Below are positions 1-47,419 of a stretch of 47,419 bases of DNA, one piece after another; position 1 is the first letter of the stretch, and each line of letters opens with the position of its first letter. Source of the DNA: an uncultured Candidatus Saccharimonas sp. (lineage in GTDB: Bacteria > Patescibacteriota > Saccharimonadia > Saccharimonadales > AQU-01); assembly GCA_943358095.1 (NCBI GenBank), contig CALRGT010000006.1, positions 1 through 47,419 of the forward strand, given 5' to 3'. Both the position numbers and the translations under genes were made by a program. The notes beneath the pieces were generated by a model. It saw only the letters and a program-made list of their open reading frames with translations. It was not told where the DNA came from and did not search any database.

Positions 1-42
1 ACTATCAAATCACAAGCAAGTTGAGTAGAATTAGTAAAGATT

Positions 43-1575
43 ATGAAAAAACACAGTAAGACTAAGTCCAAGCTAATCAAGAACAGAGTCTATCGCTTTA
101 TTAAAAAGCTTTTAATAAGAGCCGATGAAAAGAATAAGCAGCGCTGGGCTAACTTCCTAAAAGATTATCGCTACCTAAGTATGGTCAGTTTTGTGATGGT
201 AGGATTATTGTGCCTGTGGTCGGGCGGCATTGGTCTGTTGTCCATAATTGCGTTGATACCTATGTGTTTTTATTTGCAGTACAGCAAGGGTCGTACCAAA
301 AAGCAGTTTATGATTGATTTTTATCTTGGCGGTTTTGTACTGTGTTTATTTGCCTATTACTTCTTGTCACAGTCCACCCTAGAGACATGGGCGGTCGGCG
401 TAACGGGCGTTATGCTATTCTTGGCACCAATATTCATTTTGATTTTTTTGTCAGCAATATCGGCCCTGTCGTCCTTAATTATCGGCTACGTTTTCTATAG
501 GATTAGGTACAAAGATAGATTATTCGCTTTGGTTATACTTTGGCCGACCATGGAGCTACTTCGTAGTTTAATTTTCTCGGTAGCCAATTTTGGCCCCGGA
601 GGTAATTTGCTACCTAGCTTTAACTTTGCAGCATTAGCAGTAGACGCTAGTGGTACGCCATTGATTTATCTTTCCAGATTCTTTGGTTTTTATGGATTAA
701 GCGCCATGGTTGTAATACTTAATGTTTGTATTTATAAAATAGCCTTTAAAAGCGACAGAACGCAAAAATTGATCTACGGACTAGTACTGGCAGAAGTTAT
801 TGGGTTGAACTTTTTGACCTGGCAGCGCGGTTTCGCAAAAGCAAATCAACAAACTGTATCGGTAACGGCAATTCATTTAAATAAAGAAGATTGGGTTGAT
901 AACTATAGCGGCAATATGACTTTGAACTCTGGTACTGATGTTTTGGTTTTGCCTGAGTACGCCATATATTCTATCGATGAACGAATTAAGGAAATTGCAA
1001 GTAAAGTTTCTGACAGAGGGGGCGTTATCATGTCTAATGCCGAGCAAGCTGATGGATATAAGATAAATAATTTTGTCGTCTACAACAATAAGGGTGAAAG
1101 ATTATCAAAACAAGCAAAGTCATTTCTGATTCCGGGTGGAGAGTATATGCCTTATTTTATGAGAACTTTCTTAATTATTACTGGTAAGCGTGATTTGCTG
1201 GACATGTTCGAAAAGGAATATCCAGTCACCAAAGGACTTGTGTCAGAAAAAATTGTTAAGTTGAGTAATAATATTCGTGTTGGAGGTCTTGCCTGTAGCG
1301 GTGTCACTAGGATTGATAAGTATCAAGATCTGGCCGACCAAGGCGCTAACATTCTGACAAATAGTGCTCAGCTTACACTGTTCCCATATGATAGCTTTTA
1401 TTTCGCCAGTGCAAGAAATATGGCTCGATACCAAGCCGTAGTCACCAACCGGCCTTTTATACAGTCTGCAAGAGGTGGGGAAAGTTATATTATCGACAAT
1501 CAAGGCAATATCATAGCTGAATCGGTTGGGGAAGAGACGCAGTTGCTTCAGGCTAAAGTTCTTGTTAATCCTTGA
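43..1575 (+). CDS. lnt: Apolipoprotein N-acyltransferase-like membrane protein with C-terminal carbon-nitrogen hydrolase domain
   Basis: Multi-TM N-terminus; nitrilase-like motifs LPEYA (Glu), SKQAKSFLIPGGEYMPYF (Lys), GGLACSGV (Cys), and NSAQLTLFPYDSFYFASARNMARYQAVVTNRPFIQSARGG typical of Lnt. Confidence 0.75.
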   Translation: MKKHSKTKSKLIKNRVYRFIKKLLIRADEKNKQRWANFLKDYRYLSMVSFVMVGLLCLWSGGIGLLSIIALIPMCFYLQYSKGRTKKQFMIDFYLGGFVLCLFAYYFLSQSTLETWAVGVTGVMLFLAPIFILIFLSAISALSSLIIGYVFYRIRYKDRLFALVILWPTMELLRSLIFSVANFGPGGNLLPSFNFAALAVDASGTPLIYLSRFFGFYGLSAMVVILNVCIYKIAFKSDRTQKLIYGLVLAEVIGLNFLTWQRGFAKANQQTVSVTAIHLNKEDWVDNYSGNMTLNSGTDVLVLPEYAIYSIDERIKEIASKVSDRGGVIMSNAEQADGYKINNFVVYNNKGERLSKQAKSFLIPGGEYMPYFMRTFLIITGKRDLLDMFEKEYPVTKGLVSEKIVKLSNNIRVGGLACSGVTRIDKYQDLADQGANILTNSAQLTLFPYDSFYFASARNMARYQAVVTNRPFIQSARGGESYIIDNQGNIIAESVGEETQLLQAKVLVNP

Positions 1576-1624
1576 TTAGTTGACTCGAAGTTAAATTCTA
1601 ATATGGATTACAAAAGAATAGTTT

Positions 1625-2437
1625 TTATTGAACAGTAGGCAGGCTGTTACCGATCATAATATCTGGGTGTTTGTATCTTACTGCAGTTGTCCACCAGCCA
1701 ATGTCGCGTGTTCTAGGCCCTGTCCTGTAGGCAGCACCATTACTATTGTCGCTATTTGATTCGAAGGTATTGATTGTTATGGTTTTGTTGACATTATAGC
1801 TAGAGAATATGCCAACATGACAAACTTTGTCGTCGAGCTTAACTAATGTGTCGCCAGGCTGTAAACTTTTAAGATCTGTAATTTGGTCTAAATTGGTGTC
1901 GCTATAAATATCAAATGCTTTTGACGGGTCGGGCCCGTAGGGATCAATTCCAGTAGCAAGGTAGTGAACGACATTCACGAATCCAACACAGTCAAGAAAG
2001 TTTTGGCTATCGTCGGTTCTTTTTTCCCACCAGCTTTTAGGGTTCTTGCCGAATCCACCATCCACGATTGTTAGGCTCGGAAAGCCGTTCACGCGCCAGT
2101 ATTCCGTCCAGCTGAGTGGCGCAGGGCTCCAAATAGCGCTGGCATAGCGATAACCTGTCAGCTCTGCTGCGCCTGCAACGCAAGATATACGCGCATTACC
2201 ACTAATTAGGCCACAAGATTCTAGACTGTATGCAATTCTAGCTGTGGTCACTTTTTTAGTGGCTGTTGATGTGACGGCAACTACAGTCACGATTATAAGC
2301 AGTAATATGATTGAGATAATAACCACGACAGGTGTTTTTGATGGCGCTGTAATAGTGTGAGCGCTAGCAGATTTTCTGCTACGCTTAATGCTTTTTTTGT
2401 TGTTAGGCGCACTGTGTATAGATTTTTTACTTTTCAT
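1625..2437 (-). CDS. Secreted/membrane-anchored NlpC/P60-like cell-wall hydrolase
   Basis: N-terminal TM; DCVGFVNVVHY (Cys) and LQPGDTLVKLDDKVCHVGIFSSY (His) resemble the NlpC/P60 Cys/His pair. Confidence 0.6.
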   Translation of the reverse strand: MKSKKSIHSAPNNKKSIKRSRKSASAHTITAPSKTPVVVIISIILLLIIVTVVAVTSTATKKVTTARIAYSLESCGLISGNARISCVAGAAELTGYRYASAIWSPAPLSWTEYWRVNGFPSLTIVDGGFGKNPKSWWEKRTDDSQNFLDCVGFVNVVHYLATGIDPYGPDPSKAFDIYSDTNLDQITDLKSLQPGDTLVKLDDKVCHVGIFSSYNVNKTITINTFESNSDNSNGAAYRTGPRTRDIGWWTTAVRYKHPDIMIGNSLPTVQ

Positions 2438-2557
2438 TTGTGAGCTCGTAATCTTATGATGATCTTACTTATAACGTTAGCATATTAAATGAATTAATAC
2501 AGTGCTAGTTATTACTCTGGTCAAATCATGCAAAAAAGAGTACAATAGGTTGAATAC

Positions 2558-3991
2558 ATGAGCACTACAAGTCACACGCCAAACGTGCCGTTGACCAAAT
2601 ACAAACGGACCAAAATTATTGCAACTCTCGGACCCTCTACCGATAGTTTTGAGGCAGTAACTAATTTGATTCATGCTGGTGCAAACGGTATTCGGCTAAA
2701 TTTTAGTCATGGCAACTACGAAGAACGAGTTAAGCAAATCAAATGGATAAGAAAAGCCAGTAAAGAATACGGCAAGCCAATTGCTATAATTCAAGATTTA
2801 CAGGGTCCAAAAATACGACTAGGTGATTTCGAAGGCATAATTAACGTTCTAACTGGCCAAAATCTTAGCTTCCAGTACAATTCTGACTATGAGAGATCTG
2901 GTATTATCCCTGTCCAATACGACATAAGTAAAAAGGTTAAAAGAGGCGAGAGCGTTTATCTATATGACGGCAAAGTGCGGGTAACTGTTACTAGCGTCAA
3001 AGATGGAGTGGTGCATACGGTTGCAGAAAACGACGGCATCCTGATAAAGCGCAAGGGTATGAACTTGCCCGACACCGACTTTGGTGGCGATATTATTACT
3101 GAAAAAGATAAAGCCGACTTGGCGTTTGGCTCTACTCAAGATATTGATTATGTAGCCCAAAGTTTCGTACAGACTGCAGATGATTTGCGAAATATGAGGA
3201 AGTTAATGAAGAATCTTGGCATGACAGCCAAGTTGATAGTAAAGTTCGAGACTCGTTTGGCTGTAGAGAATATTGAAGAAATCGTACAAGAAACCGACTT
3301 GATAATGATTGCTCGTGGCGACTTGGCTGTAGAAACACCAGCCGAAAGTGTACCGATAATACAGCGCAAACTTATAGCATTAGGCATAAAATACGCTAAG
3401 CCAACTATCGTCGCTACACAAATGTTGTTTAGTATGACAGAGTCTCCTGAGCCGACTAGAGCTGAAGTCTCTGACGTAGCTACGGCAGTTATACTAGGCG
3501 CCGATGCAGTAATGTTGAGCGACGAAACAGCCAATGGTCGTTATCCTATCGAGGCCGTTAAAGTTATGAAGAGAGTTATCTTATATGCTGAATTAAACGA
3601 CCCTGACACCATGTTCTTGCCCATGGCCCAAAAAGAAATGTCCAACCAATCGGCAATATCTTCAGCCATTATAAATCTTGCATTTGATATTTGTGCTCAC
3701 GCCATAATAGCCGAGACGAAATCGGGCGCTACGGCTTTACACATTGCATCTTTCCGCCCACGCACACCAATAATCGCCGTTACATCTGTTGATCGTACTG
3801 CACAGCAACTAGCTATTGTATATGGAACTAAGAGCTATGTACGCCCAGTAAATCGATTGGCCGCAAATAAGTTAACAGATTGGCTTCACACCAAGAAAGT
3901 TCTAAATAAGGGCGACACTGTAATAATGGTGTCTGGTCAATATCCTGGAGTTATCGGCACAACCGACACAATTAAAGTCAGAGTACTTTAG
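2558..3991 (+). CDS. pyk: Pyruvate kinase
   Basis: TKIIATLGPSTDSFEAVTNLIHAGANGIRLNFSHG; IMIARGDLAVETP; VATQMLFSMTESPEPTRAEVSDVATAVILGADAVMLSDETANGRYP. Confidence 0.97.
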   Translation: MSTTSHTPNVPLTKYKRTKIIATLGPSTDSFEAVTNLIHAGANGIRLNFSHGNYEERVKQIKWIRKASKEYGKPIAIIQDLQGPKIRLGDFEGIINVLTGQNLSFQYNSDYERSGIIPVQYDISKKVKRGESVYLYDGKVRVTVTSVKDGVVHTVAENDGILIKRKGMNLPDTDFGGDIITEKDKADLAFGSTQDIDYVAQSFVQTADDLRNMRKLMKNLGMTAKLIVKFETRLAVENIEEIVQETDLIMIARGDLAVETPAESVPIIQRKLIALGIKYAKPTIVATQMLFSMTESPEPTRAEVSDVATAVILGADAVMLSDETANGRYPIEAVKVMKRVILYAELNDPDTMFLPMAQKEMSNQSAISSAIINLAFDICAHAIIAETKSGATALHIASFRPRTPIIAVTSVDRTAQQLAIVYGTKSYVRPVNRLAANKLTDWLHTKKVLNKGDTVIMVSGQYPGVIGTTDTIKVRVL

Positions 3992-4045
3992 TCCGTAAAA
4001 AATTCTAGTATATAATCTTATACATTAGATAAATAAGGACTAATT

Positions 4046-5212
4046 ATGTTTACCAAGAAAACTGTCCATGATATAGATGTAAAAAATAAGACTATTGTTC
4101 TTAGGGCTATGCTAAATGTGCCAATAAAAGACGGTAAAGTTGGCGATAAGATGCGTTTAAAGGCGGCGTTACCAACAATCAATTATTTGATATCACAAGG
4201 TGCGAAGATTGTTATGATTAGTCATCATAGTCACGAAGGTCAAAGTTTGGAGCCTGTGGCTGGAGCTTTGTCGGAGTTAGTCGGTCGTCCTGTTGCTTTT
4301 GCTAGCGACTGTATAGAAGAGGTCGCGCTTGCTGCTGTTAAGGCGTTGCCAAGTGGTGGATTGTTGATGCTCGAGAACTTACGATTTCATCCTGAAGAAG
4401 AAGCTAATGATGAGGAGTTTGCGCGCACTTTGGCTAGTTACGGTGATATTTATGTTAATGATGACTTCACTACTTGCCACCGCAGTCACGCATCACTGGT
4501 CGGTATTCCTAAGTTTATACCAGCCGTTGCCGGACTAGAAGTTGAAGAAGAAGTAAACACCATCACTAGTAGTATCGATAATCCAAAGCGACCACTAGTG
4601 GCAATTGCCGGTGGTGCAAAGATCTCCACAAAAGTACCGATAATTTCGTTTTTGTTAGATAAAGTTGATGTTTTGTTTGTTGGTGGTGCTATGGCAAATA
4701 CGTTTTTGTTAGCCAAAGGTCTAGAAGTCGGTAATAGCTTGGTTGAGCTGGATCAGGTGGAGACTGCCAAACAGATAATAAAATCTGCAGAAGAAAAGGG
4801 TAAAACGCTGTTACTACCGATTGATGTTGTTGTTACTACTGATGTTAAAGAAGCCTTAAATGTTAGAGTGTTGCTTGCCGGTGATGTTGGAATCGACGAC
4901 ATTATTGCAGATTTGGGGCCTATGTCTGTACTACAACTAAACGAAGTTATAAAGCCAGAAGGTAGTGTGATTTGGAATGGTCCAATAGGTATTGCAGAAC
5001 AAAAAGAATTTGCCAATGGCACAGAAATGGTTGCGGAAGAGATAATTTCTAGTGGAGCGTTTAGTATAGTCGGCGGCGGAGATACTGCTGATTATGTTGA
5101 TGGTGCTGGTTTGGCAGATAAATTTGGTTTTGTATCTACTGGCGGCGGAGCTAGTCTTGAGCTAATGAGCGGCAATACATTGCCCGGAATAGCCGCTCTA
5201 TTAGATAAGTAA
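4046..5212 (+). CDS. pgk: Phosphoglycerate kinase
   Basis: VLRAMLNVPIKDGKVGDKMRLKAALPTI; MLENLRFHPEEEAND; GGGDTADYVDGAGLADKFGFVSTGGGASLELMSG. Confidence 0.97.
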   Translation: MFTKKTVHDIDVKNKTIVLRAMLNVPIKDGKVGDKMRLKAALPTINYLISQGAKIVMISHHSHEGQSLEPVAGALSELVGRPVAFASDCIEEVALAAVKALPSGGLLMLENLRFHPEEEANDEEFARTLASYGDIYVNDDFTTCHRSHASLVGIPKFIPAVAGLEVEEEVNTITSSIDNPKRPLVAIAGGAKISTKVPIISFLLDKVDVLFVGGAMANTFLLAKGLEVGNSLVELDQVETAKQIIKSAEEKGKTLLLPIDVVVTTDVKEALNVRVLLAGDVGIDDIIADLGPMSVLQLNEVIKPEGSVIWNGPIGIAEQKEFANGTEMVAEEIISSGAFSIVGGGDTADYVDGAGLADKFGFVSTGGGASLELMSGNTLPGIAALLDK

Positions 5213-5287
5213 TGCCAGTATTGATTAGTAGTTTGCGACTTTATGGCTAAGTCGAGTACAATAAGCATAGTAACGGTAATGCTTAAA

Positions 5288-6085
5288 ATGAAAAGAACAC
5301 TAATAATCGGCAACTGGAAAATGAACCTGAATACATCTCAGGCTAGTATTTTGGTGCACAGACTCGAAGAAAGAATCAAAAATCACACAAATATTGAGGT
5401 AGTATTGGCGCCAAGTATGCTTGTTCTTCAGCCGTTATCCACCCAGATAGACCGCAGGAAGTTTCGCTTGGCGGCACAGAATGCTCATCAAAAAGACGAG
5501 GGTGCTTACACAGGCGAAGTGTCTTTTGCTATGCTTCAAGACATAGTGCATTACGCAATCATTGGGCATTCTGAGCGTAGAATATATTTTCATGAAAATT
5601 TAGACACGATTCGCGACAAAGTTGCCGCAGCTGTTCGTAACGGGATTACTCCAATTTTATGTGTTGGAGAGTCGCAAACAGAACGCAATGCTGGCGAAAC
5701 TAAACGAGTAATACATGACCAATTAGTTACTGCAATCAGCAATCTAACAAGTGCAGAAATCGAAAATATGGTAATAGCATATGAGCCAGTGTGGGCGATT
5801 AGTACATTTGGCGGTATTCTAGCAAAACCTGACGACATAAAAAAAGTCATGGATTATATTCGTCACCAAGTTAGTGAACTATATGGCAAGAAAACATCTG
5901 AAACAGTTCGAGTTATATATGGTGGAAGCGTTGACGACCATATCGCTGGAGGTTATCTTGATATTGATGGCTGCGACGGTGTATTAGTTGGTGGAGCTAG
6001 TCTGAACTATCATAAATTTAGCGGAATTGTTGATGCTGCTAACAGAATTCATAATAAAAACGGAGACGAACAAAATGGCCGATAA
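5288..6085 (+). CDS. tpiA: Triosephosphate isomerase (start revised from 5243 to ATG 5288)
   Basis: RTLIIGNWKMNLN; YAIIGHSERR; VIAYEPVWAI; VIYGGSVDDHIAGGYLDIDGCDGVLVGGASL. Confidence 0.97.
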   Translation: MKRTLIIGNWKMNLNTSQASILVHRLEERIKNHTNIEVVLAPSMLVLQPLSTQIDRRKFRLAAQNAHQKDEGAYTGEVSFAMLQDIVHYAIIGHSERRIYFHENLDTIRDKVAAAVRNGITPILCVGESQTERNAGETKRVIHDQLVTAISNLTSAEIENMVIAYEPVWAISTFGGILAKPDDIKKVMDYIRHQVSELYGKKTSETVRVIYGGSVDDHIAGGYLDIDGCDGVLVGGASLNYHKFSGIVDAANRIHNKNGDEQNGR

Positions 6086-6761
6086 ACCTGAGAGACCTGC
6101 ACAGAAATTTTTTGACGTATCACACCCAGGCAAGTCAACTCCAAGTTCTACTTCTAGACCTACGATTGTCGGACATCATACTATTTTGCAGGATCCAATG
6201 GTTAATGCGGATCACGAAAACGAGGAAGCTATTACAAACTCAAGTTCAATTGTTAGCCGAGTATCGACTACTAATATTATTCCTTCCGACGAAGCTGTGG
6301 CGGGTTATAATTCTACAGAAAAAATTGAAGATACTAGCGAACCTATCGTTGAAGACGTAAAAGACAAGGTTGAAGATGAGCCACAGGTAGAGGCAGATAC
6401 AGAGACAGAGAAACCGAAGACTGAAGAGACGGAGCTGATTGAACCAGAAAGCAATGAGCCTTCAGAAGAAGTTGACGAAATTAATATTCAGTCGACTGAC
6501 AATACGAATACCGAGGAGCAGAAAAAGGCCGACAAGTCTACAAAAGAAGATCTCGAAAGACAAGAAGCTATAGCTAAACTGATAGCCGATAAGACTTACT
6601 TTGCTCCAGTAGGTGTGAATAAGCGCAAGAGCTCAAAACGCAATTTTGTTATGCCGATTATTGTAGCCTTGGTGGTAGTTTTTGTAGCCGGTTACTTAGT
6701 AATTGATAGCGGAATTGTCAAAACATCAGTCAAACTACCAGTTAGTCTTTTTAATAAATAA
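6075..6761 (+). CDS. Acidic low-complexity protein with one C-terminal TM segment; unknown function (start revised to ATG 6075)
   Basis: Overlaps the end of tpiA; Glu/Thr-rich central region; VMPIIVALVVVFVAGYLVI TM segment. Confidence 0.6.
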   Translation: MADKPERPAQKFFDVSHPGKSTPSSTSRPTIVGHHTILQDPMVNADHENEEAITNSSSIVSRVSTTNIIPSDEAVAGYNSTEKIEDTSEPIVEDVKDKVEDEPQVEADTETEKPKTEETELIEPESNEPSEEVDEINIQSTDNTNTEEQKKADKSTKEDLERQEAIAKLIADKTYFAPVGVNKRKSSKRNFVMPIIVALVVVFVAGYLVIDSGIVKTSVKLPVSLFNK

Positions 6762-6829
6762 CCAATCAAGTAGAAGTAACATCTGGTTGGTAAATAGTTC
6801 ATTCAACAACAGATTATAGTGCTTATATT

Positions 6830-6838
6830 TGGTAAACT
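6830..6838 (+). promoter_or_regulatory. Extended -10 (TGG TAAACT) of pcrA
   Basis: tTTGGTAAACT ends 7 nt before ATG 6846. Confidence 0.45.
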
Positions 6839-6845
6839 AAAAGCT

Positions 6846-9029
6846 ATGCTTAATTCACTTACTGAAGGTCTAAACCCTGAACAACAAAGAGCCGTGCTGA
6901 CTACAGAAGGTCCGCTACTTATTCAGGCCGGAGCTGGGTCTGGCAAGACCAAAACTTTGACTCATCGTATAGCACACATAATAGCTAGTAATAAGGCGAC
7001 TCCGTATAACATTCTGTCAGTTACCTTTACTAATAAGGCCGCCAAGGAAATGCGCGAAAGAATTTATGGGCTCATGCAGGGACTAGAACATAAAAGAACT
7101 TACGAGCAGGTTGATGAAGTTCAGGTTCCGCGTAATTTTATGCCATATATGGGAACATTCCACAGTATATGTGTAAAAATATTGCGTCAAGACGGCGAAC
7201 ATATAGGTATTCCGCGCACCTTTGTTATTTTTGACGAATCTGATCGCCAGACTGCTGTTAAACAAGCTAGTCGACGGTTAATGTTAGACGAAAAAAGCTT
7301 CCCGGCTAGGCTATTGTCTGGGTTGATTAGTGGCGCCAAAAATGAACTAATCCCACCAGAAAGATACTCTGGTAATAGTCCGGCAGAGACTTCGGCAGCC
7401 CAAGTTTATCCAATATACGAAAAGATTTTGCGAGACGCTGGTGCATTAGACTTTGACGATCTAATAGGTAAGACTGTTAAATTATTGCAAGACAAAGAAG
7501 AGATAAGGCAAAAGTGGCGAAACCAATTCAGCTACGTAATGATAGACGAGTATCAGGACACTAACACTGCTCAGTATAAATTAGTAAAATTACTAGTTAG
7601 TGACAAGCACAACATTGCTGTAGTGGGTGACGATTGGCAGAGTATTTATAGTTGGCGAGGTGCTGATTTTCGTAATATCTTAAATTTTGAGAAAGATTAC
7701 CCTGGCACTGCGATTATTAAATTAGAGCAAAATTATCGTAGCACCAAGAATATTCTTGATGCCGCTCACTCGGTAATTACCAAAAACCACCAGCGCTCTG
7801 ACAAAAAGCTTTGGACATCTGAAGAGGCGGGTTTGCCAATACAAATAGTTCCGGTTAGTAGCGAGAGGGCGGAGGGTGAAGCTATTATTCGACGGATACG
7901 AAACGGGGTAGATTCTGGACAAAGACGCTATAACCATTATGCAGTTTTGTATCGAACAAATGCTCAAAGTCGTTCCATAGAAGAAGCCTTTATTCATTAC
8001 GGTATTCCGTATCGAATTGTTGGTGGCGTGAGATTCTACGATCGTAAAGAAATTAAAGATTTAATGGCTTATTTGCGCTTAATATTCCAGCCTGAAGATC
8101 GCATAAGTTTTGAGCGAATAGTAAATATTCCTACCCGTGGTATTGGTGGTAAATCTGTCCAAAACTTTTTGTCTTGGCAGCTGTCACAGGGGCTAACATT
8201 GCTGAGCGCACTTGGTAGTGTTAATGATTGTGAGACTCTTACGCCAAGGGCCAAAAAAGCATTATTTGAACTTGGCGAAATGATTGAAAGTTTGAGAGAG
8301 GTCATGGTTGATGCTAGTGTTACCGGACTTATCGATACTTTAATCAGGAGAATAGATTATTTTCGTTTTCTGGATGATGGTAGTTTGCAGGGTGAATCTA
8401 GGCAAGAAAACGTACGTGAACTAGTCAGTGTTGCTAAGGAATATCAGGATCTAGGATTAGACGGATTTCTAGAGGAAGTTGCGCTAGTTAGCGACCTTGA
8501 TAATGTGCAGTTTGGTAATAATGTCGTAACGCTAATGACACTACACGCTGCGAAAGGTTTGGAGTTTCCTGTTGTGTTCATGGCAGGAATGGAAGAGACG
8601 ATATTCCCGCATTCTAGAGCTCTTTATGACCAGTCAGAGATGGAAGAGGAGAGACGGCTTTGTTATGTTGGTATGACCAGAGCTATGACGGAACTTTACA
8701 TGCTACACGCTAGTAGTCGTATGCTTTATGGTGGCGTTCAACACAACCCACCCTCAAGGTTTTTGAGTGAAGTAGAAGGTGATGTTCAAACCGGAAGTTC
8801 ACTAGAGCTTGGCTTATCTGGTGGAGCTCTAGGTTCTCAGTTCTCGGCCTCTAGCGCGCCTGCAGAGCCACGATATGTTCCTGATTTGAATGAAGGTGAT
8901 AGTGTTAAACATCAGCTATTTGGTGTTGGTACTATCATGGAATTGAATGGCGAAGAAGCGGTTATATACTTCAAGGGAAAGGGGACGAAAAAGCTAAATA
9001 TTGGCTTTGCTCCTCTAGAAAAACTTTAG
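6846..9029 (+). CDS. pcrA: UvrD/PcrA-type superfamily 1A DNA helicase (start revised to ATG 6846)
   Basis: LNPEQQRAVLTTEGPLLIQAGAGSGKTKTLTHRI; MIDEYQDTN; VVGDDWQSIYSWRGAD; TLMTLHAAKGLEFPVVFMAGMEE; EERRLCYVGMTRA. Confidence 0.95.
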   Translation: MLNSLTEGLNPEQQRAVLTTEGPLLIQAGAGSGKTKTLTHRIAHIIASNKATPYNILSVTFTNKAAKEMRERIYGLMQGLEHKRTYEQVDEVQVPRNFMPYMGTFHSICVKILRQDGEHIGIPRTFVIFDESDRQTAVKQASRRLMLDEKSFPARLLSGLISGAKNELIPPERYSGNSPAETSAAQVYPIYEKILRDAGALDFDDLIGKTVKLLQDKEEIRQKWRNQFSYVMIDEYQDTNTAQYKLVKLLVSDKHNIAVVGDDWQSIYSWRGADFRNILNFEKDYPGTAIIKLEQNYRSTKNILDAAHSVITKNHQRSDKKLWTSEEAGLPIQIVPVSSERAEGEAIIRRIRNGVDSGQRRYNHYAVLYRTNAQSRSIEEAFIHYGIPYRIVGGVRFYDRKEIKDLMAYLRLIFQPEDRISFERIVNIPTRGIGGKSVQNFLSWQLSQGLTLLSALGSVNDCETLTPRAKKALFELGEMIESLREVMVDASVTGLIDTLIRRIDYFRFLDDGSLQGESRQENVRELVSVAKEYQDLGLDGFLEEVALVSDLDNVQFGNNVVTLMTLHAAKGLEFPVVFMAGMEETIFPHSRALYDQSEMEEERRLCYVGMTRAMTELYMLHASSRMLYGGVQHNPPSRFLSEVEGDVQTGSSLELGLSGGALGSQFSASSAPAEPRYVPDLNEGDSVKHQLFGVGTIMELNGEEAVIYFKGKGTKKLNIGFAPLEKL

Positions 9030-9046
9030 ATCTTAGCTCTACGCTT

Positions 9047-9075
9047 TTGTTTAGCGGTGTTTACTTTGATACAAT
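9047..9075 (+). promoter_or_regulatory. Promoter of the G5/Rpf-like gene: TTGTTT - 17 nt - TACAAT
   Basis: TTGTTT 9047-9052 and TACAAT 9070-9075 with exact 17-nt spacing. Confidence 0.55.
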
Positions 9076-9148
9076 GTAGTAACTAAAGAGGCAGTTTGGT
9101 GGCAGATACCAAATTCCGTAATTCCTAGGCCCTTAGTGGCTAAAATCT

Positions 9149-10423
9149 ATGAAGATATTCAAGAAAAAATACATCAAAGGCAATAAAAAAGGATTTATTT
9201 TGTTGCGCCACCATCCTTTTATTGTTCCTGTGCTGACTTTCTTGGTTTTGTTTAGTGTTACTGCAGCAGTATTCGTGCTGACTGGTGGTGAATCTCTTAA
9301 GCTTGCTAACTCACACTCAGTAATAGTTACGCACGATAGGGTCAAACAAACTGTACCGACTCAAGCAAGTAATGTTGGGGAGCTCTTAAAGAAGCTAAAT
9401 ATTGTCTTGAACGAAGGTGATATCGTCGAGCCTGCCGTTGATTTTCCTATCCTAGAAGACAATTTTAGAATAAACGTTTACCGTGCTCATCCAGTTACTA
9501 TCGTAGATGGAGACCACAAAGTGCTGGCATTTAATGCCGCCGCTACACCAAGATCTATCGCAGCTAAAGCAGGTATTACAGTTTATGCAGAGGATGGCAT
9601 TACTTCGCAACCATCTGACGATATTATCAACGAAGCAATTATCGAGAAAATAGTAATAGACAGGGCAGTGGCAGTTAATTTAAACCTTTACGGTACGCCT
9701 GTAACTATCAGGAGTCATGCCAATACGGTTGGTGATATATTGGCAGAAAAAAATGTTAAGCTCGCGAAAGATGACGTGGTGACACCTAATGCTTCAACAC
9801 CAATAACTTCAGACATACAAGTTTTTGTAACTAGAAACGGTACACAGATATCTACTATTGAAGAAATTGTCGGTTTCGAGACTCAAACCGTCGACGACTC
9901 TAGCCTTTCATTCGGAACAACTGCAGTACGTCAAAATGGCGTTGAAGGTAAAAGGCTGGTTACTTATCAAATAAATCTAGTAAATGGTGTTGAGGTGTCG
10001 CGAGTAAAAATACAAGAAGTTACAGCACTCACTCCAATAAACAGGATTATTGCACGAGGTCGAGCTATCTCTATACCTGCCGACAAGACGGAGATAATGG
10101 CTGCAGTTGGAATAGCCCCGTCCGACTACCCATATGTCTATTATATTATTAATCACGAAAACGCATTATGGTGTCCAACTAGGTGGCAAGGTCAATTTAC
10201 TTGCCCATCATACTATGCAGAAAAGTACCCAGGCGCAGAAACAGTTACGACTTTAGGATATGGACTATGTCAGTCTACGCCAGCGATTAAAATGTCTTCG
10301 GCAGGAGCTGACTGGCGTACTAATGTGGTTACTCAGATGAGGTGGTGTACTGATTATGCGATGCGTCGCTACGGTACTTGGGAGGCGGCCTATAATTACT
10401 GGGTTGCTCATCGAAATTGGTAA
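9149..10423 (+). CDS. YabE/Rpf-like secreted protein: DUF348 repeats, G5 domain, C-terminal lysozyme/transglycosylase-like domain
   Basis: N-terminal TM; repeated VTIVDGDHKVLAFNAAATPRSIAAKAGI / VTIRSHANTVGDILAEKNVKLAKDDVVTP; G5-like region; C-terminal YYIINHENALWCPTRWQG...GYGLCQSTPAIKMSSAGADWRTNVVTQMRWCTDYAMRRYGTWEAAYNYWVAHRNW. Confidence 0.75.
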   Translation: MKIFKKKYIKGNKKGFILLRHHPFIVPVLTFLVLFSVTAAVFVLTGGESLKLANSHSVIVTHDRVKQTVPTQASNVGELLKKLNIVLNEGDIVEPAVDFPILEDNFRINVYRAHPVTIVDGDHKVLAFNAAATPRSIAAKAGITVYAEDGITSQPSDDIINEAIIEKIVIDRAVAVNLNLYGTPVTIRSHANTVGDILAEKNVKLAKDDVVTPNASTPITSDIQVFVTRNGTQISTIEEIVGFETQTVDDSSLSFGTTAVRQNGVEGKRLVTYQINLVNGVEVSRVKIQEVTALTPINRIIARGRAISIPADKTEIMAAVGIAPSDYPYVYYIINHENALWCPTRWQGQFTCPSYYAEKYPGAETVTTLGYGLCQSTPAIKMSSAGADWRTNVVTQMRWCTDYAMRRYGTWEAAYNYWVAHRNW

Positions 10424-10461
10424 GATGCTTTCGTTATAAACTTCTAAACTGCTACAATTAA

Positions 10462-11289
10462 GTGTATATGAGGAAAGATATCGACACAGCTTATGCGAAA
10501 GTTTCAATCGGCCAGCACTGGCTAGATGACGAGCGGTCACTAGAAGCTATGTGTGCAGGGGCAGACATTAAGGCTGGCGATCATGTGCTAGAAATCGGTC
10601 CTGGCCATGGCACACTTACCAAGAAGTTGATAGATCGAGGCGCCTTTGTGACTGCCGTAGAAATAGACCTTGACCTGACTTATGAACTAAAGGGTAAGTT
10701 TAGTGGCGATAATTTTCGACTTTATGTCGGCAGCATTCTTCAGTTTGACTTCAATACACTACCTAAAGGATACAAAGTTGTCGCTAATATCCCATACTAC
10801 TTAACTAGTAATTTACTTAGACTGTTGTGTGAGAGCACTAATCCATTTTCGTTTGCGTCATTGCTTGTACAAAAGGAAGTAGCCGAAAGAGTTGCAGCAA
10901 AGCCTGGAGATATGAGCTTGCTTAGTGTTAGCGTGCAGTTTTATTGCAATACTGGAGTAGGCCCTGTGGTTCCTGCCAAGTTGTTTTCTCCGCCACCAAA
11001 AGTCGACTCTCAAATACTATTGCTTGAATACACCGGTCCGAAATTTGTAGATGTAGATCGTAAACAGTTCTTCCAGCTAGTTAGAGCGGGCTTTAGTGAA
11101 CGACGCAAAAAGTTGATAAATTCTCTCAGCGGGGGCTTTAATATATCGAAAAAAGACGCCAAATTATTATTAGAGACTGCAGGAATTGATCCTCATAGGC
11201 GAGCACAAGAGTTGTCCTTGATTGACTGGCACAATCTGTATAAGGTAGTGCAGAATTCAAAAGCTCCACCCGCACAAATATATACTTGA
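10462..11289 (+). CDS. rsmA: 16S rRNA dimethyladenosine transferase (start GTG 10462 or ATG 10468)
   Basis: VLEIGPGHGTLTKKLIDRG; VVANIPYYLTSNLLR; VQKEVAERVAAKPGD; FSPPPKVDSQILLL. Confidence 0.95.
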   Translation: MYMRKDIDTAYAKVSIGQHWLDDERSLEAMCAGADIKAGDHVLEIGPGHGTLTKKLIDRGAFVTAVEIDLDLTYELKGKFSGDNFRLYVGSILQFDFNTLPKGYKVVANIPYYLTSNLLRLLCESTNPFSFASLLVQKEVAERVAAKPGDMSLLSVSVQFYCNTGVGPVVPAKLFSPPPKVDSQILLLEYTGPKFVDVDRKQFFQLVRAGFSERRKKLINSLSGGFNISKKDAKLLLETAGIDPHRRAQELSLIDWHNLYKVVQNSKAPPAQIYT

Positions 11290-11314
11290 CGTGTTAAGTA
11301 TTAATATATAGAAT
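11286..11314 (+). promoter_or_regulatory. Promoter of marR-MFS: TTGACG - 17 nt - TAGAAT
   Basis: Overlaps the rsmA stop codon; -10 ends 8 nt before the marR ATG. Confidence 0.6.
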
Positions 11315-11322
11315 TATTCGGT

Positions 11323-11781
11323 ATGAGGCCCATTAATAATACTGGCTATCTTATGCAGAGATTATCTTTTCTGCTAGCTCGTCAGTCGGATCAAATACTA
11401 CAAGAACAATTAGGAATTGGTCATTCACAGTTTAAAATTTTGATGGTGTTAGGCTGGGATCCAAATATTGGACAAAAGTGTATCGCTGACAAGTTGGGCC
11501 AGACAGAGGCAGCTATAAGTCGCCAGATTAAGTTGCTTAAAGAGCTTGGCATGTTAACGAGCGAAATTAATCAGACTAATCGCCGAGAGCATATAACAGT
11601 GCTGACAGCAAAGGGGCAGAGGCTGACCGACAAGGCGTTGGAAGTGCTGAACAGTTATCATGCACCAATGTTTGAGCTATTAAGCGACAAACAGAATGAA
11701 CGATTGCACGAAAGTTTATCGATAATGCACGAGTACGTATGCAGAAACGAAAAACCGGGCATCAAACACGGACTTGAATAA
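11323..11781 (+). CDS. MarR-family transcriptional regulator
   Basis: Winged-helix: LGIGHSQFKILMVLGWDPNIGQKCIADKLGQTEAAISRQIKLLKELGMLTSEINQTNRREHITVLTAKGQ. Confidence 0.9.
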   Translation: MRPINNTGYLMQRLSFLLARQSDQILQEQLGIGHSQFKILMVLGWDPNIGQKCIADKLGQTEAAISRQIKLLKELGMLTSEINQTNRREHITVLTAKGQRLTDKALEVLNSYHAPMFELLSDKQNERLHESLSIMHEYVCRNEKPGIKHGLE

Positions 11782-11805
11782 AAATAATAGAGGATAGGGA
11801 TAAAA

Positions 11806-13095
11806 GTGGAAAAATTGAAGAGTAACCTTAATAGTCGTCTAGAAAAAAAGGCGCTACCAATAGTAATATTGACCATCTTTTTAGATGTGCTCGGTGTTGG
11901 TATATTGATGCCAGTATTGCCGCAATTAATATTTAGAATATTTGAGCCAGCTGGCTACAGCTACCACACATCTCTAATAATTTTGGGTTGGCTGACAGCT
12001 ATTTATCCATTGATGCAGTTTTTGTCTACGCCAATTCTTGGTCAGCTAAGTGACAGGTACGGCCGTAAGTCTATACTTGGATTCAGCCTTTTTGGTACAG
12101 CAATAGGCTACGCCTTGTTTGCCATAGGTATTATCACCAAGAACATTCCTCTGTTATTTTTCGCTCGAGCTATGGACGGTATAACTGGTGGAAACTTGAG
12201 TGTTGCAAGGGCTGTAATTGCCGATGTTAGTCCTCCTGAAAAGCGAACCAAGAACTTTGGTTTGATTGGGGCAGCATTTGGTTTTGGATTTGTTATGGGG
12301 CCATATATTGGAGCCCGATTAGCAGCTCCAAACGTTTCATTTTTTGGTCTACTTAATACGCCGCACTGGTTTGGTCCGGCAGTTCCATTTTGGTTCACTG
12401 CAATTCTGAGTGTTGTTAACACGCTGTTAGTCCTATTTATTTTGCCAGAAACTCACAAGCACATTAACACTAAGCTCAAAATGGCATGGACTAAGTCTAT
12501 AGACAACATTCGACACGCCGCTGCTCACCCATCCCTTAGGATAATTTTTGCATCTGAATTCTTGTTCTGGGGAGGCTTCACCTTCTTTACTACATTCTTC
12601 CAGATTCTGTTGATTCAAAAACTCGGCTTTAAGGTTAACAATGTTGGAGATTTCTTTGCTTATATCGGTGTATGTATTGCGTTAACGCAGGGATTATTAA
12701 CACCAAGACTCGCCAAGCGCTTTACCAACCAACAGATTCTTAGGGTTAGTATTCCAGGTTTAGGTTTTGCATTATTTCTACAGACATTGCCACACAACAC
12801 TACTCAGCTATTGATGGTCGCTCCATTCATTGCTCTATTTAATGGTCTAACTATGGCTAACATCTCGGCGCTAGTTAGTCTTTCTGCTGACAAGAAAATT
12901 CAGGGTGAAGTTCTTGGAATCGAAGCTAGCGTTCAAGCTTTGGCTCAAGCCATACCGGCAATTATTGCTGGCTACATTGCGGTACTTGGTGTTAGCGTGC
13001 CTGTAATAGTCGGCGGGTCAGTAGTTCTTGCTGGTGGGTTAGTATTTAACTTGTTCTACCGTTCGGCCAAAACTCCGGTTAGTGACGCTACGTAA
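11806..13095 (+). CDS. MFS drug:H+ antiporter (DHA1/TetA-like), GTG start
   Basis: LDVLGVGILMPVLPQLI; motif A GQLSDRYGRKSILG; 12-TM pattern; directly follows the MarR gene. Confidence 0.88.
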   Translation: MEKLKSNLNSRLEKKALPIVILTIFLDVLGVGILMPVLPQLIFRIFEPAGYSYHTSLIILGWLTAIYPLMQFLSTPILGQLSDRYGRKSILGFSLFGTAIGYALFAIGIITKNIPLLFFARAMDGITGGNLSVARAVIADVSPPEKRTKNFGLIGAAFGFGFVMGPYIGARLAAPNVSFFGLLNTPHWFGPAVPFWFTAILSVVNTLLVLFILPETHKHINTKLKMAWTKSIDNIRHAAAHPSLRIIFASEFLFWGGFTFFTTFFQILLIQKLGFKVNNVGDFFAYIGVCIALTQGLLTPRLAKRFTNQQILRVSIPGLGFALFLQTLPHNTTQLLMVAPFIALFNGLTMANISALVSLSADKKIQGEVLGIEASVQALAQAIPAIIAGYIAVLGVSVPVIVGGSVVLAGGLVFNLFYRSAKTPVSDAT

Positions 13096-13101
13096 AAGCT
13101 A

Positions 13102-13131
13102 TAGACATAAGCAGTGTTATTCTGGTATAAT
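13102..13131 (+). promoter_or_regulatory. Promoter of ssrA: TAGACA - 18 nt - TATAAT (extended TGG)
   Basis: -35-like TAGACA 13102-13107, -10 TATAAT 13126-13131 preceded by TGG; about 28 nt upstream of the mature tmRNA 5' end. Confidence 0.7.
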
Positions 13132-13159
13132 ATACTTACTGTCGTAAGGCGGTATATGT

Positions 13160-13550
13160 GGGGCTGAATTTAAGCTCGACGTCGGTCCTTCTCGGTTAGA
13201 TCAGCAGGTCGCTTGCTTAGCGTTATAGGGCAAAATTGTAATTGCAAACGCTTTTACTCGCGTACGAGATTTTGTAGCTAGTGCTTTTGCACCAAGCGCA
13301 ATGTTCGCCGGCGCAACAGCTTAAGTTACGACTTAATGCCGTGCCACGCAAGACGCCAAATATTGTAATGGTACGCCAAATCATTTGGCCGCTCATTATC
13401 GATAATCCGTAGATAGTGCTAAGACTTTCGGATTAAACGCTCTGACTTTTTGATTGTTTCTATGTCAGACGTATTCAAACAATCTACACCTGTAGGATAG
13501 ACTAACTGTTAGGCTAACGGACGCGGGGGCGGTACCCGCCAGCTCCTCCA
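13160..13550 (+). ncRNA. ssrA: tmRNA (transfer-messenger RNA), one-piece, encoded CCA; putative tag ANAFTRVRDFVASAFAPSAMFAGATA*
   Basis: 5' GGGGCTGA and 3' CAGCTCC-T-CCA form a 7-bp acceptor stem with G3-U70; GGACGCGGG...CCCGCCAGCTCC 3' end; GCAAAC resume site at 13244 and TAA at 13322-13324. Confidence 0.93.
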
Positions 13551-13559
13551 TAGTAAACA

Positions 13560-13585
13560 CCTCACTTTAAAAGAGTGGGGTTTTT
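13560..13585 (+). terminator. Intrinsic terminator of ssrA
   Basis: CCTCACT-ttaaaag-AGTGGGG stem-loop followed by TTTTT. Confidence 0.85.
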
Positions 13586-13643
13586 GCTTTTTATGAGTAG
13601 ATAAAATCACTACATTTTAAGAATATTTGATAAGATGGTTGTA

Positions 13644-14279
13644 ATGGATAAGTCTTCACAAAGAGAACATAATATTCGCTCACTAGCTTGGGGTCTGACA
13701 GTGCTTGTAGCATTTGTGGCGATAATTGGTTGGGGTCAAAGCTTGCAATGGCAACTAGATAGCTTGTCGACCTATCAAATCTTTCCACTACTCGGTCTTG
13801 TTGCTTTTAGTCTGCTGTGGTCGCATTATATGGTCGGAGCTTTGCAGCGCTATTTAAAGCTCGACCACGCGGTTTTCAAAAATTATTACGAACTGACTGG
13901 TTATGCTGTACTGTTGGCGATTTTGCTTCACCCCGGACTACTGATCTGGCAGCTCTGGCAAGATGGTGTTGGGTTGCCGCCAAACAGCTATCTAACATAC
14001 GTTGGCAAAAGCATGCACGCTACGGTGATTTTAGGTACTATAAGCCTTGTGCTGTTTTTAGCTTACGAATTACGACGGATTTTTGGTAACAAAAGCTGGT
14101 GGAAATTTATAAGCTCAGCTTCTGACATTGGTATGTTGCTGATTGTGGTTCACTCATTACGACTGGGATCTCAACTACAATATGGCTGGTTACAGACAGT
14201 ATGGTATTTTTATGGAATTAGTCTAATCATAGCGCTAATTTATAAATACCTACATCGTCAACCACAAAAATCTCTGTAA
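13644..14279 (+). CDS. Ferric-reductase-like / cytochrome b-like TM protein (start revised to ATG 13644)
   Basis: About 6 TM segments; YYELTGYAVLLAILLHPGLLIW and KSWWKFISSASDIGMLLIVVHSLRLG resemble the heme-His helices of ferric reductase-like TM domains. Confidence 0.5.
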   Translation: MDKSSQREHNIRSLAWGLTVLVAFVAIIGWGQSLQWQLDSLSTYQIFPLLGLVAFSLLWSHYMVGALQRYLKLDHAVFKNYYELTGYAVLLAILLHPGLLIWQLWQDGVGLPPNSYLTYVGKSMHATVILGTISLVLFLAYELRRIFGNKSWWKFISSASDIGMLLIVVHSLRLGSQLQYGWLQTVWYFYGISLIIALIYKYLHRQPQKSL

Positions 14280-14353
14280 GTTTCTAGACTTTATTCTATA
14301 TAATATTGGCTTTAAAACTTCTATCAGAACAACAAACAAGGTAAACTAATAAT

Positions 14354-15799
14354 ATGAACTATTTTGTCACCACCTCTATTCCGTATGTTAATGGCGAGCC
14401 ACACATTGGGCACGCAATGGAACTTGTACTTGCAGACGTGTTAGCGAGAGCTGCACGGCAACAAGGCAAGCCAGTGATATTTTCTACTGGAACAGACGAG
14501 CACGGTAGTAAAGTGGCCGAAAAAGCCGAATCGCTAAAACTCAAACCTAAAGAATTCGCAGATAAGATTAGTCAGCAATTTCGTGACTTACAGAAGCTAC
14601 TCGACATCAGTAATGACCGGTTTATTCGTACTACTGACGCAGGTCACGAACAGCGTGCACAAATTATTTGGAAAGCAATCGAAAAAGACGTCTACAAAAG
14701 CAAGTATATCGGCTTGTACTGTGTTGGTTGTGAGGCCTACGTTACAGAAGCAGTTGCTAAAGAAAACGCTGGAGTGTGCCCACATCACAAAACCCCATAT
14801 CAAAAATTAGAAGAAGAAAACTACTTTTTTAAACTTTCTAAGTATGGTCCAGAAATCCAGAAAGCGATTGACTCTGGAGCTTTTCAAATTCTGCCAGCAA
14901 CTAGAAAGCACGAAATTCTACACCTCATCAAAGAAGGGCTAGAAGATATTAGTATTTCACGGCCAAAAGAAAAAATATCTTGGGGAATAGCTGTTCCTGG
15001 TGACCCTAATCAAGTTATGTATGTTTGGTTTGAGGCACTAATGAACTATATTACAGTTCTTGGTTATCCTGAGCACGAAGACTTTAAGACTTTTTGGCCA
15101 GCAAATGTTCAAGTAATCGGTAAGGATATATTGCGTTTCCATGCGGCAATTTGGCCTGGAATGTTGTTGGCCCTCGGCCTTCCGTTGCCTAAGGCCCTAT
15201 ATGTCCACGGTTTTGTTAATATTAACGGTGAGAAAATCAGTAAAAGTCTTGGTAATGTAGTTCACCCTAAGGAAATCGTTGATAAATACGGCGTAGATGC
15301 CTTTAGGTATTACTTCCTGCGTCATATTCCTAGCTATGGCGACGGCGTTTTTACGTGGGAACTAATAGACAAAGCCTATAACAACGAGTTGGCTAATGAG
15401 TTGGGTAACGCCGTACAAAGAACAGTCGTTATGATTCAGAAGTATCAAAATGGTTTGATAGGTGATATTCCATCCTTTGAGCACGATGTTGCTCAGTATA
15501 ATGAGGCTTTGGAGCTGTGCAAGTTCGATAGGGCTTTGGATGAAGTTTGGGAGAAGGTTCGTGGGCTTAACCAATATATCGACGAAGAGAAGCCATGGAC
15601 TCTCGCCAAAAATAAGGAAGATGATCATTTAAAGGAAGTATTGGCTTACCAAGTTAGTTGTTTGCTGCAAATTGCCGACATGTTGACGCCGTTCTTGCCT
15701 TCTACTGCTGAAAAAATTAAAAATATTTTAGGCACCGGCATTGTTCAGGTCACCGAGACTACCCTATTCCCTAGACTTTTAGATGCCACTAAGGCGTAA
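14354..15799 (+). CDS. metG: Methionyl-tRNA synthetase
   Basis: TSIPYVNGEPHIGHAMELVLADVLAR (HIGH); GEKISKSLGN (KMSKS-like); YVWFEALMNYITVLG. Confidence 0.97.
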   Translation: MNYFVTTSIPYVNGEPHIGHAMELVLADVLARAARQQGKPVIFSTGTDEHGSKVAEKAESLKLKPKEFADKISQQFRDLQKLLDISNDRFIRTTDAGHEQRAQIIWKAIEKDVYKSKYIGLYCVGCEAYVTEAVAKENAGVCPHHKTPYQKLEEENYFFKLSKYGPEIQKAIDSGAFQILPATRKHEILHLIKEGLEDISISRPKEKISWGIAVPGDPNQVMYVWFEALMNYITVLGYPEHEDFKTFWPANVQVIGKDILRFHAAIWPGMLLALGLPLPKALYVHGFVNINGEKISKSLGNVVHPKEIVDKYGVDAFRYYFLRHIPSYGDGVFTWELIDKAYNNELANELGNAVQRTVVMIQKYQNGLIGDIPSFEHDVAQYNEALELCKFDRALDEVWEKVRGLNQYIDEEKPWTLAKNKEDDHLKEVLAYQVSCLLQIADMLTPFLPSTAEKIKNILGTGIVQVTETTLFPRLLDATKA

Positions 15800-15807
15800 T
15801 AAATAAC

Positions 15808-16620
15808 ATGAAGCAAGACGAATCTGCCGCTCAGTCAATCGTTATGAAGTCTGAGATTTTTGACACACATTGCCATATTCAATTTGACGATTATGGGCTT
15901 GATCCGGCTGATGTGATCGAATCGGCGCGGCTGGCTGGTGTAACTAGAATGATGGCAGTCGGTTGTTCGTTGCACGATAGTCAGCAGGCAATTGAGATAG
16001 CCTCAAAATACGATAATGTGTGGGCAAGCATAGGCCTGCATCCTCATGAGGCTAGTCGATATGTAGATGACGAATCAGCCATTCAGTCGTTTCGTGGTAA
16101 AGCTACTAGTCCAAAGGTTGTAGCAATAGGCGAGACTGGGCTAGATTACTTCTATAATCATTCATCAAAAGAAGATCAAAAAAAGATGCTAAGACTTCAG
16201 CTAGACATTGCCAGTCAGCACGACTTAGCATTAATATTTCATATCCGCGAGGCATTTGATGATTTTTGGGAGATTTTTGATACCTACACAGGCATAAGAG
16301 GGGTTGTTCATAGCTTTACGGCTGGCCCGAAGGAGTTGGCTCAGGTATTAGAACGTGGACTTTATGTTGGCTTGAACGGAATCATAACTTTTACAAAAAA
16401 TGTTGAGCAGTTGGAGGCGATTAAATCTATGCCTTTGCAGTCAATATTACTGGAGACAGATGCGCCCTTCTTGACCCCTGTTCCGTTAAGAGGTACAATC
16501 TGTTCGCCAGAACACGCAAGATTGACGGCAGAATTCTTGGCTAAACTAAGGGATGAATCTATCGAATTGGTAGCCTCAGTAACTACGCTGAATGCCCTAA
16601 ATTTATTTAGAATAAAATAA
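15808..16620 (+). CDS. tatD: TatD-family deoxyribonuclease
   Basis: FDTHCHIQFDDYG; WASIGLHPHEA; AIGETGLDYFY; LIFHIREAFDDF; LLETDAPFLTP. Confidence 0.93.
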   Translation: MKQDESAAQSIVMKSEIFDTHCHIQFDDYGLDPADVIESARLAGVTRMMAVGCSLHDSQQAIEIASKYDNVWASIGLHPHEASRYVDDESAIQSFRGKATSPKVVAIGETGLDYFYNHSSKEDQKKMLRLQLDIASQHDLALIFHIREAFDDFWEIFDTYTGIRGVVHSFTAGPKELAQVLERGLYVGLNGIITFTKNVEQLEAIKSMPLQSILLETDAPFLTPVPLRGTICSPEHARLTAEFLAKLRDESIELVASVTTLNALNLFRIK

Positions 16621-16651
16621 TTCAGACCACAACTCTAGGCAGTAAAATATT

Positions 16652-17806
16652 ATGAAAAATAAGACAATTTATTTAGATTATGCAGCAGCAACGCCTGTCG
16701 ATAAGACGGTCTTGGCGGCTATGTTGCCTTATTTTAGTGATAAGTTTTACAATCCGTCAGCTAATTATTTGGCTGCTCATGAAGTTAGCGAAGACTTAAA
16801 ATTAGCCAGACAAAAAGTAGCAAATATATTGGGTGTACGTTCCAGTGAAATTATCTTTACTTCTGGTGGTACGGAAGCAAATAACTTGGCGATAAATGGC
16901 ATAATGAGCCAATATCCAGATGCGAATGTCGTTGTTAGCAGTACTGACCATCATTCTGTTTTAGAGCCGGCAAGTAAGTACGATCACAGGCTAGTACCAG
17001 TCAATCAAAAGGGTGATATAGATATGATTGCGCTCGATAAGGCTATCGACGACAACACCGTACTTGTAAGTGTTATGTATGCTAATAACGAGATAGGCAC
17101 GATTAGTCCAGTCAAGGACATTGCAAAGATGATAGAGGCAAAGTTAAAGCAACGACAAGCTGGCAAGACAAATAAATTACCTCTACTCCTGCACACCGAT
17201 GCTTGCCAAGCCGGTGCTTATCTAGACTTGCATATTAGTCGCCTTGGAGTGGATTTGATGACGCTTAATGGTGGCAAGATATATGGGCCGAAGCAATCCG
17301 GTGTTTTGATGGTAAAAACTGGGGTAAATCTTGCGGCTCAAATACTTGGTGGCGGCCAGGAGGCTAGTCGTCGTAGTGGTACCGAGAATGTGGCTGGTTG
17401 TATAGGTTTTGGAACGGCTCTTGAACTTGTCCAGAACCGTCGCAGTCTTGAAGTTCTCCGGTTGACTGAATTACGAGATTTATTCATCAAAAAACTTATA
17501 AATACTATTGATGGCTGTGTGATTAACGGTTCGTTGTCTCGTAGGCTTCCAAACAATGTCCATGTTACTTTCCCTGGGGTAGATAATGAGCGTTTAATGA
17601 TGGAATTAGATGAAGTGGGAATATTGTGTGCAGTTGGATCGGCTTGTTCGGCATCCAGCGACGAGCCATCACACGTCTTAAAAGCTATAGGGCTATCTGA
17701 TGCAGAAGCAGAATCATCTCTACGTTTCACTATGGGTATAGATACAAATAACAAAGATATCGACAAGTTGATCGGTGAGTTAAAAAGGCTTGTTTTCACT
17801 AAGTAA
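16652..17806 (+). CDS. iscS: Cysteine desulfurase (IscS/NifS)
   Basis: IYLDYAAATPVDKTVL; TSGGTEANNLAINGI; LLHTDACQAGAYLDL; LTLNGGKIYGPKQSG-type PLP site; VGSACSASSDEPSHVLKAIG. Confidence 0.95.
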   Translation: MKNKTIYLDYAAATPVDKTVLAAMLPYFSDKFYNPSANYLAAHEVSEDLKLARQKVANILGVRSSEIIFTSGGTEANNLAINGIMSQYPDANVVVSSTDHHSVLEPASKYDHRLVPVNQKGDIDMIALDKAIDDNTVLVSVMYANNEIGTISPVKDIAKMIEAKLKQRQAGKTNKLPLLLHTDACQAGAYLDLHISRLGVDLMTLNGGKIYGPKQSGVLMVKTGVNLAAQILGGGQEASRRSGTENVAGCIGFGTALELVQNRRSLEVLRLTELRDLFIKKLINTIDGCVINGSLSRRLPNNVHVTFPGVDNERLMMELDEVGILCAVGSACSASSDEPSHVLKAIGLSDAEAESSLRFTMGIDTNNKDIDKLIGELKRLVFTK

Positions 17807-17935
17807 GTATTTAGTGTTTTGCGGCGCCTTCTACAGATTAAAATATATAGTCTTAATTGTTTCTTTTATGACTATTTTGGAGTATATTTAATAGTAAAGC
17901 TTAAGTGCTAATGTTAATAAGTAGGTGGGAAACTT

Positions 17936-18595
17936 GTGAATCTGACGACCTTGATAGTGATATTGGCAGGAATCATCGTGTTATCTGCTGCTTTGATTTG
18001 GCTGATTCTCAGAGATAAAGACGCTCCCTCCAAGGATAAAAAGAGTAAGCTAAAGCAATCAAAGGATGAAGCCAGTAAGCCTAAGGGTGAGGCTTATAGC
18101 GACACGGCAGAAGCTGATGTTGAGCATATATTTAATGATGAGTTTCGTGAAGAGCTACGCAACAGGGGTAGACTACACTTCGAGAAAATTATTAGCGAAA
18201 ATGCTATGTTTCTGCAGCAAGACTTACGAATTACCACTTCTCAGCTCAATGACTACATGAAGGACGAGATTACTCGCACTCTTCAAGAAGAGTTTACTAA
18301 GTACGAAGAGTCCATTGCTGATGCTAAGAAGATAGCTATTGAATCTATCAACAAGACTCAAACTGTCATAGAACAACAGAGACAAATGCTTGGTGATCAG
18401 CTACAAAAACAAATTGCTGGAGAAAAGGATAGTTTGTTGTCGAGATTTGACGAGAACATGGCCGAAATTGTGAATCATTATGTATTGGCAGCAATTGGAG
18501 ACCAGATTGACCTCAGTGATCAGCTAGAATATATCCTTAACGATCTAGAGGCCAATAAAGAACAAATTATTGAGGATATTCGTAATGGAGCATAG
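17936..18595 (+). CDS. atpF: F-type ATP synthase b-like subunit (GTG start)
   Basis: Single N-terminal TM plus long charged helix; first gene of the ATP synthase cluster. Confidence 0.65.
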   Translation: MNLTTLIVILAGIIVLSAALIWLILRDKDAPSKDKKSKLKQSKDEASKPKGEAYSDTAEADVEHIFNDEFREELRNRGRLHFEKIISENAMFLQQDLRITTSQLNDYMKDEITRTLQEEFTKYEESIADAKKIAIESINKTQTVIEQQRQMLGDQLQKQIAGEKDSLLSRFDENMAEIVNHYVLAAIGDQIDLSDQLEYILNDLEANKEQIIEDIRNGA

Positions 18596-19160
18596 CTTTG
18601 TCGTTAAGCAGAAATCCCTAGAGTTGCCATTGCCAGTGGTTAGTCTAACTGATTTGAACAGGTTGCAAAGGGAACTCGAGGCTATTGATGTTTTTTTGAT
18701 TCAAGCGGCTGTTCGTAAATCAGGGGAATCTATGGCTCTACCCAGAACTACCCGTAACCTTGATAACATAGTTCAGTTAAATAAATTGAATTTGTTGGTA
18801 AAGGAAGACAGAGTTAAGTTGGGGGAATTCATTAAATCTGTTCGACTAAATGCCCCAAAAGTTCATATCAGTTTTGCGTCTGATCCTTCTGCTGCGTTTA
18901 TTCAGAAAATTGCATCATGGTTTAGAACTAATGCTCATCCGTTAACAATATTGCAGATAGGCTTACAGCCAACTATAGCGGCTGGTTGTATCGTCCGCAC
19001 AACGAACAGCTACTTCGACCTCAGTATTCGTAAGGATTTTCAGAAAAAACGCCAACTTCTTGTCGAGACAGTAAGAAACGTTAGAATATCTGATCAGGCA
19101 AGAGTTGTGCCTGTGTTAGAGGCTGAACCAATGCTTTCTGGAGTTCAGACCAATGGCTGA
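18585..19160 (+). CDS. atpH: F-type ATP synthase delta-like subunit (start revised to ATG 18585)
   Basis: Position between atpF and atpA; C-terminal IGLQPTIAAGCIVRTTNSYFDLSIRKDFQKK resembles the delta C-terminus. Confidence 0.6.
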   Translation: MEHSFVVKQKSLELPLPVVSLTDLNRLQRELEAIDVFLIQAAVRKSGESMALPRTTRNLDNIVQLNKLNLLVKEDRVKLGEFIKSVRLNAPKVHISFASDPSAAFIQKIASWFRTNAHPLTILQIGLQPTIAAGCIVRTTNSYFDLSIRKDFQKKRQLLVETVRNVRISDQARVVPVLEAEPMLSGVQTNG

Positions 19161-20576
19161 CAACCAGCATTTTAATCGATTAGTCGAAAACGGTAATCCC
19201 GTCGGTGAAGTTATTGGCGTTGAAGGATTTCTTATTAAGGTTAAAGGCCTGCATCCGGTTAATGCTCATGCGCTTATTTTGTTTGAAGATGGTAGCAAGG
19301 GTTTTGTTCATCAGGTCCTAGAGGCTCACGTTGTAGTGCTGCATCTTGGGGTACTGAAGCTTACGGCCGGTCTATTGGCTGTCGTTCAGTATCAAGAATT
19401 GGTTAGCAAAGTTGGCAAAGATTTTATTGGTCGCGTCGTGTCGGTTATGGGTGAGCCACTTGATGGTAAAGGACCAATAGCTGCCAATGCCGTCCGGCCA
19501 GTTTTTCACCCAGCTCCTCCACTCCACACTCGTAAATTACTAGATACGCAGCTAGAGAGTGGTATAACCGCCATTGACTCGCTATTTCCGATTGTTCGCG
19601 GACAGCGCATGGCGTTACTTGGCGATAGCAAGTCTGGCAAAAGTACCCTCGCTACTCAGCTAATCATTAACCAAAAAAATACAGACCAAATTGTGGTTTA
19701 TTCACTTATAGCAAAACGACGAAGTGATATAGATAATCTACTAAAACATCTTGAAGAAAACGGTGGAATGGAGAAGGCTATCGTTATCGTTTCTACTATG
19801 TTTGAGTCTTTGATTGTTAGTTATCTCGCGCCTTATGTAGCCTGTGCTATGGCTGAATATTTGTGGCAAGAATGTGACCAAGATACTGTTATTATTTATG
19901 ACGATTTAACTACTCACGCCCATGTAACTAGAGAAATCGCTCTAATGTCTGGTGTTAGTCCTGGACGAGATTCTTATCCTGGCGATATGTTTTATGCACA
20001 TTCTAGCCTGCTGGAACGAGCCGGTAGACTTGAAAGTACTGGCAAGCACTTAACGAGTATTCCGATAGTATTGGCCGCGGGTGGTGATATAACAGCCTAT
20101 CTACCGACTAACATAATTTCTATAACTGACGGGCAGTGGATATTAGATATGTCGATCTTCCGAAAGGGTATTCGACCAGCTATTAATATGGGGTTATCAG
20201 TTACGCGCGTTGGCGGTGTTGGTCATAATAAACGCCAGAAAACAATTGCCGCACAGACCTTAAAGTTACTTGCAGATTATCGTCAGGCTGAGGAGTTTTC
20301 TCATTTCGGGTCTGAATTAGGACCAGAAGCCCGGCGATCACTAGAAGTTGGCAAACATATATTTGAAGTGCTAACACAAGGTCCAGGCGATACATACTCG
20401 GTCATGGCTCAACAACTAATGCTGGACATTATTCTCAATGCAGAACTAGGGTCCATTCTTGATATCAGTAAGCTTAAGTTAATGTCGCGCGAGGCTGCGA
20501 CAAAAGTTACGACTGAAATATTGTACGAGCAGACGAAGCTTGAATTAAAAAATCAGGTAATGCTTGGAGTTAAGTC

Positions 20577-20580
<4 letters not shown>
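19153..20580 (+). CDS. atpA: F-type ATP synthase subunit alpha
   Basis: ALLGDSKSGKSTLATQ P-loop; MGEPLDGKGPI; IIYDDLTTHAHVTREIALMSGVSPGRDSYPGDMFYAHSSLLERAG; SVTRVGG with Arg finger. Confidence 0.95.
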
Positions 20581-22741
<2,161 letters not shown>

Positions 22742-22765
22742 GCTAATGCAAGGAACTATTGGATA

Positions 22766-23113
22766 ATGCCAGAAGATGCACCAAAATCAGCTCCCCATCC
22801 ATCAACCGTTCAAGAGACCTTAGCACTTGCTGCTAAGAGAAATAGCGAGCAGGCAAAATCTAGCGCAAAGATTATGCATGTTAAGGTTTATGCTCCGTTT
22901 AAGACTTATTACGACGGTGACGCAACAAGTATTTCTGCCATAAACGACACAGGTCCATTTGATATTCTGCCGCGACACCATAACTTTATGACGTTAGTAA
23001 ATAAATGCGATGTCATTATTCGGACAGAAGACGGCGACGAATTAAGAGTGCCTATTAATCGCGGTGTCATGCACGTTAAGGCCGACCGAGTTGATGTGTT
23101 TTTGGACGTATAG
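22766..23113 (+). CDS. atpC: F-type ATP synthase subunit epsilon, short form
   Basis: Follows atpD; MHVKVYAPFKTYYDGDATSISAINDTGPFDILPRHHNFMTLV matches the epsilon beta-sandwich; ends without the two C-terminal helices. Confidence 0.85.
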   Translation: MPEDAPKSAPHPSTVQETLALAAKRNSEQAKSSAKIMHVKVYAPFKTYYDGDATSISAINDTGPFDILPRHHNFMTLVNKCDVIIRTEDGDELRVPINRGVMHVKADRVDVFLDV

Positions 23114-23152
23114 TGACTTTAGCTTATGTTTGATTTAGCGTAATATAGTTTT

Positions 23153-23782
23153 ATGAAGATAGTTATATTTGGAGCAAATGGTAAGATTGGGCGGCTAGTT
23201 GTGGCTGAGGCATTAAGGCGTGGTCATAGCGTTCGAGCTTTTGTGCATAATCATAGCGATATTGCAGACGACAGTAACCTTAGTATCTTTAAGGGTGATA
23301 TATATGACGTGGATTCTTGCCGTAGCGCTATAAAAGGTTGCGACGCAGTTGTTAGCACGCTAGGCAGCTGGGGTACTCCCAAAAAAGATGTCGTATCAAC
23401 AGCGATGGAGAATATTATTCCAATAATGCAGAATTTGAAAATAAATAAAATTGTAACTTTGACTGGGGCAGATAGTGAGGCTTCTAATGATATTAGAGGC
23501 CTAGCGCATAAGCTTAGTCGTCCGTTGCTGGCTACTATTGCCGGTAAAATATTGGCTGACGGTGAAAAGCATATTAATTTATTAGAGAATAGCGGCTTGA
23601 ACTGGTCCGTAGTAAGGTCGCCAATTATGACAAATTACGGGCAAGCGAGTAATTTTAAACTTACCGAAGATCGGCCAATGCCATGGCAAACTATTAATCG
23701 TAAGTCGGTAGCAATTGCTATGGTTGATCTATTAGAGACGACAGAAGGCGAGCTAAAAGCTCCGTATATTGTACGCAAATGA
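23153..23782 (+). CDS. NAD(P)-binding SDR / NmrA-like protein
   Basis: MKIVIFGANGKIGRLVVAEALRRGHSVRAFVH Rossmann motif; FKGDIYD; NWSVVRSP. Confidence 0.88.
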   Translation: MKIVIFGANGKIGRLVVAEALRRGHSVRAFVHNHSDIADDSNLSIFKGDIYDVDSCRSAIKGCDAVVSTLGSWGTPKKDVVSTAMENIIPIMQNLKINKIVTLTGADSEASNDIRGLAHKLSRPLLATIAGKILADGEKHINLLENSGLNWSVVRSPIMTNYGQASNFKLTEDRPMPWQTINRKSVAIAMVDLLETTEGELKAPYIVRK

Positions 23783-24279
23783 AACAAATAATTGTTGAGG
23801 AGTCTTACCAGTCTGGATATGAATATGCTTTAGTCTGCCAAATGGGCAAAGATTTTGATGAAGATTTTAAGCCAGATTTAACTCCTCAGCAAATGTTAAA
23901 AATGGGAATTTTTGCCGGTAATTATTTTAAGCAAGTGCCTAAAGAATTTCCGTCTGATTGGTTTGATGGTGTCGTATTGAGCGACAAGGCTAATCCAGAA
24001 CTAAATTATTTTAAAGTAAAAGCTAGTCAACCTTTGGCTGAGTGGCAACGCAAAGGTTGGATTTATTTCGAAGATCCGCTTGGTTGGTTCCTCTGGTACT
24101 GTCGTTATTATTGCGGTCGTAGAATTCCAGCTGAAGATGCCAGACAGATAAAACGCTGGAAAGCGATGAGCCGCCATATTAGTCAGCTAAAGAATAATTG
24201 CCAAGTTGGTGATTATAGCTGTCGCCCAAGACAGCGTCAGGCATTGCTGCACTGGGCATACGACTCCACTAAAATGTAG
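23779..24279 (+). CDS. Conserved hypothetical protein (C-terminal CRPRQRQALLHWAYDSTKM)
   Basis: ATG overlaps the upstream stop (ATGA); WFLWYCRYYCGRRIPAEDARQIKRWKAMSRHISQLKNNC. Confidence 0.7.
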   Translation: MKQIIVEESYQSGYEYALVCQMGKDFDEDFKPDLTPQQMLKMGIFAGNYFKQVPKEFPSDWFDGVVLSDKANPELNYFKVKASQPLAEWQRKGWIYFEDPLGWFLWYCRYYCGRRIPAEDARQIKRWKAMSRHISQLKNNCQVGDYSCRPRQRQALLHWAYDSTKM

Positions 24280-24324
24280 ATTGTGCAAGCTTTTGCGCGT
24301 TAATTTGTGTACAATAACAGGTAT

Positions 24325-25464
24325 ATGTCGAAAAAAGTATTCGTAGGTTTAAGTGGTGGCGTTGATTCGTCCGTAGCAGCGGCTTTGCTTGTTGAGCAGG
24401 GCTATGAAGTTGTTGGCGTTTATATGAAAAACTGGAGCAAAGATTTGCCTGGTTTTCCGTGTCCTTGGAAAGAAGATTATCAGGATGCTAAACGTGTAGC
24501 TGTGCAACTTGGTATTGAGTTTCGAATGTTTGATTTTGAGAAAGAGTATTTCGAAAAAGTTGTTGATTATATGCTTGATGGATTTCGATCTGGTATTACA
24601 CCTAATCCAGATATTATGTGTAATCAAGAAATCAAATTTAAATTATTTCTAGATGTTGCGCTCGAACAAGGCGCTGATATGATTGCGACCGGACATTACG
24701 CCAAGGTCATAACTAAGATTCAAACCAAAACAGATACAAACTCTGAAATCACAAAATCCTTAGATACAAGGGTTAAACCCTTAACAGATGGGGAAAATGT
24801 GATTTTAAATCTATTAGGGGTGGCTAAGGATGATAATAAGGACCAGACGTACTTTCTTTATAGAGTAACTGAAGCGGCTCTGGGTAAGACTTTATTTCCG
24901 CTTGGTGATTATACTAAGCCAGAGGTTAGAGAACTTGCTAAGAAGTTTGGTCTAGTTACTGCTGCTAAAAAAGAAAGTATGGGTATTTGTTTTGTCGGTA
25001 AAGTTGGTATTAAGGAATTCTTGCAGCAATATGTTACGACCGCACCTGGTCCAATTATCGACGATAAGGGTAAAATTATTGGTGAACATGACGGTGCGAT
25101 ATTCTACACAACTGGGCAGCGTCACGGTCTAAATGTAGGCGGTGGACTGCCTTATTATGTGGTTGGAAAAGATATGGATAAGAACGAAGTTTATGTAACG
25201 GCGGATATTGATGACATCAGGCTGTGGAGTAAGGATTTTGTAATTAATAGCGCGCACTGGATAAATGACGCACCGCAAAATACTGACGATCTGAAAGTTC
25301 GAACGCGGCACCGCGCAACACCGCTTTCAGTAGTAGCAATTAAGAAATTGGACAATGGTAATTGGCATATCAGTTTGGACGAAGAAGTGCGAGCGTTAAC
25401 AGCAGGACAGTCAGCTGTATTTTATCAAGATGGTGTTTGTCTGGGTGGCGGAATTATCATATAG
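24325..25464 (+). CDS. mnmA: tRNA-specific 2-thiouridylase (start revised to ATG 24325)
   Basis: VFVGLSGGVDSSVAAALL; NPDIMCNQEIKF; ATGHYAKV; KDQTYFLYRV; MGICFVGK; YTTGQRHGLNVGG. Confidence 0.96.
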   Translation: MSKKVFVGLSGGVDSSVAAALLVEQGYEVVGVYMKNWSKDLPGFPCPWKEDYQDAKRVAVQLGIEFRMFDFEKEYFEKVVDYMLDGFRSGITPNPDIMCNQEIKFKLFLDVALEQGADMIATGHYAKVITKIQTKTDTNSEITKSLDTRVKPLTDGENVILNLLGVAKDDNKDQTYFLYRVTEAALGKTLFPLGDYTKPEVRELAKKFGLVTAAKKESMGICFVGKVGIKEFLQQYVTTAPGPIIDDKGKIIGEHDGAIFYTTGQRHGLNVGGGLPYYVVGKDMDKNEVYVTADIDDIRLWSKDFVINSAHWINDAPQNTDDLKVRTRHRATPLSVVAIKKLDNGNWHISLDEEVRALTAGQSAVFYQDGVCLGGGIII

Positions 25465-25513
25465 CTATTGCTTATAATTGATATTTATTGTAAAATAGCC
25501 TACAGTAAATACC

Positions 25514-26011
25514 ATGATTAAATCAGAATCAATCCCAACTCCGGAAGACTGGAAAGCAATACAGGGAGGCAAGCCCCGTATCTTTGAGAGTGCGTCTAAG
25601 AAAAGTTTTAGGGTAATTCATGTCTATGGGTCTAAGTTTGAGCCTGAAAAGACAGAAGAATATCCTCAGTATGGATATGAAATTCCAACTATAGGTGAAA
25701 ATATGAAAGATTCTCTCGAGAATCCGATAAAAATAGAGTTCTTAAATAGTAAGCTCGAGGTCCCTGCGGTTAGAAGGATTACTGTACCTGCCGCATTGCT
25801 TATTCAGTATCACGGCAATCCTTGTATGCAACGAACCGCAGATAATGAAGGAGTGAAGGCTGGCTATGATAAGTTATCAACTGCCGAAGAATTTGATTTC
25901 CATTTGCAGAAGCTGGAGCATGACGGTTATACAGAACAGCGTCTAGGAATTGACCCGAATAGCAATGGCTTCCGTTTGTTACCAATGGTGCGTGTCGAAA
26001 AAACTGCTTAG
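25514..26011 (+). CDS. Hypothetical protein
   Basis: Intact 165-aa ORF in an intergenic slot with its own ATG; no recognised family. Confidence 0.55.
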   Translation: MIKSESIPTPEDWKAIQGGKPRIFESASKKSFRVIHVYGSKFEPEKTEEYPQYGYEIPTIGENMKDSLENPIKIEFLNSKLEVPAVRRITVPAALLIQYHGNPCMQRTADNEGVKAGYDKLSTAEEFDFHLQKLEHDGYTEQRLGIDPNSNGFRLLPMVRVEKTA

Positions 26012-26055
26012 CTTTAGGCTAATAAATACCCGTACAATCTGTTATTATTAATCTT

Positions 26056-27960
26056 ATGACAGCACAAGAAATCCGAAAAGCTTATCTGGATAGCATGGTT
26101 AATAATGGCCATAGCATAATTCCTCGTGCACTTTTGGTGCCGCCAAACGATCCTACAACATTATTTACCGGCAGTGGAATGCAGCCACTAATACCATTTT
26201 TGCTTGGAGAAAAACATCAAGACGGTACAAGACTCGTTAATAGTCAGACTTGTTTGCGAGCTCAAGATATAGATGATGTCGGCGACAATCGTCATACGAC
26301 TTTTTTTGAAATGCTTGGAAACTGGAGTTTGGGTGATTATTTTAAGACCGAACAATTACGCTGGTTTTTTGAATTTTTGGTTGCCAAGGTTGGGTTAGAT
26401 CCGAATCGAATATATGTAACATGTTGCAGTGGATTCCCAGAATTTGGGGTACCTAAGGATTTAGAGTCGGCTCAACTATGGAGCGATCTATTTGACGAAC
26501 AAGGTGTTGATAATAAACAAGTTGAAATAGGCAGCGAAGAGAACGGTTATAAAGTTGGTGAACAGTCGGGTAGGATATTCTTTTATGACGAGAAGAATTG
26601 GTGGAGTCGTAATGGTGCACCTAAAGATGTCAAAGTTGGCGAGCCTTGCGGCCCAGACAGCGAAGTCTTCTATTTATTTGATCAGATTAAACATGACACC
26701 AGCTTTGGCGAACTATGTCATCCTAACTGCGACTGCGGTCGTTATATGGAAATCGGTAATTCAGTCTTTATGGAATATTTGCGAACAGACAAAGGATTCG
26801 AGAAATTACCGGCTCGTAATGTCGATTTCGGTGGTGGACTAGAAAGAATTGCTGCTGCCCAACTAGATAGTCCTGACGTTTTTAAAATCAGTATTTTGTT
26901 GCCAATAGTCGAATCGCTAGAGCAGATGAGTGGCAAAAAATACGAAAGTCACACTGCTAGTATGCGAGTTATCGCCGACCATCTGCGTGCTGCAACATTT
27001 TTGGCTGTGGATGGTATTGTTCCAAGCAATAAAGAGCAAGGTTATGTTATGCGTCGCTTAATGCGCCGAGCAATACGGTTTGCTTTCGAGCTTGGTGTCG
27101 AACAAGATCTTTGTAGCAAAATAGTACCGGTCATAACGGATTTATATAAAAATGATTATCCTGAAGTTTCTGCAAAATGCGACGAAGTTGTGGCAATCCT
27201 AACTAAGGAAGAAAAAATATTCCGTCAAACACTACGAAAAGGCCTGAAAGAGTTTGAAAACTTATTTGGTGAAGAAAATAAGAAAACTAAAGTAGAGAAT
27301 CACGGCGCAGCATTATTCCAGCTATATGACACTTATGGCTTTCCTTTAGAGCTAAGTATCGAAGAGGCCTATAAGCAGAATGTCGACTTAGACAAAGATT
27401 GGAAGCAACAATTTGACGCTAAAATGACAGAGCAACGCGAGCGCTCACAAACCGCAAGTAAAGGCACATTTAAGGGTGGACTTGGTGGTCAAACATTGCA
27501 GCACAAAAAATATCACACCGCCACGCATTTGATGTACCAGGCATTACGCCAGGTTTTGGGCGACCATGTCATCCAAAGAGGCAGTAACATTACTGAGGAG
27601 CGTCTAAGATTTGACTTTAGCCATGACGGTAAAGTTACGCCAGAACAGATAAAACAGGTCGAGGATATCGTAAATGAACAAATTTCCAAGGACCTAAAAA
27701 TAAGTTTTCAAGAATATCCTACTAAAGTCGCCAGAGAAGAAATGCACGCACTTGGACAGTTCGGTGACAGATACGGCGAAACAGTCAAAGTCTATAAAAT
27801 GATTGCAGAAGACGCGGACAAGCCGTTTAGTTTTGAGATCTGTGGCGGACCGCATGTTGACCACACTCACCAGTTAATTGAAGACGACAAAAAGTTTAAA
27901 ATATTAAAGGAAGAAGCTAGCTCAGCTGGTATTCGACGAATCAAAGCTGCTTTAGTCTAA
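26056..27960 (+). CDS. alaS: Alanyl-tRNA synthetase, short form ending at the editing domain
   Basis: Catalytic core FTGSGMQPLIPFLLG, CLRAQDIDDVGDNRHTTFFEMLGNWSLGDYF; editing motifs HTATHLMYQAL and CGGPHVDHT; ends EEASSAGIRRIKAALV. Confidence 0.96.
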   Translation: MTAQEIRKAYLDSMVNNGHSIIPRALLVPPNDPTTLFTGSGMQPLIPFLLGEKHQDGTRLVNSQTCLRAQDIDDVGDNRHTTFFEMLGNWSLGDYFKTEQLRWFFEFLVAKVGLDPNRIYVTCCSGFPEFGVPKDLESAQLWSDLFDEQGVDNKQVEIGSEENGYKVGEQSGRIFFYDEKNWWSRNGAPKDVKVGEPCGPDSEVFYLFDQIKHDTSFGELCHPNCDCGRYMEIGNSVFMEYLRTDKGFEKLPARNVDFGGGLERIAAAQLDSPDVFKISILLPIVESLEQMSGKKYESHTASMRVIADHLRAATFLAVDGIVPSNKEQGYVMRRLMRRAIRFAFELGVEQDLCSKIVPVITDLYKNDYPEVSAKCDEVVAILTKEEKIFRQTLRKGLKEFENLFGEENKKTKVENHGAALFQLYDTYGFPLELSIEEAYKQNVDLDKDWKQQFDAKMTEQRERSQTASKGTFKGGLGGQTLQHKKYHTATHLMYQALRQVLGDHVIQRGSNITEERLRFDFSHDGKVTPEQIKQVEDIVNEQISKDLKISFQEYPTKVAREEMHALGQFGDRYGETVKVYKMIAEDADKPFSFEICGGPHVDHTHQLIEDDKKFKILKEEASSAGIRRIKAALV

Positions 27961-28031
27961 ATAACCACTTGTAAAGCATAACCGTTGTGATACGATAAAA
28001 CTGTTAATATAAAAAACAAAAACAATAAAAT

Positions 28032-29003
28032 ATGAAGAAAAAACAGATTAAAGGCACCAAGCCCAAGCTTGTTAGTCACTATTCAAACACCGGTAAACGT
28101 ATGTCGTCTCAACATACATCCTATCCGTTATTGGTGTTTATTTTGTTACTTCTTGGTGTGTTTATGACTGGATTTACGTTAAAAGTTAGTGCTAGCGACG
28201 TAGTTGTTAGTGCTTTTGTTCAGGCACCAATACCAACTGTCCCGGCTACTATAATTACTCCCGTTGCGAACGCTCGATTTAATGATTCGCAAACTACGGT
28301 CACCGGTACTTGCGCGTCTGCGAATATGGTGAAGCTTTATCGAAATAATAATTTTAGCGGTGCTGTACTCTGCGCCATAGACAATACATTCCAAATCCAA
28401 ACAGCTCTTTTTGAAGGGTCTAACGATTTACAGGCTAGAGTCTTTAATATCACTAATGATGAGGGTCCGCAGTCTGCAGTTGTAAGAGTATATTATGACG
28501 TTCCGGCTATATCTACTCCATCAAGTGTGCCTCAGTTCATGATTTCTGCCGATAACCTATATAAGGGTTACAATGTAGGTGACACAATTGAGTGGCAAAT
28601 AGGCGCCGTTGGTGGAACAGCTCCCTATGCTTTTAGTATCGACTGGGGCGACGGAAACACCTCGATCGTAAGCAGACGAGATGAGGGAGTTTTTATAACC
28701 AAGCACGTTTATAAACAAATTGGCGGATATAAGGGTAGTTATATAATTAGAGTAACGGCTTCTGACGCAAACGATAAGTCGTCGTTCATACAATTAATGA
28801 TAATCATACAAGACAGTAAAAACGTATCTAATAGCATCCCAGCAGTAGGCTCTATCGATAATACTACTCCAACCCTACCTTTTAATATGCAGTTATTCTG
28901 GCCTGCATATGTTGTGACATTCTTGATGGTTATAAGTTTCTGGCTAGGACAACGCCGAACACTGGTTAAGCCTAAGCACAGACTTCATGCACATAAAGGC
29001 TAG
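28032..29003 (+). CDS. Secreted/membrane-anchored PKD/Ig-like domain protein
   Basis: N- and C-terminal hydrophobic segments; GGTAPYAFSIDWGDGNTS PKD-like motif. Confidence 0.6.
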   Translation: MKKKQIKGTKPKLVSHYSNTGKRMSSQHTSYPLLVFILLLLGVFMTGFTLKVSASDVVVSAFVQAPIPTVPATIITPVANARFNDSQTTVTGTCASANMVKLYRNNNFSGAVLCAIDNTFQIQTALFEGSNDLQARVFNITNDEGPQSAVVRVYYDVPAISTPSSVPQFMISADNLYKGYNVGDTIEWQIGAVGGTAPYAFSIDWGDGNTSIVSRRDEGVFITKHVYKQIGGYKGSYIIRVTASDANDKSSFIQLMIIIQDSKNVSNSIPAVGSIDNTTPTLPFNMQLFWPAYVVTFLMVISFWLGQRRTLVKPKHRLHAHKG

Positions 29004-29076
29004 GATATTTTGTGAATAATATGAGTACAGACAAGGCCTATTAAATTAAAATGGAAAGTTTGGCAGCCATCTATGG

Positions 29077-29085
29077 TGTTATAAT
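29077..29085 (+). promoter_or_regulatory. Extended -10 (TGT TATAAT) of ftsA
   Basis: ggTGTTATAATttaagggattATG. Confidence 0.5.
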
Positions 29086-29095
29086 TTAAGGGATT

Positions 29096-30391
29096 ATGCT
29101 TAAAAAAATAAAATCACTTAGCCATAAGGCAATCAAGAAAGCGGTGAGCAAAAGCTCTTCCGAGCGCTACATTGTTGGCCTAGATATTGGTACTGAATTT
29201 GTTAAAGCTTTAGTTGGCAGAATTAATGATGATAATATCGAGATAATTGGTTCTGGCCGCGCACATCAAGAGTTCAGTGCGATGCAGGCAGGAGCGATTG
29301 CCAATATATCTGCAGTTGTGGCTAATTGTGACAAGGCTTTGAATGATGCTGAGCAACAGGCTGGTGTAAGTGTTAGACCTTCTGTAATTGGTATAGCCGG
29401 AGAGCTAGTAAAGGGCACTACATCAACTGTGCGTTGTCGGCGCCGTGACCCTAATAAAGAACTTGACCTAGATGAAATCGAGCGAATTATTGGTCTTGTA
29501 CAAAAGCGAGCAGAAGAAAAAGCTAAAAAACAACTAATGTGGGAATTGGGCGGCAAAGATGTCGAGATTAGACTAGTAAACAGCGCGCTAGTTGGAATAG
29601 AAATAGATGGCTATCCTGTTACTAGTCCGGTGGGCTTCAAAGGCAAAGAAGTTGTGGTTCAGTTATATACGGCCTTTGCGCCGATGATACATATTGGAGC
29701 GCTAGAACGAACAGCTCAAGAATTAGACGTTGATTTGTTAGCACTTGCTGCTGAACCTTTTGCGGTTGCTCGCTCGATGATTGGCAATAGTACTGATACT
29801 TCTATGAGTGCAATATTAATGGATATTGGTGGTGGTACGACAGATATTGCCGTTATTAATGACGGTGGAGTGCAAGGCACTAAAATGTTTGGCATCGGTG
29901 GACGAGCATTCACACGTGCCATTGAACGGGAGTTGGGTGTTAGCTTCGACGAAGCCGAAGAACTAAAGCTGGCATTAGGTAACAACAAGACCCCAAGTAG
30001 CAAAACGAGATCTGTAGAATTAGCACTAAAGAAGACATTAGATGTTTGGACAAGTGGAGTTGAACTGGCACTTGCCGAATTTACTAATTTAGATAATCTG
30101 CCTCATAAGATTCTGCTATGTGGAGGCGGATCATCACTTGATATGTTGGTAGATAAGTTAACTGAGTCTAACTGGTATCTACAGCTACCTTTTACTCGTA
30201 AGCCCGTCGTGCAGCATATAAAACCAAGCCAGGTTGTGGGCATTACCGACAAGACTGGCGATGTAATTGACCATACATTTATTACAGCAATGGGTCTTCT
30301 GCGAGTTGGCCTAGATACTGTTCATCAACACGATAGTGATATTTCTGGTAGTGCTTTTCGTGAGCGAATTGATAGAATGTTAAGAGCATGA
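29096..30391 (+). CDS. ftsA: Cell division protein FtsA
   Basis: YIVGLDIGTEFVKALVGRI; SAILMDIGGGTTDIAVINDGG; GIGGRAFTRAIERELGVSFDEAEELKL; LLCGGGSSLDML. Confidence 0.88.
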   Translation: MLKKIKSLSHKAIKKAVSKSSSERYIVGLDIGTEFVKALVGRINDDNIEIIGSGRAHQEFSAMQAGAIANISAVVANCDKALNDAEQQAGVSVRPSVIGIAGELVKGTTSTVRCRRRDPNKELDLDEIERIIGLVQKRAEEKAKKQLMWELGGKDVEIRLVNSALVGIEIDGYPVTSPVGFKGKEVVVQLYTAFAPMIHIGALERTAQELDVDLLALAAEPFAVARSMIGNSTDTSMSAILMDIGGGTTDIAVINDGGVQGTKMFGIGGRAFTRAIERELGVSFDEAEELKLALGNNKTPSSKTRSVELALKKTLDVWTSGVELALAEFTNLDNLPHKILLCGGGSSLDMLVDKLTESNWYLQLPFTRKPVVQHIKPSQVVGITDKTGDVIDHTFITAMGLLRVGLDTVHQHDSDISGSAFRERIDRMLRA

Positions 30392-30500
30392 GTATAAAAG
30401 CCAATTTACCATTTACCATTTACCGTTTTTCATTGAGCCTCAATGCTCAAATGCCAAATGCCAAATTAATGTTCAATGTTAAATGTTTAATGTTAAATTC
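30392..30500. repeat. Degenerate heptameric tandem repeats (ATTTACC x3; AAATGCC x2; AATGTTN x4)
   Basis: ...aATTTACCATTTACCATTTACCG...CAAATGCCAAATGCCAAATT AATGTTCAATGTTAAATGTTTAATGTTAAATT. Confidence 0.8.
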
Positions 30501-30518
30501 TACCGAAGGAAGAGCCTC

Positions 30519-32213
30519 ATGACAGACACTACCAAAGATACTATCTATATAGATATTGACGACGAGATTACCAGTATTATTGATAAAGTACGGGCTAGTA
30601 AACATAAAATTGTAGCTTTAGTGTTGCCTAAAAGAGCGGCAACTCTGCAGAGTATAGTTAACATGAAGTTGCTAAAACGAACTGGCGCCGAGACAGACAA
30701 AAGAATAGTTCTAATTACATCTGAGGCTAGTCTTTTGCCGCTAGCTGGAATAGTTGGTATGTATACTGCTAAAACTTTGCAAAGCAAACCAATAATTCCT
30801 AGATCACCCGATACTTCTAATGATGCTGATAGCCTGGATGATGACGAAGATGTTGATGAACCAGAAATTGACAATAAAAAGAGTATCGGCGAGCTTTCAG
30901 GTTATGAAGAAGAACCAGGTGGTGACGATGAAATTAGTAGCTCTACCGAAGTTGAAGAGACTATAGAAGTAGATAACACTATCTCCACCGATAAAGAAGT
31001 AGAAGAAGTATCTAAAAAGGCTAAGAAGAATAAAATAAAGGTCCCTGATTTTGAAGGTTTTCGCTTAAAGCTATTTCTTGGTATATTTTTGATAGTTGCT
31101 TTGGTAGTTGGTTGGTACTTTGCATTTAAGGTTATGCCAAAGGTTAGAGTCGTGGTCAAGACTGATACCAGAACTGTAACGAGCAGCTTAAACTTTTCTG
31201 CTCAAGTTGATATAAAGACGCTAGATGTTGATAAATCACTTGTGCCTGCTGTTGTTAAAGAGCTCAAGAAAACCGACACCGCAAAAATTGCAGCCACAGG
31301 AAAAAAGAATGTTGGCGAAAAAGCTGTCGGCACCATTACACTTAAAAACTGTACAAAGGTTGACGGTGCATTAGTCATACCTTCTGGCACTAGTGTGACT
31401 AGTTCTCCGTATGTTTTCTTGACTCAAGCAGATGTTTCTCTTCCTGCAAGTAGTTTCTCTGGCGGCAACGCATGTTTGACTGCAACCAAGACCGTGAGTG
31501 TTGTTGCGCAAAACTCTGGCGGTCAATACAATCTCAAGGGTGCCCGATCCTTTGTAGTATCAGGATATTCTAGCGTGCTTGGAACTGAAAGCGATATAGC
31601 GCTTGGCACAGACAAAAACATCACCGTTATTAGTCAACAAGATATTGACGGCGCAAAGACCTCGTTATTAGATAAAAGTAAGGACACCGCTTCAGCTGAA
31701 CTTTCAAAGACGCTGACTAGTGCTGGACTTTCGTCGCTACCGGAAACTATCCTAGGTGCAGACCAAGTAATAACTACCGTACCTAATGTTGGCGATGAAG
31801 CTGCTGACGTTACAGTCACGTCGGTAACTTCATATACAATGCTTGGAGTTAAGACGGATGATCTCAAGAAATTAGTTGACGTAGATGCTAGCAAGCAGAT
31901 AGATATAACTAAGCAGCCAATAGTTGATTATGGTCTAGATAAGGCTGTTTACCGTATGACTAGCAAGCGTTCGGCAAACGACCAGAGCTTATCGTTCCAG
32001 ACAGTTTCTACTGCAGGAGCCAAGATTGACCCTGAAGCTCTTAAAAAAGAAATTATCGGCAAGAAAAAAGGTGATGTTCAGCAGATTGTAGGCAATCACC
32101 CAGGTGTTAAAGATGTTACAGTTACTTTTAGCCCGCCATGGGTATCGACTGTTCCTAATAAAACGGCTAGAATAACTATCATATTTGAGCAAACTAATTC
32201 CAATGGTAAATAA
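30519..32213 (+). CDS. Membrane protein with extracytoplasmic baseplate-J-like domain (start revised to ATG 30519)
   Basis: SD gaaggaag; TM LFLGIFLIVALVVGWYFAF; VGTITLKNCTKVDGALVIPSGTSVTSSPYVFLTQADVSLP...VSVVAQNSGGQYNL resembles baseplate J. Confidence 0.6.
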   Translation: MTDTTKDTIYIDIDDEITSIIDKVRASKHKIVALVLPKRAATLQSIVNMKLLKRTGAETDKRIVLITSEASLLPLAGIVGMYTAKTLQSKPIIPRSPDTSNDADSLDDDEDVDEPEIDNKKSIGELSGYEEEPGGDDEISSSTEVEETIEVDNTISTDKEVEEVSKKAKKNKIKVPDFEGFRLKLFLGIFLIVALVVGWYFAFKVMPKVRVVVKTDTRTVTSSLNFSAQVDIKTLDVDKSLVPAVVKELKKTDTAKIAATGKKNVGEKAVGTITLKNCTKVDGALVIPSGTSVTSSPYVFLTQADVSLPASSFSGGNACLTATKTVSVVAQNSGGQYNLKGARSFVVSGYSSVLGTESDIALGTDKNITVISQQDIDGAKTSLLDKSKDTASAELSKTLTSAGLSSLPETILGADQVITTVPNVGDEAADVTVTSVTSYTMLGVKTDDLKKLVDVDASKQIDITKQPIVDYGLDKAVYRMTSKRSANDQSLSFQTVSTAGAKIDPEALKKEIIGKKKGDVQQIVGNHPGVKDVTVTFSPPWVSTVPNKTARITIIFEQTNSNGK

Positions 32214-32628
32214 ATCAATCATCGCGCTGGATGTGGGAAGTAGGCGGGTTGGCGTTGCTCTTGCTAATACGGTGGCGAGATTAGCCAATCCTCTGACTAC
32301 TATTGATCGCAAAACTAGCGATGTCTGGTCGTTATTGGGTAAAATTATCGACGAGAATAAGGTTGATATCATTGTGATTGGTCTGCCAAGAGGAATGTCT
32401 GGCCAAGAAACCGAGCAGACTGCTTTAGTTCGTCAATTCGCCGAGGACTTCAAGTCTAAGTTTAATTTAGATTATAATTTCCAAGACGAAGCCGTGACTT
32501 CAGTAATGGCCGAAGAAGAGCTGCAGGCAAGAGGAGGTTCCTATACTAAGGGAGACATTGACGCACTCTCAGCTACCTATATTTTGAATGATTTTATCAC
32601 CGAAAATTACCAGCAGGATACAAGATGA
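32203..32628 (+). CDS. ruvX: Putative pre-16S rRNA nuclease / YqgF Holliday-junction resolvase-like (start revised to ATG 32203)
   Basis: IALDVGSRRVGVALANTVARLANPLTTI; IVIGLPRGMSGQETEQT; QDEAVTSVMAEE. Confidence 0.93.
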   Translation: MVNKSIIALDVGSRRVGVALANTVARLANPLTTIDRKTSDVWSLLGKIIDENKVDIIVIGLPRGMSGQETEQTALVRQFAEDFKSKFNLDYNFQDEAVTSVMAEEELQARGGSYTKGDIDALSATYILNDFITENYQQDTR

Positions 32629-33683
32629 AGAATTTTATAGCCGGGAAGTCTAATAAGAAAAAGTTACCTAAAACTGTTTTAGTTTCTGGATTGATACTCG
32701 GCCTTATTGTTATTGGGGTTGTTGTCGTGGCGAGGCGAGTTTATATGGACAATCTAGTTGCAGTAAACATAGCTAGTGACGAGAGTGTCGTTGTCGCTAT
32801 TCCATCGGGTTCGTCGCTAGAAGAAATAACAACTATTTTAAAAAATAAGAAAATTATTCGTGCCGACTGGGCCTTTAAGAGATACGTCATTAGTCATGAT
32901 TATAGTAATTCATTAAAGGCTGGTACATATCGATTTAAGCTTAGCCAAGACACAGGGTCTATCGTCAAGGATTTGGTTAACGGTAAGGTAGACGTGACTT
33001 TGTTCACTATATTTCCGGCACGTCGGCTTGATCAAATTAGACAGGATTTTATAGACAAAGGATTTGCGACTGCTGAGGTTGATTTGGCACTCAAGCCATC
33101 TAATTATGCTAGTCATCCCGCCTTGGTGGACAAGCCAGCATCGGCAAATCTAGAGGGTTATTTATATCCTGATTCTTATCAACGTACTGCAGACACTACA
33201 GTTAAGGTTTTAATCAAATCTGCACTAGATGAGATGGCTAAAGTTTTGACGCCAGACGTCCGTGCAAGTATTGCAAAACAAGGCATTAGTACTTACCAGG
33301 CAATTACAATCGCATCAATTGTTGAGCAAGAAATACCATCATCAGCTTCAGAAGATAGGAGAATGGCTGCTCAAGTTTTCTTAAAACGTATTAAACTAGG
33401 AATGCAACTTGGGTCTGATGTGACTGCGTTCTACGGTACCGCCATCAACAATCAGCCCGACTCAGTATCATACGACTCACCCTACAATACTCGTATACAT
33501 TCTGGCTACCCACCAAGTCCGATTGGTAATGTTTCTAGTAGTGGTTTAATGGCTGTTGCAAATCCTGCCGACACAGATTATTTGTACTTCGTTGCTGGTG
33601 ACGATAATATTACTTACTTCTCACGAACTCTTGCTGAGCATGACGCAAATGTCGCTCAGCACTGCAAAATACTTTGTAATTAA
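32625..33683 (+). CDS. mltG: Endolytic murein transglycosylase MltG-like
   Basis: LEGYLYPDSYQ; ITIASIVEQEIPSSASEDRRMAAQVFLKRIKLGMQLGSDVTAFY; SPYNTRIHSGYPPSPIGNVSSSGLMAVANPADTDYLYFVA. Confidence 0.93.
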   Translation: MKNFIAGKSNKKKLPKTVLVSGLILGLIVIGVVVVARRVYMDNLVAVNIASDESVVVAIPSGSSLEEITTILKNKKIIRADWAFKRYVISHDYSNSLKAGTYRFKLSQDTGSIVKDLVNGKVDVTLFTIFPARRLDQIRQDFIDKGFATAEVDLALKPSNYASHPALVDKPASANLEGYLYPDSYQRTADTTVKVLIKSALDEMAKVLTPDVRASIAKQGISTYQAITIASIVEQEIPSSASEDRRMAAQVFLKRIKLGMQLGSDVTAFYGTAINNQPDSVSYDSPYNTRIHSGYPPSPIGNVSSSGLMAVANPADTDYLYFVAGDDNITYFSRTLAEHDANVAQHCKILCN

Positions 33684-33769
33684 GCCGTAGTTGTCTAAAT
33701 TATACGATTTTTGATGAATATTGATCAAAGTGCTTAAGGTTGATTAAAAGCCTGGCTATGATACCATAT

Positions 33770-33901
33770 ATGTACGGTGTTGTATCTGTTGATAGAGCAG
33801 AAACACCATAACCTGAGCCAGTTTTCAAAACGATTGCCAAAAGTGCGGTCAAGATTTAATAAAGGCTCATAGCGTCGGTAATAATCGACGGGAGAATCCT
33901 C
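33770..33901 (+). promoter_or_regulatory. Structured 5' leader of the LysM-CHAP gene
   Basis: GGTGTT/AACACC hairpin (33776-33807), TGAGCC/GGCTCA long-range stem (33814-33869), CGTCG/CGACG hairpin (33873-33890), then GGGAGA. Confidence 0.5.
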
Positions 33902-34018
33902 ATTCGTATACAAGACCTAAGCTTAACCAATAATATTGGGCAAGTATGGAACAAATTTAATCGTAAAGTTACTCGCCTGACGTCAAAAAAGTTACGTCGG
34001 CGAGCTGTTCGCTATGGA

Positions 34019-35044
34019 GTGATCGGCGCCAACGTATTGATTTTATTGTCGGTAGGATTACTAGTTTTAAATAGCTCCTCGCCAAGCTCTTCAGCACGCA
34101 GTAACATCGTAGACCCAAATTCTAACACGCAAACCGTTATAAATCCGTTAGATCAACTATCATCTGCTGATATTGCAGTACAGGTAGCTCGTTTGACTAA
34201 CTTATATGAAGTAACGTCGGTTACCAACAACGCCGATTCTCTTAACTCATTATTGGCGATTAGCTCTTCTGATTTAACTATAGTTACAAAACCACAGGTC
34301 GTATTGACTGCCACTAAATCATACAAAGATATTCAAACATATGTAACTCAAGCGGGAGATACTATTAGTGGGTTAGCAGTTAGGTTCGGTGTAACATCTG
34401 ACACTATTCGTTGGTCTAATGGATTGTCGTCAGGAGACGGATTGGTAGCTGGAAAGACATTGTCTATATCCCCGATAAATGGAATTGTTTATGAAGTTAA
34501 AGTGGGTGACACAGCAGATAAATTAGCATCTAAGTTTAGAGCAAATAAAGATCAGATTGTAGCATTTAATGACGCAGAAATTGGCGGTTTAGTAGCTGGT
34601 CGTAAGATTGTTATACCTGAGGGCGTACAGGTGCCAGTCTATCAAAGTACTTACGCCAGTGGTTTTGCTTGGGGTGGTTACAATGCAATTTATGGTTTCA
34701 ATGGTTATGATTATGGATGGTGTACTTGGTATGTCGCTAATCGAAGAACAGAAATAGGTCGTCCTGTGCCAAGTAATTTAGGCAATGCTTATAGTTGGTA
34801 TGTTTTGGCTCAGCGAGCTGGAATGCCAACTGGAGTAATTCCTGCCGTGGGGGCTGTTGCAGTTAATCAGGCCAATAACCACGTGTCTGTAGTTGAAGCT
34901 GTTAATGACGATGGTAGTTTCTGGGTTTCAGAGATGAACTCTAGCGGACAGGTTTCGATGACGGATCCAACAAGAACGGGTGGCTGGGGTAGACGAGATT
35001 ATAAGATCATCGCTAGTGTCGGCTCGCTAAAATTCATATATTAA
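34019..35044 (+). CDS. LysM (x2) + CHAP-domain cell-wall hydrolase; GTG 34019, or upstream AUU 33902
   Basis: TYVTQAGDTISGLAVRFGVTSDTIRWSNGL; VYEVKVGDTADKLASKFRANKDQIVAFN; CHAP YGWCTWYVANRRTEIGRPVPSNLGNAYSWYVLAQRAG...NNHVSVVEAVNDDGSFWVSEMN. Confidence 0.9.
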   Translation: MIGANVLILLSVGLLVLNSSSPSSSARSNIVDPNSNTQTVINPLDQLSSADIAVQVARLTNLYEVTSVTNNADSLNSLLAISSSDLTIVTKPQVVLTATKSYKDIQTYVTQAGDTISGLAVRFGVTSDTIRWSNGLSSGDGLVAGKTLSISPINGIVYEVKVGDTADKLASKFRANKDQIVAFNDAEIGGLVAGRKIVIPEGVQVPVYQSTYASGFAWGGYNAIYGFNGYDYGWCTWYVANRRTEIGRPVPSNLGNAYSWYVLAQRAGMPTGVIPAVGAVAVNQANNHVSVVEAVNDDGSFWVSEMNSSGQVSMTDPTRTGGWGRRDYKIIASVGSLKFIY

Positions 35045-35102
35045 AGATTATTCTCGTCAACTTTCAGAATTAAATATTAATGTTCTGTGAGCTATTTACA
35101 AC

Positions 35103-35130
35103 ATCCGACTTCCGACTTTTGACTTTTACC
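35103..35130. repeat. Short heptameric repeat (CCGACTT CCGACTT TTGACTT)
   Basis: acatCCGACTTCCGACTTTTGACTTTTAcc directly upstream of the obgE -10. Confidence 0.7.
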
Positions 35131-35144
35131 CCTATAATAAGAGT

Positions 35145-36410
35145 ATGTTTGTAGATAAAGTTGATGTTTCGGTAACAGCTGGCGATGGCGGAAATGGCTA
35201 TCTCGGCTTCAGGCAGGAAAAATTTGTTGATAGAGGCGGTCCTGATGGAGGCGATGGCGGAAACGGTGGTGATGTAGTTTTCGTCGCAAGTCGTAACCAA
35301 AACACACTCGCTACTTTTAGATTTCAGAAACAGCTTTTAGCCGAACCGGGCAAGGGTGGCTTTAAACAGAAAATGCACGGCCGTAGTGGTCAAGATCTTA
35401 TTGTTATGATTCCTGTTGGCACGATGGTTTTTAACGAAGCGGGTGAACTTGTAGCTGACTTAGCACAGGACGAGCAACGAGCAGTTATAGCCAAGGGCGG
35501 TAAGGGTGGCTTTGGTAACGCTCACTTCGTGTCTTCTGTAAGACAAGCGCCAAAAATAGCTGAAAAAGGCGAAAAAGGTGAAACTTTTAACCTTACTTTA
35601 GAAATGAAGATGATTGCAGATGTTGGTGTAGTTGGCCTCCCTAATGCTGGCAAGTCAACATTACTTGGTCACGTAAGTAACGCGCGTCCAGAAATCGCCG
35701 ACTATCCATTTACGACTATTAGACCGAATCTTGGTGTTGTCGATATCGATGAATCCACAAGTTTATTATTTGCAGATATTCCAGGCTTAATTGAAGGCGC
35801 TAGTTTAGGCAAAGGCTTGGGTGATGAGTTCCTTCGTCATATCGAAAGAACCCGCGTACTTATACATATGATAGATGCCTACGGCGACATTGAGTCAGCA
35901 TATAACACTATTCAAAAAGAACTTAAAGATTACAAAGTAGACTTAACTACGCGACCTCAAATTGTTGCATTAAACAAAATTGACGGCTTAACTGATGAGG
36001 ATGTTACTGCTAAATTAACTATTTTACAGGCACTAGTTCCAGCTGAGACTCCATTATTGGCTATATCTGCCAGCAGCGGTAAAGGGATTAAAGAGCTGCT
36101 ATATGAAGTAAAGAGTATCTGTGCCAGAAGAGCCGAAGAAGTAGCTACCGAAAAGGCAGAAGAAGTTCCAATTTTGCGACTACCAGAAACAGAAGACAGC
36201 TGGAAGGTTACCCGCGAAGACGATCGTTATGTCGTAACCGGGCGCAAGATAGAGCGATTTGCTCAACGTACTGATTTCGAAAGTGCTGCTGGCGAACAGC
36301 GTCTCCGTGACATTATGCGTAAAATGGGCATCATGCACGAATTATCACGCCAAGGCATCGAACCAGGTCAGAAAATTGTTATCGGTAACTCCGGCAAACT
36401 CGAGTATTAG
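35145..36410 (+). CDS. obgE: GTPase ObgE/CgtA
   Basis: Gly-rich Obg fold; GVVGLPNAGKSTLLGHVSNARPEIADYPFTTIRPNLGVV; ADIPGLIEGASLGKGLGDEFLRHIERTRVLIHMID. Confidence 0.97.
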   Translation: MFVDKVDVSVTAGDGGNGYLGFRQEKFVDRGGPDGGDGGNGGDVVFVASRNQNTLATFRFQKQLLAEPGKGGFKQKMHGRSGQDLIVMIPVGTMVFNEAGELVADLAQDEQRAVIAKGGKGGFGNAHFVSSVRQAPKIAEKGEKGETFNLTLEMKMIADVGVVGLPNAGKSTLLGHVSNARPEIADYPFTTIRPNLGVVDIDESTSLLFADIPGLIEGASLGKGLGDEFLRHIERTRVLIHMIDAYGDIESAYNTIQKELKDYKVDLTTRPQIVALNKIDGLTDEDVTAKLTILQALVPAETPLLAISASSGKGIKELLYEVKSICARRAEEVATEKAEEVPILRLPETEDSWKVTREDDRYVVTGRKIERFAQRTDFESAAGEQRLRDIMRKMGIMHELSRQGIEPGQKIVIGNSGKLEY

Positions 36411-36431
36411 GCAGTGCTGGCGATAATATAA

Positions 36432-36440
36432 TGTTAAACT
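36432..36440 (+). promoter_or_regulatory. Extended -10 (TGT TAAACT) of sbcB
   Basis: aTGTTAAACTggctatATG. Confidence 0.45.
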
Positions 36441-36446
36441 GGCTAT

Positions 36447-37883
36447 ATGGCTGAGACATTATATTTCTACGATCTTGAGACTAGTGGGTTTAATCCGCGC
36501 GAACAACGGATTATGCAATTTGCAGGGCAGCGCACCGACCTTGACCTTAAACCTATAGGCGAGCCTCACAATATACTTATCGCGCTAAGCGAAGATATTC
36601 TGCCAGATCCTGATGCTATATTAATTACCGGTATTACTCCCCAACAGACAATTGCCGAAGGAATATCTGAAGCAGAATTCTTGAAAATTTTTAATAGTGA
36701 AGTAGCACTGCCTGGTACGATATTTACTGGCTATAATACGATTAGATTTGATGATGAGTTTATGCGCTATAGTCATTACCGTAACTTGTACGATCCTTAC
36801 GAGTGGCAGTGGCGTGACGACAGAAGTAAATGGGATCTGCTCGACCTAGTTCGTATCACTAGAGCTCTAAGGCCTGAAGGTATTAAGTGGCCGTTTGATG
36901 ATGATGGTAAGCCGTCTAACCGTCTTGGCATGCTAACAAGTATCAATGAACTCGAGCACGAAAACGCACACGATGCACTGAGTGATGTAAGGGCATCCAT
37001 CGATTTAGCAAGATTGATACACGCCAAGCAACCTAAACTTTTTAATTACTCATTGGCTAATCGTAGTAAACAAAAAGTAGCCGAGTTAGTACTGGCGGGC
37101 AAACCTTTTGTCTATACATCTGGTAAGTTTGATACTGAATACGAAAAAACGGCTGTAGTAAGCGTTGTCGCAAAAGGCGATGATAGACAAGGTGTAGTAG
37201 TCTTTGATTTACGTTTTGACCCCAACGACTATAAGGATATGTCAGTCGAAGAATTAGCCGAGGCGATGCGTTGGCATAAACCGGGCGAAAAGGTTGCTTC
37301 GATACCAGTTAAGACGATTAAGTTCAATCGTTGTCCAGCCGTTGCGCCAATAAGTGTACTCAATGCAGAGGTAACTGGCAGGCTTAAAATAGACATGAGC
37401 AAAGTTGCAGCCCATCAAGAAGCGCTAGCCAAGTTGCCGGATTTTGCGAACAACATACTTAAGGCAGTGGCGTTATTAGATAAACAGCAACAGACAAGTC
37501 AATCAACCGAAGAGAGAACAGTTGATGCACAGATGTATGATGGATTTATGGGAGATAGCGATAAGCGGTTGATGGCTAAACTAAGGACTGTTAATCCGAG
37601 TGAGTTTAATGATTATCTTGATGATATACAGGACAAACGACTAAAAAATCTTTTGCCATTATATAAAGCTCGCAATTATCTTAAAAGTTTGACTAGTGAC
37701 GAGCGCCAAGTATGGGATGAGTTTAAGAACGCAAGATTATTTTCTAGTGACAATGATAGTCGTATGGCCAAATTCATGAAACGTATAGAAGAGCTTAGAT
37801 CCTTGCCGGCCACAAATGACCAACAACAGTATCTTTTGACTGAGTTGGAGCTTTACGGTCAAAGTTTGCTTCCTAGCTCCTAG
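36447..37883 (+). CDS. sbcB: Exodeoxyribonuclease I
   Basis: LYFYDLETSGFNPREQRIMQFAGQRTD; FTGYNTIRFDDEFMRY; HENAHDALSDVRASIDLARLI. Confidence 0.92.
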   Translation: MAETLYFYDLETSGFNPREQRIMQFAGQRTDLDLKPIGEPHNILIALSEDILPDPDAILITGITPQQTIAEGISEAEFLKIFNSEVALPGTIFTGYNTIRFDDEFMRYSHYRNLYDPYEWQWRDDRSKWDLLDLVRITRALRPEGIKWPFDDDGKPSNRLGMLTSINELEHENAHDALSDVRASIDLARLIHAKQPKLFNYSLANRSKQKVAELVLAGKPFVYTSGKFDTEYEKTAVVSVVAKGDDRQGVVVFDLRFDPNDYKDMSVEELAEAMRWHKPGEKVASIPVKTIKFNRCPAVAPISVLNAEVTGRLKIDMSKVAAHQEALAKLPDFANNILKAVALLDKQQQTSQSTEERTVDAQMYDGFMGDSDKRLMAKLRTVNPSEFNDYLDDIQDKRLKNLLPLYKARNYLKSLTSDERQVWDEFKNARLFSSDNDSRMAKFMKRIEELRSLPATNDQQQYLLTELELYGQSLLPSS

Positions 37884-38039
37884 ATTTTTAACGACTAAAG
37901 TTCCAGAGTAGTACATTATTTGCATGCGCATCAACAAATTTTATAATCACAAAAATACAACGCATAATATATTAAAGGATGTGGTAACCTAAATAAATTA
38001 CAATGTCTGTAAAACATATAGTGTGAACAAAAACAATTT

Positions 38040-38693
38040 ATGAGTAGACCAGAATATAACCAAAGGGCAGATTTGCCGGCTAACAGAGAGCTGCGAAGAG
38101 CTTTGTCTGCGCACCGGCCAAAGTCATTTGGCATTAGAAGATTATTGGAGGACCAGGACAATATCGGCCTGACGGCTGTTTGGGATGGCCTGCAATCTGC
38201 TAAAGATATACCGGACACTCTTGAGCCAAGATTAGAAAAAGGCGTAACATTACTGCCAAAAAGAGTTTTGGGCGCACAACTAACAAGGGGTCTAGTTATA
38301 GGTCATCGGCTTGGACAGGCTCATACCGAATTTGAGCGCGACCAGAAGCTAAATACAATTAGAGAGCCGCTAGTTGTTGAATTAGGTAGAACTGCTATAT
38401 TACGCCGTAAAACTGTCTACGTGCCAGTTATCAGTGAGGAGTTAGAGATTGAACGCGAACGGCTGTTTCATATTCTAGAAAAAGCCGGATTTAAGGGTGC
38501 ACACAAAAGTTTGAGCAAGCCACTGCATATAACTTTGGGTGAGGCTAGCAAACCAATATCTTTAACAGAAGAACGCCACGTTAGACATTCTATCGACGAT
38601 ACTCTAGGCGACAATCAGTTTGTTCAGTTGCAGGAATGGGAGACTTATCCTTCTGTTGACCAGTTAGACGGCATTAATCCTGACGATTTTTAG
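38040..38693 (+). CDS. Hypothetical protein
   Basis: Intact 217-aa ORF; a single HIT motif (KPLHITLGEAS), insufficient for 2H phosphoesterase assignment. Confidence 0.55.
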   Translation: MSRPEYNQRADLPANRELRRALSAHRPKSFGIRRLLEDQDNIGLTAVWDGLQSAKDIPDTLEPRLEKGVTLLPKRVLGAQLTRGLVIGHRLGQAHTEFERDQKLNTIREPLVVELGRTAILRRKTVYVPVISEELEIERERLFHILEKAGFKGAHKSLSKPLHITLGEASKPISLTEERHVRHSIDDTLGDNQFVQLQEWETYPSVDQLDGINPDDF

Positions 38694-38734
38694 TATTCTT
38701 TTCGCCCTAGGTACTAGAAAAATTGTTCATTTTC

Positions 38735-38743
38735 TGCTAAACT
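38735..38743 (+). promoter_or_regulatory. Extended -10 (TGC TAAACT) of uvrA
   Basis: tcTGCTAAACTagttcgacttATG. Confidence 0.45.
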
Positions 38744-38753
38744 AGTTCGACTT

Positions 38754-41567
38754 ATGAGCGATTTTATTACAGTTAAAGGAGCCCGAGAACACAACCTCAA
38801 GAATATTGATGTCTCTATTCCGCGGGGTAAGTTAGTCGTAATTACTGGATTATCTGGTTCTGGCAAATCGTCGCTAGCATTTGACACTATTTATGCTGAA
38901 GGTCAGCGTCGCTATGTAGAATCACTTAGTTCTTATGCGCGTCAATTTCTGGGACTTATGGAAAAGCCTGATGTTGATCAAATCGACGGCTTAAGTCCTG
39001 CTATCAGCATCGACCAAAAATCTACAAGCCGAAACCCTAGATCAACAGTAGCTACAGTTACAGAAATTTACGATTACCTAAGGTTGCTATTTGCACGTGT
39101 TGGCATACCTCATTGTCCTACTTGTGGTAAGCCCGTCGAAAGACAAACTTCTACGGCAATAGTTGATCAAATTGCTGGACTAAATGTTGACGCCAGATTA
39201 ATGATATTGGCGCCAGTAGTAGCCGACAAAAAAGGTGCCTTTGAGCATGTTCCAGAGCAATACATGCGCGCAGGATTTGCTCGTGCTAGAGTTGATGGCG
39301 TTGTATATTCGCTTGATGAATTCCCAGAACTTGATAAAAGTTATAAGCACACTATTGAGATAGTTATTGATCGATTAGTTAATAATGCAGATAGCAAAAA
39401 TCGTTTAGTTCAGAGCGTAGAGCAAGCTTTAGAAATAGCTGACGGTAAAGTTAAAGTTATGGATGCCGATACTAACGACGAGCATATCTATAGTTTGATG
39501 TACGCCTGCATAGACCATCCTGCGATTGCAATACCTGAATTAGAGCCGCGAACATTTAGTTTTAATAGTCCACACGGTGCCTGTGCTGTTTGTACCGGTC
39601 TTGGATCACGGATGGAAGTTGACCCAGAGCTAGTCATGCCAAACGGTCGACTTACAATTGCCGAAGGCGCTATTCGTCCATTTAATCGCATAAATACTGA
39701 TGCTTGGTATACCAAAAAACTACAAGCGCTAGCCGACAGTTATGGCTTCAGTTTGCATGTTCCAACTAGCGAGATTTCTGCAGCTAATATCGAGAAGATT
39801 ATGTATGGTACGGGTGATCAAAAATATAAAATTGCGCTAGCACCGGGCCGTAATTTTGAGACTACTTATGAAGGCGTCGTGCCAAACTTAGAGCGACGCC
39901 ATAAAGACACAGAGAGCGACTTTATGCGTCGTGATATTGAGCGATTTATGCAGGAACGTCCGTGTCATGCTTGTGACGGATTAAGACTTAAGCCAGAAAT
40001 TTTGGCAGTAACTGTGGCTTCCATGTCTATCATGGATATTTGTAATTTGTCTATTGATGATGCTGTTAAGTTCTTTAAAGATATTAAATTAAATGCAAAA
40101 GACACGCAGATATCAGTTCAGATTCTAAAAGAAATTTTGGCGCGTCTAACGTTTTTGCAAGACGTTGGGCTAAATTATCTTAACTTGCTGCGCAGTGCAG
40201 TTACACTATCGGGTGGCGAAGCTCAGCGTATTCGGCTAGCTACTCAGATTGGGTCTGGCTTGATGGGTGTGCTTTATGTACTTGATGAGCCGTCCATTGG
40301 ACTGCATCAACGAGATAACTCACGCTTGATAAATACATTGAAGCACCTGCGTGATATTGGTAACAGTGTAATTGTAGTCGAGCACGACGAGGATACTATT
40401 CGCACTGCAGATTATCTGCTAGATATTGGTCCAGGTGCAGGTATTCATGGTGGGCATGTTGTTGCAAGCGGCTCGCCCGAAGAAGTTGCAAATAATCCCA
40501 AAAGTATCACTGGTCAATATTTGAGAGGCGTAAAAAAAATAGCAGTTCCAAAACGCCGTCGAAAAGGTAATGGCAAGAGCCTTGCTATTAAAGGTGCGCG
40601 CGAAAATAATCTAAAAAATATAGATGTTACTATTCCACTCGGTCAGTTAGTTGTAGTTAGTGGTGTGTCTGGTTCTGGAAAATCTAGTCTGATTAATGAT
40701 ATTTTAGCAAAAGAATTATCGGCTCGATTGATGCGTACTAGCAGTGTGCCAGGGCGACACGATAACATTGAAGGCATAGAGCATCTTGATAAAGTTATTA
40801 TAATCGACCAGTCACCTATCGGTAGAACACCTCGCTCAAACCCAGCAACCTACACAGGATTATTTACTCCTATTCGTGAACTTTTTGCATCGACTCCAGA
40901 AGCTAAATTACGAGGCTATAGTGCTGGTCGTTTTAGTTTTAATGTTCGCGGTGGTCGCTGCGAGAATTGTTCTGGTGATGGAATTATCAAAATTGAAATG
41001 CACTTCTTGCCAGATGTTTATGTGCCGTGTGAGGTTTGTAAAGGCAAGAGATACAACCGCGAAGCTTTGGAAATACACTTCAAAGGCAAATCGATAAGCG
41101 ATATTCTTGAAATGAACTGTGAAGAAGCTTTAGAATTTTTTGCAAATATTCCTTCAATTGCGCGGAAACTTCAAACTATGGTAGAAGTTGGCCTGGGCTA
41201 TATTGCTCTAGGGCAGCCGGCTACAACACTTTCTGGCGGTGAAGCTCAAAGAATCAAATTAGCTACCGAACTTTCACGAAGACCTACAGGTAGAACTCTT
41301 TATATCCTAGACGAGCCAACCACTGGATTGCACATGGCAGACGTAGATAAGTTGCTAGGTGTGTTGCACGCGTTAGTAGATACTGGCAATAGCATGATTG
41401 TTATAGAGCACAACCTAGATGTCATAAAGTCAGCAGATCATATTATTGACATGGGGCCTGAGGGTGGAGCTGGTGGAGGTATAATAATCGCCCAAGGTAC
41501 GCCAGAACACATAGCTAAAGTTAAAGCCTCATACACCGGACATTATCTGAAAGAACACTTAGCTTAG
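38754..41567 (+). CDS. uvrA: Excinuclease ABC subunit A
   Basis: [37 protein letters not shown]; Zn motifs CPTCGKP and CENCSGDG; two ABC signatures LSGGEAQRI. Confidence 0.98.
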
Positions 41568-42178
41568 TCTTGTTTTTTGCTGCGTAGTTTACGATTTATG
41601 AGTTCTTTGCCGACATGATAAAGAGTCGGCCCTATTGTAACTGCCGACGCGAAAAGAACTACAGGCATAATGTATTTATCAATATGAGGGATTCTGCTGC
41701 CTAGCCAAAAACCAAGTAGAATCATTGTAACGCACCACAAGAGCGCACCAATTATATTGTAGGTCAAAAATTTTATACGAGGCATCTTGCCAACACCAGC
41801 AACTACTGATGAAAAAGTTCTAACTATTGGTATAAAACGAGCAAGAACTATAGTTTTGCCGCCATGCTTTTCGTAAAAATCAGAAGCTCTTGTGATGTAT
41901 TCTTCGCGAAATAAAATGCCGTCTTTTTTGCGAAAAATTTTGCTACCAGTTCGTGATCCTATCTCGTAACCAACTTCGTTGCCGATAATTGCCGACATTG
42001 TAACTACAAATAAAAGCGCTGGAAGAGGTAGTTCGCCTTGGGCGGCAAAGAACCCCGCAGCGAATAGTAGAGTGTCACCCGGCAAGAAGAAACCAAGCAA
42101 TAATCCAGTTTCAGCAAATATTATTAAACCTATTAGTAATATGCCGCCGCTTTCAATTATGTGTTGTACTTCAAACAT
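41564..42178 (-). CDS. DedA-family membrane protein
   Basis: [62 protein letters not shown]. Confidence 0.92.
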
Positions 42179-42203
42179 TTATACTAATTCTATCACATAC
42201 CCC

Positions 42204-42232
42204 TTATCAGAGCAGACATTTTAGTGTATACT
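42204..42232 (+). promoter_or_regulatory. Promoter of rplY: TTATCA - 17 nt - TATACT
   Basis: Spacing and consensus; SD AAGGAG before the GTG start at 42258. Confidence 0.55.
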
Positions 42233-42257
42233 GTTACGAAAGTGTTAAGGAGTTAAT

Positions 42258-42911
42258 GTGAGCGGACAAGATATTTCGTTATTAGTTGCAGAGCGAACCG
42301 TAGAAGGCAAAGCCGTAAAAGGCCTAAGAAAGACAGGAATTATTCCTGCAGTTATTCATGACCACGGTCAAGAATCTAAAATTATTCAGGCCCCTTATTC
42401 TGATATTTGGAAGGCCTACCAGCAAGCTGGCAAGCACCACCCAGTAACATTGAGCTTGGGTTCTAAAAAAATCATGACAATTATTAAAGATATCGATATT
42501 GACCCAAAAAAGCATGAACTACGACACGTCGTTTTCAACGCAATCAAAATGGACGAAAAAGTTGAGACTGAAGTTCCTGTGCATTTAGTTGGAGAAATTC
42601 CAGCCGAAAGAGCCAGCCTATTAGTTATTCGTCAGCTTGACCACGTTGTTATTGAGGCGTTACCTAAAGATTTGATCGACTCACTTGAAGTAGATGCTAG
42701 TAAACTAGTAGAAATCGGCGACAAGATCTTTGTAAGCGACATAGTTGTCCCAGCCGGCGTAACTATTTTGACCGAAGTTGAACACCCTATTGCTACTGTA
42801 GAAGAAAGCAAGGCTCAGATGTCAGAAGAAGCAGCCGAAGAAGCTAGCGAAGAATCTGCTGAAGTTCCTTCTGACCATGGTTCTGCTGAACCAGCAACTC
42901 CAACAGAATAA
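42258..42911 (+). CDS. rplY: 50S ribosomal protein bL25/CTC (GTG start)
   Basis: VKGLRKTGIIPAVIHDHGQESKIIQAPYSDIWKAYQQAGKHHPVTL; VETEVPVHLVGE; acidic C-terminus typical of CTC type. Confidence 0.92.
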   Translation: MSGQDISLLVAERTVEGKAVKGLRKTGIIPAVIHDHGQESKIIQAPYSDIWKAYQQAGKHHPVTLSLGSKKIMTIIKDIDIDPKKHELRHVVFNAIKMDEKVETEVPVHLVGEIPAERASLLVIRQLDHVVIEALPKDLIDSLEVDASKLVEIGDKIFVSDIVVPAGVTILTEVEHPIATVEESKAQMSEEAAEEASEESAEVPSDHGSAEPATPTE

Positions 42912-42918
42912 GCAACTC

Positions 42919-44697
42919 TTATTCTTGTATGAATCCACCACTTTGGTGAGACCAAAGTTTGGCGTATAGACCATTCTTTGCGATAAGATTTTTGTGGGAC
43001 CCTTCCTCAACTATCTTGCCGTCATCCAGCACAATGATGCGATCCATTTTTTGTATCGTACTTAGTCGGTGAGCAATAACTACAGTAGTTTTACCCTCCA
43101 TTAATTTCCACAAAGCATCTTGAATCAATACTTCACTTTCGCTGTCTAGGGCGCTAGTAGCTTCATCCAATATAAGAATAGGTGCGTCCTTAATGAATGC
43201 TCGAGCAATTGCAATGCGTTGTTTCTGGCCACCACTGAGTTTGATCCCTCGCTCACCAACCAAGGTCTTATATCCGTTAGACAATTTAGCTATGAATTCG
43301 TCAGCATGTGCCTTGCGTGCGGCGATGTCTATCATTTCTTGGCTTACATTGTCAGTTCCGTAACTAATGTTTTCTGTTAGAGTTCTATGAAATAGTAGCG
43401 GCTCCTGAGGCACGTAACTGATGGAGCGCCGCAAATCAGCTTGAGTCATGTCGGTAATATTGCGACCATCTATTTCTATGCTTCCAGATTGTATATCCAT
43501 AAAGCGTAGCAATAATTTTGTAATACTAGTCTTGCCGCCACCGCTTGGTCCGACTAGGCCAATTTTTTCTCCAGCTTTAATATTTAGAGTGAAGTCTTTG
43601 AACAGGCTATGATCGATATTAGTTTCCGGGTACCAGAAAGTTATTTTATTAATAGACAGTTCACCGTTTGTGGCTTTGAATGGTTTGACGCCTGGCTTGT
43701 CGGATATTTCTGGTTTTAGTTGGAGTATTTCGGACATATCGGTAGAGTCACCAAAAACGCGTGTGAAATTTCGAAAGTTTCCACCAAGATCCCATAATCT
43801 TTTTAATATGGAAGTAGTGTAGTTTAATGAAAGATAAATTATGCCTATTTGTATTTTGCCTTGTACGGCTAGGCTAGCAGACAATATCAGCACTATCACA
43901 TTAATGCTGCGCTGAATTGAGCCTGTGACTAACTCGTGGTTCATATTTATAGTCATAGTTTCAGTAGATCGCTGGTGAACCTCGTTGGATCTTTGACTCA
44001 TTCTTTGTCGTTCAAAGTTTTCGCTAGCAAATGATTTAATGGCCAAGATATTCGTAAAACTGTCGGCTAATTGACCGGTACGTTTGGTCTCTGCCTCTGC
44101 CCAGCGACGATTGTACGGCACTTGGTGTCGACGGTACAGCCATACAATTGGTGTGTATATAGCACTTATAACTAAAATTGCTATTGCGACTTGAGGTACG
44201 CGAGGCAGAAGTATTACAGTCGTAAATGTCAAAGACACAAGAAGCTTGAACACGTTCCAGGTTAATGGGTCTGTAAGTCTCTCGAAAGAACCAATGAACT
44301 TATTACTCTGGCTCACAAGAGAACCAGCAAATCTATCAGAATAGAAACGGTAGCTCATATTAGTGAGATGATTAAATACTGTAGTGTTGAGGTCGCGCAT
44401 AATAGCATCTTGGGTGCGCCAAAATCGTCTAACTACTTGGTTCCACATCAGTAGTGCAAATAACTCCAAGCCGATAATTATTAATAAAGTAGGCATGAGT
44501 TTGGCTATGGTTAATTCGGCAGTATGGCCTTGGGCTAATTTTGTTAGGATGCCACTAATAAGCAACGGCGACAGCATGTCTTCTGCTAGCTGAGCCAGAA
44601 CCATGCTTGGATATATAATCGCCATGTCGCGTTTATATTTACGGGCGTGTTGCCAGTAGATATGCAGAGTGTTACGATTTGTTGACATTTTTTTCAT
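42919..44697 (-). CDS. ABC transporter, fused TMD-NBD exporter
   Basis: GLVGPSGGGKTSITKLLLRFMD; LSGGQKQRIAIARAFIKDAPILILDEATSALDSESE; VIAHRLSTIQKMD. Confidence 0.95.
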   Translation of the reverse strand: MKKMSTNRNTLHIYWQHARKYKRDMAIIYPSMVLAQLAEDMLSPLLISGILTKLAQGHTAELTIAKLMPTLLIIIGLELFALLMWNQVVRRFWRTQDAIMRDLNTTVFNHLTNMSYRFYSDRFAGSLVSQSNKFIGSFERLTDPLTWNVFKLLVSLTFTTVILLPRVPQVAIAILVISAIYTPIVWLYRRHQVPYNRRWAEAETKRTGQLADSFTNILAIKSFASENFERQRMSQRSNEVHQRSTETMTINMNHELVTGSIQRSINVIVLILSASLAVQGKIQIGIIYLSLNYTTSILKRLWDLGGNFRNFTRVFGDSTDMSEILQLKPEISDKPGVKPFKATNGELSINKITFWYPETNIDHSLFKDFTLNIKAGEKIGLVGPSGGGKTSITKLLLRFMDIQSGSIEIDGRNITDMTQADLRRSISYVPQEPLLFHRTLTENISYGTDNVSQEMIDIAARKAHADEFIAKLSNGYKTLVGERGIKLSGGQKQRIAIARAFIKDAPILILDEATSALDSESEVLIQDALWKLMEGKTTVVIAHRLSTIQKMDRIIVLDDGKIVEEGSHKNLIAKNGLYAKLWSHQSGGFIQE

Positions 44698-44856
44698 AGC
44701 TTACCGCTCCCTTTGGGCGGCTGCTTAATATATAGGTATTTGCGTAAGTTTTTAGTTTTTTGGCTTAGAGCCCGCAAGAATGAGGACGCATAGGTGATTG
44801 TGATCTGTACATTTTTTTTGCGTCCTTTCCTTTACGTAATAGTAGTGCTTATTATA
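44698..44856 (-). promoter_or_regulatory. Leader of the ABC exporter: -10 TATAAT, uORF MYRSQSPMRPHSCGL*, SD-sequestering hairpin
   Basis: TATAAT (complement of 44851-44856); uORF 44765-44812; CCGCCC-aaa-GGGagCGG hairpin containing the SD GGGAG upstream of the ABC ATG. Confidence 0.55.
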
Positions 44857-44905
44857 CACCACCTGTCAACAGATAGCCATAATCTGTTATAATAGAGCTA
44901 TAATT

Positions 44906-45757
44906 ATGGAAAAAATCATACTATATTATATCTTTGTGCCGATTGCCGATCCGACGACTGTTATGTTCTGGCAAAAAGCTTTATGTGAAAAGTTGGGCCT
45001 TAAAGGTCGGATTCTAATTAGTGGCAAGGGAATTAACGGTACATTAGGCGGTAATCTAAAGTCACTAAAGGCCTATAGAAAAATCATGAACGAACATCCA
45101 TTGTTTTCTAAAATTGTCTATAAATGGAGTGACGGTAAGGCAGATGACTTTCCGAAACTAAGCATTAAAGTAAAATCCGAAACTGTGACGCTAGGTTGGG
45201 AACCAAATGTAACAACCGATGGCGTGATTGGTGGCGGTAAGCACTTAAAGCCCGAGCAAGTACATGAACTTGTAAAAGATTTTGGTGACGATGTAGTATT
45301 TTTTGATGGTCGTAATAAATATGAAGCACAGATAGGTAAGTTTAAAAACGCTGTCGTCCCTGATGTTAATTCTTTCAAAGAATATATAGCTGAACTCGAT
45401 AAGCCAGAATACGACGAAATTAAGAAAAAGAAGGTTGTGACTTATTGTACTGGCGGCATACGCTGCGAAACATTGTCTGCACTGATGATCGAAAAAGGCT
45501 TTGAGGACGTTTATCAAATTGATGGCGGAATTGTTAAGTATGGCGAAAAATTTGCCGACGAAGGTTATTGGGAAGGCAAATTGTTCGTTTTTGATAAACG
45601 TATGAAACTTGCATTTAGTGATAAGTCTAAGGACATTGCAGTATGCGAAGTTTGCGGAATAAATACCAGCCATCAAGTTAATAGTACGAATATTCGTCGA
45701 CGCCTTCATATCGTTTGCGAAAATTGTACTTCCAAAAACTTAGTTTTTGCGGAGTAA
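44906..45757 (+). CDS. trhO: tRNA uridine(34) hydroxylase / rhodanese-domain protein
   Basis: GLKGRILISGKGINGTLGG; VVFFDGRNKYEAQIGKFKNAV; VVTYCTGGIRCETLSALMIEKGFEDVYQIDGGIVKYGE; C-terminal CEVCG...CENC. Confidence 0.93.
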   Translation: MEKIILYYIFVPIADPTTVMFWQKALCEKLGLKGRILISGKGINGTLGGNLKSLKAYRKIMNEHPLFSKIVYKWSDGKADDFPKLSIKVKSETVTLGWEPNVTTDGVIGGGKHLKPEQVHELVKDFGDDVVFFDGRNKYEAQIGKFKNAVVPDVNSFKEYIAELDKPEYDEIKKKKVVTYCTGGIRCETLSALMIEKGFEDVYQIDGGIVKYGEKFADEGYWEGKLFVFDKRMKLAFSDKSKDIAVCEVCGINTSHQVNSTNIRRRLHIVCENCTSKNLVFAE

Positions 45758-45758
45758 C

Positions 45759-47339
45759 GTGAACGCTGATTTTAAAGAAAAATTAAAGTTATTACCCAAA
45801 ACTCCAGGCGTATATTTTCATAAAAATGTTGCTGGAGAGATTATTTATGTTGGCAAAGCTGCGGTTTTAAGTAATCGTGTTCGTCAATATTTCCAAAAAA
45901 GTCGAACGCGTGACGCCAAGACAGAAGCGTTGGTAGCAGAAATTGCTGATACAGATTGGATGGAAGTTGAGAGTGAGCTCGAAGCGTTATTTCTTGAAGC
46001 AGAGATGGTACGTCGCTACATGCCTCGCTACAATATTCTTCTGCGCGACGACAAATCACTTAGCTATATACGTATAGATTACGACAGTGATTATCCTACG
46101 GTAACTATCACCCGGCGCCCATTAGACGATGGCGCAAAATACTTTGGGCCTTATTTTAATTCGTTGTCTGTTCGCCAGGCGTTAAAATATTTGCGTAGAG
46201 TCTTCCCATTCGCAACCAGTAAATCTGTAGGGCAAAAACGAGCAAATTTGCACTATCATTTAGGACTGGATCCAGGACTCGAGGAGGGTCGAACTAGTAT
46301 TAATGAGTACAGATCTAACTTGCGTGGATTGATTAGTTATATTGAAGGTCATAAAGACAAGCTAATAAAATCTTTAGAGCGCGACATGACAAAACAAGCA
46401 AAAAACGCACAATTCGAAGAAGCTGCTAAAACTCGTAATCGTTTGTATGCATTAAAGAATTTAAACAAGCAAGTAGTATTTAGTGACAAAGAGTTCATGG
46501 ATATTAGTAAGGATCATGCACTCAACGAGCTCGTCAACTTGCTGGAGCTAGACAAATTTCCTCGTAGAATTGAAGGTTACGATATAAGTCATATGAGTGG
46601 TACTGATGTCGTAGCTAGTATGGTCGTGTTTACTAATGGCGTTAGCGACAAAGATGAATACCGAAAATTCAAAACTCGAATTGACCAAAATAATGACTTT
46701 TATAATATGAACGAAACGATCAGCCGCCGCCTGTCTTTGCAAGGTCAGACCTTGCAACCTGCGCTAGGAAAGTCCTCTCACAAATCCAAGAATGCCTGGA
46801 AGTTAAAATTACCAGATTTGGTTCTAATTGATGGAGGCAAAGGTCAACTGGAAGCTGCAATTAAAGCGAGAGACATCGTCGGACAAAGTGACTTAAAATT
46901 TATTGGTTTAGCTAAACGCGAAGAACAAATCGTTATACAAAAACCTAAACTAAAAGGTCAAATCGAACATCCGGGTAGTAATGTTACGGTCAATCAGACT
47001 GCGTTAAAGAAGTTGAACGGTTATGTCACCGAAACAGAAGATTTTATATTAATTAATTTATCCCACAGAACAAACTTAATTAAATTACTGCAAAGAATTC
47101 GCGACGAGAGCCATAGATTTGCCGTTAGTTACCACTCGACACTAAAAAGAGGACGACAAACTGCGAGTGTTCTTGATGACATTCCAGGATTTGGTCCAGT
47201 AACACGCAAAAAATTATTAAAAACTTTTGGCTCTATTAAGATGCTTGGACTTGCCGATAGAGCGGAGATTGAGAAAATAATTGGAATTAAAAAAACCGAG
47301 CTGTTATTAGCCAATCTGCCAGAGCCTAAATCCAAGTAA
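45759..47339 (+). CDS. uvrC: Excinuclease ABC subunit C (start revised to GTG 45759)
   Basis: GIY-YIG: PGVYFHKNVAGEIIYVGKAAVLSNRVRQYF; UVR motif; EGYDISHMSGTDVVASMVVF; C-terminal HhH. Confidence 0.96.
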   Translation: MNADFKEKLKLLPKTPGVYFHKNVAGEIIYVGKAAVLSNRVRQYFQKSRTRDAKTEALVAEIADTDWMEVESELEALFLEAEMVRRYMPRYNILLRDDKSLSYIRIDYDSDYPTVTITRRPLDDGAKYFGPYFNSLSVRQALKYLRRVFPFATSKSVGQKRANLHYHLGLDPGLEEGRTSINEYRSNLRGLISYIEGHKDKLIKSLERDMTKQAKNAQFEEAAKTRNRLYALKNLNKQVVFSDKEFMDISKDHALNELVNLLELDKFPRRIEGYDISHMSGTDVVASMVVFTNGVSDKDEYRKFKTRIDQNNDFYNMNETISRRLSLQGQTLQPALGKSSHKSKNAWKLKLPDLVLIDGGKGQLEAAIKARDIVGQSDLKFIGLAKREEQIVIQKPKLKGQIEHPGSNVTVNQTALKKLNGYVTETEDFILINLSHRTNLIKLLQRIRDESHRFAVSYHSTLKRGRQTASVLDDIPGFGPVTRKKLLKTFGSIKMLGLADRAEIEKIIGIKKTELLLANLPEPKSK

Positions 47340-47349
47340 AACGTGTACT

Positions 47350-47376
47350 GCAGGGAGTCTCCCTGCTATATTTTTT
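47350..47376 (+). terminator. Intrinsic terminator downstream of uvrC
   Basis: GCAGGG-agtct-CCCTGC followed by tataTTTTTT. Confidence 0.85.
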
Positions 47377-47419
47377 GTGGGTGAGTTGGGGTGGGAGTTG
47401 CATCATCGGGTAATTCGAG

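What the first reader, a model, noticed from the sequence alone, without database searches (positions are those of the whole stretch)
13523..13547. tmRNA with an almost completely substituted T-loop (GGCGGTA) and a U73 discriminator
The 3' end GGACGCGGG-GGCGGTA-CCCGCCAGCTCC-T-CCA has the same length as the E. coli tmRNA 3' end as I remember it (GGACGCGGG-UUCAACU-CCCGCCAGCUCC-A-CCA). Stems and acceptor are identical, but 6 of 7 T-loop bases differ (only C56 kept) and the near-universal A73 is T. The flanking stems are perfectly preserved, so a random sequencing error is unlikely. The T54-T55-C56 motif and A58 that define T-loops are lost. A73 and G3-U70 are the classic AlaRS identity elements; G3-U70 is kept and A73 is not.
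Basis: partly seen in the sequence, partly recalled or inferred. Interest (0 to 1): 0.82.

Follow-up and report, generated by a model that had tools for sequence, protein, structure and literature searches.

The report
Rewired tmRNA elbow in Saccharibacteria
The odd T-loop in this bacterium's ribosome-rescue RNA is real and normal for its lineage, and it comes with matching changes elsewhere in the molecule; the truly rare part is one base next to the amino-acid attachment end.

Summary
Confirmed: window 13160-13550 is a tmRNA gene with T-loop GGCGGTA (13528-13534) and U73 (13547). The sister genome carries both, so it is not a sequencing error.

The T-loop is not a one-off. GGCRGTN is the commonest T-loop in the window's order (all 52 G54/G58 loops among 186 parsed Patescibacteria tmRNAs lie there). 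It equals Rfam's consensus for alphaproteobacterial two-piece tmRNA (RF01849), and UU-to-GG replacement was published for a mitochondrial tmRNA in 2005.

The motif is replaced with compensation, not lost. Position 55 (U to G) covaries with D-loop position 18 (G to A): A18/G55 in 107, G18/U55 in 56 of 186. G19-C56 is kept. Positions 54:58 switch together (UA 119, GG 52, CA 7, AU 5; no single-change UG or GA). The 18/55 switch recurs in phage permuted tmRNAs and, without exception, in 78 tRNA-Cys genes, including this genome's own. The elbow probably folds normally, without m5U54 or pseudouridine-55.

U73 is rarer: 5 of 186 tmRNAs; in a scan of 84,980 species, convincing tmRNA hits only in Saccharibacteria/Patescibacteria, although this genome's tRNA-Ala keep A73. 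G3-U70 is intact, so alanylation is probably tolerated; this is untested.

The parts
13102..13131 (+). sigma-70-like promoter, TAGACA - 18 nt - TATAAT with TG before the -10
   Evidence: consensus scan, 11 of 12 matches; a consensus match only
13160..13550 (+). ssrA: one-piece tmRNA gene (mature RNA, 391 nt, CCA encoded)
   Evidence: Rfam RF00023, 57.1 bits, full length
13160..13166 (+). acceptor stem 5' strand GGGGCTG (G3 of the G3-U70 pair at 13162)
   Evidence: sequence; 7 pairs with 13540-13546
13173..13174 (+). D-loop A18-G19 (AG before CTCGAC; GG in tmRNAs with TTC T-loops)
   Evidence: covariation with T-loop position 55
13244..13324 (+). tag reading frame: resume codon GCA at 13244, tag ANAFTRVRDFVASAFAPSAMFAGATA, stop TAA 13322-13324
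   Evidence: translation
13523..13539 (+). T-arm: 5-bp stem GCGGG/CCCGC with loop GGCGGTA (13528-13534; G54 G55 C56 G57 G58 U59 A60)
   Evidence: sequence; same loop in sister genome and as Rfam RF01849 consensus
13547..13547 (+). discriminator U73 (A in nearly all tmRNAs)
13559..13581 (+). intrinsic terminator-like hairpin followed by T-run
   Evidence: scan
26056..27960 (+). alaS: alanyl-tRNA synthetase, 634 aa, the shorter PRK01584 form; the enzyme expected to charge this tmRNA
   Evidence: NCBIfam NF002436, 597 bits, above cut-off

Best explanation
This is a functional, vertically inherited one-piece tmRNA whose elbow uses an alternative set of tertiary contacts. Shown by comparison: across Patescibacteria the D-loop/T-loop contact exists in two states, G18 with U55 or A18 with G55, with G19-C56 kept; the intraloop pair 54:58 exists as U:A, G:G, C:A or A:U. 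The window has A18, G19, G54, G55, C56, G58. Inferred: A18:G55 replaces the G18:pseudouridine-55 contact, G54:G58 replaces the reverse-Hoogsteen U54:A58 pair, and the T-loop keeps its fold, so SmpB, EF-Tu and ribosome docking should be retained without the TrmA (m5U54) and TruB (pseudouridine-55) modifications, whose target bases are gone. Separately, the discriminator drifted from A73 to U73 in a few Saccharibacteria lineages; because G3-U70 and the rest of the acceptor stem are intact, AlaRS probably still charges it, perhaps less efficiently and with help from SmpB (inference).
For: tmRNA identity and unique copy; identical T-arm and U73 in sister genome. 186 parsed tRNA-like domains: 18:55 is A:G 107, G:U 56, other 23; 54:58 is UA 119, GG 52, CA 7, AU 5, other 3, with no UG or GA. 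By family majority, A:G 38 and G:U 20 against A:U 2 and G:G 1 (Fisher p 7e-13). On a tree of the tmRNA body without the loops, 54 and 58 switch together in 8 of 8 independent pairs (p 0.008), and 18/55 in about 4 of 5 with none opposed. Independent replicate 1: phage permuted tmRNAs with GGC or TGC loops nearly all have TAG(G)NT-CGAC D-loops, those with TTC have GG. Independent replicate 2: tRNA-Cys, 37 A18/G55 and 41 G18/U55, no exception in 78 genes, including this genome's tRNA-Cys. The curated alphaproteobacterial tmRNA consensus has the same T-loop with an AUAGGAUCGAC D-loop. Promoter and terminator; SmpB and AlaRS genes present.
Against: No structure or chemical probing: the geometry of A18:G55 and G54:G58 is inferred from covariation only. 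The tree-aware test for 18/55 in tmRNA alone is not significant (p 0.125, few supported pairs). About 12% of tmRNAs fit neither 18/55 state under my automatic parse; in two of the three G18/G55 exceptions (AGG) the assignment is ambiguous. Alanylation of a U73 tmRNA is untested, and A73 is a listed bacterial alanine determinant (PMC9976931).
Confidence: 0.8

Rival explanations
1. Decayed or relaxed tmRNA: the T-loop motif has simply been lost in a reduced genome and the elbow contact no longer matters.
For: Small genome; the discriminator has also changed; a few relatives have 6-nt T-loops or 6-bp T-stems, so the arm tolerates change.
Against: Changes are not random: positions 18/55 and 54/58 are tightly coupled, C56, purine 57 and the stems are kept, and the same loop is conserved across many families.
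Confidence: 0.07
2. The alphaproteobacterial-type 3' end was acquired horizontally, for example from a phage or integrative element that uses ssrA as attachment site.
For: Identical 7-base loop in alphaproteobacterial-type permuted tmRNAs, abundant in phage contigs.
Against: The intermediate TGCRA loop occurs widely in Patescibacteria; UA and GG states coexist inside single families (f2, f5, f28, f30, f35, f37); the D-loop, which an integration at the 3' end would not replace, changes too; the gene is one-piece.
Confidence: 0.04
3. Loss of the pseudouridine synthase TruB drove the loss of U55.
For: No TruB match in the window's genome or its sister; in the sample TruB is found in 27 of 35 genomes with UC at 55-56 but 20 of 42 with GC.
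Against: By family the difference is not significant (p 0.11); several G55 Saccharibacteria (G007, G078, G035) have TruB; almost all tRNAs of this genome keep U55; both genomes lacking the hit are only 90-91% complete.
Confidence: 0.08
4. Sequencing or assembly error.
For: None beyond rarity.
Against: Same T-arm and T73 in an independently assembled sister genome, and U73 in 15 genome records of Saccharibacteria/Patescibacteria.
Confidence: 0.01

Closest known systems
Alphaproteobacterial two-piece tmRNA (Rfam RF01849 alpha_tmRNA; RF04321 tmRNA_permuted)
   Same: T-loop consensus GGCgGUA and D-loop AUAGGAUCGAC, readable as A18-G19
   Different: Permuted gene giving a two-piece RNA; here the RNA is one-piece, with standard order and a different D-loop spacing; A73 there, U73 here
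Reclinomonas americana mitochondrial and Caulobacter tmRNA as described by Burks et al. 2005 (PMC1168896)
   Same: U341/U342 replaced by two guanines, or U342 by G
   Different: That text, as far as searched, names no D-loop partner and no Patescibacteria
Standard bacterial tmRNA (Rfam RF00023, E. coli type)
   Same: Acceptor, T-stem, G3-U70, CGAC motif, resume codon and tag frame, encoded CCA
   Different: UUCRA T-loop with GG in the D-loop and A73 there; GGCGGUA, AG and U73 here
tRNA-Cys of Saccharibacteria and other Patescibacteria
   Same: Same A18/G55 against G18/U55 switch, perfectly coupled
   Different: An ordinary tRNA; position 54 was fixed as U and 58 as A in my search pattern, so a 54:58 switch was not tested there

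Membership tests
tmRNA (RF00023) | Covariance-model match over the curated cut-off along the whole molecule | tested here: met
   57.1 bits against a cut-off of 47, model positions 1-374
tmRNA (RF00023) | Alanine-type acceptor stem with G3-U70 and CCA end | tested here: met
   GGGGCTG/CAGCTCC, G3 at 13162, U70 at 13544, CCA 13548-13550
tmRNA (RF00023) | Resume codon, tag frame and stop codon | tested here: met
   GCA 13244, 26-residue tag, TAA 13322-13324
tmRNA (RF00023) | TUC-type T-loop and A73 (usual, but not defining: RF01849 members also lack the TUC loop) | tested here: not met
   GGCGGTA and T73; membership rests on the other rows
tmRNA (RF00023) | SmpB partner in the genome | tested here: met
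   PF01668, E 1e-40 at G000:C1:82244-82663; 154-aa ORF
Alphaproteobacterial two-piece tmRNA (RF01849) | Circularly permuted gene | tested here: not met
   5' acceptor strand precedes the 3' strand in the standard order
Alphaproteobacterial two-piece tmRNA (RF01849) | T-loop GGCRGUA | tested here: met
Functional tmRNA | Alanylation and trans-translation | not testable with these tools
   needs a biochemical assay

The most novel reading that the evidence does not exclude
The tRNA elbow has a natural second code: A18 with G55 in place of G18 with pseudouridine-55, optionally with G54:G58 in place of U54:A58. It has evolved repeatedly in tmRNAs of Patescibacteria and of alphaproteobacterial/phage lineages and in tRNA-Cys, each RNA switching on its own within one genome; in a few Saccharibacteria the tmRNA has in addition left the A73 alanine rule that the same genome's tRNA-Ala obey.
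Probability: 0.6. Interest if true: 0.65.

Novelty: new variant of a known kind. Interest (0 to 1): 0.5.

Why it matters
The D-loop/T-loop elbow (G18-pseudouridine-55, G19-C56, U54-A58) is among the most conserved tertiary contacts in biology. Natural, repeated and coupled switches away from it in tmRNA and in tRNA-Cys give ready-made compensated mutants for asking what the conserved bases and their modifications are for. They may also explain why a standard gene finder misses these tmRNAs, which would help annotation of a very large bacterial radiation. U73 on a tmRNA beside A73 tRNA-Ala makes it directly testable how far AlaRS, SmpB and editing enzymes need A73.

Tried and rejected
Sequencing error: rejected (sister genome). 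T-loop as a one-genome oddity: rejected. A genome-wide change of all tRNAs: rejected; most tRNAs of this genome have UUCRA and both tRNA-Ala keep A73, and tmRNA and tRNA-Cys states differ within genomes (G032: tmRNA GGCAGTA with AG, tRNA-Cys TTC with GG; G219 the reverse). TruB loss as the driver: inconclusive, not significant by family. A relation between U73 and a distinct AlaRS: an AlaRS tree places three U73 genomes (G000, G007, G001) together and two (G078, G009) apart, with no obvious link; residue-level comparison was not pursued. The key older papers on the 54-58 pair and on mitochondrial tmRNA are not held, so prior description of the A18/G55 switch cannot be excluded. My D-loop parse counted AGG as G18; that affects two of three G18/G55 exceptions. 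A first parse of the genome's tRNAs gave garbled sequences and was redone.

Full report
What is there. Window 13160-13550 is a complete one-piece tmRNA gene: Rfam RF00023 matches it end to end at 57.1 bits, it is the only tmRNA over the cut-off in the 694-kb genome, it has a strong promoter-like site 13102-13131 and a terminator-like hairpin 13559-13581, and a tag frame ANAFTRVRDFVASAFAPSAMFAGATA with its stop at 13322-13324. The T-arm is GCGGG-GGCGGTA-CCCGC, the acceptor keeps G3-U70, and the discriminator is T. ARAGORN misses the gene.

Not an error. The other genome of the same family (G001) has the same T-arm and T73. A scan of 84,980 species for T73 tmRNA 3' ends gave 37 stretches. Fourteen show a full tmRNA with matching acceptor strands, and a fifteenth (L255) is cut at its contig edge; all are titled Saccharibacteria, Saccharimonas or Patescibacteria except one unnamed bacterium. 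The rest are not tmRNA-like, apart from one contig-edge hit (L256, Haloplasmataceae) that cannot be judged.

The T-loop is ordinary in the lineage. Among 86 order-level tmRNAs the loop is GGCAGTA (33), GGCGGTA (8) or a near variant in about 60%, otherwise mostly TGCRATN, CGCAATT or AGCATTA. In a phylum-wide pattern search TTC, TGC and TTT loops are common, and GGC loops occur only in the window's order. The same loop is the Rfam consensus of alphaproteobacterial two-piece tmRNA, and Burks et al. 2005 noted UU-to-GG in the Reclinomonas mitochondrial tmRNA and U342-to-G in Caulobacter (PMC1168896). At least 120 viral contigs carry GGC-type 3' ends, and the parsed ones are of permuted form.

It is compensated. 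In 186 parsed tRNA-like domains, D-loop position 18 and T-loop position 55 are A/G in 107 and G/U in 56; 54/58 is UA 119, GG 52, CA 7, AU 5, other 3, without a single UG or GA. By family majority the 18/55 association has p 7e-13, which still ignores relatedness between families. On a tree of the tmRNA body without these loops, 54/58 switch together in 8 of 8 independent pairs (p 0.008); 18/55 has only 5 supported pairs, about 4 in the same direction, none opposed (p 0.125). Two independent data sets repeat the 18/55 rule: phage permuted tmRNAs and tRNA-Cys, where 37 genes have A18/G55, 41 have G18/U55 and none of 78 breaks the rule, although the search pattern left both positions free. The window's own genome has such a tRNA-Cys, and a tRNA-Gly whose 19/56 pair reads U/A instead of G/C. 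I infer that the elbow contact and T-loop fold persist with other bases; the geometry is not shown.

Consequences. Without U54 and U55 this tmRNA cannot carry m5U54 or pseudouridine-55, which E. coli tmRNA has (PMC3968760). TruB loss is not a sufficient cause: there is no TruB hit in this genome or its sister, but several G55 relatives have it, and the family-level association is not significant.

The discriminator. U73 is in 5 of 186 parsed tmRNAs. On an AlaRS tree three of the five genomes (both of family f1 and one of f7) group together at 93/89 support and the other two lie elsewhere, one of them next to an A73 genome; the tmRNA tree needs five changes. So it arose at least twice. Both tRNA-Ala genes of this genome, and the one found in G007, keep A73. 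A73 is a listed bacterial alanine determinant beside G3-U70 (PMC9976931). The simplest reading is a tolerated change in an RNA that is charged with SmpB's help; nothing here shows a benefit. SmpB and a shorter AlaRS are present.

Verdict. A real tmRNA; the T-loop is already known in another bacterial class but, in the papers I could search, not reported for this phylum or tied to a D-loop partner; U73 is rare and unexplained. My literature access is limited to open papers, and the most relevant older papers were not held.

Noticed in passing
L644:1409-1482 (G000:C3, tRNA-Cys gca): tRNA-Cys with T-loop TGCGACT and D-loop GAGCAGTTA: A18/G55. The same coupled switch holds in all 78 tRNA-Cys genes found in the order and phylum.
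   Followed up: yes
L626:1501-1577 (G000:C3:9798-9871, tRNA-Gly gcc): T-loop TTAGAGT with D-loop AGTTGTTTA: the 19/56 elbow pair appears as U19-A56 instead of G19-C56.
   Followed up: no
G000 tRNA-Lys (ctt, ttt) and tRNA-Gly genes: Both tRNA-Lys genes have U73 (A73 is the listed bacterial lysine determinant), and all three tRNA-Gly genes have A73 (U73 is the listed bacterial glycine determinant).
   Followed up: no
L071, L076, L089, L105; L043, L081: Some Saccharibacteria tmRNAs appear to have a 6-bp T-stem around the GGCAG loop, and two have a 6-base T-loop (CTCATA, ATCAAA).
   Followed up: no
IMG/VR contigs L257-L336: At least 120 viral contigs carry tmRNA 3' ends with GGC-type T-loops; those parsed are of permuted, alphaproteobacterial type.
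   Followed up: partly
window 13160-13550 and L008, L031, L068, L101, L107, L110: ARAGORN finds none of these GGC-loop tmRNAs, so they are probably missed in routine annotation.
   Followed up: partly
G000 and G001 genomes: No TruB_N match over threshold in either genome of this family, each about 90% complete.
   Followed up: partly
L694:1468-1932: SmpB of this genome has Tyr where E. coli SmpB has a Trp in the phmmer alignment, probably Trp122, the residue that inserts into a tmRNA pocket (PMC8363625).
   Followed up: no
L135: This Patescibacteria locus shows two possible tmRNA 5' ends about 100 bases apart before one 3' end, perhaps a partial duplication.
   Followed up: no
window 11323-13095: A MarR-type regulator followed by an MFS transporter resembling Tet efflux pumps, below the curated Tet cut-offs, lies directly upstream of ssrA.
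   Followed up: no
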